Source: Deltaproteobacteria bacterium (GTDB lineage: Bacteria > Desulfobacterota > Binatia > UBA9968). From it: 62,106 nucleotides of DNA. The DNA lies in contig VGTH01000031.1 of NCBI GenBank assembly GCA_016874755.1, forward strand, positions 1-62,106, read 5' to 3'. Position numbers and translations under genes: made by a program. The notes beneath the pieces were generated by a model. That model worked only from the letters and a program-made list of their open reading frames with translations. It was not told the origin of the DNA and made no database searches. This document shows, in pieces, positions 1-62,106 of the stretch. The stretch's first letter is position 1. Every line of letters begins with the position of its first letter.

Positions 1-23
1 CCTCAGTGTGCTTTTCTCTCATC

Positions 24-89
24 GGCGTATCCTTTCCTGCCTGCGCCAACAGGCAGCCTTTCGTTTTTAGATTCGCGAAAGGGTACGCC
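24..89. repeat. Nested imperfect inverted repeat upstream of the MetE-like gene
   Basis: Outer 13-bp arms at 24-36 and 77-89 match with one mismatch. Inside them lies a perfect 7-bp hairpin (CTGCCTG at 37-43, CAGGCAG at 50-56, loop CGCCAA). It may be a dispersed palindrome or the terminator of a gene outside the window. No gene is seen in 1-159. Confidence 0.5.
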
Positions 90-159
90 TACCTATTTCC
101 TATTTCCACACGCTTTGATCATAGCTCCCATCGGCAAACTCTTTTATTTGGAGAAAAAA

Positions 160-1332
160 ATGACCACCGACCTAAACAAAATTCGCATCGACCACATCGG
201 TAGCTTGAGCCGACCGGCAAAACTAAAAGATGTCTTCGTCCGCTTTGACACCAACCAGGCAAGCAAAGAGGAGCTGATCCAAGCTCAAGATCAAGCGATT
301 CGCGATGTCATCCAGAAACAGGAAGCGCACGGGCTTCCCATCGTTACCGACGGCGAGTTTCGCCGCCACAATTTTCAAGAAAGCTTTTCCGAGTGTGTGA
401 CGGGCTACGACGTGCCGCAAAATATTTCGACGTACCACTATCACCGCGATTTGAATGAAAACCCTTTCGAGCGTGCCGAGCAAAACTTTGACGAGGCCGG
501 CCCGGCGATCATCACCCGGCGCGGCGTCGTGGCACGCTTGCAGCTGGTGCGCAACTTGCCGCTGGAGGAATACCGCTACGCCCAGAGCGTCGCCACAGTG
601 CCGGCCAAAGTGACGGTTCTCGGGCCCGACCGCATCTCGCAGCGCTTTAAGTGGGAAGCGTCGTTGGATGTTTACAAGGGGCTCGACGATTTCGTCGACG
701 ATCTCATCAAGATCGAGCGCAAGATGATTGCGGATCTAGTGGCGGCCGGCTGCAAGTATATCCAGATCGACGCGCCGGGTTACACCGCCTACGTTGACCA
801 GATTTCACTCGGCAGAATGCGTTCGCGCGGCGAAGACCCGGAGCGCAATTTCCAACGTTCCATCGATGCCGACAACGCCGTTATCGAAGGCTTTCCCGGC
901 GTTACCTTCGGCATTCACATCTGCCGCGGCAACGCCCGGACCACCGACCCGAAAACCGGCAAGCTCGTGCCCCAGTGGCACCGCGAAGGCAGCTACGATG
1001 CCATTGCCGAAAAACTTTTTAATTCGCTCAAGCATCAGCGCATCTTGTTGGAATACGACAGCGAGCGCGCCGGCGGCTTTGAGCCGCTGCGCTTGGTGCC
1101 GAAAGATAAAATCGTCGTGCTGGGCCTGGTGTCGACCAAGGATTCCCAAATGGAGACCGTCGACGGTCTGAAGCGGCGCATCGACCAGGCGAGCCAGTAT
1201 TTGCCGCTCGGGCAATTGGCGCTCAGCCCCCAATGCGGCTTCGGTGGCATCGACTCGAAGGTGCTGAGCGAAGATGAAATGTGGAAAAAGCTCGACACGA
1301 TTGTGGAAACAGCAAGGACGACCTGGGGCTAG
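160..1332 (+). CDS. Core MetE-like cobalamin-independent methyltransferase (UROD/MetE barrel)
   Basis: 390 residues, matching only the C-terminal catalytic half of classical MetE (about 750 aa), as in archaeal-type 'core' MetE proteins. The zinc site expected for thiol activation is present: His253 and Cys255 in HICRGN, Glu298 in LLEYD and Cys359 in SPQCGF. ATG 160 is preferred over an in-frame start at 115 because GGAG lies at 150-153 and the IDHIGSLSRP opening is typical of the family. Members transfer methyl or alkyl groups to thiols such as homocysteine. The N-terminal domain that helps bind folate is absent, so the methyl donor is open. An MmgE/PrpD gene follows after 48 bp. Confidence 0.85.
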   Translation: MTTDLNKIRIDHIGSLSRPAKLKDVFVRFDTNQASKEELIQAQDQAIRDVIQKQEAHGLPIVTDGEFRRHNFQESFSECVTGYDVPQNISTYHYHRDLNENPFERAEQNFDEAGPAIITRRGVVARLQLVRNLPLEEYRYAQSVATVPAKVTVLGPDRISQRFKWEASLDVYKGLDDFVDDLIKIERKMIADLVAAGCKYIQIDAPGYTAYVDQISLGRMRSRGEDPERNFQRSIDADNAVIEGFPGVTFGIHICRGNARTTDPKTGKLVPQWHREGSYDAIAEKLFNSLKHQRILLEYDSERAGGFEPLRLVPKDKIVVLGLVSTKDSQMETVDGLKRRIDQASQYLPLGQLALSPQCGFGGIDSKVLSEDEMWKKLDTIVETARTTWG

Positions 1333-1380
1333 CAGTAAGCCGGTTGGCAGTGCCAAAACAAAGGTTTTGCGCTAAGAACT

Positions 1381-2748
1381 ATGAACGCCACCCAAACCTT
1401 GGCGCGCTACGCGCTAAAGTTGCGCTACCAAGATATTCCGGCAGAAGTGATCGAGCGCGCCAAAGCGTGCATGCTCGATACTCTCGCCGTTTGTTTGTAC
1501 GGCTCGACAAAACCGTGGAGCAAAACGGTGATCGATTTTGTCGAGCGCGGCGGCTCCAAAGGCGGCGCTTCGGTGCTGGGCACAAAACTCAAAGCCTCGC
1601 CTGAGCGCGCGGTGCTGGCCAACGGCACCATGGCGCACGCGTTCGAGCTCGATAACGTGCGTCAACCCGGCTCCGGCGTTCATCCCGGCGCTACTGCCTT
1701 CTTACCCGCTTTTGCGATGGCTGAAGCTGTGGGTGCCAACGGCAAAGCGCTGCTCGCGGCGTTTGTCGCCGCCTGCGAAGTGTTGTCGCGCATCGGGGTG
1801 GCCGCCGGCAATTCCCTCGAGCGGCGCGGCTTTCATGCGCCAGGGTTAACCGGCACGTTTGGCGCCGCCGTGGCGGCGGGAAAATTGCTGCGCTTGAATG
1901 AAAAACAACTCGTCAATGCCCTCGGCATCGCCGGCTCCTACTCGGCTGGCTTGATTGAATTCTCCCAATGTAAAGAAGGCGCGATGATCAAACGGCTCCA
2001 TCTTGGCAAGGCCGACGAAGGCGGCGTGACCGCCGCACTTTTGGCCCGCAAGGGGTTTGCCGGACCGGAAAGCGTCCTCGAAGGCAAATTTGGTTTTTGC
2101 AAAACCTTTTCCGACGCGCCCGATCTCGGCTATCTCACCCATCGTTTAGGCGAGGAGTGGGAGAGCATGAATATTGCCATCAAACGGTGCGCCGTCCATA
2201 TCAACGCCCACGCGCCGATCGAGGCGCTGGAAGAGCTGCGCCGAGAGATCGGTTTTAAGCCTGACGAGATTCGCGGCATCACCATCGGCAGCATCGAGAA
2301 GTTGCTGACCCATCATGCCAACTATGAGCCGGGCGATCTGATGATGGCGCAGTACAGCATTCCTTCTTGTGTCGCGCTGAGCGCCCATTACGATCCGTCA
2401 GTGCCGGCCAACATCACCGAGAAGAGGCTCAAGGACAAAAAGATTCTCGCGCTGATGCCGAAGATTCGCCTGGAGGTCGACCACGAGATCGAACAAAGAG
2501 GTTGGGACCGCGCCGCTCGGGTGACGGTCGAGCTTAATGGCGGGAAAAAATACTCGAAGTTGGTGATTCATTTTAAAGGCACGCCGCACAATCCGTTTAG
2601 CTACGATGAAGTCAGCGCCAAGGCGCGCAAACTGACCCGCGGCATCCTTAACGAACGGCAACTCGGTCGGTTGATCAATTCGGTGCAAAATCTCGAAAAA
2701 GTTCCCGATGTCGCCGCACTGGGGACGCAGCTGCGGCGCGCGTCATGA
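1381..2748 (+). CDS. MmgE/PrpD family protein
   Basis: 455 residues, full length for the MmgE/PrpD family (2-methylcitrate dehydratase, cis-aconitate decarboxylase, iminodisuccinate epimerase relatives). Recognisable blocks are the N-terminal LARYALKLRYQDIP segment, AFELDNV near residue 87, the HPGATAFLPAFA stretch and a C-terminal lid domain with VTVELNGGKKYS. Proteins of this fold act on small polycarboxylates. No methylcitrate cycle genes lie nearby, so methylcitrate dehydration is not supported by context. It probably shares a transcript with the MetE-like gene upstream (48-bp gap) and converges on the nitrile hydratase pair (6-bp gap). Confidence 0.85.
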   Translation: MNATQTLARYALKLRYQDIPAEVIERAKACMLDTLAVCLYGSTKPWSKTVIDFVERGGSKGGASVLGTKLKASPERAVLANGTMAHAFELDNVRQPGSGVHPGATAFLPAFAMAEAVGANGKALLAAFVAACEVLSRIGVAAGNSLERRGFHAPGLTGTFGAAVAAGKLLRLNEKQLVNALGIAGSYSAGLIEFSQCKEGAMIKRLHLGKADEGGVTAALLARKGFAGPESVLEGKFGFCKTFSDAPDLGYLTHRLGEEWESMNIAIKRCAVHINAHAPIEALEELRREIGFKPDEIRGITIGSIEKLLTHHANYEPGDLMMAQYSIPSCVALSAHYDPSVPANITEKRLKDKKILALMPKIRLEVDHEIEQRGWDRAARVTVELNGGKKYSKLVIHFKGTPHNPFSYDEVSAKARKLTRGILNERQLGRLINSVQNLEKVPDVAALGTQLRRAS

Positions 2749-2754
2749 TGTGGG

Positions 2755-3042
2755 CTAGTTGCGATCCTCCGGCCGCAAAGGACTCAGCCACTCTTCGTGG
2801 ACATCGACCATGATGGTGTCCGTGTCTCGACAGGGCGAGAGTTCGCTTAAGTCGAAACGCACCGTGTAAAGCGGATCGTGCATGCCGCGATGGTCGCGCG
2901 GGTTTTCTAGCCGCCCGTGGGCCAAAGCGATCACACCACGCTTGCCGCGGACGTATTTTGGCGTGCGCGGGTTGCCTTTGAGATTTTCCTTGGCGACAAC
3001 CACGGCGTCGCCGATCTTGAATTTATCGCTCGTCGATTCCAT
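2755..3042 (-). CDS. Nitrile hydratase/thiocyanate hydrolase beta-type SH3 subunit
   Basis: 95 residues corresponding to the C-terminal SH3-like half of nitrile hydratase beta: FKIGDAVVV, TPKYVRGKRGVIALAHG, DPLYTVRFDLSEL and VDVHEEWLSPL line up with conserved blocks of that domain. The start at 3042 is chosen because it sits one base after the alpha-subunit stop (3044). The helical N-terminal half of a normal beta subunit (about 120 aa) is absent from this gene. Beta subunits cap the alpha active site and contribute arginines that contact the oxidised cysteines. Substrate (nitrile, thiocyanate or other) cannot be decided from sequence. Confidence 0.8.
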   Translation of the reverse strand: MESTSDKFKIGDAVVVAKENLKGNPRTPKYVRGKRGVIALAHGRLENPRDHRGMHDPLYTVRFDLSELSPCRDTDTIMVDVHEEWLSPLRPEDRN

Positions 3043-3043
3043 T

Positions 3044-4117
3044 TCAGTCCGGCCGCACCCGCGGCGCTTCCGCTTCAACATGGTCGGCCTCTCTTCGATG
3101 CCGCTGCTCGGGAGTGAGCGCGTAACCGGCGCCAATAAGACTATCGACGGTGACGAGTTTGGCCAATTCGCTTTCTGTCATTCCTTCGGTGCCCGCCGGA
3201 CGCTGGGGCAAAACGAAATAGCGCACGTCCGAGGTGCTGTCCCACACTTTCATTTCTTTGTCCGTGGGAATTTCCAGGCTGAACATCTCCTGCACGCACT
3301 TGCGCGGGTTTTGCACGATGTTGATGCGATAGCTCTCGTGTTTGTACCACCACGGGGTGTCGCCCAGGATGTCGTAGGGATAACAGGAGCAGAGCGTGCA
3401 AACGACCATGTTATGAACCTGTTCGGTGTTCTCGACCACGAGAAGCTTGCCAACTTTGCCCTGGTGCACACCGATTTCACGCAGGGCTTCTCGGCCGGTG
3501 GTCAACAGCGCTCGCTTGAACTCAGGATCGCTCCACGCTTTGGCGACGATGACTCCGCCGAGCCACGGACGTTCCTCGTGCAACTGTTTCCAGCGCTGCT
3601 CTAGTTCAGTGCGCGCCGTCCAGCCGCGCTGGATCAGGCATTGGACGAACATTTCTAACAGTTCCTGATAGTCGGTGAGATCTTTCTCGAGACTCACCAT
3701 GCGCTCCTCGAGGCTGCCGTGGTGTTCTTTCTTTTTGATCTTAAAAAAACTGTCATAATCGCCGCGCTCCTTGCGGTTGTCTTCGGTGACCACGTCGAGG
3801 CTCTCGACGGTGCGCGCCGAAACCAGGGCGATGCCTTTCACGTAATCGTCGAGCCATTCTTCGAGATGGCGCACGCGCGCTTCGAGATTTTTTCCTTGGG
3901 GCTTGGGAATCTTGAAAAAGCGGTCCTTCTTTTTCAGGCTGCCGCACATGTTGAGCAAATCGTAGAACGTCACCAGGCCGCGCCGCAAAATGTAGATGAG
4001 CCGCGGCTCCAAACGTTTGGTGCGGTAATATTCCAAATCTTCTTCGACCGCTTGAATGTGCGACATGAAATCGTGCATGTGGCCTTCGAAGGGTTTATGT
4101 CCGTGCTTTCCTGACAT
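3044..4117 (-). CDS. Cobalt-type nitrile hydratase/thiocyanate hydrolase alpha-like subunit with long N-terminal extension
   Basis: 357 residues against about 200 for a usual alpha/gamma subunit. The C-terminal 190 residues carry the metal motif CTLCSC at 240-245 (Thr in second place is the cobalt-type signature; iron types have Ser) followed by YPYDILGDTPWW. Residues 1-155 are charged and helical, with three related units whose cores end at Tyr31, Tyr92 and Tyr150 (EEDLEYY, LEEWLDDY, LEKDLTDY). FFKI occurs at 67-70 and 124-127. I do not recognise this extension. GAGGAGA upstream supports ATG 4117. No P47K-type metallochaperone gene is visible nearby. Confidence 0.85.
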   Translation of the reverse strand: MSGKHGHKPFEGHMHDFMSHIQAVEEDLEYYRTKRLEPRLIYILRRGLVTFYDLLNMCGSLKKKDRFFKIPKPQGKNLEARVRHLEEWLDDYVKGIALVSARTVESLDVVTEDNRKERGDYDSFFKIKKKEHHGSLEERMVSLEKDLTDYQELLEMFVQCLIQRGWTARTELEQRWKQLHEERPWLGGVIVAKAWSDPEFKRALLTTGREALREIGVHQGKVGKLLVVENTEQVHNMVVCTLCSCYPYDILGDTPWWYKHESYRINIVQNPRKCVQEMFSLEIPTDKEMKVWDSTSDVRYFVLPQRPAGTEGMTESELAKLVTVDSLIGAGYALTPEQRHRREADHVEAEAPRVRPD

Positions 4118-4205
4118 TAGCGATTCTCCTCATTCCATTGAAAAGCGGGCGCGATGCATCGCCGCCTCTACATACGGACGGTTTGCGTCATTTGAAAAAC
4201 TACGC

Positions 4206-4269
4206 TCACCACGAAGACACGAAGCACACGAAGTTCGAAGAAACATGTATTTCCTCTAGGGCCTTCGTG
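4206..4269. repeat. CACGAAG-type dispersed repeat, copy 1 (degraded right arm)
   Basis: Left arm TCACCACGAAGACACGAAGC and onwards to 4240. The right arm is reduced to CTTCGTG at 4263-4269. Related to the copies at 27389, 38534, 52862 and 55133. Lies between the asparaginase-like gene and the hydratase genes. Confidence 0.7.
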
Positions 4270-4284
4270 TTGAATATTTCCCTT

Positions 4285-5961
4285 TTAGTGCGTGTCGAAA
4301 ATCTCTTGATACTGCTTCAGCTTGGCTTTGGTTGCATCGGTTTCCGCCGCTGTTGGCCTTGTCGGATCGGCCGCCAGCGGCAAACAGCCGAGCTTCATCA
4401 AGCTTGCCATCAACAACAAGCGCGCTTTTGTCGCGGTCAGATTGTTACCGGCGATGGCTAGCGGATCGCGCGTCGCGTCGACAAAACCACTGGCGTTGCC
4501 GCGACCCACTTTTACCACTGGCATGCCGCTGAATGTCGCCCGCTTGAGTGCGGCGTCGACCGAATTGCTCATGGCGCCAAATGGCGCCGAGCCTTCGGCA
4601 ACGAAGCCGGCCAACGGGGCGTTGCGCAGGTTGTGGTCGATACGCGCTAAAATATCGATTTCGCCGACGGCATCGCCGGATGCGTCCTCTGGCAGATAAC
4701 GCGCATGCTTGGCGATGGTCACTTTGGGAATCGCCGATGCGAGCAACTTGCCGGTGCCGTCTTTGACCGGAATCTGGCCTCTCAAGCCCTGGACTGCTCC
4801 GGGTAATTGCGTCAAGTTCACCGCGGAATTGTAGGTGTGCCGCTTAACCGTGCGAAAAGTAAATTGTGGTGCGCCGGGATGGCCCATTCTGCCGATGATG
4901 CCGCCGTGGCCGCCGGTGGCAACGTAGCCGCCCGGCCGTGCGTCGGCCTTTTGGACATCGCGCGCGGTGAAAATTTGCTCATCGAGTATCGCCACCACGC
5001 CGATGAAATCGCGGCCGTTCTCGTCGGCCCAAATTCGCGAAGTGATGTAGTCCACCGAGTCGACGATGTTGCGGTCGCCGTCGTTGCCGACGGCGCCGTG
5101 GGCGCGCTGCGATGAGTTGCCGACGATGGGCACGGTCGTGTCGATCAACAGATTCAGCCAGTAGGTGGTTTCCTCCACAAACGGGCTGCCCTCCAGCCAA
5201 ATCGCGCCGGCATAGGCGCCGCTGACCAAGGCTAAATGTACGACGTTGGTCAAGCGCGCGAGCGTCGCCATTGCCGGTTCCTTGCGCAGATAGCCAGGGC
5301 GGTACGGAAAAAAATCTCTGCCCCAAATCTCAGGCTCGATATCGCCTTGGCCCTGGTCCGTGCGTTCCGCCGCCTTCCTGCCGCTCATGTAGCCGCCCGA
5401 CGGCGCGGCGCGGTAAAAATCAAACTCCGCCTTCGACGACAGCAGGCTGCCCCAACCCTTGTCCGACAGGCCCAAGCGATCGATCTCTTCAAAGAGCCGC
5501 GAGCCGTCGGGGAAAAATGGCACCCGACATTTTTCCGCCGGGGCACGTTCCTCGGTGCCGTCACCTTCCCAGGCCTGGCCGTTGGCTTGGCGCGCCATAT
5601 ACGGCAGCGGGTAGAGGCCGTCTTCAGGACTGAGCGTCACTTCGTAAATCGGTTTATCGGTGGCGCTGGTGCGCTCTTTGTGGAACTTGCCGGCGCTATC
5701 GAGGTAGCCGTCGGGTGGCGCATAGAGCGCCGCTGCATCGCGTTCGAGTGGATGGGCACTGAACTGTTCGATATAAACCGTCACTGGCGCGGCTAGCCGT
5801 TGGGCGCGCAGTGGATCGAAGCGCAGCGGCGATCCGTCAGCGTTAGTCTTCAGCGGCAGGCCATGTTTTGTCCGCGCCTTGTTGCTGGTGACCAACGGTT
5901 CGCTGTTTTGAATCGTCGCGGTGGGGCCGGAAAAGACGGCGATGCGTGGTTTGGCATCCAT
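4285..5961 (-). CDS. Asparaginase/glutaminase-fold protein with altered catalytic motif
   Basis: 558 residues, much longer than L-asparaginases (about 330). The first motif is degenerate (IAVFSGPTATIQ for a GTGGTIA-like strand). About 220 residues are inserted before the second conserved region. There the family HGTDT-EET block appears as EGSPF-VEET at about 257-265, so the usual Thr-Asp catalytic pair is replaced by Ser-Pro. Later blocks are typical: VPIVGNSSQRA, DGDRNIVDSVDYI, the ARDVQK lysine at about 338 and the C-terminal PVVKVGRGNASG. Classical asparaginase activity is therefore doubtful. ATG 5961 is used; TTG 5967 is also in frame. No signal peptide is seen. Confidence 0.75.
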   Translation of the reverse strand: MDAKPRIAVFSGPTATIQNSEPLVTSNKARTKHGLPLKTNADGSPLRFDPLRAQRLAAPVTVYIEQFSAHPLERDAAALYAPPDGYLDSAGKFHKERTSATDKPIYEVTLSPEDGLYPLPYMARQANGQAWEGDGTEERAPAEKCRVPFFPDGSRLFEEIDRLGLSDKGWGSLLSSKAEFDFYRAAPSGGYMSGRKAAERTDQGQGDIEPEIWGRDFFPYRPGYLRKEPAMATLARLTNVVHLALVSGAYAGAIWLEGSPFVEETTYWLNLLIDTTVPIVGNSSQRAHGAVGNDGDRNIVDSVDYITSRIWADENGRDFIGVVAILDEQIFTARDVQKADARPGGYVATGGHGGIIGRMGHPGAPQFTFRTVKRHTYNSAVNLTQLPGAVQGLRGQIPVKDGTGKLLASAIPKVTIAKHARYLPEDASGDAVGEIDILARIDHNLRNAPLAGFVAEGSAPFGAMSNSVDAALKRATFSGMPVVKVGRGNASGFVDATRDPLAIAGNNLTATKARLLLMASLMKLGCLPLAADPTRPTAAETDATKAKLKQYQEIFDTH

Positions 5962-5974
5962 GGTCAACCGAAAA

Positions 5975-5995
5975 GGGCGGGTCTTAGACCCGCCC
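5975..5995 (-). terminator. GC-rich palindrome between cupin and asparaginase-like genes
   Basis: GGGCGGGTCT at 5975-5984 pairs with AGACCCGCCC at 5986-5995. It follows the cupin stop on the minus strand but lacks a clear T-run. It could equally be a member of the dispersed GC-palindrome family also seen at 19455. Confidence 0.45.
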
Positions 5996-6010
5996 CTACA
6001 ACAAACGAGA

Positions 6011-6589
6011 CTATTTCAGTTCGAAAGGAATTTGCTTCGGGCCATAGCCTTGCCAGTACTTGTTGGTTGCGGGATCGTAGCGACCCTGCAAGAATCCGCC
6101 GGCTTTCTCGGCGCGGACGATGATCGCCACGGTTCTCTGGTCGCCGCTCTCTTCCGCGTGAATCGCGTAAGGAGGCACCAGATCGATTTTGCCGGCGCCG
6201 ACTTTGACGTTAACGGTCTTCTTAACTTCGGCGTAGTCCTGCTTCGAGCCATCGTCAAGCCGCTCATATCGTTCGATCGACTCGGTACCGTCGAGCACGC
6301 CGTAAAGCGTCCAGTTGTGGGCGTGATCATGAATCGCCGTGCGTGTGTGCGGAGCCTTGATGAGGCCATTGATAACAAATCTATAATCGGGGTCTTCGTA
6401 AAAGAGCAGATTCTCCGCGCGGTCGCCGCCCTGTGAGCAATCCGGCCAGTGCCTTGACTGTTCCCGAACCGACGGGTCGGCCAGGAGATCCTGCAGCAAC
6501 GGCGTCATTTTTCCCCAACGCTTTGCCGGATCGGATTCTTCGGCATGCAATTTACGCGCAGACGAAATAAATTTTTGCACTGCGGACAT
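6011..6589 (-). CDS. Cysteine-dioxygenase-like cupin protein
   Basis: 192 residues, the usual size of type I cysteine dioxygenase relatives. The central cupin strand has the metal motif HDHAHNWTLYGVLDG with a downstream Glu-Tyr (ESIERYERL), and the second cupin motif is around PPYAIHAEE. These histidines normally bind Fe(II) for thiol oxidation. The N-terminal Cys of the mammalian Cys-Tyr crosslink cannot be assigned. AGGAGGT lies just upstream of ATG 6589. The gene is monocistronic or starts a unit with the asparaginase-like gene 50 bp downstream. Thiol substrate unknown. Confidence 0.7.
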   Translation of the reverse strand: MSAVQKFISSARKLHAEESDPAKRWGKMTPLLQDLLADPSVREQSRHWPDCSQGGDRAENLLFYEDPDYRFVINGLIKAPHTRTAIHDHAHNWTLYGVLDGTESIERYERLDDGSKQDYAEVKKTVNVKVGAGKIDLVPPYAIHAEESGDQRTVAIIVRAEKAGGFLQGRYDPATNKYWQGYGPKQIPFELK

Positions 6590-6713
6590 GGGACCTCCTA
6601 TCGGTAGCGGGCCGATTCTGTGATTGTTGCTTGAATTATTAGACCGAGCCGGTGCGGCTCGTCAAGCTGGTTCGGTGGATTTCAGGGGCTTCGCATTGGG
6701 CTAAAATAACGCA

Positions 6714-6744
6714 GGGCCCCAGCAATAAGATATTGCTGGGGCCC
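6714..6744 (-). terminator. Strong hairpin terminator after ahcY
   Basis: A perfect 14-bp stem (6714-6727 with 6731-6744) and a 3-nt loop lie about 28 bp downstream of the ahcY stop on the minus strand. A T-rich stretch (GTTATTTT) follows on that strand. It probably ends the long Kdo/Lpt/rpoN/metK/ahcY transcription block. Confidence 0.7.
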
Positions 6745-6771
6745 CGCTCGTTCGAAAGCTAATAGCAGTTA

Positions 6772-8043
<1,272 letters not shown>

Positions 8044-8067
8044 TTAAGGTTCCCTCCAACCGCTTAA

Positions 8068-9243
<1,176 letters not shown>

Positions 9244-9318
9244 AAAAGCTACCTCCTGGGCAGTTGTCGATAAAAAAGCAATCTCATTCCTATAACCAAT
9301 ACAAAGGGGGGATTCAAC

Positions 9319-9594
9319 CTACTGATCTTCGTTAAATCTGGCGTCGATCAATTTTTCGATCGCTTTGACGACCCGCTCCGCGTCGTCACCCTGCGCTTCA
9401 ACGAGAATCGTGCTCCCTTGCGGGCATCCTAGCGTCATTACACCCAAAATACTCCGTCCATCGGCGCTCTGACCTTCGGCCGAAAATGTCACCTGCGATG
9501 AAAACTTATTTACCGTTTGCACCAACAAGGCCGAGGCTCGCGCGTGGAGCCCCAGCTTGTTTTTGATTTCAAGCTTTTTGGCAACCTTATTCAT
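9319..9594 (-). CDS. ptsH: HPr-family phosphocarrier protein
   Basis: 91 residues. The active-site His17 is in KLGLHARAS, and the regulatory-serine region is GRSILGVMTL (Ser48). It passes phosphate from enzyme I to IIA proteins. Sitting 4 bp after rapZ and close to ptsN, it is likely the NPr-type partner of the nitrogen PTS rather than a sugar-uptake HPr, because no sugar permease is nearby. Enzyme I is not in the window. Confidence 0.93.
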   Translation of the reverse strand: MNKVAKKLEIKNKLGLHARASALLVQTVNKFSSQVTFSAEGQSADGRSILGVMTLGCPQGSTILVEAQGDDAERVVKAIEKLIDARFNEDQ

Positions 9595-9598
9595 GCCG

Positions 9599-10465
9599 TT
9601 ACTTGTTGATGTCGCGGTGCTTTACTTGAATGCGGAACTTGTCATCGCCGAGCCGCTGGCGCAGCTCTTCGACCAACACCACGGAGCGGTGCCTGCCACC
9701 CGTGCAGCCCAAGGCCAGCGTCAAGCTGCTTTTTCCTTCGCGCTCGTAGAGCGGTAGAGTGAACTCCAAGAGCGCCAGCAGCCGATCAAGAAAGGTGCGC
9801 GTGTCATCATTGCTCAAGACGTAATCGCGGACGTCCTGATCGAGGCCGCTATGGTCGCGCAGCTCATTGACAAAATAAGGGTTGGGCAAGAAGCGGACAT
9901 CGAGAATCAGATCCGTGTCGTGGGGTATGCCGAACTTGTAGCCGAAGGAGCTGAGAAACACGTTCATGCGCCGTGAATAGGGCGCCTGACAAAACTGCTG
10001 CTCCATTTCCTGCTTTAGCTGGTGGACGTTGAAGTCGCTCGTGTCGATGATCTTGTCGGCCAAAGCGCGCACGCTTTCGAGCGCCTTGCGCTCGCGCAGG
10101 ATGCCATCTTGCACGCTACCCATGCCGGCTAGCGGGTGCGGCCGCCGGGTTTCGCTGAAACGACGCAACAGCACGTCATCCGAGGCATCGAAGAACAGCA
10201 CCAATAGGTGATGGCCGGCGGCCCGCACATCGCTGACCACTTGGGGCAGCGATTGCAGGAAGCGTTCGCCGCGCAGGTCGACGCCTAACGCAATGCGCAT
10301 GATGTCTTCCTGATAGCCCTGGCAGAGATCGATGAATTTTGGGATTAGCAGCGCCGGCAGATTGTCGACACAGAAAAAACCATTGTCTTCGAGGGCGCGA
10401 ATGGCGAAGCTCTTGCCTGAACCGGACAGACCCGTGACGATGATAATGTCGAGCTCGCCTGCCAT
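9599..10465 (-). CDS. rapZ: RNase adapter protein RapZ / nucleotide-binding YvcJ family
   Basis: About 288 residues from ATG 10465 (a start at 10519 would overlap ptsN by 47 bp). An N-terminal Walker A, GLSGSGKS at 12-19, is followed by the C-terminal domain with FLPNPYFV, TLALGCTGGRHRSV and KHRD motifs typical of RapZ. In E. coli RapZ guides RNase E to the GlmZ sRNA and senses glucosamine-6-P; in other phyla the role is less clear. It starts 8 bp after the ptsN stop. No obvious Shine-Dalgarno is seen, which suggests translational coupling. Confidence 0.92.
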   Translation of the reverse strand: MAGELDIIIVTGLSGSGKSFAIRALEDNGFFCVDNLPALLIPKFIDLCQGYQEDIMRIALGVDLRGERFLQSLPQVVSDVRAAGHHLLVLFFDASDDVLLRRFSETRRPHPLAGMGSVQDGILRERKALESVRALADKIIDTSDFNVHQLKQEMEQQFCQAPYSRRMNVFLSSFGYKFGIPHDTDLILDVRFLPNPYFVNELRDHSGLDQDVRDYVLSNDDTRTFLDRLLALLEFTLPLYEREGKSSLTLALGCTGGRHRSVVLVEELRQRLGDDKFRIQVKHRDINK

Positions 10466-10472
10466 GGCAATC

Positions 10473-10934
10473 TTAGAACTTGTCGTCCTCTTCAGCGATG
10501 ATGGCGAACAACTCTTCACGGTTGCCGCCTTTCATCAAGCGCGCGCGAAACGCCGGGTCTTTGAGCAGGCGCGAAATGCGCGCCAAGGCCTTGAGATGAT
10601 CGGCCGCCGCCCCCTCTGGCGCCACCAGCGCAAAGAAAAGGTGCGTCGGCTCGCCGTCGAGCGAGGCAAAGTCAACGCCGGCCGCGCTGCGCGCAAAAAC
10701 GCCGACAACGCCCTCGACGCCGGGGAGTTTACCGTGGGGTATGGCGACACCTTCGCCAATCGCCGTGGTGCTGATTTTTTCCCGCTCTTGGAAAACCCGC
10801 AAAACCTGCTTTTCGTCAAGCGAACGGTGCTGCGCCACCAGCTGGGCGGCGAGCTCTGCTAATACCGCACCCTTTTCGCGCGCCACCAGCATAGGGATGA
10901 CAGTGTTCACGGACAAGAAATCGGTGATCTTCAC
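10473..10934 (-). CDS. ptsN: PTS IIA-like nitrogen-regulatory protein
   Basis: 153 residues, the size of EIIA-Ntr. The phosphorylatable His lies in TTAIGEGVAIPHGKLPG. The GDxSP-like FVALVAPEGAAADHLKALARISRLLKD block matches the family. It regulates via phosphorylation by NPr rather than by transporting sugar. It follows rpoN by 71 bp. The hpf gene, usually found between rpoN and ptsN in proteobacteria, is absent here. Confidence 0.93.
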   Translation of the reverse strand: MKITDFLSVNTVIPMLVAREKGAVLAELAAQLVAQHRSLDEKQVLRVFQEREKISTTAIGEGVAIPHGKLPGVEGVVGVFARSAAGVDFASLDGEPTHLFFALVAPEGAAADHLKALARISRLLKDPAFRARLMKGGNREELFAIIAEEDDKF

Positions 10935-11005
10935 GGCTGCGCCCCTTCGTGGGATTGAGCTTGCTGAGTTTTTCCTTATCCGGCGCTCATCAGACGGCCC
11001 GATGA

Positions 11006-12478
11006 TTATTTTCTTAAAAAAGGTTGGCGTCGTTTGGAAGAGGGCAGAATGCCCATCGCCTCACGATATTTGGCGACAGTGCGGCGCGCGATGGTAATCT
11101 GATAGGTGGAAAGCTTCTCCGCAATGTGCTGATCGCTGAACGGACGGTTGTGGTCTTCTTGGGCGATGATGGCGCGGATTTTTTCTTTGACGCTTTCGCT
11201 GGCAACGTCGCTGCCGCTTTCGGTCTTGACGCTGCTCTGAAAAAAGAATTTTAGCTCGAAAAGCCCCTGCGGCGTGTGCACATATTTGTTGGCCGTCGCC
11301 CGGCTTACCGTCGACTCATGCATTTGAATGTCTTCGGCCACATCGCGCAGCACCATCGGTTTTAACTGGCTGACGCCGTGATCGAGAAACTCCTGCTGAA
11401 ATTTGAAAATACTTTGGGTGACTCGAAACAAGGTTTGCTGGCGCTGCTGAATGCTTTTGATCAGCCACGTTGCGGCGCGCACTTTCTCCTGCAAGTATTG
11501 GCGCGCCTGTTCCACGGCTTCGCCCTCTTGGCCCACCATGCGGCTGTATAATGAGCTGACGCGCAGCCGGGGAACACCGTCGTCGTTGAGATAGATGACG
11601 TAGTCGTTGCCGATTTTTTCAACAAACACGTCGGGCAGCACGGTGCGAATATCATCCTGCTCATAACCGCGCGACGGTTTGGGCTCCAACGACGTGATGA
11701 GATGCGATGCTTCGGCAATCTCATCGATGGAGACGTTCAGCTCGCGCGCCATTTTCTCGTAGCGGCGCGATTCAAGATGGCTCAGATAATCGGCGACAAT
11801 GCGCGCCGCCAGGCTGTCGGCGAGGTTGAGGCTCTCAAGTTGCTTGAGTAAACACTCGCGCAGGTCGCGCGCCGCAACCCCGACGGGATCGAAAAACTGG
11901 ATGCGCCTGAGCACGGCTTCGGCTTCCTCCGGCGTGCTTTCGGTCGCGTGACAGATATCTTCCAAGGTCAGTGCGAGCCAGCCATTTTCGTCGAGGTTGC
12001 CAATGATGTAAAAGCCGATCCCTTCCTCGCGCTTGGTCATCTTGGAGAGCCGCAGCTGCCAAATCAGATGGTCCTCAAGGGAGGTTTTTTTGGTGAGGCT
12101 GTTCTCCCAGGAGGGCGGGCCGTCGCCGTCGTCGGACATCGCTTCTGCCGTAAGCGAGCTATGCATCGAGTTGGTATGGGTGTTGAGATATTCCTGCCAA
12201 TCTAAAGTGCCAATCTTGTCGACCGCCGATAGCTCGCGATTGATAACGGCTTCGATTTCCGGCTCGGCGCTGGCGGCTTGGGTTTCGACGCGCGGCTGCT
12301 CGGCCTCTTCGCTGACGCCTTCCTCCAGGGCCGGGTTCTCTTGCAGTTCGGTGGAAACCATCTCTTGCAGTTCCACCCGCGACAATTGCAGCAGCTTGAT
12401 CGCCTGCTGCAGCTGCGGCGTCATCACCAGTGCCGTGGTTTGCCTGAGACTGAGTCCCTGTTTAAGCTCGTACGCCAT
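11006..12478 (-). CDS. rpoN: RNA polymerase sigma-54 factor
   Basis: 490 residues. Region I is Gln/Leu rich (LRQTTALVMTPQLQQAIKLLQ) and interacts with enhancer-binding proteins. An acidic region II follows, then the core-binding domain, the helix-turn-helix DIQMHESTVSRATANKYV and the RpoN box ARRTVAKYRE near the C-terminus. It starts 2 bp after lptB ends, so it belongs to the Lpt transcript. No sigma-54 activator gene is in the window. Confidence 0.97.
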   Translation of the reverse strand: MAYELKQGLSLRQTTALVMTPQLQQAIKLLQLSRVELQEMVSTELQENPALEEGVSEEAEQPRVETQAASAEPEIEAVINRELSAVDKIGTLDWQEYLNTHTNSMHSSLTAEAMSDDGDGPPSWENSLTKKTSLEDHLIWQLRLSKMTKREEGIGFYIIGNLDENGWLALTLEDICHATESTPEEAEAVLRRIQFFDPVGVAARDLRECLLKQLESLNLADSLAARIVADYLSHLESRRYEKMARELNVSIDEIAEASHLITSLEPKPSRGYEQDDIRTVLPDVFVEKIGNDYVIYLNDDGVPRLRVSSLYSRMVGQEGEAVEQARQYLQEKVRAATWLIKSIQQRQQTLFRVTQSIFKFQQEFLDHGVSQLKPMVLRDVAEDIQMHESTVSRATANKYVHTPQGLFELKFFFQSSVKTESGSDVASESVKEKIRAIIAQEDHNRPFSDQHIAEKLSTYQITIARRTVAKYREAMGILPSSKRRQPFLRK

Positions 12479-12480
12479 GG

Positions 12481-13203
12481 TTAAAATCTAAAGCCTTCTC
12501 CCAGATAAAACTTTCTTGCCGCTGGGCTCGCCGCGATCTTTTCCGGCGTGCCCTCTTCGAGCACGCTGCCTTCATTGACTATGTAGGCGCGATCGCAGAT
12601 GCCTAATGTCTCGCGCACGTTGTGGTCCGTGATCAAGATGCCAATGCCGCTGGTGATCAAGCGCCGGATGATCTTTTGAATTTCCGCCACCGCGATCGGG
12701 TCGACTCCCGTAAAGGGCTCGTCCAACAACACAAAAAACGGCGACAGCACCAAAGCCCGGGCAATCTCCAAACGCCGACGCTCACCTCCGGATAGAGTTA
12801 AAGCCTGGTGCGTCGCCAAGTGGGCGATGCCCAGCATTTTCATCAAGGCTTCACAGCGCTCGCGGCGCTCTTCTGTGCTGAGATCCAGCGTTTCCAAAAT
12901 CGCGTAGAGGTTATCCGCAACACTCAGTCGGCGAAACACCGACGACTCCTGCGGCAGGTAGCTGATTCCGGACCTTGCTCTCTGATATATCGGCGCTCCC
13001 GTCAAATCCTCATCATTGAGCAGCACTTTGCCCTCGTCGGGCTGCACTAGACCGACGATCATGTGAAAAGTCGTGGTCTTTCCCGCCCCGTTGGGACCTA
13101 ACAGACCGACGATTTCACCCCCTTTGACTTCTAAATTGACTCCATTCACAACTCGCCGGCCATTGTAGGCCTTGGCGACCGCCACCGCCTTGAGCTCGCT
13201 CAT
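12481..13203 (-). CDS. lptB: LPS export ABC transporter ATPase
   Basis: 240 residues. Walker A GPNGAGKTT, signature LSGGERRRLEIARAL and Walker B FVLLDEPF are all intact. The C-terminal tail is typical of LptB. It powers extraction of LPS from the inner membrane with LptFG, which are not in the window. Spacing to lptA is 3 bp and to rpoN 2 bp. Confidence 0.97.
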   Translation of the reverse strand: MSELKAVAVAKAYNGRRVVNGVNLEVKGGEIVGLLGPNGAGKTTTFHMIVGLVQPDEGKVLLNDEDLTGAPIYQRARSGISYLPQESSVFRRLSVADNLYAILETLDLSTEERRERCEALMKMLGIAHLATHQALTLSGGERRRLEIARALVLSPFFVLLDEPFTGVDPIAVAEIQKIIRRLITSGIGILITDHNVRETLGICDRAYIVNEGSVLEEGTPEKIAASPAARKFYLGEGFRF

Positions 13204-13206
13204 AGC

Positions 13207-13773
13207 CTACTTGCTCGCGGCGGAGTCGTCCTTCTTTTGCAGCTCGTCCGGAAAAATCGTTGCCTGCACCCGAACCTTGCCGTCGCTTTCGGTGACCGCA
13301 CGGTCCTGTTCGATGAAGTACACGATTTTTGTGCCGCTTACTTGGCTGTTGCCCTGACGCATCATCGGGCTCCCCGTCAAAGTGACGGTTTTAGCCTTGT
13401 CGTCAAACACCGCTCGTTCGCCGGTGGCCACGCGGGTGCCTTGAGTGGCGTTGACTTTGCCCTCGGCCACAAGCTGCTGCATTTGTTTCATGCCCTCGTC
13501 GTAAAAAGCGGTCAGCGTCTCGCTGCGCAGCGTCATATCCGCCTGAATCGTGACGACGCGGCCTTTATAAGTGATGGTGTTTTTCTTTTGATCGACTTCA
13601 AGCCAGTCCGAGGTGATGTAGAGCGGGTCCTTCTTGTTGATCTCGAAGGCATTGCCTGACTTCTTCTTGGCCTCTTCCTTGGCTTGGCCTGCGGCGTTGG
13701 GCACCGACAACAACACCGGTGCTGCAAGGAATGCGCAAAAAAATATTCTAGCTACGACTAACACGCTGCCCAT
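13207..13773 (-). CDS. lptA: LPS transport periplasmic protein LptA
   Basis: 188 residues with an N-terminal signal sequence (LVVARIFFCAFLAAPVLLSVPNA region). The OstA/LptA domain follows: PLYITSDWLEVDQKKNTITYKG, a VTIQADMTLRSETL block and KAVFDDKAKTVTLTGSP-type strands. LptA polymerises as a beta-jellyroll bridge carrying LPS to LptD. The start abuts the lptC stop with no gap, so translation is coupled. Confidence 0.92.
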   Translation of the reverse strand: MGSVLVVARIFFCAFLAAPVLLSVPNAAGQAKEEAKKKSGNAFEINKKDPLYITSDWLEVDQKKNTITYKGRVVTIQADMTLRSETLTAFYDEGMKQMQQLVAEGKVNATQGTRVATGERAVFDDKAKTVTLTGSPMMRQGNSQVSGTKIVYFIEQDRAVTESDGKVRVQATIFPDELQKKDDSAASK

Positions 13774-14400
13774 CTACCCCCCGCTGATTTGGCTGACTTT
13801 TGGCTGATTTTTTTTCTTAGAGAGCTTGCCCGGTTCAATCTTGGTCTTAACGTTGCCGAGCAAGCGGACCTTCTTGGTTTCGAGCTCCACTTCCATGCTG
13901 GAGCCTTCGGACTCTAGGCCGTCGGTGGCCACCGTGGTACGACGCGGCATAAAAATATGCTGCTTGTCCGGCGAATAGATCGCCTCTTCGGACTTTAGCA
14001 GGTAGCCCTTGTAGCTAACCTCGATGGCGCCCGTTAGCTCCATTTTTTGTAATTCTTTCTCATTGAAAAACAGTTTCGCGGTGTTGCCGACCACCTGAGC
14101 CGGCTCGCCCTTCTTGTCGTAGTAAGAGAACTTGGGCTTCTTAATCAGCGCCTCTTTCTGTTCCTTGAAGTACTTCGCTTCTTCACCGGAGATCTCCCAG
14201 ACCTTGCGCCCATCCTCGATCTTGGCGCGGTGAAAGTCGCGCATCTGCAACGACGACTCGGGCAGCTGGTCCAAAATGGCGATGGGATTCTTCTTGATCT
14301 CCTGCTTTACGACCTGGACGTTATCATAGACTTTCCAACCAACCCCCCCAAGGGACAAAAAAATCACCACCGCCAGTATGAGCCTGCGGAATTTACGCAT
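13774..14400 (-). CDS. lptC: LPS export protein LptC
   Basis: 208 residues with one N-terminal membrane anchor (LILAVVIFLSLGGVGWKVY) and a periplasmic jellyroll with strands such as KAKYFKEQKEALIKKPKFSYYDKKG (shown here in abridged form) and TGAIEVSYKGYLLKSEEAIYS. LptC accepts LPS from LptBFG and hands it to LptA. It lies directly upstream of lptA and 99 bp downstream of kdsC. Confidence 0.9.
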   Translation of the reverse strand: MRKFRRLILAVVIFLSLGGVGWKVYDNVQVVKQEIKKNPIAILDQLPESSLQMRDFHRAKIEDGRKVWEISGEEAKYFKEQKEALIKKPKFSYYDKKGEPAQVVGNTAKLFFNEKELQKMELTGAIEVSYKGYLLKSEEAIYSPDKQHIFMPRRTTVATDGLESEGSSMEVELETKKVRLLGNVKTKIEPGKLSKKKNQPKVSQISGG

Positions 14401-14499
14401 AGATTAAGTCGCGAATTGACTCGGAAATACCATTTCCCGATCGCTGTGTAAAGCAATAGGCATGGAATTTGCTAGAATTTGGCCAAGAGCTGCCAAAAA

Positions 14500-15036
14500 C
14501 TATCTTAAACACTTCTTAATTGCCGTGTGCCAGAGGTTTTGTGTGTTCAAGAGAAGCTCGGCAATCTCCCTGACCGCGCCGTGTCCGCCGCCGGCCACAG
14601 TGACGTAATGAGCAACGTCACTCATCGGCGCACCGGCAACCGGCACGGTAATCGCCAGACCGGCGCACCTGAGAATCGGCACGTCGCCGAGGTCATCGCC
14701 GGCATAGGCGATGTGCTCGTCCTGCAAATGTCGCTTGCGCTTGATCTCCTGATAAACGGTAAGCTTGTCGCGGACCCCTTGATAGACCTGAGTCACACCG
14801 AGCTCGCGGGCGCGCTGGAGCACGATCTTCGACTTGCGCGCGGTAATAAATCCAACGTCGATGCCGCTGCTTATGAGCAGCGCGATTCCTTGGCCGTCAC
14901 GCACGTCGAAGCGCTTGGTCTCAACGCCGCGGTCGTCGATGACAATGCCGCCGTCGGTCAAGACTCCATCGACGTCGAGCAACAATAGTCGAACTCGCTT
15001 GGCTTTGGCGCGCACCGCGGCGGTGGCGCGCTTCAC
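14500..15036 (-). CDS. kdsC: 3-deoxy-D-manno-octulosonate 8-phosphate phosphatase
   Basis: 178 residues, a C0-type HAD phosphatase. Motif I is LLLDVDGVLTDG (both Asp present), motif II is in FITARKS, and motif III/IV is YAGDDLGDVPIL. It removes phosphate from Kdo-8-P. Its start overlaps the kdsD stop by 4 bp. Confidence 0.95.
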   Translation of the reverse strand: MKRATAAVRAKAKRVRLLLLDVDGVLTDGGIVIDDRGVETKRFDVRDGQGIALLISSGIDVGFITARKSKIVLQRARELGVTQVYQGVRDKLTVYQEIKRKRHLQDEHIAYAGDDLGDVPILRCAGLAITVPVAGAPMSDVAHYVTVAGGGHGAVREIAELLLNTQNLWHTAIKKCLR

Positions 15037-16010
15037 GGCACGATTCCCGCTTTGATTAGATCGTGCAGATGGATAACCCCGATCGGTCGTTTCGAGCCGT
15101 TCTCCAGCACGAAAAGAGATGTGATCGAGTACTGCTCCATGACCGCCACCGCTTCGACCGCAAGTAAGGCAGCCTCCGTAGTCTTTGGACTGCGGGTCAT
15201 GAGATCGATCGCTTTTAGGCGGAAGATGTCACCTTTGCTCTCAAGGCCACGGCGCAGGTCGCCGTCTGTGATGATGCCGGTTAGCTTGCCCGAGCCATCG
15301 ACCACTCCGGTTACCCCGAGCCGCTTGGAGGTAATCTCGAACAGCGCCTCTTTGACCGGCGTAGTCTCGTCAACCAGTGGCAGCTCCGTGCCGCGATGCA
15401 TCAGATCCTCAACGCGCAAGACGAGCTTGCGCCCGAGGATGCCGCCCGGATGACGGCTGGCGAAATCGTCGGCTTTGAAGTCCTTGCGTTCGAGCAGGAC
15501 AATGGCAAGCGCATCGCCCATCGCCAGCGCGGCCGTCGTGCTCGCCGTCGGCGCCAACCCCAACGGACAGGCCTCCTCCGGCACGCCGACGTTCAAGATC
15601 ACATCGGAGGCTTTCGCCAAGGTCGATTCAGGATTGCCGGTCATGGCAATGAGCTTCAGCCCGTGCAATTTGAAATGCGGCAGCAGTTTCAAAATCTCTT
15701 CGGTTTCGCCGCTGTTGCTGACCGCCAGGACGGCATCGCCTTTCATTACCATACCGAGGTCGCCATGAAGCGCGTCGCCGGCATGTAGAAAAAACGACGG
15801 CGTGCCGGTGCTTGCCAAAGTCGCGGCGATCTTATGGCAGATCACGCCCGACTTGCCCATGCCGGTCACGACGACTTTGCCGCGGCAATCAAACAGCAGA
15901 TCCACCGCGCGGACAAAGCTATCGTCGAGACGCGAGATTAACGCCGCGATTCCTTTGGCCTCAATGTTGAGAACATCTTTGGCGCGCGCAAGTGCAACGG
16001 ACTTATTCAC
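15033..16010 (-). CDS. kdsD: D-arabinose 5-phosphate isomerase
   Basis: 325 residues. The N-terminal SIS domain carries VVVTGMGKSGVICHKIAATLASTG, and two C-terminal CBS motifs start with VEDLMHRG and AIDLMTRSP. It interconverts ribulose-5-P and arabinose-5-P, the first dedicated step to Kdo. Overlap with kdsC and a 6-bp gap to kdsA show one transcript. Confidence 0.95.
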   Translation of the reverse strand: MNKSVALARAKDVLNIEAKGIAALISRLDDSFVRAVDLLFDCRGKVVVTGMGKSGVICHKIAATLASTGTPSFFLHAGDALHGDLGMVMKGDAVLAVSNSGETEEILKLLPHFKLHGLKLIAMTGNPESTLAKASDVILNVGVPEEACPLGLAPTASTTAALAMGDALAIVLLERKDFKADDFASRHPGGILGRKLVLRVEDLMHRGTELPLVDETTPVKEALFEITSKRLGVTGVVDGSGKLTGIITDGDLRRGLESKGDIFRLKAIDLMTRSPKTTEAALLAVEAVAVMEQYSITSLFVLENGSKRPIGVIHLHDLIKAGIVP

Positions 16011-16016
16011 CGACAG

Positions 16017-16841
16017 CTACCTTTTGGCGATTTGATCGATTTCTTTGATTAGGCGCAGCAGCGGCTCGAATTGTTCCAACGGCAAGGAGTTGGGGCCGTC
16101 GCTCAGCGCCGCGTCAGGGTTTTCATGCACTTCCATGAACAAGGCATCGATTCCTACGGCGATACCGGCACGGGCAAGCGGCGCGATGTAATTGCGATCG
16201 CCGCCCGAGGCTTTGCCAAGGCCGCCGGGGAGCTGCAAGCTATGGGTTGCGTCGAAAACCACCGGATAACCGGTCTCGCGCATGACCAAGAGTGAGCGCA
16301 TGTCCGAGACCAAATTATTATAGCCGAATGAGACGCCGCGCTCGGTCAAGAGAATCTGCTGATTACCGGTGGAGACGATTTTCTCCACGACGTTTTTAAT
16401 ATCCCAGGGCGCGAGAAACTGGCCTTTCTTCACGTTGACCACGCGTCCGGAGCGCGCCACCGCAACGACAAAATCGGTTTGGCGGCAGAGAAACGCCGGA
16501 ATTTGCAAAATATCGACGACTTCCTTGGCAGCATCGACTTGAGCGCTCTCGTGCACGTCGGTGAGCACCGGCACACCGACGGTTTTTTTAACTTCGGCGA
16601 GAATTTCCAATCCTTTGACCAAGCCGGGACCGCGAAACGAATCCACCGCCGAGCGGTTCGCCTTATCGTAGGAAGCCTTAAATATGTAAGGGACACCGAC
16701 GCGATCCGCCGCCTGCTTCAACAGCGCTGCGTGACGCAGCGCCGAGTCGCGGCTTTCGATCACACAGGGCCCGGCAATCACCGCTGCGGGACCGCCTGCG
16801 CCGATGTCGACGTTGCCGACGGTAACTTTTCTCGTGGTCAT
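16017..16841 (-). CDS. kdsA: 3-deoxy-8-phosphooctulonate synthase
   Basis: 274 residues, a DAHP-synthase-type barrel that joins PEP and arabinose-5-P. Conserved blocks include IAGPCVIESRDSALRHA, FKASYDKANRSA, VLTDVHES, LQIPAFLCRQTD, VNVKKGQFLAPWD and FDATHSLQLPG. It is 26 bp downstream of pyrG. Confidence 0.96.
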   Translation of the reverse strand: MTTRKVTVGNVDIGAGGPAAVIAGPCVIESRDSALRHAALLKQAADRVGVPYIFKASYDKANRSAVDSFRGPGLVKGLEILAEVKKTVGVPVLTDVHESAQVDAAKEVVDILQIPAFLCRQTDFVVAVARSGRVVNVKKGQFLAPWDIKNVVEKIVSTGNQQILLTERGVSFGYNNLVSDMRSLLVMRETGYPVVFDATHSLQLPGGLGKASGGDRNYIAPLARAGIAVGIDALFMEVHENPDAALSDGPNSLPLEQFEPLLRLIKEIDQIAKR

Positions 16842-16867
16842 TGACGGCGGGAATTATCGCATGCTTT

Positions 16868-19289
<2,422 letters not shown>

Positions 19290-19454
19290 AGAAACAAAGC
19301 TTACGATGCCGAACAGGAATGGACTTGCCCCAGAAATAAAAAACCGTGATGCACCCTTGGGGGAAGCGCATCACGGAATTTGATATTACGCCGAGGGTGA
19401 AAGGGTGTCAACGAAGATGAGCCGCGGCGCGCAACTAAAATAAATCCGAAATTT

Positions 19455-19510
19455 CGCGGGCGGGGTATTAACCCCGCCCGCGACCAAAGGGGATGCTCGG
19501 CCCCCTTTGG
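19455..19510. repeat. Two adjacent GC-rich hairpins in the kdsB/SBP intergenic region
   Basis: First hairpin: 12-bp perfect stem 19455-19466 with 19471-19482, loop ATTA. Second: CCAAAGGGG at 19484-19492 with CCCCTTTGG at 19502-19510. Neither has a T-run. They lie in a 341-bp region between divergent genes that otherwise shows no gene. The first resembles the GC palindrome at 5975. Confidence 0.6.
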
Positions 19511-19630
19511 AAACCCCATTTAGCTATGCCCGCCCTAAGCGGGGGGGGAATATTAGATTCGATTTTTCTAGCCAGCTTGACTTCTTTTCCTCGCTGCATG
19601 ATAGGAATGGGCCTGAACGGAGACTACTTC

Positions 19631-20557
19631 ATGGCGGATTTAATCAAGATCAACGCCGGTTTCGCCACCATCGGCCAAGGCGCCGGTCCGATGATGGTCA
19701 CTTGGAAGGCGGGGCTATTTCAAAAACACGGGCTCGACGTCGACCGACCGCCGGTGATGGGCGGCGCCCGCGGTGTGGTGCGCGGTCTCATGTCCGGGGA
19801 AATCCAGTTTGGCAACCTGGCCGCGCCGGCGCCGCTGCGCGCCAATCTCAAGGGCGAAGCCGATGTGGTTTTCTTAACCGGCGGCATCAACCAGCAGTTC
19901 GTCGTCGCCCGCCCCGGCATCGGCGACCGCAAAGAGTTGGCCGGCAAAAAGATCGGCACCGTGGCCGACGGCGGCATTGGCGATGCGCTGGTGAAATTTA
20001 TCGTCGATCAGCTCGACAAAACCGGTATCAAAGGACTTCGCGAAGAGCTGATCAAGCCCGGCGCCGAAGCCGAGTTGGAAGCGCTCATGAGCGGCAAAGT
20101 CGATTGCGTCGTCGGCACACCGCCGGAATGCATCGAAGCGATCCGCCACGGCTGCAAGTATCTGATCGATTTCGCCGAATACGGTTTCAACTATGCGCTG
20201 GGCGGTATCGCCGCGCGCCGCAACTACGTCGAAAAAAATCCTGAGATCACCCGCCAGTTTGTCAAAGCCTACGTCGAAGGCATGCACCGCTATCGCACCG
20301 ACCGCGAGTTTACCGTCGATGTGCAGGCGGATTACAGCGGCATCAAAGACCGCACCATCGCGGAAGAAACCTACGATCTGACCGTTCCCGGCATGCCGCG
20401 GGCGCCCTATCCGGTGGTAAAGTCGCTGCAGGCTTTGCTCGATTTCATGGCCCGCGATCTCGCCGAAGCCCGCGGCGCCGACGCCGGCAAATTCGTCGAC
20501 GCGCGCTTCATGGGTGAGCTCGAAGACAATGGCTTCATCGCGTCGTTGGGAAAGTAG
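19631..20557 (+). CDS. NMT1/SsuA-type substrate-binding protein without signal peptide
   Basis: 308 residues from ATG 19631, with GGAG at 19619-19622. A longer in-frame opening back to 19493 crosses hairpin sequence and has no signal peptide either. The protein has the NMT1/ThiY-like binding fold: GQGAGPMMVTWKAGLFQKHGL, GGARGVVRGLMSGEIQFGN, ELAGKKIGTVADGG, and a hinge and C-lobe with a VKAYVEGMHRYRTD helix. With no export signal visible it may stay in the cytoplasm, or the true start may be missed. No ABC permease or ATPase gene is adjacent. An amidohydrolase follows 400 bp downstream. Confidence 0.75.
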   Translation: MADLIKINAGFATIGQGAGPMMVTWKAGLFQKHGLDVDRPPVMGGARGVVRGLMSGEIQFGNLAAPAPLRANLKGEADVVFLTGGINQQFVVARPGIGDRKELAGKKIGTVADGGIGDALVKFIVDQLDKTGIKGLREELIKPGAEAELEALMSGKVDCVVGTPPECIEAIRHGCKYLIDFAEYGFNYALGGIAARRNYVEKNPEITRQFVKAYVEGMHRYRTDREFTVDVQADYSGIKDRTIAEETYDLTVPGMPRAPYPVVKSLQALLDFMARDLAEARGADAGKFVDARFMGELEDNGFIASLGK

Positions 20558-20561
20558 CCGC

Positions 20562-20879
20562 ATGCACATCATCGCACTGTTTTGCGCATTGATCGGCGCG
20601 ACACGGGCCAACGCCGCCAGCAGCGACAATTACATTGACGCGGGCAAGCGCGAAGGCGAAGTGGTGTATTATGCGTCGATGAATTTGGCCGAAGCCAATG
20701 CGATCATCGCCGAGTTTGAAAAACGCTACCCACCGATCAAAGTAAGACTCAACCGCACCGGCAGTGAAAAGCTGCTAACCCGGGCGCTGACCGAACATCG
20801 CGCGAAAAAGACCTGCACCGATATCGTCCAAACCGTCGAGTTCAGCATGCATATTTTCCCGAGAGGCGGGGAATATTAG
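20562..20879 (+). pseudogene. Truncated iron(III)-type ABC substrate-binding protein
   Basis: About 105 codons: a good signal peptide (MHIIALFCALIGATRANA) and the first strand-helix pair of the family (GEVVYYASMNLAEANAI, FEKRYPP, RTGSEKLLTRALTE, FSMHIF). It stops in GGEY where homologues continue for another 230 residues. The rest of the gene is not found downstream before the amidohydrolase. It starts 4 bp after the preceding SBP stop. Confidence 0.75.
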
Positions 20880-20955
20880 GATAGAAACGAGCTTGCACAG
20901 GCCGTGTGGCTGCAATAAAAATGGCAACAAATAATTCGCTCAAGGGGATGTGCCA

Positions 20956-22047
20956 ATGATCATCGATGCTGACGGTCACTTTTTCGAGACCGAAGAGATG
21001 TTCGAAAAATATATGGAGCCGGGGCTGCGCAACTACCGGCCGCGGTTGTTGTCCGACGAAGCCGGCCACAATTTTTGGGTCGTCGACGGCCAGACTGCGT
21101 ACAAGCGGCCGTCGATCAAAGGCGCCGGCGCGCCGGGAACGGCGGCCCCTCCGGGCAAAGCGCTGCAATCGGCGCGGCGCGCTTCACCGGGCAGTCAGAC
21201 ATTGACCAACACGAAGGAGCGGCTCGCAGACCTCGACCGCGAAGGGATCGACCTGCAATACATCTATCCGAGTTTCTTACTCCATGTGAACGCCTGGCCC
21301 GACGGCGTGCTGGCGATGGGCGTCTGCCGCGCCTACAACACCTGGCTCGTCGAAGCCTGCAACAAAGCGCCGGATCGTTTGCAAGCGGTCGGTGTGGTTT
21401 CATTGGCGGATGCCGACGGCGCGGCCAAAGAAGTCGAGCGGTTAAAAAACCTGGGCGTCAAAGCGGTGATGATCAACGGCACCACGGGCGCCAAGCGTTT
21501 GGACCATCCGGATCATGAACCATTTTTCGCGGCCGCCGATCGCATGAAAATGCCGGTGGCCGTGCATTTCAGCCTGCAGTTTCCGGTGGTCGATAAACTT
21601 TTCGAGCATCATTTTCCCAATCGTGTGTTGGCGGGCATTTTGCCGATCATGGCGGGGCTCACCAGCGTGCTTTGCTCGGGCATGCTCGACCGCTACAAAA
21701 ATCTCAAGTTCGCCTTTCTCGAAGGCGGCATCAGTTGGGTGCCGGCCCATGTCGAGCGCATGGACGATCACTTCGAAAACCCGCGCTATGGCGCCAAGGA
21801 TCTGATCAGCCAACCGCCGAGCGATTACCTGAAACAGGGTCGGATCTTTTTCGGCTGTGAGGGCAACGAGTCTTTTCTTGGCAAGATCGTCGAGGAGGTC
21901 GGCGAAGATCTTTTCTTGTATTCGTCCGACTACCCGCACGCCGATCGCACCGAAGGCACAGCCAAACAACTGCGCGACCGCAGCGACATGAGCGCGCCGA
22001 CGCGCAAGAAGTTGCTTGAAGAAAACGCCAGGCGGTTCTACGGCTAG
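20956..22047 (+). CDS. Amidohydrolase-2 family metal-dependent hydrolase
   Basis: 363 residues from ATG 20956, with AGGGGA about 8 bp upstream (GTG 20950 is an alternative). The N-terminal MIIDADGHFFE has the D-x-D-x-H opening, VAVHFS supplies a central His, and YSSDYPHAD near residue 325 has the C-terminal Asp-x-x-His typical of PF04909 (ACMSD, gamma-resorcylate decarboxylase relatives). These enzymes hydrolyse or decarboxylate small aromatic acids. The substrate here is unknown. The adjacent binding protein may serve the same compound. Confidence 0.85.
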   Translation: MIIDADGHFFETEEMFEKYMEPGLRNYRPRLLSDEAGHNFWVVDGQTAYKRPSIKGAGAPGTAAPPGKALQSARRASPGSQTLTNTKERLADLDREGIDLQYIYPSFLLHVNAWPDGVLAMGVCRAYNTWLVEACNKAPDRLQAVGVVSLADADGAAKEVERLKNLGVKAVMINGTTGAKRLDHPDHEPFFAAADRMKMPVAVHFSLQFPVVDKLFEHHFPNRVLAGILPIMAGLTSVLCSGMLDRYKNLKFAFLEGGISWVPAHVERMDDHFENPRYGAKDLISQPPSDYLKQGRIFFGCEGNESFLGKIVEEVGEDLFLYSSDYPHADRTEGTAKQLRDRSDMSAPTRKKLLEENARRFYG

Positions 22048-22078
22048 GCGCGAGTTTTTCAACACGGAATTCCGACAA

Positions 22079-22110
22079 AAGGCAGGCCATTGGTGCCTGC
22101 CTTCTTGTTT
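22079..22110 (+). terminator. Terminator after the amidohydrolase gene
   Basis: AAGGCAGGC (22079-22087) pairs with GCCTGCCTT (22095-22103) around a 7-nt loop, followed by the T-rich CTTGTTT. It sits 31 bp after the stop codon. Confidence 0.7.
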
Positions 22111-22206
22111 CCACAAGATAGCTTGATTTCCCCCTGCCCAGTCGACTACAATTTTCAGGTCAGGCGTCGGTTGAAGTTGTTTTACGACCGAAAAGGAGGA
22201 GTGGAG

Positions 22207-22389
22207 ATGGACCTGCCGAAATGTCAGAAGTGCAATAACGGGGTGTTAATCCCCCTCTCGGATTACGGGCAGGATGGGGCGTCCGTGATGTTCAAAGCCT
22301 GGGCGTGCACCAATCCCGATTGTGGTTTTTCGCTGCGCATAGACAAAGGCGAAGTCACCTACGGGAAGAGAATCGAGCCAAAGCACTGA
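22207..22389 (+). CDS. Small zinc-ribbon protein
   Basis: 60 residues. AGGAGG at about 22195 precedes ATG 22207, so translation initiation looks strong and the longer upstream reading is not used. Two Cys pairs form a likely zinc ribbon (CQKC near the start, CTNPDC near residue 34). Function is not recognised. It could bind nucleic acid or be a small metal-binding adapter. It is transcribed alone between a terminator and a convergent gene. Confidence 0.75.
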   Translation: MDLPKCQKCNNGVLIPLSDYGQDGASVMFKAWACTNPDCGFSLRIDKGEVTYGKRIEPKH

Positions 22390-22442
22390 GAGCTTTTCAC
22401 CGCGACTGAGAATTCGAAGCTACTTTAAGCAACTCGATAGAC

Positions 22443-23099
22443 CTAAGTCGGCATGGCGCGATTGAAGCTCGCGATCGCGCGGCCAAAGAGCTCACAGCCC
22501 TTTTTCAAAGCCTCCAAACACTTCTCTTGCGTTGCTGCATCGGTCGCGTAGCGGCTGAGAATTTCCGGCGCGATCCACTCGTGGCCGGCTTCGTCCGCCA
22601 AAAGCGTATCGCGATAAATCGACGCGGTCAGCGGATCGATGGGTTCGACTCGCTCGATGAAAGACTTCGATGTGCGCGGAAAAAATTCCTCATGGCCGAA
22701 CTGTACGCTGGCAATCAATTCACACAACGAACCCAGACCGGCGTGAAAGTCCCACAACTCTTTTAGCTCTGGCAGCGGATCGTTCCACAGCCCATCGGGG
22801 TCGCCGTGCAGATCGCTGATGCGTTTGCGCAAGATCGCGGTGTGCCTCAATTCGTTGACAACGTACTCGGACATGGGCTGCTGCAAATCCAAATCGGGAA
22901 TCTTCCCTACCCACGGTGCCGTCACTTCGGCGGCTTTGCGCTCCATCACGACGCCAAACTGCAAGCGGCGTAGCACGATCGCCGGCGTCAGTGGCTTCTC
23001 AGCGCCGTAGCTTTTTCGTTCGGCATTCATTTTTTCCCAGAAAGATTCGCGAATTCCATCTAGCTTCTTGAGAAAATCCTGCGGCTTCAGCGCGTCCAT
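22443..23099 (-). CDS. Ferritin-like diiron-type protein
   Basis: 218 residues from ATG 23099, chosen because GGAGG lies 7 bp upstream (GTG 23105 would sit on top of it). All-helical, with candidate iron ligands Glu53 (VMERKA), Glu83-x-x-His86 (NELRH) and Glu170-x-x-His173 (DEAGH), the paired E-x-x-H pattern of ferritin-like carboxylate diiron proteins. It could be an oxygenase, an oxidase or a metal-binding protein. It is divergent (108-bp gap) from a second predicted diiron protein. Confidence 0.6.
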   Translation of the reverse strand: MDALKPQDFLKKLDGIRESFWEKMNAERKSYGAEKPLTPAIVLRRLQFGVVMERKAAEVTAPWVGKIPDLDLQQPMSEYVVNELRHTAILRKRISDLHGDPDGLWNDPLPELKELWDFHAGLGSLCELIASVQFGHEEFFPRTSKSFIERVEPIDPLTASIYRDTLLADEAGHEWIAPEILSRYATDAATQEKCLEALKKGCELFGRAIASFNRAMPT

Positions 23100-23207
23100 T
23101 GTCACCCCTCCGTCGAGTGCGCTTGATTGACTTAAGAATTCATTTGCGTTTTAACAATACAGTATTTTCCTTTTTCAAAAAAGCTGTTTGCGCCAGGGGA
23201 CAAACCG

Positions 23208-23951
23208 ATGAACTCTGCCGAAGCCAAAGCTTACGTCGACCAGTTGTATTCCGACGTTCATGCACACTGGGGAAAAAAGATCGAGCGCGGCGCCTTTATG
23301 AGCCAGCTGCGCGCCGGCACTCTGCCGCTGCCGTGCCTGCGCCGCTTTTTCAAAGATTGGGGGTTGTTCTCCATCGAAGTGGTGGCGTTGAATGCGGTTT
23401 CCTATTACGTGCACCTGCCGTTCTTTGTCGACAACTACGATCTCCTCGGTCCGCTCTGCAACAAGGTCGCCGAAGAATTAATATCGCCGAAACCGCCGGG
23501 GCATATTTTGATTCTCCTTGAAACCGCCAAGGCATTAGGACTTTCCAAAGAAGAGCTGTTCGAGCAGCCGGCGTCAGCGCCGGGACGGGCGATCAGCGAC
23601 TACTGCCGCCGGGTGTTTACCGACGGTTCGTTGATCGAGCTCTGGGGCGCGCATGTCTACGAAGAGACGCTTGGCCATTGGTCGAACCAGTGGGCGCAGG
23701 CTTTGTCGACACACTACGGGCTCAGCAAAAAGCAAACTGTCTATTTCACCGCCCACGCCGAAGCCGACTTAGTGCAACATGGCGACCATATGGGCCACGG
23801 GCCGCTCAATCGCATGATCCTGCAGCGCATACTTGAACAGGGTAAGACCTCGAAGAAATTGGGCTACGATCCCAAATATTGTGGCTACACGATGGTCGAT
23901 CTCCAGTCGCTAATGGAAATGCATGCGTTGGAGAACCCTTATCCCGCCTGA
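23208..23951 (+). CDS. Heme-oxygenase-like diiron oxidase (PqqC/CADD/TenA superfamily)
   Basis: 247 residues. The TenA/PqqC-like helical fold is suggested by length and blocks such as CLRRFFKDWGLFS and HVYEETLGHW. Possible diiron ligands are Glu89 or Glu90, His99, Glu152 or Glu153 and the H-x3-D-x3-H set His183, Asp187, His191 in TAHAEADLVQH. CADD and SznF use a similar E-H-E-H-D-H array, with slightly different spacing. The substrate is unknown. AGGGGA precedes ATG 23208. Its 3' end overlaps or abuts the kelch gene. Confidence 0.65.
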   Translation: MNSAEAKAYVDQLYSDVHAHWGKKIERGAFMSQLRAGTLPLPCLRRFFKDWGLFSIEVVALNAVSYYVHLPFFVDNYDLLGPLCNKVAEELISPKPPGHILILLETAKALGLSKEELFEQPASAPGRAISDYCRRVFTDGSLIELWGAHVYEETLGHWSNQWAQALSTHYGLSKKQTVYFTAHAEADLVQHGDHMGHGPLNRMILQRILEQGKTSKKLGYDPKYCGYTMVDLQSLMEMHALENPYPA

Positions 23952-24906
23952 TCGATCCGTTAAAGTTGTGTTAGCGCGATTTCTCTTCTTGCTGATTCTT
24001 ATTGGCGCGCCGGCGCCGGCGGCGGAAAAACTCGATCGCCGTTGGGAAAGCCGTGCGGCGATGCCCTCGGCACGTACGGAAGTCGCCGCCGCCGTGCTTG
24101 GCGGCAAAGTGTTCATCATCGGCGGCTACCAAAAACACGCCGGCGCCGTCGAAGAATACGACCCGGGAAAAAACAGTTGGCGCAAACGCGCGGCGCTGCC
24201 AAAAGCGTTGCACCACGTCGGCGCGGCGGTGGTCCATGGCAAGATTTATGTCATCGGTGGCTACGTCTCAGGCGTGGGGTCGCTCAACACAGTTTATGAA
24301 TACGATAGCGTCGCCGACCGCTGGCAAGCAAAATCGCCTATGCCGACCGCACGCGGCGCGCTCGCCGTCGGCGTTATCGGCGAAAAAATCTACGCCGTCG
24401 GTGGTATCGGCAGCGACGGCAAAGGCAGCAACGCCAATGAAGTTTACGACCCGCAGACCGACCGCTGGATCAAAGCTGCAGCCATCCCGACGCCGCGCGA
24501 TCATCACGCCATCGGCGTCGTCGCTGGCAAGCTCTACGTCATTGCCGGTCGCCTCAACGGCGACCATGATAAAAGCGTCGCCGTCAATGAAGAGTACGAT
24601 CCCGCCACCGACCGCTGGCGCACCCGGGCCGCGATCCCGACCGTAAGAAGCGGCGTCGCCGCAGCAGTGTTCAACGATAAAGTGTTCGTGTTCGGCGGCG
24701 AATCCCACGGCAAAACCCATCGCGACGTCGAAGCCTACGACCCCAAAACCGATAGTTGGCAGCGCCACGCCCCTATGCCCACTGCCCGCCATGGGCTAGG
24801 CGCCGCTACTGTTGGCTCGGCAATCTACGTCGTCTCCGGCGGCCCGAAAGCGGGCACAAGTTTTTCGTCGGTGAACGAGGTTCTCACACCGCGGAGTGGA
24901 GGGTGA
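23923..24906 (+). CDS. Secreted kelch-repeat beta-propeller protein
   Basis: About 327 residues. An N-terminal hydrophobic stretch (LARFLFLLILIGAPAPAAE) looks like a signal peptide. Six kelch repeats follow, each with a Gly-Gly (FIIGGY, YVIGGY, YAVGGI, YVIAGR, FVFGGE, YVVSGG) and a later Tyr-Asp...Trp. ATG 23923 overlaps the preceding gene by 29 bp; GTG 23968 would remove the overlap and give a shorter signal peptide. Such propellers usually bind partners or sugars, and no catalytic site is evident. A tail-anchored AAA ATPase starts 3 bp later. Confidence 0.75.
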   Translation: MRWRTLIPPDRSVKVVLARFLFLLILIGAPAPAAEKLDRRWESRAAMPSARTEVAAAVLGGKVFIIGGYQKHAGAVEEYDPGKNSWRKRAALPKALHHVGAAVVHGKIYVIGGYVSGVGSLNTVYEYDSVADRWQAKSPMPTARGALAVGVIGEKIYAVGGIGSDGKGSNANEVYDPQTDRWIKAAAIPTPRDHHAIGVVAGKLYVIAGRLNGDHDKSVAVNEEYDPATDRWRTRAAIPTVRSGVAAAVFNDKVFVFGGESHGKTHRDVEAYDPKTDSWQRHAPMPTARHGLGAATVGSAIYVVSGGPKAGTSFSSVNEVLTPRSGG

Positions 24907-24909
24907 CGA

Positions 24910-25914
24910 GTGGCTAACCCGCTGATCTCATTTTTCACCGGGCTCAACGCGCGCCGCGTCGTTGAAACGGTCAACCCGACGCGCACGTTGGCCGAAGTCG
25001 TACTGGCGCCGCAAACCCGCCGCACCGTCGAACAGGCGCTGGCCCAGGTGCGCAATCATAGTTTGATCTTTAATCGCTGGGGACTGGGCGAGCGTCACAC
25101 ATCGGGGCGCGGCCTCGCGTTTAACTTTGCCGGTATGCCGGGCACAGGCAAGACGATTTGCGCTGAAGCTATAGCCCACGAGCTCGGCATGAAACTACTT
25201 GTCGTCAACTACGCCGAAGCCGAGTCCATGTGGGTCGGCGAGACGTCGAAAAATATCGTCGCTACCTTCCGCACGGCAGCGGAGCAAAATGCCGTGCTCT
25301 TTTTCGATGAGGCGGACGCCATTGCCATGCGCCGCTCCTCCGGCATCGGCACGCCGTACGAGCGTGAGAGCAACTTGACCGTGAACGTGCTGCTGCGCGA
25401 ATTGGAACAATTCAACGGCATCGTCATCTTCGCGACCAATCTAGCGGCCAACTTCGACCCGGCTTTCGAGCGGCGCATCCGCGCCCATGTATTGTTCGAA
25501 ATGCCCGGCTTGGAAGAGCGGGCGCGCATCTGGCAGCTGCAGCTTCACCCGCGAAAAACCCCGCTGGCGGCGGACGTGAATTTTCAACTTCTCGCCGAAC
25601 GCTACGCGGTCAGCGGCGGCGATATCAAGAACGCCGTCATCAAAGCAGCCGCTCTCGCCGCATCGGAGGAAGGTCCTGACGTCGGCAAACGCATAGGCCA
25701 GCACCATTTTGAGTCGGCTATGGAAGAGGTGCTCTCGGCAAAATCGGTGATGCAGCAGTCGCTCTTCACCGATCCTACGGTGGCAGTTTCGACTCCGGTA
25801 ACCGTTCAGACGTTTGAACCCCAGTGGCAACCGGCAACGTTGATAGCACTCGCAATGGCAGGCGCGGCGCTGCTCGTGGCGCTGCTGTCATTTGCCCTGG
25901 TGCTGCTGCGCTAG
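24910..25914 (+). CDS. AAA ATPase with C-terminal membrane anchor
   Basis: 334 residues starting at GTG 24910, with GGAGGG 7-12 bp upstream. A single classic AAA module: Walker A GMPGTGKT at 75-82, pore-loop-like MWVGET near 108, Walker B FFDEAD at 131-136 and arginine-finger region FERRIRAH near 190. The last 25 residues (LIALAMAGAALLVALLSF and on) form one membrane helix ending at the C-terminus, with only LLR beyond. A tail-anchored AAA protein of this size could extract or remodel membrane-associated proteins. The fixed position 3 bp after the kelch gene suggests co-expression. Confidence 0.8.
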   Translation: MANPLISFFTGLNARRVVETVNPTRTLAEVVLAPQTRRTVEQALAQVRNHSLIFNRWGLGERHTSGRGLAFNFAGMPGTGKTICAEAIAHELGMKLLVVNYAEAESMWVGETSKNIVATFRTAAEQNAVLFFDEADAIAMRRSSGIGTPYERESNLTVNVLLRELEQFNGIVIFATNLAANFDPAFERRIRAHVLFEMPGLEERARIWQLQLHPRKTPLAADVNFQLLAERYAVSGGDIKNAVIKAAALAASEEGPDVGKRIGQHHFESAMEEVLSAKSVMQQSLFTDPTVAVSTPVTVQTFEPQWQPATLIALAMAGAALLVALLSFALVLLR

Positions 25915-25925
25915 TCTGAGGAGCG

Positions 25926-26396
25926 ATGGCGCGCAAAACCAGCGCCGGACTGTTGCTTTACCGCCGCCGCAGCGAGCTGGAAGTCTTCCTAGTCCACCCC
26001 GGTGGCCCCTTCTGGGCAAAAAAAGATCTCGGCGCCTGGTCGATTCCGAAAGGCGAATTTGAAGAAGGCGAAGACCCACTCAAAGCCGCGGAGCGCGAGT
26101 TCACCGAAGAAACCGGTTTCACGGTCGAAGGCGAATCCCGCGCGCTGAATCCGGTAAAACAGTCGGGCGGAAAAATCGTCCACGCCTGGGCCGTCGAAGC
26201 CGACTGCGACGCCGACAAAATCAAAAGCAACACCTTCGAGCTACAATGGCCGCCCAAATCCGGCCGCATGCAAAGCTTCCCCGAAGTCGATCGCGCCGCG
26301 TGGTTTCCGATCGATCAAGCGCGCAAACATATGCTCTCAGGTCAGACAAATTTCTTGGACCAACTCCTGGCGCTAATCGATTCAGTATCTCGCTGA
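25926..26396 (+). CDS. Nudix hydrolase (COG4119-like)
   Basis: 156 residues. The Nudix box is complete: G-x5-E-x7-REFTEETGF, with the metal-binding glutamates. The N-terminal TSAGLLLYRRR and FLVHPGGPFWAKKDLGAWSIPKG segments match the predicted NTP pyrophosphohydrolases of COG4119. Substrate unknown. It begins 12 bp after the AAA gene (GAGGAG just upstream). Its last 15 bp overlap the convergent hydrolase gene. Confidence 0.85.
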   Translation: MARKTSAGLLLYRRRSELEVFLVHPGGPFWAKKDLGAWSIPKGEFEEGEDPLKAAEREFTEETGFTVEGESRALNPVKQSGGKIVHAWAVEADCDADKIKSNTFELQWPPKSGRMQSFPEVDRAAWFPIDQARKHMLSGQTNFLDQLLALIDSVSR

Positions 26397-27377
26397 GAAA
26401 TAATTGACGATCCGCCGCGGCAGCCAGTCCAGAGCACCCGGAAAAACTCCGCTGACAAACCCCACATGGCCGCCGGCGGCCGGAAAGTCGCAGGTCACGG
26501 CGTCCGATACTTCGTTTTTTTTCGGGAAGCACGCGGCGGGCAAAAACGGATCGTTTTGCGCGTTGATCAAAAGTGTCGGCACTTTAATGTTGCTTAGAAA
26601 TGGCTTGCTGCTTGCCCGCATCCAGTAATCTTCGGCGTTTCTGAAGCCGTGAATCGGTGCGGTGTAAAGATCGTCGATCGCTCGAAACGTTTTGCACGCA
26701 CGGACATCGGCCGGAACCGTTTTGAGATTGTGTAGTTCGATCTTCTGGATCACCTTGGCGGTGATCGACGCCAGAAAATGGCGCGTGTAGATCAATCGCT
26801 GGAAACCGCGATCCAACACGGCGGCAGCAGCATTCAGGTCCACAGGCGCCGAGATCGCCACCGCGGCAGCGACGATCGACATCGCCGCGGCGCCCTGCTC
26901 GCCGAGCCACTTAAGTAGCATGTTGCCGCCCAGCGACACGCCGGCGACGTAGATTTCACTATCGCGATTTTCCGCTTTGAGCCGGCGCAGTATCCAATCA
27001 ATTTCCGCCGAATCGCCGGAGTGATAAGCTCGGGGTAGACGATTGATCTCGCCGCTGCAACCGCGAAAGTGCGGCACGACGCCGGCCCAACCGAGCTGTT
27101 GCGCCAAAGTCATCAGGCTCAGCGCATAATGACTGCGCGAGCAGCCTTCGAGGCCATGAAACAAGACGAACAGCTTGTTTGATTCGCTGGGCGACGGCGT
27201 CCAATCGAGATCGATGAAATCGCCGTCCGGCGTGTCCCAACGTTGGCGGTGGTAAGACTGAGCATAGTTCCGCGCCAGCATGCGCGCGTAGATGGTTTGC
27301 GCATTACCGCCCGGCAACCACGGGGGAGGCTTGTACGGTCTCGCGTTTAGGAGTCGTGATGATGGAGCCAATAACAC
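26382..27377 (-). CDS. YheT-type alpha/beta hydrolase
   Basis: 331 residues from GTG 27377, with GAGGA about 10 bp upstream. The oxyanion region VLFHGLEGCSRSHYA and nucleophile elbow GVSLGGNML match the COG0429/YheT family. The His of the triad is probably in the C-terminal GGHVGF. These are predicted esterases of unknown physiological substrate. The gene faces the Nudix gene tail to tail. Confidence 0.85.
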   Translation of the reverse strand: MLLAPSSRLLNARPYKPPPWLPGGNAQTIYARMLARNYAQSYHRQRWDTPDGDFIDLDWTPSPSESNKLFVLFHGLEGCSRSHYALSLMTLAQQLGWAGVVPHFRGCSGEINRLPRAYHSGDSAEIDWILRRLKAENRDSEIYVAGVSLGGNMLLKWLGEQGAAAMSIVAAAVAISAPVDLNAAAAVLDRGFQRLIYTRHFLASITAKVIQKIELHNLKTVPADVRACKTFRAIDDLYTAPIHGFRNAEDYWMRASSKPFLSNIKVPTLLINAQNDPFLPAACFPKKNEVSDAVTCDFPAAGGHVGFVSGVFPGALDWLPRRIVNYFSARY

Positions 27378-27388
27378 TCAGAGTTTTC

Positions 27389-27469
27389 CTCACGAAGACG
27401 CGAAGAACACGAAGTTAGGATAGATATCAGTTTCAAACCCCTTCGTGCTCTTCGTGTCTTCGTGGTGAG
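27389..27469. repeat. CACGAAG-type dispersed repeat, copy 2
   Basis: Inverted arms at 27389-27415 and 27441-27469, built from repeats of ACGAAG and its complement, with the outer end CTTCGTGGTGAG. It occupies the gap between the hydrolase and putA. Confidence 0.8.
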
Positions 27470-27522
27470 TCATCCGCTCCCCAACTCTGCGCCCTCAGCG
27501 CCCCTGCGCGAGATATTCCGAA

Positions 27523-30465
27523 TCATTTCCTAGTTTGCTCCGGCGGCATGAAGCCGTGCCGTAAGGTATTTTCCGAGATCGTCCTCGGCTCAAGAAACTG
27601 CAGCAGATAATCCGGCCCGCCGGCCTTCGAGCCGATGCCGGAAAGCTTCAAGCCGCCGAACGGTTGGCGTTCGACAACCGCGCCGGTAATCCCGCGGTTG
27701 ATGTAGAGATTGCCGACGCGAAACTCTTTGCGCGCGAGCTCAATATGCGCCGGCGAGCGCGAAAAGATGCCACCGGTCAGCGCGAATTGCGAATCGTTGG
27801 CGAGCGCCAGCGCGTGTTCGAAGTCTTTCGCTTTGATCACTGACAGCACCGGACCGAAGATTTCTTCCTGAGCGATACGGCTGTGCGGATCGACGTCGCG
27901 AAAGATCGCCGGGCCGACGAAATATCCATCCTTCGGCGCGGCCATTTCGAGGACGCACTTGGCTTGCTTCTTACCGGTACGAATGTAATTTTCGATGCGC
28001 GCTTTTGCCTCGCCATCGATCACCGGGCCGATGGCGTTGCGCGGGTCTTCTGGCGGGCCGATTTTTAGACTTTGGGTCGCGTCCACCAGACGGCTGAAGA
28101 ACCGATCGTGGATTTCGTTGAGCAATATAATGCGCGATGCCGCGGAACACTTCTGTCCTTGATAACCAAAGGCAGAGTCGATCACATGCACCACCGCTTC
28201 ATCCAGATCGGCGTCACTGTCGACGATCAGCGCATTTTTGCCGCCCATCTCGCAGACCACGCGTTTCACGTGCGTCTGTCCCGATTTCGTCGTGTAGGCT
28301 TCGCGGAGAATCTCCAAGCCGACCTCGCGCGAGCCGGTAAAGGCGATCACATGAACCTGCGGCGAGCGCACCAACTGGGCGCCGATGTCACCGCCGCCTT
28401 GCAGGAGCTGCAAAGCGTCATCGGGCACGCCGGCCTTTTGGAGAATTTCGAATAGAGAAACTCCCATGAGCGGCGATTGCTCCGCCGGTTTCATCAGCAC
28501 GCAATTGCCCGCCACCAGCGCCGCCGCGGTCATGCCGGTTAAGATCGCCAGCGGAAAATTCCACGGCGCGATCACTGCGGCTAAGCCGCGCGGCTCGTAA
28601 AAGTAAGTATTGGTCTCGCTCGCTAACTGCTGGGTCTCGCGCGGCTCGGCCAGGCGCAACATCTCGTGCGCATAGTAGTCGAGATAGTCGATGGCCTCGC
28701 AAACATCGGCGTCGGACTCGCGCCAGCCCTTGCCAACTTCGAAAAGTTCTTTGGCCGCCAACTGCCAGCGCTGCTCGCGCATGATCGCCGCGGCTTTGAA
28801 AAGCATCTCGGCGCGCTCGCGCGCTGGCGTGGCGCGCCACTCGGGGAAAAACTGCGTCGCTCTGGCAATCGCCTTTTCCGCTTCCGCGCCGCTTGTGGCG
28901 CGCACCTGACCGAGCTGCTCGCCCGGATTGGCCGGGTTCACCGAATCTATCCAACCTTCGCCACCGCGCCGTCGGCTGGACTTAAGTTCGCCGCGTACAT
29001 CTGCCAGCGTCTCGGCAAAGTTCTCGCGATTTTTTGCCAGCGAAAAATCAATCGGCGCTTCATTGCGAAACTGCCGCGCCCCACTCGACTCACTGCGCCG
29101 CGGCGAAATCGGTTTGGCGTGCTCCGGCGCTTTAATCAAGCCGTCGATGTCTTTTTTGTCGGCGTAGGTCTGGCGCAGAAAGGAAGTGTTCGAGGTATTT
29201 TCCATCAACCGGCGAATCAAATAGGAGATCCCCGGCAAGAGCTCACCCACCGGTAAATAGACCCGCACCCGCTGGCCGTTTTCGATGATCGCCTGGCGCA
29301 CCGGCTCGGCCATGCCGTAAAGCATCTGCATCTCGTAGCCGTTGGCGGGCACGCCGATCTGCTTTGCCGCGACAATCGCATGGGCGAGGCTGCGCAGGTT
29401 GTGACTGCCGAAGGCAGCGTCGATGACGTCATGAGATTCCAGCAAAAGACGCGTCACCTGCTCGTAGCTCGCATCGGTCTCGGCTTTGTCGAGGAAAACC
29501 GGAATGGGCCAGTTTTTCTGCTTCGCCCAAGCGACCTCGCTGTCCCAGTAGGCCCCTTTGACCAAACGCACGCCGATGCGCCGTTTGCGCCGGCGCGCCC
29601 ACTTGATCAGCTCACTTGTGTTCTGCGCGGCGTCAGTCAAGTAGGCTTGCAGCGCAATCGCCGCATAAGGCTGGGCGCGAAATTCTTCCTGCTCCAGCAC
29701 GGAACGAAAGATCTGCAGTGTTAGCTCGCGAAAAGCGTACTGCTCCATATCGACGGTCACCGCCGCTCCGAGCGCAGCCGCCTCGCGAAACAGTTGACGC
29801 AGCCGCTCACGCACGATCGCTTCGGTATTGGGATCGAGGGGATCGAAACGGGCGCACAGCGATGACAGTTTGACCGAAAGATTGACCCGGGGAATCTTGC
29901 CATTGGGCGCTTCGTCGATCCGCGCGATGTCGGGCCACTTGGCGCTGACCGCGGCCAGCCGGCGCATAAGTTGCAAATAGCGCTCCTGCATCGCCGTGGC
30001 TTCGCCGTCGCTCACCGTGGCTTCGCCGACGACGTCGATGGTGAATGCCGCCGGTTCTTTCCGCAGGCTGTTTAAAACCGTCGTGAGATGATTGCCGCTT
30101 TCCTCAGCGATAAAGCGGCGCGCGAGCTTGATAACGTTGCGCTTAACGATGGGCGCGACCAGCGTACCGGCGTGAACCGCCTGGGCGAGGATCGCCAGGC
30201 CGCTGAGCGCGTGATCGACGCGCGCGAAATACTCTTCAAGATGGCGGCCGATCTCGCTCGACGATTCCAGGCTCGGCAGCACATCGACAAAGCGAAACAG
30301 CGCCACGCGCAACGACTCGTCGTCGAGCGACCAGTCGATCATGCGTCCGAGCAAGTCTTGGGCTTCAAAGAGAGAGGGTTTGTGCTGCGCCGCTTTGCGG
30401 TAGAGCGAGCGGGCGAGCTGTTGGACGTCGCGGTCTAGGGCAGTCGTGTCAGTGGTGCTGGCCAT
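27523..30465 (-). CDS. putA: Bifunctional proline dehydrogenase / P5C dehydrogenase
   Basis: 980 residues. The N-terminal proline dehydrogenase barrel has RIGVRLVKGAYWDSE and the C-end YLPVGELLPGISYLIRR. The aldehyde dehydrogenase domain (about 500-960) has VIAPWNFPLAI, catalytic Glu in CEMGGKNA and Cys in GYQGQKCSAA. There is no ribbon-helix-helix DNA-binding domain, so this is the shorter branch-B PutA type known from Geobacter. It oxidises proline to glutamate with FAD and NAD. It lies 50 bp downstream of the thioredoxin-TPR gene. Confidence 0.96.
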   Translation of the reverse strand: MASTTDTTALDRDVQQLARSLYRKAAQHKPSLFEAQDLLGRMIDWSLDDESLRVALFRFVDVLPSLESSSEIGRHLEEYFARVDHALSGLAILAQAVHAGTLVAPIVKRNVIKLARRFIAEESGNHLTTVLNSLRKEPAAFTIDVVGEATVSDGEATAMQERYLQLMRRLAAVSAKWPDIARIDEAPNGKIPRVNLSVKLSSLCARFDPLDPNTEAIVRERLRQLFREAAALGAAVTVDMEQYAFRELTLQIFRSVLEQEEFRAQPYAAIALQAYLTDAAQNTSELIKWARRRKRRIGVRLVKGAYWDSEVAWAKQKNWPIPVFLDKAETDASYEQVTRLLLESHDVIDAAFGSHNLRSLAHAIVAAKQIGVPANGYEMQMLYGMAEPVRQAIIENGQRVRVYLPVGELLPGISYLIRRLMENTSNTSFLRQTYADKKDIDGLIKAPEHAKPISPRRSESSGARQFRNEAPIDFSLAKNRENFAETLADVRGELKSSRRRGGEGWIDSVNPANPGEQLGQVRATSGAEAEKAIARATQFFPEWRATPARERAEMLFKAAAIMREQRWQLAAKELFEVGKGWRESDADVCEAIDYLDYYAHEMLRLAEPRETQQLASETNTYFYEPRGLAAVIAPWNFPLAILTGMTAAALVAGNCVLMKPAEQSPLMGVSLFEILQKAGVPDDALQLLQGGGDIGAQLVRSPQVHVIAFTGSREVGLEILREAYTTKSGQTHVKRVVCEMGGKNALIVDSDADLDEAVVHVIDSAFGYQGQKCSAASRIILLNEIHDRFFSRLVDATQSLKIGPPEDPRNAIGPVIDGEAKARIENYIRTGKKQAKCVLEMAAPKDGYFVGPAIFRDVDPHSRIAQEEIFGPVLSVIKAKDFEHALALANDSQFALTGGIFSRSPAHIELARKEFRVGNLYINRGITGAVVERQPFGGLKLSGIGSKAGGPDYLLQFLEPRTISENTLRHGFMPPEQTRK

Positions 30466-30474
30466 CGCAGATCT

Positions 30475-30510
30475 GTCGGATCCGACCGATCAGTCCGATC
30501 CGTCGGATCA
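30475..30510. repeat. GTCGGATC-type short repeats
   Basis: A perfect 12-bp palindrome GTCGGATCCGAC (30475-30486) is followed by variants of the same octamer up to 30510. It fills the gap between the thioredoxin-TPR gene and putA. Confidence 0.55.
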
Positions 30511-30515
30511 ATTAC

Positions 30516-31370
30516 TCACCGAAACAGCACGGCTGCCAGCTCGGAGCGAAACCGGTCGGTCAGCGGATCTTCCCCGCCCAGCACCTCGAAGATTTGCACC
30601 ATCGCTTTACGCGCGCCGTCGTCTTGAAACTTGCGGTCGGTTTTCACGATGGTCAGAAACTGCGCTAGCGCGTCGCCGTATTTTTCCATGCTGGCGAGGC
30701 TCTGCGCGAGGTCGAAGCGCAGTTGCAGGTTGTTCGGCTCAGCCTCGACTTTAGCGCGCAGCGCCGCTTCGTCTTGCGCGCCACTGCTTTGCAGTTTCAA
30801 CCGCGCGATCAGCCGGTCGGCCTCTTTGCGCTCGCCGGCCACCATCGAGATCCGCTCCAGATACTCCAGCGCGCTCGCTGTGTCGCCGGCGTCCATGGCC
30901 AACTGCCCCAAACCCAACAGAGCGCGGCCGTGGTTGGGATCGCTGTTGAGCACCGCTTCGTACAGTGCTTTCGCTTCAGCGGCTTTGCCATCCTCGGCCA
31001 ACTCAGCGGCCTGCTCGGCGCGTTTGTCTTTTTCGTTGGGCAGAAATTGACCAAGAAACTGTCGCACGGCCGCCTCCGGTAGCGCGCCGGTGAACTCCGA
31101 AGCGAGATCGCCATCGCGAAAAAGCTTCACTGCCGGAATGCCCTGGATGCCGAAGGCCGCGGCGATGCCTTGGTTCTCGTCGACATTGACCTTGGCAAGA
31201 ACAAATTCGCCCTCGTATTCGTCGGCCAGTTTTTCCAATACCGGTCCAAGCACTTTGCACGGCCCGCACCATGGCGCCCAGAAATCGACCAACACCGGCA
31301 CTTGCTGCGATTGATCGAGAACCGCGGTCTCAAAGTTTTCTTCGTTAACTTCGATGGCCCACTGACTCAT
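30516..31370 (-). CDS. Thioredoxin-TPR protein, CnoX/YbbN family
   Basis: About 284 residues from ATG 31370. The thioredoxin domain has an intact WAPWCGPCK (E. coli CnoX has lost the second function of this site), then TPR-like helices around NHGRALLGLGQLAMDAGD and a C-terminal FLTIVKTDRKFQDDGARKAM block typical of YbbN. CnoX holds unfolded proteins under oxidative chlorine stress and delivers them to GroEL. The intact CxxC suggests a redox-active version. In a row with AhpD-like and AI-2E genes. Confidence 0.85.
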   Translation of the reverse strand: MSQWAIEVNEENFETAVLDQSQQVPVLVDFWAPWCGPCKVLGPVLEKLADEYEGEFVLAKVNVDENQGIAAAFGIQGIPAVKLFRDGDLASEFTGALPEAAVRQFLGQFLPNEKDKRAEQAAELAEDGKAAEAKALYEAVLNSDPNHGRALLGLGQLAMDAGDTASALEYLERISMVAGERKEADRLIARLKLQSSGAQDEAALRAKVEAEPNNLQLRFDLAQSLASMEKYGDALAQFLTIVKTDRKFQDDGARKAMVQIFEVLGGEDPLTDRFRSELAAVLFR

Positions 31371-31391
31371 CTGCATTCACTCGTTTCTTGG

Positions 31392-31637
31392 TTATTTTGC
31401 AATTGCATTCTTGCCGAGATCGCGCACCTTGGCGGCCGCGGGACGCATGGCATAGACCAGCGCCTCGGTGATCTCGTCTTCATTGGCGCCGGCTTTGCGT
31501 GCCTGCTCGAGGTGGCGCTTAGCGCCGCCTTCGTGGCCAATGGCAACACAGACCGCAAAGAAAACCAGTTGCGCGGTCTTCGCATCCATCGAGCCTTCTT
31601 TGTACTTCACGTTGAAAAATTCTTTGTCCTGCGCCAC
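31392..31637 (-). CDS. AhpD/carboxymuconolactone-decarboxylase-like small protein
   Basis: 81 residues. GTG 31637 is taken as the start because AAGGAG lies 7 bp upstream; an ATG at 31682 would run into the preceding gene. The helical core (TAQLVFFAVCVAIGHEGGAKRHLEQARKAGA, abridged) and EITEALVYAMR match the CMD family. The peroxidatic C-x-x-C is not present, as only one Cys precedes the family His position. Peroxidase activity is therefore doubtful. 21 bp before the thioredoxin gene. Confidence 0.7.
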   Translation of the reverse strand: MAQDKEFFNVKYKEGSMDAKTAQLVFFAVCVAIGHEGGAKRHLEQARKAGANEDEITEALVYAMRPAAAKVRDLGKNAIAK

Positions 31638-31678
31638 GGCGTTTCTCCTTATGATCTGATGACTAACTATATTCAAAA

Positions 31679-32776
31679 TCAATCCTGCTTGCCAATGTCA
31701 TTTTCCGGCGGTGGGGTTTTCGCACCGGCGTATTCTTGAAGATAGAGATCGAGCAAGGCGCGCAAAAGCGCAAACAACGCCGGCCCGAGGATAATTCCCA
31801 AGGTACCAAAGAGCGCCACACCGCCGAGAATGCCAAAGAACAGAAACAGCACCGGCAGTCCGAGCCGGTTGCCGATCAACATCGGCTTAAGGAAATTATC
31901 GACGGAACCGACAAAGCCAAGACACCAAACCAGCAAAATCACCGCGCGGACACTTTCACCCTGCAGAAAAAGATAGATGGCAGCCGGCACCGACACGAGC
32001 GCCGAGCCGCCCACCGGCAGCAGCGCCATGAACGCGGTCACCACGCCCCACAAAACTGAAAAGGGCACGCCGACCGCCCAGTAGGCGGCGCCTGCGAGCA
32101 AGCCTTGCACCATCGCCACCACCAGCGACCCATGCACGACAGCAGTGACGGCGTCGACGATATTCTTGAACAAACGCTCCTGGTGCTCGCGATCCATGGG
32201 CAGCAAATGCTGAATATGGCGAACGATGCTGGCGCCGTCGCGCAAAAAGAAAAACAACGTGAACAACGTTACGATAAAGTTGACGCTGAAAAGCAAGACG
32301 TTCTGCGCGACGCCGGCGACCTGTGAAACCAAGAAAGACGAGGTCGCCTGCGTGCCTTGCATCAGAAGCTCTTTCCAATCGATCTTGAGGTCGCCGAGCC
32401 GCAGCGCCAGCATGTCCCACCAGCCGAGCAATTGGCGCGCCCAGGCGCGCTGCGACCAGTGGCCGATTTCGTCTTGTTTAAACAGCGACCGCACCGTCTT
32501 CACGAGCGCAACCGCATCGTCGGAAAGAAACCAGGCGATCTCCAGTCCGGGTGCGATGACCAACAACGTTAGTGCGGCGATGATGAGAAATGCCGCCAGC
32601 GTCGAGCGGCCGCGCAACTTACGTTCGAGCCAACTATAAATGGGATAGGTCAGCAGCGCTAAAATCAGCGCCCAGGTGATCGGTACGAGAAACGGACTGA
32701 GAACCAGAAAGCCGACGTAAAGCAGGAGCAACAGTAATGCAAAGAAAAACGCGGTTACCAACCATGTTTGGGTCAA
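31679..32776 (-). CDS. AI-2E family transporter (permease)
   Basis: 365 residues starting at TTG 32776, strongly supported by GGGAGGTGA immediately upstream. About seven to eight hydrophobic segments and the family motifs DGASIVRHIQHLLP, GSLVVAMVQGLLAGAAYWAVGVP and PVGGSALVSVPAAIYLF are present. PF01594 proteins include TqsA-type exporters and Na+/H+ antiporters, so the substrate is open. First gene of the operon running to putA. Confidence 0.9.
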   Translation of the reverse strand: MTQTWLVTAFFFALLLLLLYVGFLVLSPFLVPITWALILALLTYPIYSWLERKLRGRSTLAAFLIIAALTLLVIAPGLEIAWFLSDDAVALVKTVRSLFKQDEIGHWSQRAWARQLLGWWDMLALRLGDLKIDWKELLMQGTQATSSFLVSQVAGVAQNVLLFSVNFIVTLFTLFFFLRDGASIVRHIQHLLPMDREHQERLFKNIVDAVTAVVHGSLVVAMVQGLLAGAAYWAVGVPFSVLWGVVTAFMALLPVGGSALVSVPAAIYLFLQGESVRAVILLVWCLGFVGSVDNFLKPMLIGNRLGLPVLFLFFGILGGVALFGTLGIILGPALFALLRALLDLYLQEYAGAKTPPPENDIGKQD

Positions 32777-32935
32777 TAGTCACCTCCCTGTTCTGGCGCT
32801 CAAATCTACGCACAAGGGTGCGCGGCTGCAAGCCTCGCGCAGTAGCGAGGTGCACTGCTGTTGCAATTCGCGCCGGTGCTCATTACAACCGGCTGATCGC
32901 TGGCCGACTCGATCACGCGATGCGAAGGAGACCCC

Positions 32936-33913
32936 ATGAAGACTATATTAGCCGCGTTTTTGCTTGTGCTCTTCGGCGCCGTTGCGGCGGCCCAAGCGCA
33001 GCAACCTGCCAAGGTTTGGAAAATCGGCGTGCTGGTTTCCGGCTCGCAGGCGCAAAACGCCGCTCGCGACGACGCGCTGCGTCAGGGTCTTAAAGAGCTG
33101 GGTTACGAAGATGGCAAGAACACCGCTCTAGACTTTCGCTACGCCGAAGGCAAGCTCGAACGGTTGCCGCAAATGGCGCGCGATCTCGTCGACCAAAAAA
33201 TCGATTTGATCGTCGTTGGTGGCACCACTGTGGCGGTGGCTGCGAAGAACGCCACGAGCACTATCCCCATCGTTGTCGCCGGTGCGGGCGATCTGGTCGA
33301 GGCGGGCTTGATCAAGAGTTTCATGTTTCCCGGCGGCAACGTCACCGGCGTGGCGCGCATGTCGGCGGATTTTTTCGGCGCGCGCTTGAAGCTAATCAAA
33401 GAAACGTTGCCCAAGGCGAGGGGGGTCGCGGCGCTGACCAATCCGAAAAATCCTGGCCACGAGCGCAGCCGCAAAGATGCTGAGCTTGGCGCTCAATCGC
33501 TGGGCATGAGCTTTCAGACCCATGCGGCGCGTAGCGCCGGCGAAATCGACGGCGCAGTGGCCGGAGCGGCCAGAAGCGGCGCTCAGGCGCTGTTCATCGT
33601 TACCGACGCCACCTACAACAGCCACATGGCGCAAATCGCCCAAGCCGCGATCAAGCATCGCTTGCCGGCGTTTTACGATCGCAGCGAATTTATCGATGCC
33701 GGCGGCCTTGCGAGCTACGGTGTTAACCTGCCGGACCTCTCGCGCCGCGCCGCCGATTACATTGACAAGATTTTCAAAGGCGCCAAGCCCGGCGACTTGA
33801 CGCTGGTGCAACCGATGAAATTCGATCTTGCGTCGAACCTAAAAACCGCCAGTCAGATCGGCGTGACCATTCCCAACGAAGTCGTGCAGCGCGCGGTGAA
33901 AGTTGTAAAGTAA
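32936..33913 (+). CDS. TrpX-like ABC transporter substrate-binding protein
   Basis: 325 residues with a clear signal peptide (MKTILAAFLLVLFGAVAAAQA). PF04392-type features: KVWKIGVLVSG, GLKELGYEDGKNTALDFRYAEG, DLIVVGGTTVAVAAKNATSTIPIV and a C-lobe ending in ASQIGVTIPNEVVQRA. Some relatives bind tryptophan or other aromatic compounds. AAGGAG precedes ATG 32936. No partner permease or ATPase is in the window. Confidence 0.88.
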   Translation: MKTILAAFLLVLFGAVAAAQAQQPAKVWKIGVLVSGSQAQNAARDDALRQGLKELGYEDGKNTALDFRYAEGKLERLPQMARDLVDQKIDLIVVGGTTVAVAAKNATSTIPIVVAGAGDLVEAGLIKSFMFPGGNVTGVARMSADFFGARLKLIKETLPKARGVAALTNPKNPGHERSRKDAELGAQSLGMSFQTHAARSAGEIDGAVAGAARSGAQALFIVTDATYNSHMAQIAQAAIKHRLPAFYDRSEFIDAGGLASYGVNLPDLSRRAADYIDKIFKGAKPGDLTLVQPMKFDLASNLKTASQIGVTIPNEVVQRAVKVVK

Positions 33914-34216
33914 GCGCCTACCCGCGTTTCCCATCCATTAAATTCACCGCGCTATTCACTCGCGCCAATCGGTATTCGGCCGCGGTTCAGGAGCGGTTCT
34001 GGGCTCTTCTCTGCGCTCACGAGTGGGATAGCGACGGCAGCTGGCAGCAAAAGCCACGCCGAGATTCTTGAAATAAGCCAGCTTTCCTCCAATAAAACAG
34101 CCGAAGAAACTTCAGAGCCACCTAACTTCGCCGATGAACTTGAAAAGGCAGGATAATTTGATTGCCGTTTAAGAAAAAAATTTTCAAAAAAAAAATTCTA
34201 AAATGCTATTTTTTTC

Positions 34217-34246
34217 TTGACATACAATTAATTGTGTCATTATAAT
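34217..34246 (+). promoter_or_regulatory. Near-consensus sigma-70 promoter with palindromic spacer
   Basis: TTGACA at 34217-34222 and TATAAT at 34241-34246, 18-bp spacer. Both hexamers are perfect. A 12-bp perfect palindrome ACAATTAATTGT (34224-34235) lies inside the spacer and may be an operator. A- and T-rich tracts at 34155-34216 resemble an UP element. 33914-34216 holds no recognisable gene. Confidence 0.8.
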
Positions 34247-34364
34247 CGCGTCACCTACAAAATATGGGAGGGTTGCAGAGAGCAAAAATCTCTTCGCCTG
34301 AGTCGAAGGTCTGATCCTCTTCAAGAAGTTGCCCACCCATTCGGAATTTTAAAAGGAGGTACTT

Positions 34365-34412
34365 ATGGCTGCAAAGAAAAAAGCCAAGAAGAAAGCCAAA
34401 AAGAAAAAGTAA
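34365..34412 (+). CDS. 15-residue Lys/Ala-rich peptide
   Basis: A complete reading frame of 15 codons encoding MAAKKKAKKKAKKKK, with AAAAGGAGGT at 34351-34360 ending 4 bp before the ATG. It lies about 112 nt downstream of the predicted transcription start of a near-consensus promoter and is followed by a strong terminator at 34498-34533. Composition (11 Lys, 3 Ala) resembles the tails of histone-H1-like proteins, so nucleic-acid binding is a guess. It may instead act as a regulatory leader peptide or be incidental to a regulatory RNA. Too short for a homology-based call. Confidence 0.55.
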   Translation: MAAKKKAKKKAKKKK

Positions 34413-34467
34413 GCTTTGAGATGTGAGGTGGTGGTGGTGGTATAACCCTCCTTAATCTCAGGCGACA

Positions 34468-34488
34468 AGATAGCCGTTCTGGCTATCT
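34468..34488 (+). ncRNA. Stable hairpin in the 3' part of the lysine-peptide transcript
   Basis: AGATAGCC (34468-34475) pairs perfectly with GGCTATCT (34481-34488) around loop GTTCT. It precedes the terminator hairpin by 9 nt and belongs to the predicted 34253-34533 transcript, which may be a structured RNA. Confidence 0.5.
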
Positions 34489-34497
34489 GATAAACAA

Positions 34498-34533
34498 AGC
34501 CCTCCGAAATGCGTCGGGGGGCTCTGTTTTTTT
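34498..34533 (+). terminator. Rho-independent terminator of the lysine-peptide unit
   Basis: 10-bp stem 34498-34507 with 34514-34523 (one G-T pair), 6-nt loop, then a run of seven T at 34527-34533. Confidence 0.88.
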
Positions 34534-34677
34534 GGCTCGTAAAATAGCAACCTAACAGTTCCAGTTCTCGTCTCATTGCTTTAGTCCGCAGAAGAAGATG
34601 GGCTGCACTCTATCAGCAGGAGCCCGATCGCGAGCTCTTGCGTGCCTTTGGGCAGTTGGTTAGATTTCTACCACCCT

Positions 34678-35226
34678 ATGGCCAGGCGTTACTCTAAAGC
34701 GATTTTGTTGAGCTGCTGTTTGGTTTTTCTTGCCGCGTCGGCATTGGCCCAAACCGGTGTCAACTACAAAGTCATACCCAATCTGGAGCCGATGAAAGAC
34801 AAATCACCGACGCCGGATTTCACCGTGGTAGCTCCCGACGGTAAAAAGCTCTCCCTCAAAGACTTCCGCGGTAAAATCGTTTTCTTGAACTTTTGGGCGA
34901 GCTGGTGTGTGCCCTGCCGCGAAGAGATGCCGGCGATGGAGAAACTCTATCAAGAGTTCAAGGACCAAAATTTCGTGGTGTTGGCCATCGCGGTTAAAGA
35001 CCGCCGGCAGGACGCCATCGATTTCGTCAAAGAGTTGAAGCTCACCTATCCGATCGGTCTCGATCCCGATGGCGCGGCTGGCGTGCTCTACGGCGCTTGG
35101 GGACTGCCGACAACCTATCTCATTGGCCCCAAGGGCGAGGGGTTGGCGCGCGCCTGGGGGCCGGCCGACTGGCATGGCGCCAGCGCGCGCAAGCTGATTC
35201 AAGAACTCGTTGACGGCAAACGATGA
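34678..35226 (+). CDS. TlpA/ResA-type periplasmic thioredoxin
   Basis: 182 residues from ATG 34678, chosen because the signal peptide (RRYSKAILLSCCLVFLAASALA) then sits at the N-terminus; GTG 34642 is also in frame. The thioredoxin fold carries Cys77 and Cys80 in WASWCVPC and a cis-Pro in GLPTTYLIG. TlpA/ResA proteins reduce apocytochrome c or copper-site cysteines. It overlaps ccdA by 4 bp (ATGA), so the two act as a reductant pair. Confidence 0.92.
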   Translation: MARRYSKAILLSCCLVFLAASALAQTGVNYKVIPNLEPMKDKSPTPDFTVVAPDGKKLSLKDFRGKIVFLNFWASWCVPCREEMPAMEKLYQEFKDQNFVVLAIAVKDRRQDAIDFVKELKLTYPIGLDPDGAAGVLYGAWGLPTTYLIGPKGEGLARAWGPADWHGASARKLIQELVDGKR

Positions 35227-35960
35227 GCGACGTCAACGTTTTTGTCGCCTTTGCCGCCGGCATTCTGTCTTTCTTGTCCCCCTGTGTTCTGCCGCTGATC
35301 CCGTCTTATCTATCCTTTATCTCGGGAGTTTCGCTGGAAGAAATTCGCGGTGCCCAAGCGCCGGCCAGCGTGCGCCGCCGCGTCGTGCTCAATGCCCTCG
35401 CTTTTGTTTTCGGTTTTTCTCTGGTTTTCGTCTCGTTTGGTGCGTCGGCGAGCTATCTCGGCAGCTTGTTTTTCGGTTATCGCAACGCCATTCGCATCGG
35501 CGGCGGCGTTTTCATCCTGTTGGTGGGAATTTATCTGACCGGTTTAATCAAAATACCGGCGCTCGATCGCTATCTACAGTTCAATCTAAAGGACAAGCCG
35601 GCCGGATACCTGGGCTCGGTATTGGTCGGCATCACGTTTGCGGTGGCCTGGACGCCTTGCGTCGGCCCGATCCTGGGAGCAATTTTGGCGATCGCCGGCA
35701 CGGCAGCGGACGTCAGCCGTGGCATCTTGCTCTTGGCCACCTATGCCGCCGGACTAGCGCTGCCGTTTTTTCTAAGCGCAGTTGCCATTAATTCGTTTTT
35801 TCAGTTCTCGCAAGCGTTTCGCCGCTACATCGAGGCTTTTCATGTCGCCGGTGGCGTGCTGCTGATTCTCGTCGGTGTGTTGCTCATCACCGACTACATG
35901 ACTTACCTGAACGTCTACGTGCTACGTTTCACTCCCGATTGGCTGCTCAAGTTGTTGTAA
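35223..35960 (+). CDS. ccdA: CcdA-type cytochrome c biogenesis membrane protein
   Basis: 245 residues, six predicted membrane helices. The DsbD-like core shows LSPCVLPLIPSYLSFISG and AWTPCVGPILG, each supplying one Cys of the transmembrane pair. It passes electrons from cytoplasmic thioredoxin to the periplasmic TlpA encoded just upstream. Thioredoxin TrxA is encoded 2 kb downstream. Confidence 0.94.
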   Translation: MSDVNVFVAFAAGILSFLSPCVLPLIPSYLSFISGVSLEEIRGAQAPASVRRRVVLNALAFVFGFSLVFVSFGASASYLGSLFFGYRNAIRIGGGVFILLVGIYLTGLIKIPALDRYLQFNLKDKPAGYLGSVLVGITFAVAWTPCVGPILGAILAIAGTAADVSRGILLLATYAAGLALPFFLSAVAINSFFQFSQAFRRYIEAFHVAGGVLLILVGVLLITDYMTYLNVYVLRFTPDWLLKLL

Positions 35961-36073
35961 CCGAGCGCGTCCGCAAGTTTGACCGCCAAGGACCTTAATG
36001 TTAGCTATCTAAATTCGATGGCCTGGACGATCGTCCAAACGAGCAATCAAGAAATCCCGTCGGTTTTGGAGTA

Positions 36074-36625
36074 ATGATGGAAGACTATGTCCGCGCAATA
36101 ATCAAAGACCTCGGTGAAGATCCGGACCGCGAAGGCTTGCTAAAGACACCCCACCGCGTCGCCCAGGCGCTGAAGTTTCTGACCCGTGGCTACGAAATGG
36201 ACCCAGTCAAAGTCATCAACGACGCGCTTTTCACCGAAGATCATGAAGAGATGATCGTGCAAAAGGACATCGACTTTTACTCTTTGTGCGAGCATCACAT
36301 GCTGCCGTTTTTCGGCAAAGCCCACGTCGCCTACATTCCGCACCACAAGATCGTTGGCATCTCAAAACTGGCACGCTTGGTGGATATCTACGCGCGCCGC
36401 CTGCAGGTGCAAGAACGAATGACCAACCAGATCGCTTCGATCATGATGGACAAACTCGACGCGCTCGGCGTCGCCGTTGTGATCGAGGCCGAGCATCTGT
36501 GCATGCGCATGCGCGGCGTCGAGAAGCAAAACTCCTACGTCATCACCAGCGCCCTCCTAGGCGCTTTTCGCACGCGCCAGGAAACCCGCAGCGAGTTCAT
36601 GAACCTGATCCGCAGAAAGGACTGA
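36074..36625 (+). CDS. folE: GTP cyclohydrolase I
   Basis: 183 residues. The zinc ligands are visible: Cys and His in [19 protein letters not shown] (first and fourth residues of CEHH) and the second Cys in [12 protein letters not shown]. It makes dihydroneopterin triphosphate from GTP, the first step to tetrahydrofolate. GGAG precedes the double ATG at 36074/36077. It is 11 bp upstream of pepA. Confidence 0.96.
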
Positions 36626-36636
36626 GCGCGGACGCC

Positions 36637-38109
36637 ATGGAAGTCAAATTTCGCGACGTCGGGCCGGAGAAAATCGCTACCGAGCTGCTGGTTTTGCCGG
36701 TGCAGGGAAAAAAACTGGACGCAGCGCCGCTGCGCGCCCTCGACCGCAGTCTGCGCGGCAAGCTGCGCGAGCGCATCGAGAAAAGCAAATTTACCGGCGC
36801 CGAGGGAAGCAGCCTGCTCTTTCCAACGGTGGGTTTGCTACCGGCAACTCAGCTGTTGCTGATCGGCATGGGCAAAGACTTGGACACCGAGAGTTGGCGC
36901 CGGGCCGGCGCGCGGGCGCGCAAGGAAGCCGGCAGCCTCGCGGCGACTGCGATCGCTTGGTTTTTTACCGAAGTCGATGACGCCGAGCTGGCCGGCGCGT
37001 CGATCGTCGAAGGCATGTTGTTGGCGAGTTATCAGTTCAACAAATACCGCTCCAACGGCAAGGCGCCTGAAGAGCTCAAGTCGCTGACGCTTTTCCGTCC
37101 CGGCATCAATCGCAGCAAGGGATTGACCAACGCTATTGAGGCGGCGCAAAAAGCGACCGCCGGCGTTTCCCTGGCACGCGACCTCGTCAACGAACCGCCG
37201 TCAGTGACCACCGCGCGCTTTCTGGGGGCGCAGGCGCAGCGCCATTGCACCGGGCGCGGTTTGTCGGTGGAAGTCTGGAACAAAAGCAAGATCTCGGCGC
37301 TCAAGCTCAACGGCCTGTTGGCGGTCAACCGTGGTAGTCAGGAAGAGCCGCGCTTCATCAAGATACATTACAAACCGGCCGGTAAAGCGCGCAAGAAAGT
37401 CGCGCTCATCGGCAAAGGCATCACCTTTGATTCGGGCGGTTTGTCGCTCAAGCCGTCAAAGTCGATGGAAACCATGAAGCTCGACATGGCCGGCGGCGCC
37501 GCCGTCATCGCGACCATGAGCCGCTTGCCCCATTTAGGATTCGATATCGAAGTGACCGGCTACGTGCCGACTACCGACAATCTTCCCGGTCCCAACGCGC
37601 AAAAGCCTGGCGACATCATCCGCTACCTAAACGGCAAGACAATCGAAGTGCTCAATACCGACGCGGAAGGCAGATTGATTCTTGCCGATGCGCTCTGTCT
37701 CGCCGCCAAAGAAAAACCCGATTACATGATTAACCTGGCGACGCTCACCGGCGCCTGCGTGACGGCGTTGGGTAATCAGGTCGCCGGGCTTTTCAGCAAC
37801 AACCAAGCGCTCGCCGACAATCTTTTGCGCAGCTCGCGCGACGCCGGCGAAAAACTTTGGCAGCTGCCGTTGGTGAAAGAATACAAAGAGATGATCAAAA
37901 GCAGCGTCGCCGACATGAAAAACATCGGCGGCGCTTCAGGCGGCGCGATCACCGCCGCGTTGATTCTGCAAGAATTTGTCGGCGACGTGCCCTGGGCCCA
38001 TCTTGATATCGCCGGCCCGGCGTTCTCCGAAAGCAACACGCCGCTCTGTCCCAAAGGCGGCACTGGATTCGGTGTGCGCACGCTGTTAAAGTTTTTGAGT
38101 AACCTCTAA
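36637..38109 (+). CDS. pepA: Leucyl aminopeptidase (M17)
   Basis: 490 residues from ATG 36637; in-frame codons upstream to 36286 only reflect an open frame inside folE. Metal and catalytic motifs: GKGITFDSGGLSLKP with the active Lys, and NTDAEGRLILADAL, the M17 signature. It is a hexameric two-metal exopeptidase that recycles peptides. It is followed by trxA after 18 bp. Confidence 0.96.
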   Translation: MEVKFRDVGPEKIATELLVLPVQGKKLDAAPLRALDRSLRGKLRERIEKSKFTGAEGSSLLFPTVGLLPATQLLLIGMGKDLDTESWRRAGARARKEAGSLAATAIAWFFTEVDDAELAGASIVEGMLLASYQFNKYRSNGKAPEELKSLTLFRPGINRSKGLTNAIEAAQKATAGVSLARDLVNEPPSVTTARFLGAQAQRHCTGRGLSVEVWNKSKISALKLNGLLAVNRGSQEEPRFIKIHYKPAGKARKKVALIGKGITFDSGGLSLKPSKSMETMKLDMAGGAAVIATMSRLPHLGFDIEVTGYVPTTDNLPGPNAQKPGDIIRYLNGKTIEVLNTDAEGRLILADALCLAAKEKPDYMINLATLTGACVTALGNQVAGLFSNNQALADNLLRSSRDAGEKLWQLPLVKEYKEMIKSSVADMKNIGGASGGAITAALILQEFVGDVPWAHLDIAGPAFSESNTPLCPKGGTGFGVRTLLKFLSNL

Positions 38110-38127
38110 CCAAGGAGAACCGTGAAC

Positions 38128-38454
38128 ATGGCCAACATTGCTGAAGTGGGCGATAACAATTTCGAGAGCGAAGTCATCAAATCCAACGTGCCCGTGCTGG
38201 TCGATTTCTGGGCGCCGTGGTGCGGACCGTGCAAAGCGATCGCACCGGTGGTCGAAGAAATCGCCGGCGAATACGCCGGCAAGCTCAAAGTCGCCAAGCT
38301 CAACGTCGACGACCATCCGGCCACGGCGTCGCGCTTCGGCATCCGCGGCATCCCAAATTTATTGATTATCAAGGGCGGCGCCGTCGCCGAACAAATCGTC
38401 GGCGCCGTGCCCAAAGCGAAGCTCGTCGCGGCAATCAACAAAGCACTGCAATAG
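38128..38454 (+). CDS. trxA: Thioredoxin
   Basis: 108 residues from ATG 38128; GTG 38122 is also possible but lies only 4 bp from AAGGAG (38112-38117). Active site WAPWCGPCK, buried Asp in LVDFWAPW, and [14 protein letters not shown] with the cis-Pro. It is the general cytoplasmic disulfide reductant and potential donor for CcdA. Confidence 0.96.
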
Positions 38455-38533
38455 CGGACAACGCCCCCAGCGCGGCGCAGGCAAAGATTGGCCGCAAAAA
38501 ACCCAAAGAACGCAAAAAGTCGGAGAGGGGATA

Positions 38534-38626
38534 TTCACCACGGAGGACACGCAGCACACGAAGGTAAGAGAAGAAAATCAAAAAGTTTTCTCCGAACTTC
38601 GTGTCCTGCGTGTGCTTCGTGGTGAG
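38534..38626. repeat. CACGAAG-type dispersed repeat, copy 3
   Basis: Inverted arms at 38534-38562 and 38597-38626 with the outer end TTCACCAC/GGTGAG. It lies between trxA and rodA, which converge, so it may also act as a bidirectional terminator. Confidence 0.8.
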
Positions 38627-38664
38627 ATTTCATGGCGCGCCCGCTCGCGGCATCGCCCCATTCC

Positions 38665-39768
38665 TCAAAACACATAACGCCGCATGCTGACGTTCATGAT
38701 GATGCCGATGGCAAACATCATGGACGCCAGCGCGGAACCGCCGTAACTCACCATCGGCAACGGCACGCCGACCACCGGTAGCACGCCGCAGACCATCGCA
38801 ATGTTGATGACGACATGCCAGAAAATGATGGCGGTCATGCCAAAGACCAACAGCGCGCCAAAACGATCTTTGGCGCGTTGCACGATGCGCAAGCAGTAGG
38901 CGATGAACGCGAAGTAGAGCAGCAGCAGGGCGACGCAGCCGAGAAAACCCCATTCCTCGGAGAACACAGCGAAAATAAAATCCGTATGTTGGGCCGGCAG
39001 AAAATCGAGGCGGTTTTGCGTGCCGTGTAAGAAACCCTTGCCGAAAATTTGCCCGGATCCTATGGCGATCTTCGATTGGATGACGTGATAACCCGCACCG
39101 AGCGGATCGCGGTCGGGGTCGAGAAAGGTCAGCACGCGATTCTGTTGATAGGGCCGTAGAAACCGCCAACCGAGTGGCAACACCGCGAGGCCGGCGAGCA
39201 CTAGATAGGAAAACGAGCGCAGCCGCAATCCGCCCATCAACACCATGCTGACGAAGACGATGCCGAGAATGATCGCGGTGCCCAAGTCGGGCTGAATCAG
39301 GGTAAGAAAGACCAGCGGCCCCACCAGCAGCGCCGGTATCCACAAATCGCGCAGATAATATCCCTTGGGCGGCTCATCTTGCTGAAAGTATTTCGCCATC
39401 ACAAACACAATGGCGATCTTTGCCGGCTCCGACGGCTGCAGCCGGAAAAAACCCAAGTTGATCCAGCGCTGTGAGCCGCCGCCCGAATGGCCGACCAGAT
39501 CGACAATGATCAAGAGCACGAGCATGATGCCGAAGAAAGGAAAGGCGATGCGATCGATGTAATGATAGTCGAACGAGATCGCCGCCATCATGGCGATAAA
39601 ACCGAGCCCCAACCACATCGTCTGTCGCACCGGCAAGATGCCGGCATGACCGGTGACAACGTTGTAGTTGGCGCTGTAGATCGTCATGACGCCAACCCCC
39701 GCGAGGGCTAGCGAGAAGAGCAGCAGCACCCAATCGAAGTGCGAAACCAGGCGTCGATCAATTTGCAC
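38665..39768 (-). CDS. rodA: Rod shape-determining protein RodA (SEDS glycosyltransferase)
   Basis: About 367 residues from GTG 39768, giving the family opening QIDRRLVSHFDW; TTG 39789 is an alternative. Ten hydrophobic segments and SEDS motifs such as WINLGFFRLQPSEPAKIA, LIQPDLGTA and the C-terminal PLPMVSYGGSAL are seen. It polymerises lipid II together with PBP2, whose gene overlaps its start by 11 bp. Confidence 0.95.
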   Translation of the reverse strand: MQIDRRLVSHFDWVLLLFSLALAGVGVMTIYSANYNVVTGHAGILPVRQTMWLGLGFIAMMAAISFDYHYIDRIAFPFFGIMLVLLIIVDLVGHSGGGSQRWINLGFFRLQPSEPAKIAIVFVMAKYFQQDEPPKGYYLRDLWIPALLVGPLVFLTLIQPDLGTAIILGIVFVSMVLMGGLRLRSFSYLVLAGLAVLPLGWRFLRPYQQNRVLTFLDPDRDPLGAGYHVIQSKIAIGSGQIFGKGFLHGTQNRLDFLPAQHTDFIFAVFSEEWGFLGCVALLLLYFAFIAYCLRIVQRAKDRFGALLVFGMTAIIFWHVVINIAMVCGVLPVVGVPLPMVSYGGSALASMMFAIGIIMNVSMRRYVF

Positions 39769-41638
39769 GCTGGGTTCCCGCGCCGGCAACTTGGCGCCGG
39801 TCTTGTGGCTGCTTTTGCAGCTCGGCGAATTTCTCGAAGACTTTTTTGGCTAACGGTGCTGCAGCTTCGCCGCCATGGCCGCCGTGTTCGACCAGGACCG
39901 TGACGGCGATTTGCGGATTTTGCACCGGTCCGTAGGAGACGAACCAGGCGTGGTCGCGGCTGAAGTAGGAGAGCTGTTCGCTCTTGAGGTAAGCGCCTTT
40001 CATTTCGATCACCTGGGCCGTACCGGTCTTGCCGGCAACCTGGATCAACGGCGAGCGGGCTGCGCCGCCGGTGCCGCGCGCGTTGGTCACTACGTCCGCC
40101 AGGGCGTTTTGCACGCGCCGGAGGGTTTCCGGCTTGATCTCGATGGTGCGGATTTTTTCCGGCGGATATTCCTGCACTTTGGTGCCGTCGACGGATGAAA
40201 CTTTGCTGACGATGCGCGGCCGATAGAGCGTGCCGCCGTTGGCCACCGCCGCCATCATGTTAGCCAACTGCAACGGCGTTGCCGTGACGTAGCCTTGGCC
40301 GATGGCAACCGACAAGGTTTCGCCGGGCAGCCAGGGTTGCTTGTAGCGCTTGCGTTTCCACTCGGTGTCGGGAATCAGGCCGCCTTTTTCGTCGTCGAGC
40401 GCGGCGCCGGATTTTTCGCCAAGGCCGAAGGCGCGCGACCATTTGGCGATCTTATCGACGCCGAGGCGCTGGCCAGCTTGATAAAAGTAGGTGTCGCAAG
40501 ACTCGACCACCGCGCGGTGCAGGTTGACCGCGCCGTGGCCGCCTTTCAGCCAATCACGAAATTGCCGGTTGCCGAAAAAATAATAACCGGGGTCGTGGAT
40601 ATAGGCCTCGGGGTGCATGGCACCTTCCTCTAAGGTGGCGATCGCCATGATGACTTTGAACGTCGAACCGGGCGGGTACTGGCCCTGAATCGCGCGATTG
40701 GCGAGTGGCCGCAAACGATCGGTAATCAACGCCTTCCACTCGTCGTTCTTGATGCCGCGAGCGAACACGTTGGGATCGAAGGTGGGCGCACTCGCCATGG
40801 CCAGGATCGCGCCGTTATTGACGTCGATGGCGACGATGGTGCCATGTTTACCCTTTAGCGCTTCATAGGCAGCTTCTTGCAGATCGCGGTCGATGGTCAG
40901 GTGCACAGTTTGGCCTGGGACGTCCGGAACTTCCGACAAGACGCGCACGCGCCGGCCCAGGGCGTCGACTTCGAATTGCTGGCCGCCGGATTGGCCGCGT
41001 AAAACCGCCTCCCAACGCCGCTCTAGACCGAACTGGCCAATCTCATCGCCGACGCTGTAGCCGTCGTCTTTCATGACCTTCAACTGTCTTTGATTGACCT
41101 CGCCCATGTAGCCCAACAGATGTGCCGCGGTGGGGCCGGTCTCGTAGTTGCGCCGCGGCCGCACTCGCACGGTGACCCCCGGCAGATCGAGTTGATGGGC
41201 CTCGACGGCGACGACCGTGTTCCAATCGACGTCGCGCCCGAGCACGATCTCATCGAAGGCCTGGCGCTTTTTGTTTTCTTCGAATATGTCGAGCAGCTCT
41301 TTCTCGTCGCGTTCCAAATAGCGCGCCAACGAGCGCAGGGTATTTTCCGGCTCGTCGCTGTCCTCGGGAACGAACAGGAGCTCGAACGAAGGGCGGCTGT
41401 CGACCAAAAGATGGCCGCCCCTGTCGTAGATCATGCCGCGGGTGCCGGGCATGCGTTTGATGCGCACGCGGTTGTGCTCGGAGAGAAAGCCGTAACGCTC
41501 GCCTTCGACGACCTGGAGCAGCACCAGCCGGGCGACCAACACGGTGATGGCGAGCGCGAGAATAACGTAGAGCCAGCGCGCTCGGGCACGCAATTCCGGC
41601 GCGCCGTCTTGGCGATTGATTTCGGTGAGGCTGTCCAT
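39758..41638 (-). CDS. mrdA: Penicillin-binding protein 2
   Basis: 626 residues. An N-terminal membrane anchor (VILALAITVLVARLVLLQVV), a pedestal domain, and the transpeptidase domain with SxxK in YPPGSTFKV, SxN-type VESCDTYFY and KTGTAQ. It crosslinks peptidoglycan for cell elongation. It sits between mreD and rodA, the standard elongasome order. Confidence 0.96.
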   Translation of the reverse strand: MDSLTEINRQDGAPELRARARWLYVILALAITVLVARLVLLQVVEGERYGFLSEHNRVRIKRMPGTRGMIYDRGGHLLVDSRPSFELLFVPEDSDEPENTLRSLARYLERDEKELLDIFEENKKRQAFDEIVLGRDVDWNTVVAVEAHQLDLPGVTVRVRPRRNYETGPTAAHLLGYMGEVNQRQLKVMKDDGYSVGDEIGQFGLERRWEAVLRGQSGGQQFEVDALGRRVRVLSEVPDVPGQTVHLTIDRDLQEAAYEALKGKHGTIVAIDVNNGAILAMASAPTFDPNVFARGIKNDEWKALITDRLRPLANRAIQGQYPPGSTFKVIMAIATLEEGAMHPEAYIHDPGYYFFGNRQFRDWLKGGHGAVNLHRAVVESCDTYFYQAGQRLGVDKIAKWSRAFGLGEKSGAALDDEKGGLIPDTEWKRKRYKQPWLPGETLSVAIGQGYVTATPLQLANMMAAVANGGTLYRPRIVSKVSSVDGTKVQEYPPEKIRTIEIKPETLRRVQNALADVVTNARGTGGAARSPLIQVAGKTGTAQVIEMKGAYLKSEQLSYFSRDHAWFVSYGPVQNPQIAVTVLVEHGGHGGEAAAPLAKKVFEKFAELQKQPQDRRQVAGAGTQRAN

Positions 41639-41656
41639 GCTTCTTAATCGGCGCCG

Positions 41657-42163
41657 CTATTCGTGCGCGTTGCTCAATTGTTGCACCAAATTTCGGCTGC
41701 GCTGCAGCAGCATGAACACTATCGGCGCCAAGGCGGCCGCTAGCAACGCTTCGAGCAGCACATACTTAATGGCAGTTTCCCAAACTCCGTCCATGCTGAC
41801 AAACAGCGCCGAGATCAGCACCAGAGCCGCGCTCTTTACCAGCGAGGCCGCCAGGACGATAACGACGCTGACCAGGGGGCTGTGCACCCAGATCGAGCGC
41901 GCACTCAAATAGACCGCAAGGAACACCAGCGACATGGCAAAGGCGTTGATGCCGAGCAGCGGACTGGAGACCACGTCGATCGAATAACCAAGAACAAAGG
42001 AACCCAGCGCCGCGCCAACGCTCGGATGGTGCAGACCGAGATAGACGCATAGGACGAGAATCAAGTCGGGCACCACCGGGCCAAGCGGCAACAGATGCAG
42101 CAAGCTCATCTGCAGGACGATGGAGATGATGCCAATGGCGCTAAAGAGCAGAGTGAGTTTCAT
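41657..42163 (-). CDS. mreD: Rod shape-determining protein MreD
   Basis: 168 residues from ATG 42163. The open frame upstream of this start lies inside mreC and is not part of the protein. About five membrane segments; PDLILVLCVYLGL and DVVSSPLLGINAF match MreD. It is an integral membrane partner of MreC. Confidence 0.92.
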   Translation of the reverse strand: MKLTLLFSAIGIISIVLQMSLLHLLPLGPVVPDLILVLCVYLGLHHPSVGAALGSFVLGYSIDVVSSPLLGINAFAMSLVFLAVYLSARSIWVHSPLVSVVIVLAASLVKSAALVLISALFVSMDGVWETAIKYVLLEALLAAALAPIVFMLLQRSRNLVQQLSNAHE

Positions 42164-42198
42164 CGGCGTGTCGATTGCGGCGTGATTCGCTCCTGCGG

Positions 42199-43038
42199 CT
42201 AACCTTTCGCGGCCGGCGCCGGCGCATCGCCACCGACGATGAGCACCTCTTCGAGTTGACCGGCGTGCACCGCCGGCACAACTTCGATCGACTGAAACAG
42301 GCCGGCCTGTTGCCGGCGCACTTTGCCGATGGTGCCAACCAAGAGGCCTTTGGGGAAAACCCCGTCGAGGCCCGAAGTGATCAGGCGGTCGCCCTCCTGG
42401 AGCTCGTCGGAGCGTTTGACGTATTTCATCACCACGGTGCCATCGAGAGCGCCTGAAACAATGCCGCGGCTGCGCGTGCGCTGCACGAGCACGTCGACGC
42501 CGCTGTTGGCGTCGGTAATCAACAGAACTTTCGCGCTCTGCGGCGTCACCGACACCACTTGGCCGACAATTCCCTGCGGCGAAACCACGGCCATGCCTTT
42601 GCGCACATTGTCGGCACTGCCCTTGTTCAACAAACAGCTTTGAAACCAAGTGCTGGCCGTGTTGGCGATGATGGCGGCGGTGACGCTGCCGCTCGGCACT
42701 TGACTACGAAAATCGAGCAGCTCTTGCAGCCGCTTATTAGCGGCCTCGCCTTCCAACAGCCGGTTGCGCTCGGCTTCGAGATGCAGCATCTGTTTGCGCA
42801 GTTTGTCGTTTTCGCTGCGCAGGTTGGCCAACGTGACCGGGCTTTGGCTCATTTCTTTGATCCAGTTGCTGACCGCCTGAGCGCCGCTCTGCAACGGACG
42901 CACCAGCCAGAGCACGGCCGAGCCGACCGGATCGTACTTGAGTTGACCGCGCGCGCTGGCGGCGAGCAGATACAAAGACAAGATAAGGCAGAAACAGGAG
43001 CTAAGGAGAATTTGATTGCGGCGTAGAAAAGCGAGCAT
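42199..43038 (-). CDS. mreC: Rod shape-determining protein MreC
   Basis: 279 residues from ATG 43038: one membrane anchor (ILLSSCFCLILSLYLLAAS), a coiled-coil region (LRSENDKLRKQMLHLEAER), then the two-barrel periplasmic domain with VVSPQGIVGQVVSVTPQSAKV and ITSGLDGVFPKGLLVG. It activates PBP2-RodA. 43 bp downstream of mreB. Confidence 0.94.
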   Translation of the reverse strand: MLAFLRRNQILLSSCFCLILSLYLLAASARGQLKYDPVGSAVLWLVRPLQSGAQAVSNWIKEMSQSPVTLANLRSENDKLRKQMLHLEAERNRLLEGEAANKRLQELLDFRSQVPSGSVTAAIIANTASTWFQSCLLNKGSADNVRKGMAVVSPQGIVGQVVSVTPQSAKVLLITDANSGVDVLVQRTRSRGIVSGALDGTVVMKYVKRSDELQEGDRLITSGLDGVFPKGLLVGTIGKVRRQQAGLFQSIEVVPAVHAGQLEEVLIVGGDAPAPAAKG

Positions 43039-43081
43039 GGAAGGCTCAGATGCCTCCAACCGGGTGGGTAAACCGTTAATT

Positions 43082-44116
<1,035 letters not shown>

Positions 44117-44312
44117 CTACGCACTCCTTCTTTTTTCAGGCAAAACAGGAATAAAACAGAGGGAAAATAACAGATTTGGTTTAGCCAAGCAAGATAAGGA
44201 AAAATAAAAGGAATTGCTGCAATCGCGGAAAGCGAAGCAGTTGCATTGGCAGGCGCCATTTTCTATCATAAATGGATTCCAAATCGGTCCGGTTTCGAAA
44301 GGTGGGCTGCCC

Positions 44313-46223
44313 ATGTTAGACGCTTTACGCCGACGCAAACGGTCGTGGATCATCCTATTTCTCTTAGGCTTGATCATTGTCGTTTTTATTGCGTTCTATG
44401 GCGGCAACAAGCTCAACGACGGCGGTATCTTGCACGTCGCCGAAGTCAATGGTGAGCGCATCACGCAGCGCGAATTTGCCGAACACTACGAGCGCACTCT
44501 CAATCGCTACCGGGAAATGCTCAAGGGCTCACTGACGCCCGAGCTCCTGAAAAATCTAAACATCAAAGGCCAGCTGATCGAGGAGCTCATCCAAAAGAAA
44601 CTCGCGCTCCAGGAAGCGCGTCGCCTGGGATTGGTGGCGAGCGACGAAGAACTGGCGCTTTCCATCGAGAAGGTGCCGCAGTTCCAAGTCGCCGGCCGCT
44701 TCAACAAAGAACGCTACTTGCAGTTGCTGCGCGTCAACCGGTTCACCCCGGAAAAATTCGAAGAAGACCAGCGCGATCAACTGACAATACAACGGCTCTA
44801 CGGTGTGCTACTCGACTCGGTGCATGTCACCGACGCCGAAGTGCGCGACCGTTTTCGTTGGGATCAAGAAAAAATAAACCTGAGCTTCATTCGCGTGCCC
44901 GCCAATGACTACCTCGCCGAGGTAAAAGTCACCGATGAAGATATTAAGAAGTTCTACGAGAAAAATAAAGAGTCACTCAAAGAGCCGCTCAAGATGCAGC
45001 TTGAATACTTGAGCTACCCTTTCGAACAGTTTACCAACGCGGTGCAGCTCGAGGCAAAAGAGATCGAAGAGTACTACAACGCGAACCGTGACGGCAGGTT
45101 TCGCACGCCGAAGCAGGCCAAGGCGCGCATGGCGGCGATCAACGTGGCGGTGGACGCCGAGCCGAAGGTAAAGGGGGAGGCCCGCGCCCGCGCCCAGCGC
45201 GTGCTCGCCGAGGCGCGCGCCGGCAAAGATTTCGCGCAGTTGGCCAAGCAAGTATTGGAGGGGCCGATGGCGGCCAAGGGGGGTGACCTCGGTTGGGTAA
45301 ACCAGGGGCAGCTGCCGCCGCCGATGGACAAGGCAGTTTTTGCACTCGCCGAGGGCGGGGTTAGCGACATCGTCGAATCGCCGAGCGGCTTTCAAATTTT
45401 CAAAGTCGAGGACTTCAAGGAAGAGAAGACCCAGACGCTTGCCGAAGCGACGGCGGAAATCACGCGGCTATTAAAAGCCGAAAAAGGCAAGAAGCAGGCT
45501 CTGGCGGCTGCCGATCGCGATCGTGAGAAGGCCCTGGGCGGCGCAGAGTTTGCCAAACTGGCGCAGGACAGCGGCGTAGCTACCAACGTGACGCGATTTT
45601 TCGCCAGCGGCGAAATGCTACCAGAGCTTGGCACCAACCAAGAGCTTTACAAGACCGCCATGGCACTGACCGGCAAGGATGTGAGCGCCGCCAGCGAAGG
45701 ACCCAACAGCTACATGTTGCTGCGCGTCAAACAACGTAAAGAGCCTAGCGTCCCGCCGCTCGAAGCGGTGCGTCCGACCATTGAAAAAGGCATGGTTGAA
45801 TCGAAGGCCTATGAGATTGCGCAGCAGAAAGCCAACGCTGCGCTGGCGCAGCTTAAAAAAGAAAAGGACATCGCCAAAGTCGCTGAAAAGAGCGGTCTCA
45901 AGCTCGATGAGACCGGTTGGTTTCAGCGCAGCGCGCCGCAGATTCCTAAGTTGAGCGAATTGCCCGAGCTGAAAAACGCGGCGATGGCGGTTTCAGCGCA
46001 AAAGCCCATCCCGGAAAAAATCTTTGCGCAAAAAGACTCAGCCTATATTTTTGCTTTCAAAGATCGTCAGGCGGCGGACATGGAGCAGTTCGAAAAAACC
46101 AAAGATGCGCTCACGAAGCAGGCCGAAGCCGAGGCGCGCCAGAAGGTCATTCAGAAATTTACCGAAGCGCTGAAGACCAAAGGCAAGATTCAAATTCACA
46201 GCGAAGCGCTTGGCGAAGGTTAG
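44313..46223 (+). CDS. PpiD/SurA-type membrane-anchored peptidyl-prolyl isomerase
   Basis: 636 residues from ATG 44313. N-terminal anchor WIILFLLGLIIVVFIAFYG, a SurA_N-like chaperone domain (VNGERITQREFAEHYERTL), and a parvulin domain around LGWVNQGQLPPPMDKAVFALAEGGVSD (abridged from a longer block). A long C-terminal chaperone arm follows. It helps newly exported outer-membrane proteins fold. Divergent from mreB; 1 bp before the phosphatase gene. Confidence 0.9.
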   Translation: MLDALRRRKRSWIILFLLGLIIVVFIAFYGGNKLNDGGILHVAEVNGERITQREFAEHYERTLNRYREMLKGSLTPELLKNLNIKGQLIEELIQKKLALQEARRLGLVASDEELALSIEKVPQFQVAGRFNKERYLQLLRVNRFTPEKFEEDQRDQLTIQRLYGVLLDSVHVTDAEVRDRFRWDQEKINLSFIRVPANDYLAEVKVTDEDIKKFYEKNKESLKEPLKMQLEYLSYPFEQFTNAVQLEAKEIEEYYNANRDGRFRTPKQAKARMAAINVAVDAEPKVKGEARARAQRVLAEARAGKDFAQLAKQVLEGPMAAKGGDLGWVNQGQLPPPMDKAVFALAEGGVSDIVESPSGFQIFKVEDFKEEKTQTLAEATAEITRLLKAEKGKKQALAAADRDREKALGGAEFAKLAQDSGVATNVTRFFASGEMLPELGTNQELYKTAMALTGKDVSAASEGPNSYMLLRVKQRKEPSVPPLEAVRPTIEKGMVESKAYEIAQQKANAALAQLKKEKDIAKVAEKSGLKLDETGWFQRSAPQIPKLSELPELKNAAMAVSAQKPIPEKIFAQKDSAYIFAFKDRQAADMEQFEKTKDALTKQAEAEARQKVIQKFTEALKTKGKIQIHSEALGEG

Positions 46224-46224
46224 C

Positions 46225-46866
46225 ATGCAGATTGTTTTGGTGCGCCATGGCGCCACCGACTGGAATCTGGAGCACCGCTGCCAAGGTTCGAGCGACCGTG
46301 AGCTGAGCGAAGTAGGCGTGCTGCAGGCCGAGCAGATCGGCAGTATGCTGCGCCACGAGAGCGTGCAAGCCATTTACTCCAGTAACCTGCGGCGCGCGCG
46401 CCAGACCGCTCAACTGATTAGCCGGCATCACAATCTCCCCGTGTTGACCGAAGCGGACGTGCGTGAGCTCGATCACGGCGAGCTCGAAGGCCTCACTTTT
46501 AATCAGATCAAAGACAAGTACGGCGATTTTCTCACGCGCTGGCGCAGTGAGCCGGCCGATCTGCAGGTGCCGGGCGGTGAAAAGCTCGCAGACGTCGCGG
46601 CACGCGCCTGGAAAGGTTTAAATCAAATCGTCGAGCGCCACCCAGAAGCCAAAAATATTTTCGTGGTAAGCCACAGTTTTCCGATCGTCAGTATCGTCTG
46701 CCGCATCACCGGCACCCATCTCAACAGCTACCGAACGTTTCATTTAGAGCCGTGCAGTTTGACACGTCTGCGCTTTGACAACGGCAACGGCTGGCGGGTG
46801 ACCCACGTCAACAATCAGGAGTATTCGGCGGATACTTGGGTGCCGGCACAGCGGGAGAGTAAGTAG
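46225..46866 (+). CDS. Histidine phosphatase (phosphoglycerate mutase-like/CobC-like)
   Basis: 213 residues from ATG 46225. The catalytic RHG box is in VLVRHGATDWNLEHRCQG. The second His is in VVSHSFPIV, and the proton donor Glu in ELDHGELEG. This family contains phosphoglycerate mutases, alpha-ribazole phosphatases and broad-range phosphatases. No cobalamin genes are nearby, so CobC is not favoured. Confidence 0.85.
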   Translation: MQIVLVRHGATDWNLEHRCQGSSDRELSEVGVLQAEQIGSMLRHESVQAIYSSNLRRARQTAQLISRHHNLPVLTEADVRELDHGELEGLTFNQIKDKYGDFLTRWRSEPADLQVPGGEKLADVAARAWKGLNQIVERHPEAKNIFVVSHSFPIVSIVCRITGTHLNSYRTFHLEPCSLTRLRFDNGNGWRVTHVNNQEYSADTWVPAQRESK

Positions 46867-46903
46867 CCGCAGTTCACGCAGTTTAGCGGTTCAAACTTCC
46901 AGT

Positions 46904-48442
46904 TCAGATCCTTTTGCAAACCAGCCCACCGCAAAAAAATAGCAGCGCTAGGAGCAGATAGGCGAGGAAAAACTCCGGCGCCGCCATCCAACCAAAGCGG
47001 CTGACGATACCGCCCGCTGTTAGTTCGTATGCATGTATGATTCCGGTCGCTGACAGTAGTGCGGCGACAATCGACCAGGCGGCGGCTTTTGCGAATTGAC
47101 GCTCGATTAGAGCCACGCCGATGGCGGCGAGAATCATCGAGGTAAAAATAAAGCCGCGCTCCAGCGAGATCATGCCGTGGATCGCGACGCTCTCACGTGC
47201 GAACGGTGCAAGCCCAACTTGGAAGAGTGATTTGCCAGCCGCGCGTAATCCGGTCTCTAACATCAGCAAACCCCAGCCCGCCAACGCCGGCACGATTCCC
47301 AGCGCCACCGCCGGGGCGTGCTCTTTCGGTGTTTCCTGAAACGCTTGCGCCATGATGACAATACCGATGTACAAAAGAATGCCGATGCCCGCTTCGAGGG
47401 GTATCAGCCCTAACACCGCTTGCATGGTGCCAGTTAAGCAGAGAAAACTGATGAATACTCCGTTCAAAGTAGAGTAGCCCACCCGTGCGCCAAGCCGCTT
47501 CCATCCGGGATGGCCGATGTAAATCGTGGTCGGAAATACGCTGCCGAACAACGCCGCTACCACCGATCCAATGCCGTTGGCCATCAATGAAGGGAAAGTT
47601 TTGAAACGGTCGCCGGCGGCTTCGGCGCTCTCGATATTCTGCAGCGAACCGACGACGTTGAAAATCCCCATCGGAAAGATCACTGAGAAGTAGCTGAGAA
47701 AAGAGGGGTGGGTCAGCGCTTCCCAGAGCGAGCCGCCGGCGTACTGCGGTAGCGCCAACGAGACATTGAAATGAAGTGCGTCGCGATTCATGAGGCCCAG
47801 CCCCCAACCCAGAATGGTACCGAGGCCGATAGCCACCATCCCACCCGGCAAACCCAGCGGCAATTTCTGATGCGAAAAGTAGGCGACAAAAATGAGTGCC
47901 ATGGGCAGCAGCGCGACTAGAGGGCGCGAATAAATCTTAAAAGTGAAGTCCATCGCGATGAACGTGATCGCGATGCCTGACAGAGCCGAAAGCAGCGCCG
48001 CCCGCGGCGTCACCCGCCGCACGCTTTCGGCGACGAAGGCGCCGACGATTTCAATCACGCCATTGAGAAAGCAAGCGACCAGCCCCACTTTCCAAGCCCA
48101 AACCGGATCTTTGGTCTCCAGATAGATCGGCAGCATGATGAAAAAGACGAAAGCGAACAACGCCACGGTGTTGATGCCGTAAGGCAGCGCCGTGATGTCG
48201 TCGCGCCCGCTCTCGCGCATCAACCGGTGCGCCTGCCAGGCATAGAAGAAATTGCCAACCAAAATCGAAAGCGCTGCGCCGGGAAGAATCATGCCAAAGA
48301 TATAACTGTCGGGCAGATGAACCAGCTCGCGGCAAAGTGTGACGATTAAAATCAACTGGATCAGGTTGTCGATCATCAACCCGAAAAAGCCGTCCCAGTC
48401 TTTGCGAACAAACCAAGGGGGATTGAAAGAAGCGTGCGCCAT
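46904..48442 (-). CDS. NCS2-like purine/xanthine permease family protein
   Basis: 512 residues from ATG 48442 (an in-frame start at 48502 adds 20 unlikely residues). About 12 to 14 hydrophobic helices. GRDDITALPYGINTVALFAF, LNGVIEIVGAF and a central NIESAEAAGDRF resemble AzgA-type NCS2 permeases. The substrate is uncertain, as the identity of key residues cannot be aligned here. Single gene, convergent with the phosphatase. The 334 bp upstream (48443-48776) shows no gene. Confidence 0.75.
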   Translation of the reverse strand: MAHASFNPPWFVRKDWDGFFGLMIDNLIQLILIVTLCRELVHLPDSYIFGMILPGAALSILVGNFFYAWQAHRLMRESGRDDITALPYGINTVALFAFVFFIMLPIYLETKDPVWAWKVGLVACFLNGVIEIVGAFVAESVRRVTPRAALLSALSGIAITFIAMDFTFKIYSRPLVALLPMALIFVAYFSHQKLPLGLPGGMVAIGLGTILGWGLGLMNRDALHFNVSLALPQYAGGSLWEALTHPSFLSYFSVIFPMGIFNVVGSLQNIESAEAAGDRFKTFPSLMANGIGSVVAALFGSVFPTTIYIGHPGWKRLGARVGYSTLNGVFISFLCLTGTMQAVLGLIPLEAGIGILLYIGIVIMAQAFQETPKEHAPAVALGIVPALAGWGLLMLETGLRAAGKSLFQVGLAPFARESVAIHGMISLERGFIFTSMILAAIGVALIERQFAKAAAWSIVAALLSATGIIHAYELTAGGIVSRFGWMAAPEFFLAYLLLALLFFCGGLVCKRI

Positions 48443-48776
48443 TGAACGAAAAATCTCCAGGGAATTCTTCCGACTGTAACGGGCGACAGCGCGTCGAGTC
48501 AAATCAAGCGGTGACCGATGGTCTCTATTGTGATCGCCTGTGCGGAAACTCTGGCGGCTGGAATAACGAAAGCGGGTTAAAAAATGAGGTTAAATCTTTC
48601 CTGCGTGGGGCGCGTTTGCACGACCTTGGCAATAACCCCAGCCTTATCGCCTTTCTTTGATCGTTTGCTGCAACAGGCTAAAGTCAAAGATCTGCGACAA
48701 CGAAATATATCCTTGGGGCTGATACCCGTCAATTGATCGTCGACTAGAGGCTTTAACTTGGAATCGTAGCGCCGCT

Positions 48777-49913
48777 CTACTCTTGCCGGTTAAAGCGGAG
48801 AACTCGACCGAAGAAATTCCATTCGTGAACGAATACGTCCCCATGCGCATTGAGCGCGACCGCATGCGGCGTCGTAACAATCCCCCGGCGCCACTTGGCA
48901 GGTGGTGTGTTGGGCGTTCCCGTCTCCTCCTCTACGGTGTTGGTGCCGAAGGTTGTGACAATCTTGCCTGCCCTGTCGAGAACGGCGATTCGTCCCTTCG
49001 CCTCCGCGACGACGGCATAGTCATCGTCGATGGCCACGTCTTTGGGCACTCGCAGATCAGCAGCGAACACTCCCAAAAATTCGCCATCGAGAGACCAGTG
49101 GACGAGGCGGTTGTTTCTTTGGTCGGTACCAATGATCCGCAGCGGCGTAAACCGCGTGTCGATCGCGAGATTGTGCAGCCGGTTGAATCCATCGGGCGTC
49201 TTGTTGCCGCCAAACGAGGTCAGGTATTTCCCAGCGCGATCAAAGCGGTGAATGTAGTCACTGGCGTAGCCATCGGAGGCATACAGATCGCCATTGGGCG
49301 CCACCGCCAATCCCGACATCCTGACGACCAGCGCGCCATCCGCGCCTTTGTTGAGCTCCGTGTCTTTGAACCTGTCCGGGATGGCGGACGCCGAGATACT
49401 TAATACTACTTCCCCATCCAACGTCATCTTTTCGATGATCGGTCCTGTCGCCACGCTGCCACTGTAGGGACCCGTATCTGCGGCGCCTCCTCCCCTGATC
49501 GTGTACAGGACTTCGCCCTCCGGTTCCGTACGAATTAAAATAGTGTGCAAGTTGCGCGGTGCGTTGGCGACATTCCGAAGATACGTGCCGTTCGGCGCGT
49601 ACACTGCGATGCCCGTTATGGGAAGCCGGTGGGTCACAAAGATTTCGCCGTTGGCTCGCACGGCAATACCGCCATTGGTATGGCCCAGCGGTCCGTCATT
49701 CGGCATCAGCCAGCCCGGCACCGCCTTATATTCCGGAATGGTAGGGTTTCCGTTCTGAGGTGCTGTCCCCCCCCGATCTGCTCTTGGCGATAGACATTTG
49801 GGAACCAGATGTGAGACATCCTTGACTAAGTTGACTAACTTTACAAAAGACACCCACCTACTCTCAGCTGCATTACATGTCGAGGATGTCCAAAGTCTGG
49901 GGTCCCCCGACAA
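48777..49913 (-). CDS. NHL/six-bladed beta-propeller protein (PAL-like)
   Basis: Up to 378 residues. The repeats around GIAVRANGEIFVTHR, GLAVAPNGDLYASDGY, HNLAIDTRFTPLRIIGTDQ, DVAIDDDYAVVAEAKGR and AVALNAHGDVFV form an NHL-type propeller like peptidyl-alpha-hydroxyglycine lyase relatives. The N-terminal 50 residues (reading through the TTGACTAA repeat and a run of C) look non-native. The true start may be near VPGWLMPNDG, or the 5' end may have been replaced. No signal peptide is seen. Function unknown. Confidence 0.65.
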   Translation of the reverse strand: MSGDPRLWTSSTCNAAESRWVSFVKLVNLVKDVSHLVPKCLSPRADRGGTAPQNGNPTIPEYKAVPGWLMPNDGPLGHTNGGIAVRANGEIFVTHRLPITGIAVYAPNGTYLRNVANAPRNLHTILIRTEPEGEVLYTIRGGGAADTGPYSGSVATGPIIEKMTLDGEVVLSISASAIPDRFKDTELNKGADGALVVRMSGLAVAPNGDLYASDGYASDYIHRFDRAGKYLTSFGGNKTPDGFNRLHNLAIDTRFTPLRIIGTDQRNNRLVHWSLDGEFLGVFAADLRVPKDVAIDDDYAVVAEAKGRIAVLDRAGKIVTTFGTNTVEEETGTPNTPPAKWRRGIVTTPHAVALNAHGDVFVHEWNFFGRVLRFNRQE

Positions 49914-49936
49914 TTTCCATAAGCGAACTAAGGGGG

Positions 49937-50983
49937 CTACTTAAAGCCTATTTGTTTGATCAGCTTTTCCCAGTGTTCGACTTCTTTTTCGTACTTCTCG
50001 GTGGTGATCCCGTGCTCCGGCCGCCAGCGTTTGAACGGCTGTTCTTTCGTTGCACTTCCGTATTGAAATTTTTCCAGGATCTTCTGGCCATCCGGGCTCA
50101 GGAGAAAATCAGCCATGAGAACCGCGCCATGGGGACGGGGCGATTTGACCGCGATGGCCGCGCTACCGACGTTGTTGGGCACGAGATCCATCGGCAGCCA
50201 TTCCACCGGCGCGCCTTTCGACGCCGCGAGCCATGTGTGGCTCTGAAAAATCGCCGGTGAGGCGGTGACTTCGCCGGAGGCAATCACATTGACTAGCGCC
50301 GGCGCATCAAGATTGTAAAGCTTGATTTGCTGCTCTTTGAGTTTTTTAACGAGCTCTTCCCCTTTGGCCTTGATTATTGCGCCGACGATCTTGCTGCCCG
50401 AAGTTCCTCCCAATGGCAGGCCCATCTTGCCCTTGAGATCGGGGTGCAGAAGACCATCGAAATTCTTCGGCACAGCCGCGGCCGGCAGAAGATTTTTGTT
50501 ATACGCAAAACCGATGTAGGACTCGCGCGCGAGAGCCCAATAGTAGAGCCCTTTTCCCGCCGGCTCCTTAGCATCGTCGGAGTAGGCCCTGAGCAGCGGC
50601 GAATTATAAGGCTGGAGTAGCCGCGAGTCGCGCATGAACATGAGGTTGCCCTCGGTGGTTTCGATCGTGTCGACAAGATATCGCCCGGCTTTGTACTCTT
50701 CGGTCATCCGGACGAACAAGTCGGAGCCGCCAGCGCGATAGACGTCGACTTTGACTCCGGGATATTTCGCCTCGAAGGCTGTGATGAGCGCTTTGTAGGA
50801 GCCGCCCGCCAGCGAGGTGTACCACATCAGCCTGCCTTGGGCTTTGGCGCCAGCGTAAAGCAACTGCTCGCGGTCCGCGCCCATATAACTCACCAGCTCG
50901 TTTAGACTTGGCTTGCGCGTTTGCGCTCGGGCCGGCGACGGGAAAAGCAAAAGGGTGAAAAGAACGAGTGCGACAACTCTCAT
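49937..50983 (-). CDS. Iron(III)-type ABC transporter substrate-binding protein
   Basis: 348 residues with a clear signal peptide (MRVVALVLFTLLLFPSPARA). GRLMWYTSLAGGSYKALITAF, AKYPGVKVDVYRAGG and RYLVDTIETTEG match the FbpA/Thi-like class of periplasmic binding proteins. No ABC membrane or ATPase gene is adjacent. The gene is flanked by an 11-bp direct repeat (49828 and 51188), so it may be a recent insertion. Confidence 0.88.
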   Translation of the reverse strand: MRVVALVLFTLLLFPSPARAQTRKPSLNELVSYMGADREQLLYAGAKAQGRLMWYTSLAGGSYKALITAFEAKYPGVKVDVYRAGGSDLFVRMTEEYKAGRYLVDTIETTEGNLMFMRDSRLLQPYNSPLLRAYSDDAKEPAGKGLYYWALARESYIGFAYNKNLLPAAAVPKNFDGLLHPDLKGKMGLPLGGTSGSKIVGAIIKAKGEELVKKLKEQQIKLYNLDAPALVNVIASGEVTASPAIFQSHTWLAASKGAPVEWLPMDLVPNNVGSAAIAVKSPRPHGAVLMADFLLSPDGQKILEKFQYGSATKEQPFKRWRPEHGITTEKYEKEVEHWEKLIKQIGFK

Positions 50984-51280
50984 TTCAAAGCCCTCTTGAA
51001 ATTTTCGTTTTTCGCGGTAACCGCCCTATATCGCCGCCGGAGGTTCGAGTCAACGAGGTTCCAGCGCCCTAGTGAAAAACAGGTCAAACGAAAAACCGGG
51101 CCGGTTTTTACCGCTTAGAATTTTCAAAATTTTGACTTTAGCTCGCAGTCCGGAAAACGAAGTGACGATTCATGCGCAGGCGTTACCAAGTTGACTAAGT
51201 CACCACCCGCCGCAGTTTTCCTAGATTGTAAGTTTGTCCATCTGATCAAGTCCCCTGGCTTTCTCCCAACCCAACGCCGA

Positions 51281-51700
51281 TCACGCAGTGCCGCGTTCTT
51301 TGCCGATCATTTCGAGCAAAGTGCCGTACAAAATATAGTCGGCGCTGTCCATGCCCATCTTGCCCTTCCACTTGGGCAGCAAGAGCTCGTCGTAGCTCGT
51401 CGGCACCTCGTCGCGATTCAACATGCGCGTGTTGTAGGTGAGCACCCGCGTGTCCAATAAACGGATACTTGCGCGCGAACGCTTTCTGCGGTGCCTGAAC
51501 TGTGTCCAACCTCACGCGGCGTAGAGGACAACTTCGCCTTCGGTTAGGGCCTTCTCGACCACGCTGGGCTCGCCGGCGTGCGTCAAGTTGCTACTGGCGA
51601 CACAAAGCACCAACAGCAAAAAACAGACGAACCGTTTAGCGCAATTCGGTTTAATCACTAGTACTCGTCGAAACAGATTCGCTAGTAAGCCGGTCACCAC
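51281..51700 (-). pseudogene. Decayed iron(III)-type substrate-binding protein with internal deletion
   Basis: The 5' part encodes a signal peptide and the family opening EGEVVLYAA, then an in-frame TGA (51512-51514). The next recognisable piece, AFARKYPFI, lies in a shifted frame. The original frame resumes with VLTYNTRMLNRDEVPTSYDE and KWKGKMGMDSADY and ends at TGA 51281-51283. About 80-90 codons normally between these blocks and the entire C-lobe are missing. Its 5' end overlaps the end of the NicX-like gene by 7 bp. 50984-51280 shows no gene. Confidence 0.8.
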
Positions 51701-52809
51701 GCTGTGTTGGAGCCGTGCGCCTCGTGCGATACTGGCGCTAAAACTTGATACGGATCGCCAAACTCAGCAGCTACTTCCAAGACTTGCGGGTGGTGCAACA
51801 GGGCGCGGTCGAGCATGCCGAATTTGTCGACCACCAAGCGGTCGTCGATGTAGAGCCGGCCGTTGAAGACCGAGCCGTCCATGTGGCGGAACTTGGAATG
51901 TTTGCGCGGCGTGCCGTTGCCGACCCAGGGCATCTTGCTGATCAATTCCCAGTGCATCGGGTCGGCGACGCCGTGCTCGGCGGACGCTTTGGGATGATAG
52001 CCGAACATGATCTCGATCAAGTGATTCGATTCCGGCACTTCTTTGAATAGCCGCCGGCATTCTTCGCCGACTTCACCGCCGCCGTCGACTTCGGTGATGA
52101 CGTTGTCTTTGATCTTCCAGCGCATCGGTTCGGCGAGCCGGCCGGCCACGCCTTGGACGCAGCTCAAATAAACTTCGCCATTGGAATTGCCTTCGCCGTT
52201 GAAAACACCGCAGCGGCCCCAGGGAAAATGGCAGCGCCCCGGCGGGTCGCCGGCGCGGAACTGCATGCCGTAGAGTTTCTTGCCATCGTAAGTAGCGGTC
52301 AACTTGCTGCCGAGATCGTCTTCAATGCGCACGACTTTGCCGTTGGCGACGACTTCGCGGACTTTCTCGGCAAGCTTCCACAAGACTCTGTTGGGAAACT
52401 TGGCGTAATCGCGCGCGAGCAAGCCGGCGTTGCCTTCGAAGTAAATGTGATAGGGCTTCATGCGGGTTTCGTGCAGCTGGGTGCCGCTCTCCTCGCGCTT
52501 GCGGCCGAGGGCGCGATGGTCCGGCGTGAAAGTGATAAATACCGGCCACACCCAAATCGCCACGTCGGAGGCGTGCATGGCGTCGAGCACTGCTTTGGGC
52601 ACTTTACCGTAGCGCGCGATGGGTTCAGTGACGAGCGTCATCGGCTCGGCGCCGTAAAAGCGTATGCCGGCGGTGAGCGCTTCGAGTGTGGTCTTGTCGC
52701 TGCGCGTGTCGGCGAGCAGCAAGACCTGGTCGCCCTTGCGCAGGTCCGAGGCTTCGATCATGTTGCGCACGCCGATCATCATGTCGGCAACTTCGTAGGT
52801 GGTGTTCAT
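51694..52809 (-). CDS. M29 aminopeptidase T/NicX-like protein
   Basis: 371 residues from ATG 52809, with AAAGGAG 5 bp upstream; the longer frame reads through a repeat. Features of COG2309: RKGDQVLLLADTRSD, DVAIWVWPVFITF, ECRRLFKEVPESNHLIEIMFG (abridged) and EHGVADPMHWE, which carry candidate metal-binding Glu and His. NicX, a 2,5-dihydroxypyridine dioxygenase, belongs to the same fold as M29 peptidases. Position beside an extradiol-type VOC protein makes a ring-cleavage role possible, but peptidase cannot be excluded. Confidence 0.7.
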   Translation of the reverse strand: MNTTYEVADMMIGVRNMIEASDLRKGDQVLLLADTRSDKTTLEALTAGIRFYGAEPMTLVTEPIARYGKVPKAVLDAMHASDVAIWVWPVFITFTPDHRALGRKREESGTQLHETRMKPYHIYFEGNAGLLARDYAKFPNRVLWKLAEKVREVVANGKVVRIEDDLGSKLTATYDGKKLYGMQFRAGDPPGRCHFPWGRCGVFNGEGNSNGEVYLSCVQGVAGRLAEPMRWKIKDNVITEVDGGGEVGEECRRLFKEVPESNHLIEIMFGYHPKASAEHGVADPMHWELISKMPWVGNGTPRKHSKFRHMDGSVFNGRLYIDDRLVVDKFGMLDRALLHHPQVLEVAAEFGDPYQVLAPVSHEAHGSNTAW

Positions 52810-52861
52810 GGTTTCTCCTTTAAGTCGAGTAAGCGCTACTATCGAGAGGTGGACCGGATGT

Positions 52862-52940
52862 GCCTCGCGCAAAGGCGCAAAGTACGCAAAGGAAATTTTA
52901 TTGTTTCCGAACTTTGCGTGCTTCGCGTCTTCGTGGTGAA
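52862..52940. repeat. CACGAAG-type dispersed repeat, copy 4 (GCAAAG variant)
   Basis: Left arm 52862-52890 built of GCGCAAAG units, right arm 52912-52940 ending in CTTCGTGGTGA. It lies between the VOC dioxygenase stop and the NicX-like start. Confidence 0.7.
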
Positions 52941-52945
52941 AAACT

Positions 52946-53848
52946 TTATTGCTGATTCTGAAAGCGCTTGATGACGCCGGTATGGAACGGCCGTTGGGCA
53001 AAAACACCAATCTGGATCCGGTTGTCGAACGGGTCGTAGCCGTAGGCGGTGTTGGTGTCGGGCTCGTGCCAGGGGATCAGGTTTGGATCGGGGCCCCAAT
53101 ACTGCTCCTTGCGGTTGAAGCGCTTGAGCATTCCCGGATAGGTCTCGGCGTTGGAGCGCAGATCGATGTGCGGGCCGCGGTAGCATTGCGTGCTGCGATC
53201 GGCGACCTTCACCACTTTGTGCAGGATGATCAGCTGGCCCGATTTCGGCACTGTCAGCGTGATCTGCCCTTCGCCGGGCACTTGGGCTCCTTCGATAAGG
53301 CCGAACGTGTCGCTGTACCAGGTGCGCGCGAGATTCAAATCGGTAACCTCGACGCGCACATGACTAATGCGCCGCAGCGGCACCAAACCCACTTGCGGCT
53401 CGATGGTCGAAGGCTCTTTCATGATGCAAAGCTCGATTGTGTTGCCGTCGGGGTCGAGCACTGAGAGCGATTCTTTGATCGGCGAAGAAGATGACGGATA
53501 GTCGGTCACCCGGTGCGGATTTAGATTTTGTTTGTCGGCGACCTCGTAGGCCGCCGAAAGATTGTCGCCGGCAACTTCAAAACCCCAGACCACGCCTTCC
53601 ATCATGCGCGCCGGCTTGGGTGAGAGGCGAACATCTTGCAGCGAAACGCCGAAGCCGGGATGGTTGGCGACGGTCATGAACAGCATCATCGGCACTTCGC
53701 GGTTCAGGCCGCGCCAGTTCAAGTTGGTCAGGTGGCCGATGCGCCCGCCCATAAAATTGCCCCAAAACCGAAAGGCGCGGCCGAGATCGTTGGACGGCAA
53801 CACACCGTGATCGATGCGTTCTAGGACGACTGGGGATGTGGTGGCCAT
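52946..53848 (-). CDS. Two-module VOC (extradiol dioxygenase-like) protein
   Basis: 300 residues from ATG 53848, with AAGGAG 10 bp upstream. The first VOC module starts LERIDHGVLPSNDLGRAF and the second RISHVRVEVTDLNLARTWY, each with the leading metal-ligand His. The length and two-module layout match 2,3-dihydroxybiphenyl/catechol extradiol dioxygenases, although ring specificity cannot be read. LSVLDPDGNTIELCIM supplies a likely Glu ligand. Upstream of the NicX-like gene on the same strand. Confidence 0.75.
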   Translation of the reverse strand: MATTSPVVLERIDHGVLPSNDLGRAFRFWGNFMGGRIGHLTNLNWRGLNREVPMMLFMTVANHPGFGVSLQDVRLSPKPARMMEGVVWGFEVAGDNLSAAYEVADKQNLNPHRVTDYPSSSSPIKESLSVLDPDGNTIELCIMKEPSTIEPQVGLVPLRRISHVRVEVTDLNLARTWYSDTFGLIEGAQVPGEGQITLTVPKSGQLIILHKVVKVADRSTQCYRGPHIDLRSNAETYPGMLKRFNRKEQYWGPDPNLIPWHEPDTNTAYGYDPFDNRIQIGVFAQRPFHTGVIKRFQNQQ

Positions 53849-54023
53849 GTGCAAACTACTCCTTCAAATCGAGACACCATTTCTATCTTAGCTCTCGTGA
53901 AAGTTCAAAGTTCTTGACGAATCGTTCGAGCGACTTTCAGAGGTTGATCCTTGAACGGTAATTCTCCCCTTGCTAACGTCGCGCATACGATTATAAACAC
54001 AACCTACTACCTTCGGAGGAGCT

Positions 54024-55034
54024 ATGGGCAAGAAAATTCGCGAGTTCATGACGCATCGAGAGCCGTCGGAACATATCTGGATGGAACGCGACGAAGCCGC
54101 GGTGATCGGCACGGCACGCATGGGACAAAGAATGGTGCCAAAGATCCGTGCGTTCGACTTGCTGCGCAGCACGCCGCTCACCGGTAACCGGGCGCGCGCG
54201 ACGGTGTTCGAAGGCGAAACCCTGCGGGTAACGACGGAATATATCGCGGGCCGTGAAACCCAACTGACCCGCGCCTGCGACTACGACACGATTTATTTGC
54301 AATTCTGCGGCAAGTCGAAGATCGAAAGCGAGGGCGGCACCATCGAGCTGGAGCCTGGCGAGATTGCTCTCGTGCCGTCGGCGATTTCGCACCGCACGAC
54401 GGGAACCGATCAATGTTTGCGGGTGCGCGTAGCAACGCTAGAAGCGGTTGTCGAAGGCGTCGATCCGCAGAAACCGACGATGCAAAGAAAGTTCACCAAC
54501 CGTCCTTCGGAGCCGATCGCCGCGAGTAACGGCGCGACGTCCAGTAACGGTACCGAGGGGCCGGTGCTGGAGCACATCAGTTTCTGGGACCCGCAATCGG
54601 ATCTCTGGGTGGAGCGCGATGTCAACGCACTCATCGGCTGCAAACGCGAAGGCGGGCGCGAAGTGCGCAAGCTCGAGGCGTTCAATTATTTCACTGGCAT
54701 GACTGGCCAAGGAGGCGCGCGCGCACCGATTCTCTACAATGCTCAACAGTTTCGTGTCGACGTTTACAACCTTGAGCAGGAACAGAACGGTTTCCATCGC
54801 GGCTGTGACGAGGATGAAATCTGGATTCAGTTTCGCGGCCATTCGCTGAACCACACTGAGTGGGGCGCGATGGAATTGGACGCGGGGCAAATGTCCTACA
54901 TCCCGCGCGGCGTCGCGCACCGCATCACCGGCAGCCCGGGCTTTCTGCGCATGGTGCTCTACAGCCGCAAGCTGGTGTATCCGAAGGCTTTTAGTAATGT
55001 GTCAGAGCGCGAGACCCGGTTTGATGTGCAGTGA
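54024..55034 (+). CDS. Bicupin protein
   Basis: 336 residues with a two-fold repeat: EHIWMERDEAAVIGTARMG and DLWVERDVNALIGCKREGG open the two halves, each followed by a cupin barrel (GTIELEPGEIALVPSAISHR and MELDAGQMSYIPRGVAHR, with the C-terminal His of each motif). Bicupins include gentisate-, homogentisate- and oxalate-type enzymes. Divergent from the VOC dioxygenase (175-bp gap). GGAGGAG-like sequence precedes ATG 54024. Substrate unknown. Confidence 0.75.
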   Translation: MGKKIREFMTHREPSEHIWMERDEAAVIGTARMGQRMVPKIRAFDLLRSTPLTGNRARATVFEGETLRVTTEYIAGRETQLTRACDYDTIYLQFCGKSKIESEGGTIELEPGEIALVPSAISHRTTGTDQCLRVRVATLEAVVEGVDPQKPTMQRKFTNRPSEPIAASNGATSSNGTEGPVLEHISFWDPQSDLWVERDVNALIGCKREGGREVRKLEAFNYFTGMTGQGGARAPILYNAQQFRVDVYNLEQEQNGFHRGCDEDEIWIQFRGHSLNHTEWGAMELDAGQMSYIPRGVAHRITGSPGFLRMVLYSRKLVYPKAFSNVSERETRFDVQ

Positions 55035-55039
55035 AAACA

Positions 55040-55112
55040 CGCAATAGGCGCGAGGCAACAGGCAATAGTTCGGATTCGGATCAATTAACCGCGAAAAGCG
55101 CAGAAGGCGCAA
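55040..55112. repeat. Composite GGCAATAG repeat, copy 1
   Basis: GCAATAGGCGCGAGGCAACA and following GGCAATAG, then CGGATTCGGAT and TTAACCGCGAAAAGCGC. The same order recurs at 58697-58760. Here it lies directly before the 32-bp inverted repeat. Confidence 0.65.
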
Positions 55113-55132
55113 AATCGGAAAAAGGAGAACTC

Positions 55133-55225
55133 ACCGCGACGGCACGAAGCACACGAAGGTCGGAAAAAGATTTTTCTTCTCGTCCGACCTTCGTGTGCTT
55201 CGTGCCGTCGCGGTCGATAGTTTTT
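55133..55225 (+). terminator. Perfect 32-bp inverted repeat (CACGAAG family, copy 5) followed by T-run
   Basis: Arms 55133-55164 and 55183-55214 are exact complements, with an 18-nt loop. Seven T at 55219-55225 follow on the plus strand, so it can serve as terminator of the bicupin gene although it belongs to a dispersed repeat family. Confidence 0.8.
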
Positions 55226-55318
55226 TTGCAAAGGACTTTTCGATGATTGGCGGCAAAACTAAGACTAGCGATCTGATTATCGGCGCGCGCAATATTAGGA
55301 GGACTTTGGTAGTCTGCT

Positions 55319-56335
55319 ATGAAACCTAGAAATCTATGGCTAACGCTTTTTGCCTCGGTAGCTTCATTTTTGGTTATTTCTGCGCCAAGTTGGGCACAGA
55401 CCGGCAAGCTGGAAACTCTGCGCGTATCGTTTGCCAGCTTCGGCGTGATTTACTATCCGCACTTCCTCGCCAAGGAGTTGGGTTACTACCGCGATGAAGG
55501 TTTCGATATCGAGATGATCGCCATGCCCGGCGGCTTGGCAACCCAGGCGCTGGTCGCCGGCGATCTCCATTTCAGCACGTCATCAGGGTCATCGCTCAAC
55601 GCGAGTTTGCGCGGCATCAAACTAAAGGTCGTCTACGTCAATCTCGATCGGCCGCTCTACAAGCTCATGAGCTGGCGCGACGATATTCGCAAAGTGACCG
55701 ACCTTAAAGGCAAAGGCATCGGTGTGGCTTCGCGCGGCGATACGATGGAGGGCGCGGCCAATCTGCTGCTGCGCAAGTACGGCATGGACCCGCTGCGCGA
55801 TGTCCAGTGGGTGGCGTTGGGCACCGGCGGTCGAGTGACGTCGCTGGCAGCCAAGACCGTCGACTCGGCGATCTTGGGTTTCGCCGATACGATGCGCATG
55901 ATAACCCGCGGTTTTCAGGTGCACGAGGTTGCCAACGTCGGCAAAGAAATCAAAATGCTCTACACCGGGTTGGCGACCTCCGAAGACATGGTCGTCAAGC
56001 GGCCTGACGTCGTAAAACGTTTCATTCGCGCCACGGTGAAAGGCCGCGAGTTTTTAAAGCGCAATAAAGCGCAGGCGCTGGCGCTGGGGAAAAAATACGA
56101 CAAGGCACCGGACGACGTGCGCACGGCGGACTATGACGCAACGATGGAGATGATGACCGCCGAGGGCATGGAAGATTTGGAAACACAAAAGTCGGACATC
56201 GAGATCGCCAAGCGCATGCTCAATATGCAAAAGGATGTTCCGGCTGAACAAATTTTCGAGTTCCGTTTCACCCGTGAAGTTTACAAAGAGCTGCGCGAGA
56301 TGGGTTGGGAACGCGCACTGAAAATTGCGAAATAG
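55319..56335 (+). CDS. NMT1/SsuA-type ABC substrate-binding protein
   Basis: 338 residues with a signal peptide (WLTLFASVASFLVISAPSWA). Family blocks: VSFASFGVIYYPHFLAKELG, GGLATQALVAGDLHFSTSSG, DLKGKGIGVASRGDTMEGA, and helical C-lobe VVKRFIRATVKGREFLKRNK. NMT1-like proteins bind pyrimidines, sulfonates, nitrate analogues and others. AGGAGG lies 16 bp upstream of ATG, unusually far, with no alternative start in frame. Followed closely by an LLM flavoprotein. Confidence 0.9.
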   Translation: MKPRNLWLTLFASVASFLVISAPSWAQTGKLETLRVSFASFGVIYYPHFLAKELGYYRDEGFDIEMIAMPGGLATQALVAGDLHFSTSSGSSLNASLRGIKLKVVYVNLDRPLYKLMSWRDDIRKVTDLKGKGIGVASRGDTMEGAANLLLRKYGMDPLRDVQWVALGTGGRVTSLAAKTVDSAILGFADTMRMITRGFQVHEVANVGKEIKMLYTGLATSEDMVVKRPDVVKRFIRATVKGREFLKRNKAQALALGKKYDKAPDDVRTADYDATMEMMTAEGMEDLETQKSDIEIAKRMLNMQKDVPAEQIFEFRFTREVYKELREMGWERALKIAK

Positions 56336-56337
56336 AG

Positions 56338-56366
56338 GTAGGGGCAACCGGCGGGTCGCCCCTTTG
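56338..56366. repeat. GC-rich dispersed palindrome (AGGGGCAACC/GGGTCGCCCCT)
   Basis: Imperfect inverted repeat in the 36-bp gap between the SBP and LLM genes, of the same general type as the palindromes at 5975 and 19455. Confidence 0.5.
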
Positions 56367-56371
56367 CCGGA

Positions 56372-57319
56372 ATGAACATCGGTTTATTGCTCCACACCCG
56401 TCAACTGATTCGCGCCGAAGACGCGGCGCAGAGCTTCGAGCACCTTTGGGCTGACGCCGCGCAGGCTGAAGAGCTCGGCTTCGATCATATTTGGCTTGGT
56501 GACAGCGTCACGGTGTTGGATAAGGCGCGCGGCGATTGTCTAACGACGATGTCGGCGGTGGCGGCGAAGACAAAGAAAATTCGCCTCGGCATCGTGCCGA
56601 TGCTGCCGGCGCTGCGCAATCCGGTGCTGCTCGCCCATGCGCTTGCGACCATCGATGTCATCTCCAACGGCCGCTTGATTCTCGGTGTCAGCGTCGGACC
56701 GACGCGCGACTATATTCAGCGGCAATTTGCCGCGTGCGGCGTGCCGCCGACCGAAAAAGCTGGGCGCCTCGGTGAGACCCTTGAGATCATGCGGCGGCTG
56801 TGGTGCGAGTCGAAGATCGATTTCGACGGGCGCTACTTCAAGCTGCACGACGTCGGGATTTTGCCGCATCCAGCGCAGCAGCCGGGTATTCCGATCTGGA
56901 TCGCGGCGGACCGCAACGAGAACGGCTTCAAGCGAGTGGGTCGGCTGGGTGACGGTTGGGTAACGCTGCTGCCGACCGTCGAGCAATTTTCCGCGGCGCG
57001 GAAAAAAATCGATGGCCAGGCCAAAGCGTTTGCCCGAGAAGGCGCGGTGAAAGCCACCGCGTTGTACGCGACTTTTAACATTCATAACGATAAAGCGCGC
57101 GCGCAAGACGAAGGCTGGCAGTGGATGGAGCGCTTCTTCGAGCAGCCGCTCGCCAAGCTAGCTTACCATTCCACCAATTTCTGCACGCCGAACGAATGCG
57201 TCGCGCTGCTCAAGAGCTACGCCGCGGCGGGCGTGACCGACATCGTCGCGCGCATCGCTTCGGACGATGTGCGCGGCCAGGCGCGCATGCTGCTGCAACA
57301 AATCAAACCGCGATTATAA
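56372..57319 (+). CDS. LLM-class flavin-dependent oxidoreductase
   Basis: 315 residues with the bacterial-luciferase-like barrel: GFDHIWLGDSVTVLDKARGD, KIRLGIVPMLPALRNPVLLAHALATID (abridged), VSVGPTRDY and EKAGRLGETLEIMRRLW. Enzymes of this class use FMN or F420 for monooxygenation or hydride transfer. Cofactor choice is not clear. 36 bp downstream of an NMT1-type SBP, suggesting joint use on one imported compound. Confidence 0.88.
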   Translation: MNIGLLLHTRQLIRAEDAAQSFEHLWADAAQAEELGFDHIWLGDSVTVLDKARGDCLTTMSAVAAKTKKIRLGIVPMLPALRNPVLLAHALATIDVISNGRLILGVSVGPTRDYIQRQFAACGVPPTEKAGRLGETLEIMRRLWCESKIDFDGRYFKLHDVGILPHPAQQPGIPIWIAADRNENGFKRVGRLGDGWVTLLPTVEQFSAARKKIDGQAKAFAREGAVKATALYATFNIHNDKARAQDEGWQWMERFFEQPLAKLAYHSTNFCTPNECVALLKSYAAAGVTDIVARIASDDVRGQARMLLQQIKPRL

Positions 57320-57540
57320 GCCCTCCCCAAATAATCTGATTGCCCCGGTCGGCATCTCTGTAGTAATCAGGGGGCGTGTTGGCTTGGTTATACCGAATGC
57401 AAGCGGTCTCCGACTTCCTCGCTCTCTCGAGAGGAGCGCGGTGAGGGCGCATTGTGGCATGATCTGCGAAGCTTCGAAGGGCGCTCACCCCGACCCTGAG
57501 GATGTGAAAAAAATCATGAGCCTCTCCGGCCCCGCCCGAC

Positions 57541-57630
57541 AAATCTCCCTGACCCCTCTTTTCCAAAGAAGGGAACTCGGAGTCGACCTGCATCTGTCCC
57601 CCTTTGGAAAAGGGGGACCCAGGGGGATTT
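57541..57630. repeat. MITE-like inverted repeat with CTTTGGAAAAG core
   Basis: Arms 57541-57568 and 57602-57630 are imperfectly complementary; the right arm contains an inner hairpin CCCCCTTT (57598-57605) with AAAGGGGG (57609-57616). It occupies the 399-bp region 57320-57718, which otherwise shows no gene. Confidence 0.65.
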
Positions 57631-57718
57631 TATTTTCTCACAGCTCTCCTTTCCCAGAGGGCGAGGGAAATCGACCGTTGTATCGGCTTCCGGAACTCAA
57701 CGCGCAGGAGGAAAATCA

Positions 57719-58693
57719 ATGGGCGGCAAGGCCTCGATCCGTTTGGCTCTGCTTTCGTCAATGGTTGTGGTGTGCTTTTTTGCCCAAGCTGCGGCTCAAA
57801 CCGTCGCTAGAGCAACCCGACCTTTGCGCGTCGCCTATCTCAGCACTTCGGCGACCATGGCGCCGGTATGGATGGCGAAAGACACCGGTGCGCTGACCAA
57901 AGAAGGGCTCGACCACGAAATTCTTACCATGCAATCGACCAGCGCGATTCCGGCGCTGGTAGCCAATGAGATCGACGTTGTCGAGGTCTCCGCGGCGCCG
58001 GTCATCACCGCTGCTTTGCGCGGCATCGACGTGATCTTCATCGCCGGTTTATTGAACACGATGATTTGGGATTTTTACGCGCGTCCGGAAATCAAAACTG
58101 TCGAGCAATTAAAAGGAAAAATTGTCGGCACCGACCGGCCGGCGACGCCGGTGTATTACGGCACGATTGTCGCCCTCAAAAAGATGGGACTGACGCCCAA
58201 AGACGTGCAGCTCCGGCCGCTCGGCAGCAGCCCGCAAATCGTCGCGGGTTTCTACGCCAATCAAATTGCCGGCGGCGTCGGCTCGCCGCCGGCGAGCTTT
58301 AGAATGGAGCGCGACGGGTTTCACTCAATGGTTAGTTTGATCGGTGAACCTTACCAAAACGTCGGTCTGGTCGTGCGCAAAAGCCGCTTCGACGAGCTCG
58401 GGCCGCGGCTGGTGCCGTTGCTGCGCGCCGTGCGCAGCGGCATCGATCGCTACTACGCCGATAAACCGTTCGCTATGAAAGTGCTGGCCAAATACACCAG
58501 GGAAAGCGAAAACGACATCGTCGATCGCAGCTATGAGTTTTATAAAAAAGCCGGGTTTCGCCGCGAGCTGGTGACGTCAGAGCCGGGGCTGCAAGGCATG
58601 CTCGATTTCTTGTCGGAGTCGATGCCCGAAGCCAAGACGGCCAAGCCGGCGCAGTTTTTCGACGATCGATTTGTCCGGCAAGTTAATAAATAG
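57719..58693 (+). CDS. NMT1/SsuA-type ABC substrate-binding protein
   Basis: 324 residues with a signal peptide (LALLSSMVVVCFFAQAAA). LRVAYLSTSATMAPVWMAKDTGALTKEGL (abridged), GTDRPATPVYYG and LQGMLDFLSES match the NMT1 class. AGGAGG at about 57706 precedes ATG 57719. It is followed by a composite repeat and an amidohydrolase remnant, similar to the SBP-amidohydrolase pair at 19.6-22 kb. No ABC transporter membrane genes are adjacent. Confidence 0.9.
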   Translation: MGGKASIRLALLSSMVVVCFFAQAAAQTVARATRPLRVAYLSTSATMAPVWMAKDTGALTKEGLDHEILTMQSTSAIPALVANEIDVVEVSAAPVITAALRGIDVIFIAGLLNTMIWDFYARPEIKTVEQLKGKIVGTDRPATPVYYGTIVALKKMGLTPKDVQLRPLGSSPQIVAGFYANQIAGGVGSPPASFRMERDGFHSMVSLIGEPYQNVGLVVRKSRFDELGPRLVPLLRAVRSGIDRYYADKPFAMKVLAKYTRESENDIVDRSYEFYKKAGFRRELVTSEPGLQGMLDFLSESMPEAKTAKPAQFFDDRFVRQVNK

Positions 58694-58696
58694 ACA

Positions 58697-58760
58697 CCAG
58701 GCAATAGGCAAGAGGCAGTAGGCAATAGTCGGAATCGGATTATTTAACCGCAAACGCAAA
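58697..58760. repeat. Composite GGCAATAG repeat, copy 2
   Basis: GGCAATAGGCAAGAGGCAGT and a further GGCAATAG, then CGGAATCGGAT and TTAACCGCAAACGC, in the same order as 55040-55112. Confidence 0.65.
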
Positions 58761-58800
58761 ATCATAGACGCGCACTTTACTGCGCCCGGTGGAGGCGAAT

Positions 58801-58935
58801 ATGTATAACGGTCCGGTGATCGATGCCGATGGGCATGTTTTGGAAAAGGAAAAATATATTCGCAAATATCTCGGCGAACCTTGGAACAAGCGCTCGACGG
58901 CGCTGCGCACCCGCGAGGTTTGTCACTATGGCGAA
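58801..58935 (+). pseudogene. 5' remnant of a DxDxH amidohydrolase
   Basis: ATG 58801 with GGAGG at 58790-58795. The product opens MYNGPVIDADGHVLEKEKYI, the same kind of start as the intact amidohydrolase at 20956. After about 43 codons it runs into the hsp20 terminator hairpin and the homology ends. Confidence 0.75.
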
Positions 58936-58964
58936 AAAAAAGGGGAAAGCGCAAGCTTTCCCCT
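58933..58964 (-). terminator. Rho-independent terminator of hsp20
   Basis: AGGGGAAAGC (58941-58950) pairs with GCTTTCCCCT (58955-58964), loop GCAA. On the minus strand it is followed by a T-run (A-tract 58934-58940 on the plus strand). The hsp20 stop is at 58988. Confidence 0.9.
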
Positions 58965-58987
58965 TTGCCTGATTGAATCGTCTGAGT

Positions 58988-59419
58988 TTAGTTAATGGTT
59001 ATCTGGCGCGGCTTGGCCTCTTCCGCTTTGGGCACGTGGATTTCCAGGATGCCGTCGCGGTAGGAAGCGATGATGCCCTCCTGCTTTACTTTCTCCGGCA
59101 GGTAGAAGGAGCGGGTAAATTTGCCGCTCGCTCTTTCGCTGCGGTGTATCTCGAAGCCTTCAGCGGGCTTTTCATACTTGCGCTCCCCGCTTAACGATAG
59201 GGTGCCGTCGTTGAGCTCCAGTTTGAAATCCTCTTTTTTCATGCCCGGCAGCTCAGCGCGAATTAAGTAGGCTTCCTTGCTTTCCAATATGTCGACTGGC
59301 GGCAGCCATGCGCCATTGGTGTGGGCCCAGCCCGGTACGAAGCTGTTATCGAACAGATCGTTGACCCGGCTGTGCAGTCTGCTCAGTCCATCAAAAGGTT
59401 CCCATCTCACTAGTTCCAT
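58988..59419 (-). CDS. Hsp20/alpha-crystallin small heat-shock protein
   Basis: 143 residues from ATG 59419, with AAAGGAGGG upstream. The alpha-crystallin core runs from PPVDILESKEAYLIRAELPG to the conserved GILEIHVPKAEE. A short N-terminal arm begins MELVRWEPF. It is an ATP-independent holdase. Divergent from htrA, with which it shares a 141-bp control region. Confidence 0.94.
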   Translation of the reverse strand: MELVRWEPFDGLSRLHSRVNDLFDNSFVPGWAHTNGAWLPPVDILESKEAYLIRAELPGMKKEDFKLELNDGTLSLSGERKYEKPAEGFEIHRSERASGKFTRSFYLPEKVKQEGIIASYRDGILEIHVPKAEEAKPRQITIN

Positions 59420-59483
59420 AAAAGACCCTCCTTTCAAGGGCGGTTAAAATTTATGGTTGGAATTTAAGTCGGTTTTGCGCGAC

Positions 59484-59522
59484 GTCAAGCGGCTTGACAA
59501 ACAGTGAGGTCGTACCTAGCTT
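59484..59522. promoter_or_regulatory. Palindromic divergent hsp20/htrA promoter region
   Basis: GTCAAGCGGCTTGAC (59484-59498) is an inverted repeat with a 3-bp centre. It overlaps the -35 candidates of both genes: TTGACA at 59494-59499 for htrA (TAGCTT at 59517, 17-bp spacer) and TTGACG on the minus strand (59483-59488) for hsp20. It is not the CIRCE or HAIR sequence. Confidence 0.55.
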
Positions 59523-59560
59523 TTGTCAGCTGTGCGCGGATTTTGCGGGAGGGGAAAGCA

Positions 59561-60697
59561 ATGAAAAACGCGGGCGAACGGAGAACATCAGGGCGTGTTT
59601 GGAACTATCTTTGGGCAGGAGTTGCGCTGTCGTCGTTAACGTTGCTCATCGGGCGCGAAGCGCTTGTCGGCAGCGCGACTTTAAACGATCCCAAAGCCGC
59701 GCCCCGCGCGGTGGCGCCCCGCGGTGAGTTGGCGGCGGATGAGAAGGCGACGATTGCGTTGTTTCGCCAGGCCTCGCCGTCGGTGGTTAACGTTACCAAT
59801 ATTGGCATCCAACAGGACATCTTTTCGCTGAATCAATATCAAATTCCCCAGGGCACCGGCTCGGGTTTTATCTGGGACACAACCGGCAACGTCATCACTA
59901 ATTTTCACGTGATTCAAAACGCCGACGCCGCGCAGGTCACCCTCGCCGATCGCTCCCATTGGAAGGCGCGTGTGGTCGGTGTGGCGCCCGATAAAGATTT
60001 GGCGGTGCTGCGCATCGACGCGCCGGCTAACAAGTTGCACGCGATTCCGGTTGGCACGTCGAAAGACTTGCAGGTGGGGCAGAGTGTTTTTGCCATCGGC
60101 AATCCGTTCGGTCTCGATCAGACTTTAACGACCGGGGTCATCAGCGCACTGAACCGTGAAATCGAATCGGTGACGCGTCGCCCGATTCAGGGAGTGATTC
60201 AATCCGACGCGGCCATCAATCCCGGCAACTCCGGCGGGCCGCTACTCGACAGCGCGGGGCGGCTGATCGGTGTAAACACAGCGATCTACAGTCCGTCAGG
60301 CGCATCAGCCGGGATCGGCTTTGCAATTCCGGTTGATACTGTGAACCGAATCGTGCCCGAGCTGATTCGCAGCGGTAGAATCACGCGTCCGGGCTTAGGT
60401 GTTGCCATCGCCGACGAGCAGGTGGCTGAGCGTTTAGGGGTGGACGGTGTTTTGGTCGTCGACGTGGGGCGTAATAGCGGCGCAGCGAAAGCAGGACTAC
60501 GGCCGACGCGCCGCAACCGCGACGGACGCATCGTGCTCGGCGATGTGATTACTGCTGTGGATGGTAAGAAGGTGGAAACGCCCAACGAGTTATTCCTGAC
60601 TCTGGAGAAATACAAAGTCGGCGACGTGGTGAATCTGACGTTGCAGCGCGACGGCAAATCGGCGCAGGCGCGGGTGGCGTTGGAGGCGATTCAGTAA
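59561..60697 (+). CDS. HtrA/DegQ-type serine protease
   Basis: 378 residues from ATG 59561 (GGGAGGGG upstream). An N-terminal membrane segment (WAGVALSSLTLLIG) anchors it. The trypsin-like domain has His116 in ITNFHVI, Asp146 in DKDLAVL and Ser224 in NPGNSGGPLLD. One PDZ domain follows (GVLVVDVGRNSGAAKAGLRP and IVLGDVITAVDGKKVE). It degrades or refolds misfolded envelope proteins. A single PDZ is the DegS/HtrB-like layout. Confidence 0.94.
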   Translation: MKNAGERRTSGRVWNYLWAGVALSSLTLLIGREALVGSATLNDPKAAPRAVAPRGELAADEKATIALFRQASPSVVNVTNIGIQQDIFSLNQYQIPQGTGSGFIWDTTGNVITNFHVIQNADAAQVTLADRSHWKARVVGVAPDKDLAVLRIDAPANKLHAIPVGTSKDLQVGQSVFAIGNPFGLDQTLTTGVISALNREIESVTRRPIQGVIQSDAAINPGNSGGPLLDSAGRLIGVNTAIYSPSGASAGIGFAIPVDTVNRIVPELIRSGRITRPGLGVAIADEQVAERLGVDGVLVVDVGRNSGAAKAGLRPTRRNRDGRIVLGDVITAVDGKKVETPNELFLTLEKYKVGDVVNLTLQRDGKSAQARVALEAIQ

Positions 60698-60782
60698 TTT
60701 TCGGAATATCTCGCGCAAGGACGCGGATGGCGCCGACTATATCGGCCGGGAGCTGGCCAGGGGAAAGCTGAGAGCCAGGAGA

Positions 60783-61748
60783 TTATCCGCGGTTTGACAA
60801 CGCGTCTTGAATCCTGCGCATTCTCCGAGCGAGCTTTCTTTCTTTGACAATCCGCGATTTCATCCGGACATACACAGAGCTCACCGATGAGACTTTCTCC
60901 AACCCTACTATTTTACCAATGTCTCGGTGCCTGTGCCCGCCCAATTCTCGGCTTAGATAGATCGCCATCATCCGCGCCTCGTTTTCTTGACCTCGCCTCC
61001 GTCCCCCGCGAATTTCTTCGACTCGTTTGCCGTACTCTTTGGCGGTTGCTCGAATTATATCAGAGAGGTCCGTGCCAAAGATCTCCCGGGACTCCGGTTT
61101 CTCGGCTTCTACTCGCGCCTTGTTGCCTAGCTTTTCGATCACTCCTTCAATGAATTCTTTGCTTCCTAAAATGGGCTTGTGATACGGGCTTCGGTAAAAA
61201 TCACCGATCTCTTTCTCGACTTTGTTTTGCATGAACTTCTGGTATTCCTGCAATCCGCGGAACCGGGAAAGCACGTCATTTGTCTCCAGCCAGGCAGGGC
61301 GTTGCTTCTTATTCAGATAAGCCCAATGACTGCTCCAGCGGTAGCGATCCATGTCGGTTACGATGCCGGCAGCTACCGGATTGTGATGAATGTAACGTAC
61401 CACCGACAGAAAATGTTCTTCGGCGTCGATCAGAATCGCTTTGTACCGACCGCGAAACAGTGCACCGTCCCGATGGTGAACCCGGTTGAACTTCTGCGTA
61501 TATACCCCGTTTAAGTGGCGCATCGCCCGTGCCAGCCCAGCCGTCTGCGTTGACACCAGCAGGTGGTAGTGATTGCTCATCAAACAATAAGCGTAAATCT
61601 CGACCTTCCACAGCTGCGTGATCTCGCCCAGCAGATCGAGAAAACTCTGCCATCCTTTGTCTTCGAGAAAGATATCGCGCCGAGACCGCCCGCGGTTAAT
61701 GACGTGGTAATACGCTCCGGGATACTCGATTCGGAGGGGTCTGGCCAT
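60783..61748 (-). CDS. REP-associated tyrosine transposase (RAYT, Y1_Tnp)
   Basis: 321 residues. PLRIEYPGAYYHVINRG opens the Y1 domain, His60-x-His62 is in MSNHYHLL, and the catalytic Tyr83 in NGVYTQKFN. The C-terminal half (about residues 190-321) carries a DnaA-C-like helix region ending RDIGKIVGLEKVSSVSSVY. Such RAYTs process dispersed palindromes, of which this window has many. A tandem 17-bp motif sits 50 bp upstream of its start. Confidence 0.9.
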   Translation of the reverse strand: MARPLRIEYPGAYYHVINRGRSRRDIFLEDKGWQSFLDLLGEITQLWKVEIYAYCLMSNHYHLLVSTQTAGLARAMRHLNGVYTQKFNRVHHRDGALFRGRYKAILIDAEEHFLSVVRYIHHNPVAAGIVTDMDRYRWSSHWAYLNKKQRPAWLETNDVLSRFRGLQEYQKFMQNKVEKEIGDFYRSPYHKPILGSKEFIEGVIEKLGNKARVEAEKPESREIFGTDLSDIIRATAKEYGKRVEEIRGGRRRGQENEARMMAIYLSRELGGHRHRDIGKIVGLEKVSSVSSVYVRMKSRIVKERKLARRMRRIQDALSNRG

Positions 61749-61798
61749 GGCAGAGCTTTATCGCAACGCGAGCAGAGAGTAAAGAGCTAAACATAGAC

Positions 61799-61833
61799 TT
61801 GACCCCTTTTTGAAATTTGACCCCTTTTTGAAA
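61799..61833. repeat. Tandem 17-bp repeat upstream of the transposase
   Basis: TTGACCCCTTTTTGAAA occurs at 61799-61815 and again at 61817-61833, separated by one T. It lies just outside the RAYT 5' end and may be a recognition or boundary sequence. Confidence 0.75.
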
Positions 61834-61859
61834 GAAAGCGCGGCCAGGGCCAGAGAACC

Positions 61860-62012
61860 TTACCCTTTGGCTTTCAGACGCTCGAGATCACTGACGTAGT
61901 CACTCAGTGCGGTGTCTAATGAATAAACTGGCGCCCAATCAAGATACTCACGAGCACGAGACAAGTCCAGGGGCTTTTTCCATAACTCCGCTCTAAGGTT
62001 CCGCACCGACGG
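61860..62012 (-). pseudogene. 3' remnant of a NAD-dependent sugar-nucleotide epimerase
   Basis: The last 50 codons translate to LWKKPLDLSRAREYLDWAPV and YSLDTALSDYVSDLERLK, the classic C-terminus of UDP-glucose/GDP-mannose-type epimerases. An in-frame TGA (62013-62015) closes the frame upstream and the sequence beyond shows no epimerase homology up to the window edge. 62016-62106 shows nothing else I can support. Confidence 0.7.
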
Positions 62013-62106
62013 TCAACGGCACATACGTAGACGCGGATGCTGGGCGGCAGTTTGGGGCGGTATAATCGAGCGGGTGACCCGGCGACTGGTCAGCGCCGCT
62101 GTTCGT

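Follow-up and report, generated by a model that had tools for sequence, protein, structure and literature searches.

A candidate gene for a minimal H1-tail-like microprotein on an mRNA probably paired end to end

The his and thr leader peptides are encoded by short ORFs that have runs of one amino acid and are accompanied by a terminator, and in the hok mRNA of the hok/sok system the 5′ and 3′ parts pair around the ORF of a small protein. What hok encodes is a membrane toxin, and an antisense RNA controls it. The tails of AlgP and PhaF that are rich in lysine, proline, and alanine are reported to bind DNA and to organize or space granules on the nucleoid (PMC9239181). For chlamydial hctA, translation is reported to be under the control of the sRNA IhtA (PMC4355289, PMC3469542).

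The locus described here, a 15-codon lysine-rich ORF in the window (the whole 62,106-nt stretch of DNA that was analyzed), resembles each of these systems in part. With the bacterial H1-like proteins (the AlgP and PhaF tails, Hc2, and the Burkholderia H1-like protein) it shares richness in lysine, alanine, and proline and an almost complete lack of acidic residues; it differs in that the product in the window's own family (f1) and in its sister family (f2, a single genome) has only 12–19 residues, no other domain, and a looped mRNA. With hctA and IhtA it shares the combination of an H1-like protein with RNA base pairing, but the partner there is a separate sRNA, whereas here both strands lie in one mRNA and a regulatory effect is presumed. 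The hok mRNA has the same pairing of 5′ and 3′ parts around an ORF, but the peptide of the present unit is not hydrophobic. The his and thr attenuators have in common with it a short ORF, single-residue runs, and a terminator; unlike them, the window has no amino-acid gene downstream, and in many genomes the unit occurs without the hydrolase gene discussed below. An H1-like basic protein with control at the RNA level is of a known kind. The matches listed in the open-licence literature included no description of the element, and to our knowledge neither so small a product, nor the looped mRNA, nor a unit spread through the class was known before. We consider it somewhat more likely than not that the locus is a gene for a minimal polycationic microprotein resembling an H1 tail, with an mRNA tied end to end.

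Organization and distribution of the unit

The features of the unit in the window are as follows.

About 34172–34216, + strand: A/T-rich UP-like tract, in which TAAAATnnTATTTTTTTC hardly varies among the f1/f2 relatives
34217–34246, + strand: sigma-70-type promoter, TTGACA-N18-TATAAT, agreeing with the consensus at 12 of 12 positions
34253–34364, + strand: leader of about 112 nt, with a start that is predicted, not mapped
34266–34275, + strand: 5′ strand of helix H1, GGGAGGGUUG, pairing with 34443–34452
34294–34302, + strand: 5′ strand of helix H2, UCGCCUGAG, predicted to pair with 34457–34465, which would close a loop around the Shine-Dalgarno (SD) sequence and ORF
34353–34360, + strand: SD sequence AAGGAGGT, assigned by sequence and conservation
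34365–34412, + strand: micro-ORF MAAKKKAKKKAKKKK, stop included, assigned by sequence, codon-wise length changes, and composition
34443–34452, + strand: 3′ strand of H1, UAACCCUCCU, which crosses H2 in a pseudoknot topology
34457–34465, + strand: 3′ strand of H2, CUCAGGCGA, assigned by pairing on the alignment and by RNAalifold
34468–34488, + strand: hairpin with the loop GUUCU, the stem of which covaries in relatives
34498–34533, + strand: intrinsic terminator, the stem of which covaries in relatives

The TTGACA (34217–34222) and TATAAT (34241–34246) boxes are separated by an 18-bp spacer. Exact TTGACA-N16-18-TATAAT occurs at two sites in the 5.56-Mb genome, one of them the micro-ORF promoter, and the backward control of this pattern gave no site in the same genome. 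The only other perfect match lies on another contig (L218, C30:10926), and the 3 kb around it contain no tRNA, tmRNA, or Rfam RNA. On the minus strand at the locus, the promoter scan returned two weak sites, each with 9 of 12 consensus positions. At the other end of the unit, the terminator stem (34498–34523) is followed by a T-run and, with 10 pairs, is the longest among 18 terminator-like sites in 30000–38000, a region whose shuffles contain 12.4 such sites on average. Folding of the RNA from 34253 to 34533 gave z = -2.76, with 3 of 200 dinucleotide shuffles equally or more stable. The initial annotation had pointed to perfect -35 and -10 hexamers, upstream A/T tracts, a 112-nt leader, an SD sequence with a 15-codon frame, a strong terminator, and a structured transcript, and all of these were recovered, the last in the more specific form of a 5′-3′ helix enclosing the ORF. 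It had also singled out a 12-bp palindrome within the promoter spacer; ACAATTAATTGT is indeed present at 34224–34235 but was found in 1 of 21 f1/f2 loci, the window's own, and by this comparison it has no conserved meaning.

A DNA search of 58 genomes, the window's own included, matched 24 at E ≤ 0.01, of which 21 had long matches (E ≤ 2.4e-30). The unit is found in 20 of 25 f1 genomes (own included) and in the sole f2 genome, and in none of nine f3 genomes; the window's genome has one full-length copy. R1, a sequence-only covariance model, recovered the same 21 genomes strongly (E ≤ 5.5e-51) among the 35 of the order, with weak matches (E from 1e-4 to 0.09) in nine more. Over 148 genomes of the class (one of uncultured bacteria), in a scan with stricter filters in which weak matches are lost, R1 gave 59 matches at E ≤ 0.001, comprising the 21 f1/f2 loci and 38 others (11 in f6, 6 in f8, 1 in f9, 5 in f10, 8 in f11, 5 in f14, and 2 in f15), and the remaining 89 genomes, all nine of f3 included, had no match at this threshold. 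Among 395 genomes sampled from the phylum there were 13 matches at E ≤ 1e-4, eight of them outside the class. Three of these eight (f28) make up all the genomes covered of their order, and each carries the unit, with the ORF MPTKKKAAKKKAKKPAKKKK or one near it. The matches in the other five genomes were set aside: L203 and L204, from one genome, have no lysine-rich micro-ORF and are not members; L209 resembles the end of some longer frame and was not counted; and L206–L208 have short SD-led lysine-rich ORFs (e.g. MAAKKKAAKKTTKKTAKKGSKSSCKSC), belong to other families of the phylum, and were not counted as members. By eye, L205 and L211 share a downstream frame, ...AGVIPGxREA-x-PRD, in which L205 has TGA and L211 has TGT (Cys); the TGA is possibly a selenocysteine codon or the mark of a degraded frame. 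In blastn searches of plasmids and phages the window element matched nothing, and viral contigs contained no instance of the exact 3′ pattern.

The promoter can be followed through most of these relatives. The alignment of the 21 f1/f2 loci has a nearly invariant promoter around TTTTTTTCTTGACATAC, and a related A/T-rich tract also lies upstream of the unit in most other families. Outside f1/f2, the TTGA box aligns in 32 of 38 class loci, the six exceptions being f6 loci with long ORFs; therefore, the promoter of these six differs, and their orthology rests on the hydrolase gene and the helix. A search for bare TTGA[CT] upstream fails in four of the 38, all of them long-ORF f6 loci. Two of the f28 loci have the promoter TTGACATACTACTTATTGTTACAATATAAT, and the third has one closely similar to it. 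By alignment, then, the promoter is conserved in most families, and it would be expected to give strong constitutive expression. Upstream of the -35 box in loci L163–L200 we also noted a DNA block, TARAACnnnCTGyTA followed after about 20 nt by GAACgcCATTyTA and then an A-tract, which is present in most non-f1 loci, is not evident in f1, and by its appearance suggests a region for an activator or an UP region.

The micro-ORF and its product

The window ORF starts with ATG at 34365, has 15 codons, and ends with TAA at 34410–34412. An SD-led lysine-rich ORF is present in 59 of 59 class loci, a count that is partly the result of selection because R1 was built on f1/f2 with the ORF included and the ORF script required at least 25% lysine; outside the class, such a frame is present in all three f28 loci. 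GGAGG lies exactly 5 nt before the ATG in 56 of the 62 loci and 4–8 nt before it in the others. In the 21 f1/f2 loci the peptides have 12–19 residues, consisting of lysine and alanine after the initiating methionine with a single threonine, proline, or arginine in six, and the ORFs differ in length by whole codons. Ungapped pairwise comparison of f1/f2 ORFs of equal length placed 179 of 282 differences at codon position 3, the pairs not being independent. None of the 21 f1/f2 loci has a broken frame. Conservation of this kind suggests that the frame is translated. The initial annotation had allowed for a small RNA with an incidental frame, here a purine-rich one, and the transcript is indeed RNA-like. 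We now regard this reading as scarcely credible, because the SD sequence and ATG frame are kept, the length changes are codon-sized, and the differences are biased to the third position, which together exclude an incidental frame. Two side matches may be recorded here. Among ATG ORFs of 8–58 residues with at least 30% lysine, the window contains the micro-ORF and MRKNYKKWS, the latter on the minus strand at position 48044 as numbered along the minus strand, which corresponds to about 14063 of the window, and with no SD sequence. A weak ORF match elsewhere in the window's genome (L002, contig C48) lies, by eye, in the C-terminal tail, rich in lysine, of an unrelated frame of greater length.

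Over the 62 loci the products total 1650 residues, of which 854 are lysine (52%), 453 alanine (27%), 93 proline, 74 methionine, 50 threonine, 43 serine, 32 arginine, 23 glycine, 20 valine, 4 leucine, 2 glutamine, and 2 aspartate; glutamate, phenylalanine, tryptophan, and tyrosine do not occur. Examples from other families are MAAKKKASKAKKKAPAKKGAAKKKK (f8), MAAKKKAKKAKKKSKAKKKAPSKKKGSKKK (f10), and MAAKKAAAKKPAKKAPAKKK (f6). Product size across the relatives ranges from 12 to 78 residues, the upper end being represented by six f6 loci (L178, L180, L183, L186, L191, and L193) with ORFs of 61–78 residues that contain repeats of the AAKKAPAKK type and precede the same α/β hydrolase. At the level of sequence, the SD, the frame, the character of the product, and the terminator are conserved.

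No hydrophobic stretch, and hence no membrane-spanning segment, is found in the peptides of any of the 62 loci. This bears on a hok-like type I toxin, in which fold-back pairing around the micro-ORF would inhibit the mRNA of a toxic peptide. Pairing of the 5′ and 3′ parts around the ORF is what such a system would have, but the composition of the peptide, the single full-length copy in the window's genome, and the absence of blastn matches in phages or plasmids all argue against it, and we consider it very improbable.

The initial annotation had stated that no known gene family fits. This holds for Rfam, as described below; for protein libraries the statement does not bear on the window peptide itself, a 15-mer being under the 20-residue minimum of the scans, and the longest relative has a weak likeness to H1. 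This 78-residue product (L191) matched PF07382 (HC2) with E 0.0012 and 19.4 of the 40 bits needed, and NF038053 (hist_H1_lk_Burk) with E 7.8e-5 and 23 of 80 bits, both below the cut-off. Relatives of 30 and 40 residues matched no Pfam family, and the 40-residue one matched no NCBIfam family. The products of the 62 loci have the basic composition of histone H1-like proteins, rich in lysine, alanine, and proline, and the lysine-rich proteins scanned lie far below the curated Pfam and NCBIfam cut-offs; the H1-likeness is mostly one of composition. The longer relatives look like a lone tail of the AlgP/PhaF type. Among the roles suggested by the initial annotation, that of a nucleoid-binding microprotein has gained the most support, the longer H1-like relatives and the composition both pointing to it.

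Probable pairing of the leader with the 3′ region

In f1/f2 the leader contains two conserved blocks, GGGAGGGUUU and CGCCUGAG, and the 3′ region another two, AAACCCUCC and CUCAGGCG. The strands of H2 are the leader block CGCCUGAG and its complement CUCAGGCG, and those of H1 are GGGAGGGUUU and its complement AAACCCUCC. On the f1/f2 alignment, 95.8% of the cells are paired in H2 and 95.2% in H1, percentages that prove little alone because the alignment columns hardly vary. RNAalifold proposed H2 unprompted. Covariation on this alignment is seen in the terminator and in the hairpin, the loop of which is GUUCU or GUCCU. An unguided mutual-information scan of f1/f2 was of little use, with two of the top 45 pairs fitting a named helix (columns 256–266 and 254–268, in the hairpin) and the other top pairs reflecting relatedness. 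A third helix in f1, CCCRCC/GGUGG, had 87.6% of cells paired and thin covariation and was left out.

Since the f1 strands of H2 are nearly invariant, its covariation comes from other families, in which the H2 position is filled by unrelated complementary sequences:

L190 (f14): leader/3′ helix GAGUUCGAGACGGGGG/CCCCCGUCUCGAACUC, 16 bp
L196 (f9): leader/3′ helix CUCGUGCGGAGGGA/UCCCUUCGCACGAG, 14 bp
L177 (f11): leader/3′ helix GGGACGUCAGGAC/GUCCUGGCGUCCC, 13 bp
L178 (f6): leader/3′ helix UCUUCCGCCUU/GAGGCGGAGGA
L175, L185, L189, L192, and L200 (the five short-ORF f6 loci): leader/3′ helix UCCGCCUAGGG/CCUUAGGCGGA, 11–12 bp
L169: leader/3′ helix GAGUCUCGCCC/GGGCGAGAUUC, for which the distance filter mis-picked another helix in the crossing-helix test

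The corresponding helix has 17 bp in f28 and is weak in L182 and L187 (f11). In the helix test, the score was that of the best contiguous helix joining some 100 nt ahead of the SD sequence to the 85 nt that follow the stop, and loci were then given each other's partners. None of 20,000 partner shuffles did as well as the native pairing, whether the test covered all 59 loci (z -9.3), a set of 33 representatives (z -7.6), or the 22 of these that lie outside f1/f2 (z -6.6); as any position in the two regions can supply the best helix, what is scored in f1/f2 is mostly H1. In the decoy test applied locus by locus, 7 of 78 decoys were at least as good as the native partner for the window and more than half for some loci, a comparison that is often not decisive because strands common to f1, f8, and f10 make good decoys; the claim of a long-range helix therefore rests on the pooled shuffles. 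The stretch of leader used in the helix, shuffle, crossing, and folding tests was too short for the short-ORF f6 loci, so that four of these five entered with wrong picks (L175 was right). With a 200-nt leader all five show the helix, 110–132 nt before the ATG. RNAduplex over the whole leader and 3′ region chained small pieces and gave no discrimination (family means of z from -1.4 to +0.3).

It is only in f1/f2 that the crossing helix H1 stands out clearly. Outside these families it is weak (z -1.9, with 693 of 20,000 shuffles as good); an H1-like candidate, UGGUGGGUGGCU/GGCCAUUCACUA, recurs in f14/f15, and we make no general claim for it. An mRNA of the window's family with both H1 and H2 formed would be a pseudoknot. 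Nested folding of single sequences cannot hold both helices because they cross; with it, the probability of the picked H2 exceeded 0.5 in 28 of 62 loci and was 0.00 in the window, some of the picks (L169 and the short-ORF f6 loci) being wrong. In the window itself, H2 is a candidate helix. The 5′ strand of H2 ends mostly 40–62 nt before the ATG (21–33 nt in most f11 loci), and the 3′ strand starts mostly 22–76 nt after the stop. Since the strands are mostly clear of a ribosome at the start codon, most families could initiate translation inside the closed loop. Taken across families, these comparisons indicate a covarying long-range helix that closes a loop around the SD sequence and ORF.

Retention of the long-range helix, of the crossing helix in f1/f2, and of a hairpin and terminator that both covary, in a transcript as short as this, might suggest that the RNA itself is the product, either a structured regulatory RNA or an RNP, with a peptide that is secondary or binds its own RNA. 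We consider this unlikely: the leader and 3′ sequences are replaced between families while the SD sequence and the character of the peptide stay, and a pure regulatory RNA would leave the kept frame unexplained. Neither the window nor 16 distant loci matched an Rfam family at the gathering score. Sub-threshold Rfam matches of the window (the best with E 0.033, on the minus strand over the terminator) were taken as chance. ARAGORN found no tRNA or tmRNA in the window, and no tRNA-like domain of the tmRNA type was recognized.

Gene neighborhood and proposed function

In the window, Pfam assigns the upstream neighbor to the ABC substrate-binding proteins and the downstream neighbors to a TlpA-like redoxin, a CcdA/DsbD-type membrane protein, and GTP cyclohydrolase I. 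Among its 20 relatives in f1/f2, as far as the contigs and the picking of ORFs reach, the unit is followed in the same orientation by a conserved series of genes for an α/β hydrolase, TlpA, CcdA, FolE, PepA, and thioredoxin, and the genes upstream of it vary. In 11 of these 20 the hydrolase gene comes directly after the unit; in one it lies behind a 566-residue ORF, and in eight and in the window (9 of 21 loci) it is absent from the place, the parts of the unit being kept there. For the 38 class loci outside f1/f2, it lies within 200 nt downstream in 25, many at the T-run, lies 1.5 kb away in one, and was not found in the stretch covered in 12; it was found in none of the three f28 loci, with stretches of 269–1521 nt. 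Several of the hydrolase-less loci L041, L043, L046, L047, L052, and L055 have, by eye, a recurring promoter-like TTGYGYC..TAnAGT before tlpA. The five f1 genomes that lack the unit (G016, G018, G019, G020, and G021), two of which are 97–98% complete, gave no match to FolE or CcdA either; the block as a whole is therefore missing from them, through loss, incomplete assembly, or a recurrent assembly gap. In f3, four genomes examined have FolE, PepA, and thioredoxin together, with no TlpA or CcdA in front. The CcdA region of one of the nine f3 genomes has the hydrolase adjoining CcdA behind a divergent gene that by eye resembles ExbB/TolQ, and no lysine-rich short ORF lies between.

This neighborhood invites comparison with an attenuator, in which the lysine-rich leader peptide would sense lysyl-tRNA and readthrough of the terminator would control the hydrolase (and TlpA-CcdA). 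The short ORF with single-residue runs followed by an intrinsic terminator has the expected form, and where the hydrolase comes next there is little room for a separate promoter. In many of the loci L163–L200 and L044–L060 its frame opens 0–45 nt after the T-run (108 nt in L049), so near that its expression may depend on terminator readthrough. By eye, an antiterminator could form between GGAGGG in the leader and CCCUCC in an arm of the terminator, an arm that varies. The f1/f2 loci without a hydrolase nevertheless keep the parts of the unit, several of them with a promoter-like TTGYGTC..TAnAGT seen by eye at tlpA, and the gene was likewise not found in the stretches around 12 of the 38 other class loci and all three f28 loci. 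The genes downstream in the window are not lysine genes, and an ORF of up to 78 residues in six relatives does not suit a leader peptide. Judged from gene order, the unit is independent of the downstream gene, and we think attenuation quite unlikely to be its function.

For the reading that we favor, a minimal H1-tail-like microprotein on an mRNA tied end to end, the following mechanism is proposed. The near-consensus promoter and its A/T-rich upstream tract would produce an mRNA of ~280 nt that ends at its own terminator. H2 would pair the leader with the 3′ region over a long distance, presenting the SD sequence and ORF in the loop, and the closed loop should be translatable because both strands of H2 lie mostly outside a ribosome at the start codon. 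The loop most likely stabilizes the mRNA and tunes translation; it might guard the body of the mRNA and favor re-initiation on an ORF that spans one or two ribosomes. The product would be an almost featureless polycation of lysine, alanine, and some proline, equivalent to an H1-like disordered tail cut to 12–78 residues. It would be abundant and, by analogy with H1-like proteins, would bind polyanions, most likely coating or condensing chromosomal DNA and possibly RNA or polyphosphate, although a polylysine peptide of 15 residues may be degraded quickly. Possibly the basic product feeds back on its own RNA. A more speculative form of the proposal, which we hold to be unlikely, is that these are self-organizing RNA-peptide genes, in which an end-locked abundant RNA displays the micro-ORF and the polylysine product binds both that RNA and DNA, as a minimal autoregulated component of chromatin or of a condensate that has been reduced from an H1-like ancestor to a dozen residues.

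Annotation tends to pass over genes as short as this, yet here the promoter is one of two in the genome that agree perfectly with the consensus, and the architecture of the mRNA is kept across families. The enclosing helix, backed by covariation, raises the question of what effect the tying of mRNA ends has on the translation of a micro-ORF. Should the peptide bind nucleic acid, few histone-like proteins would be smaller, and the range from 78 residues down to 12 would show how little suffices.
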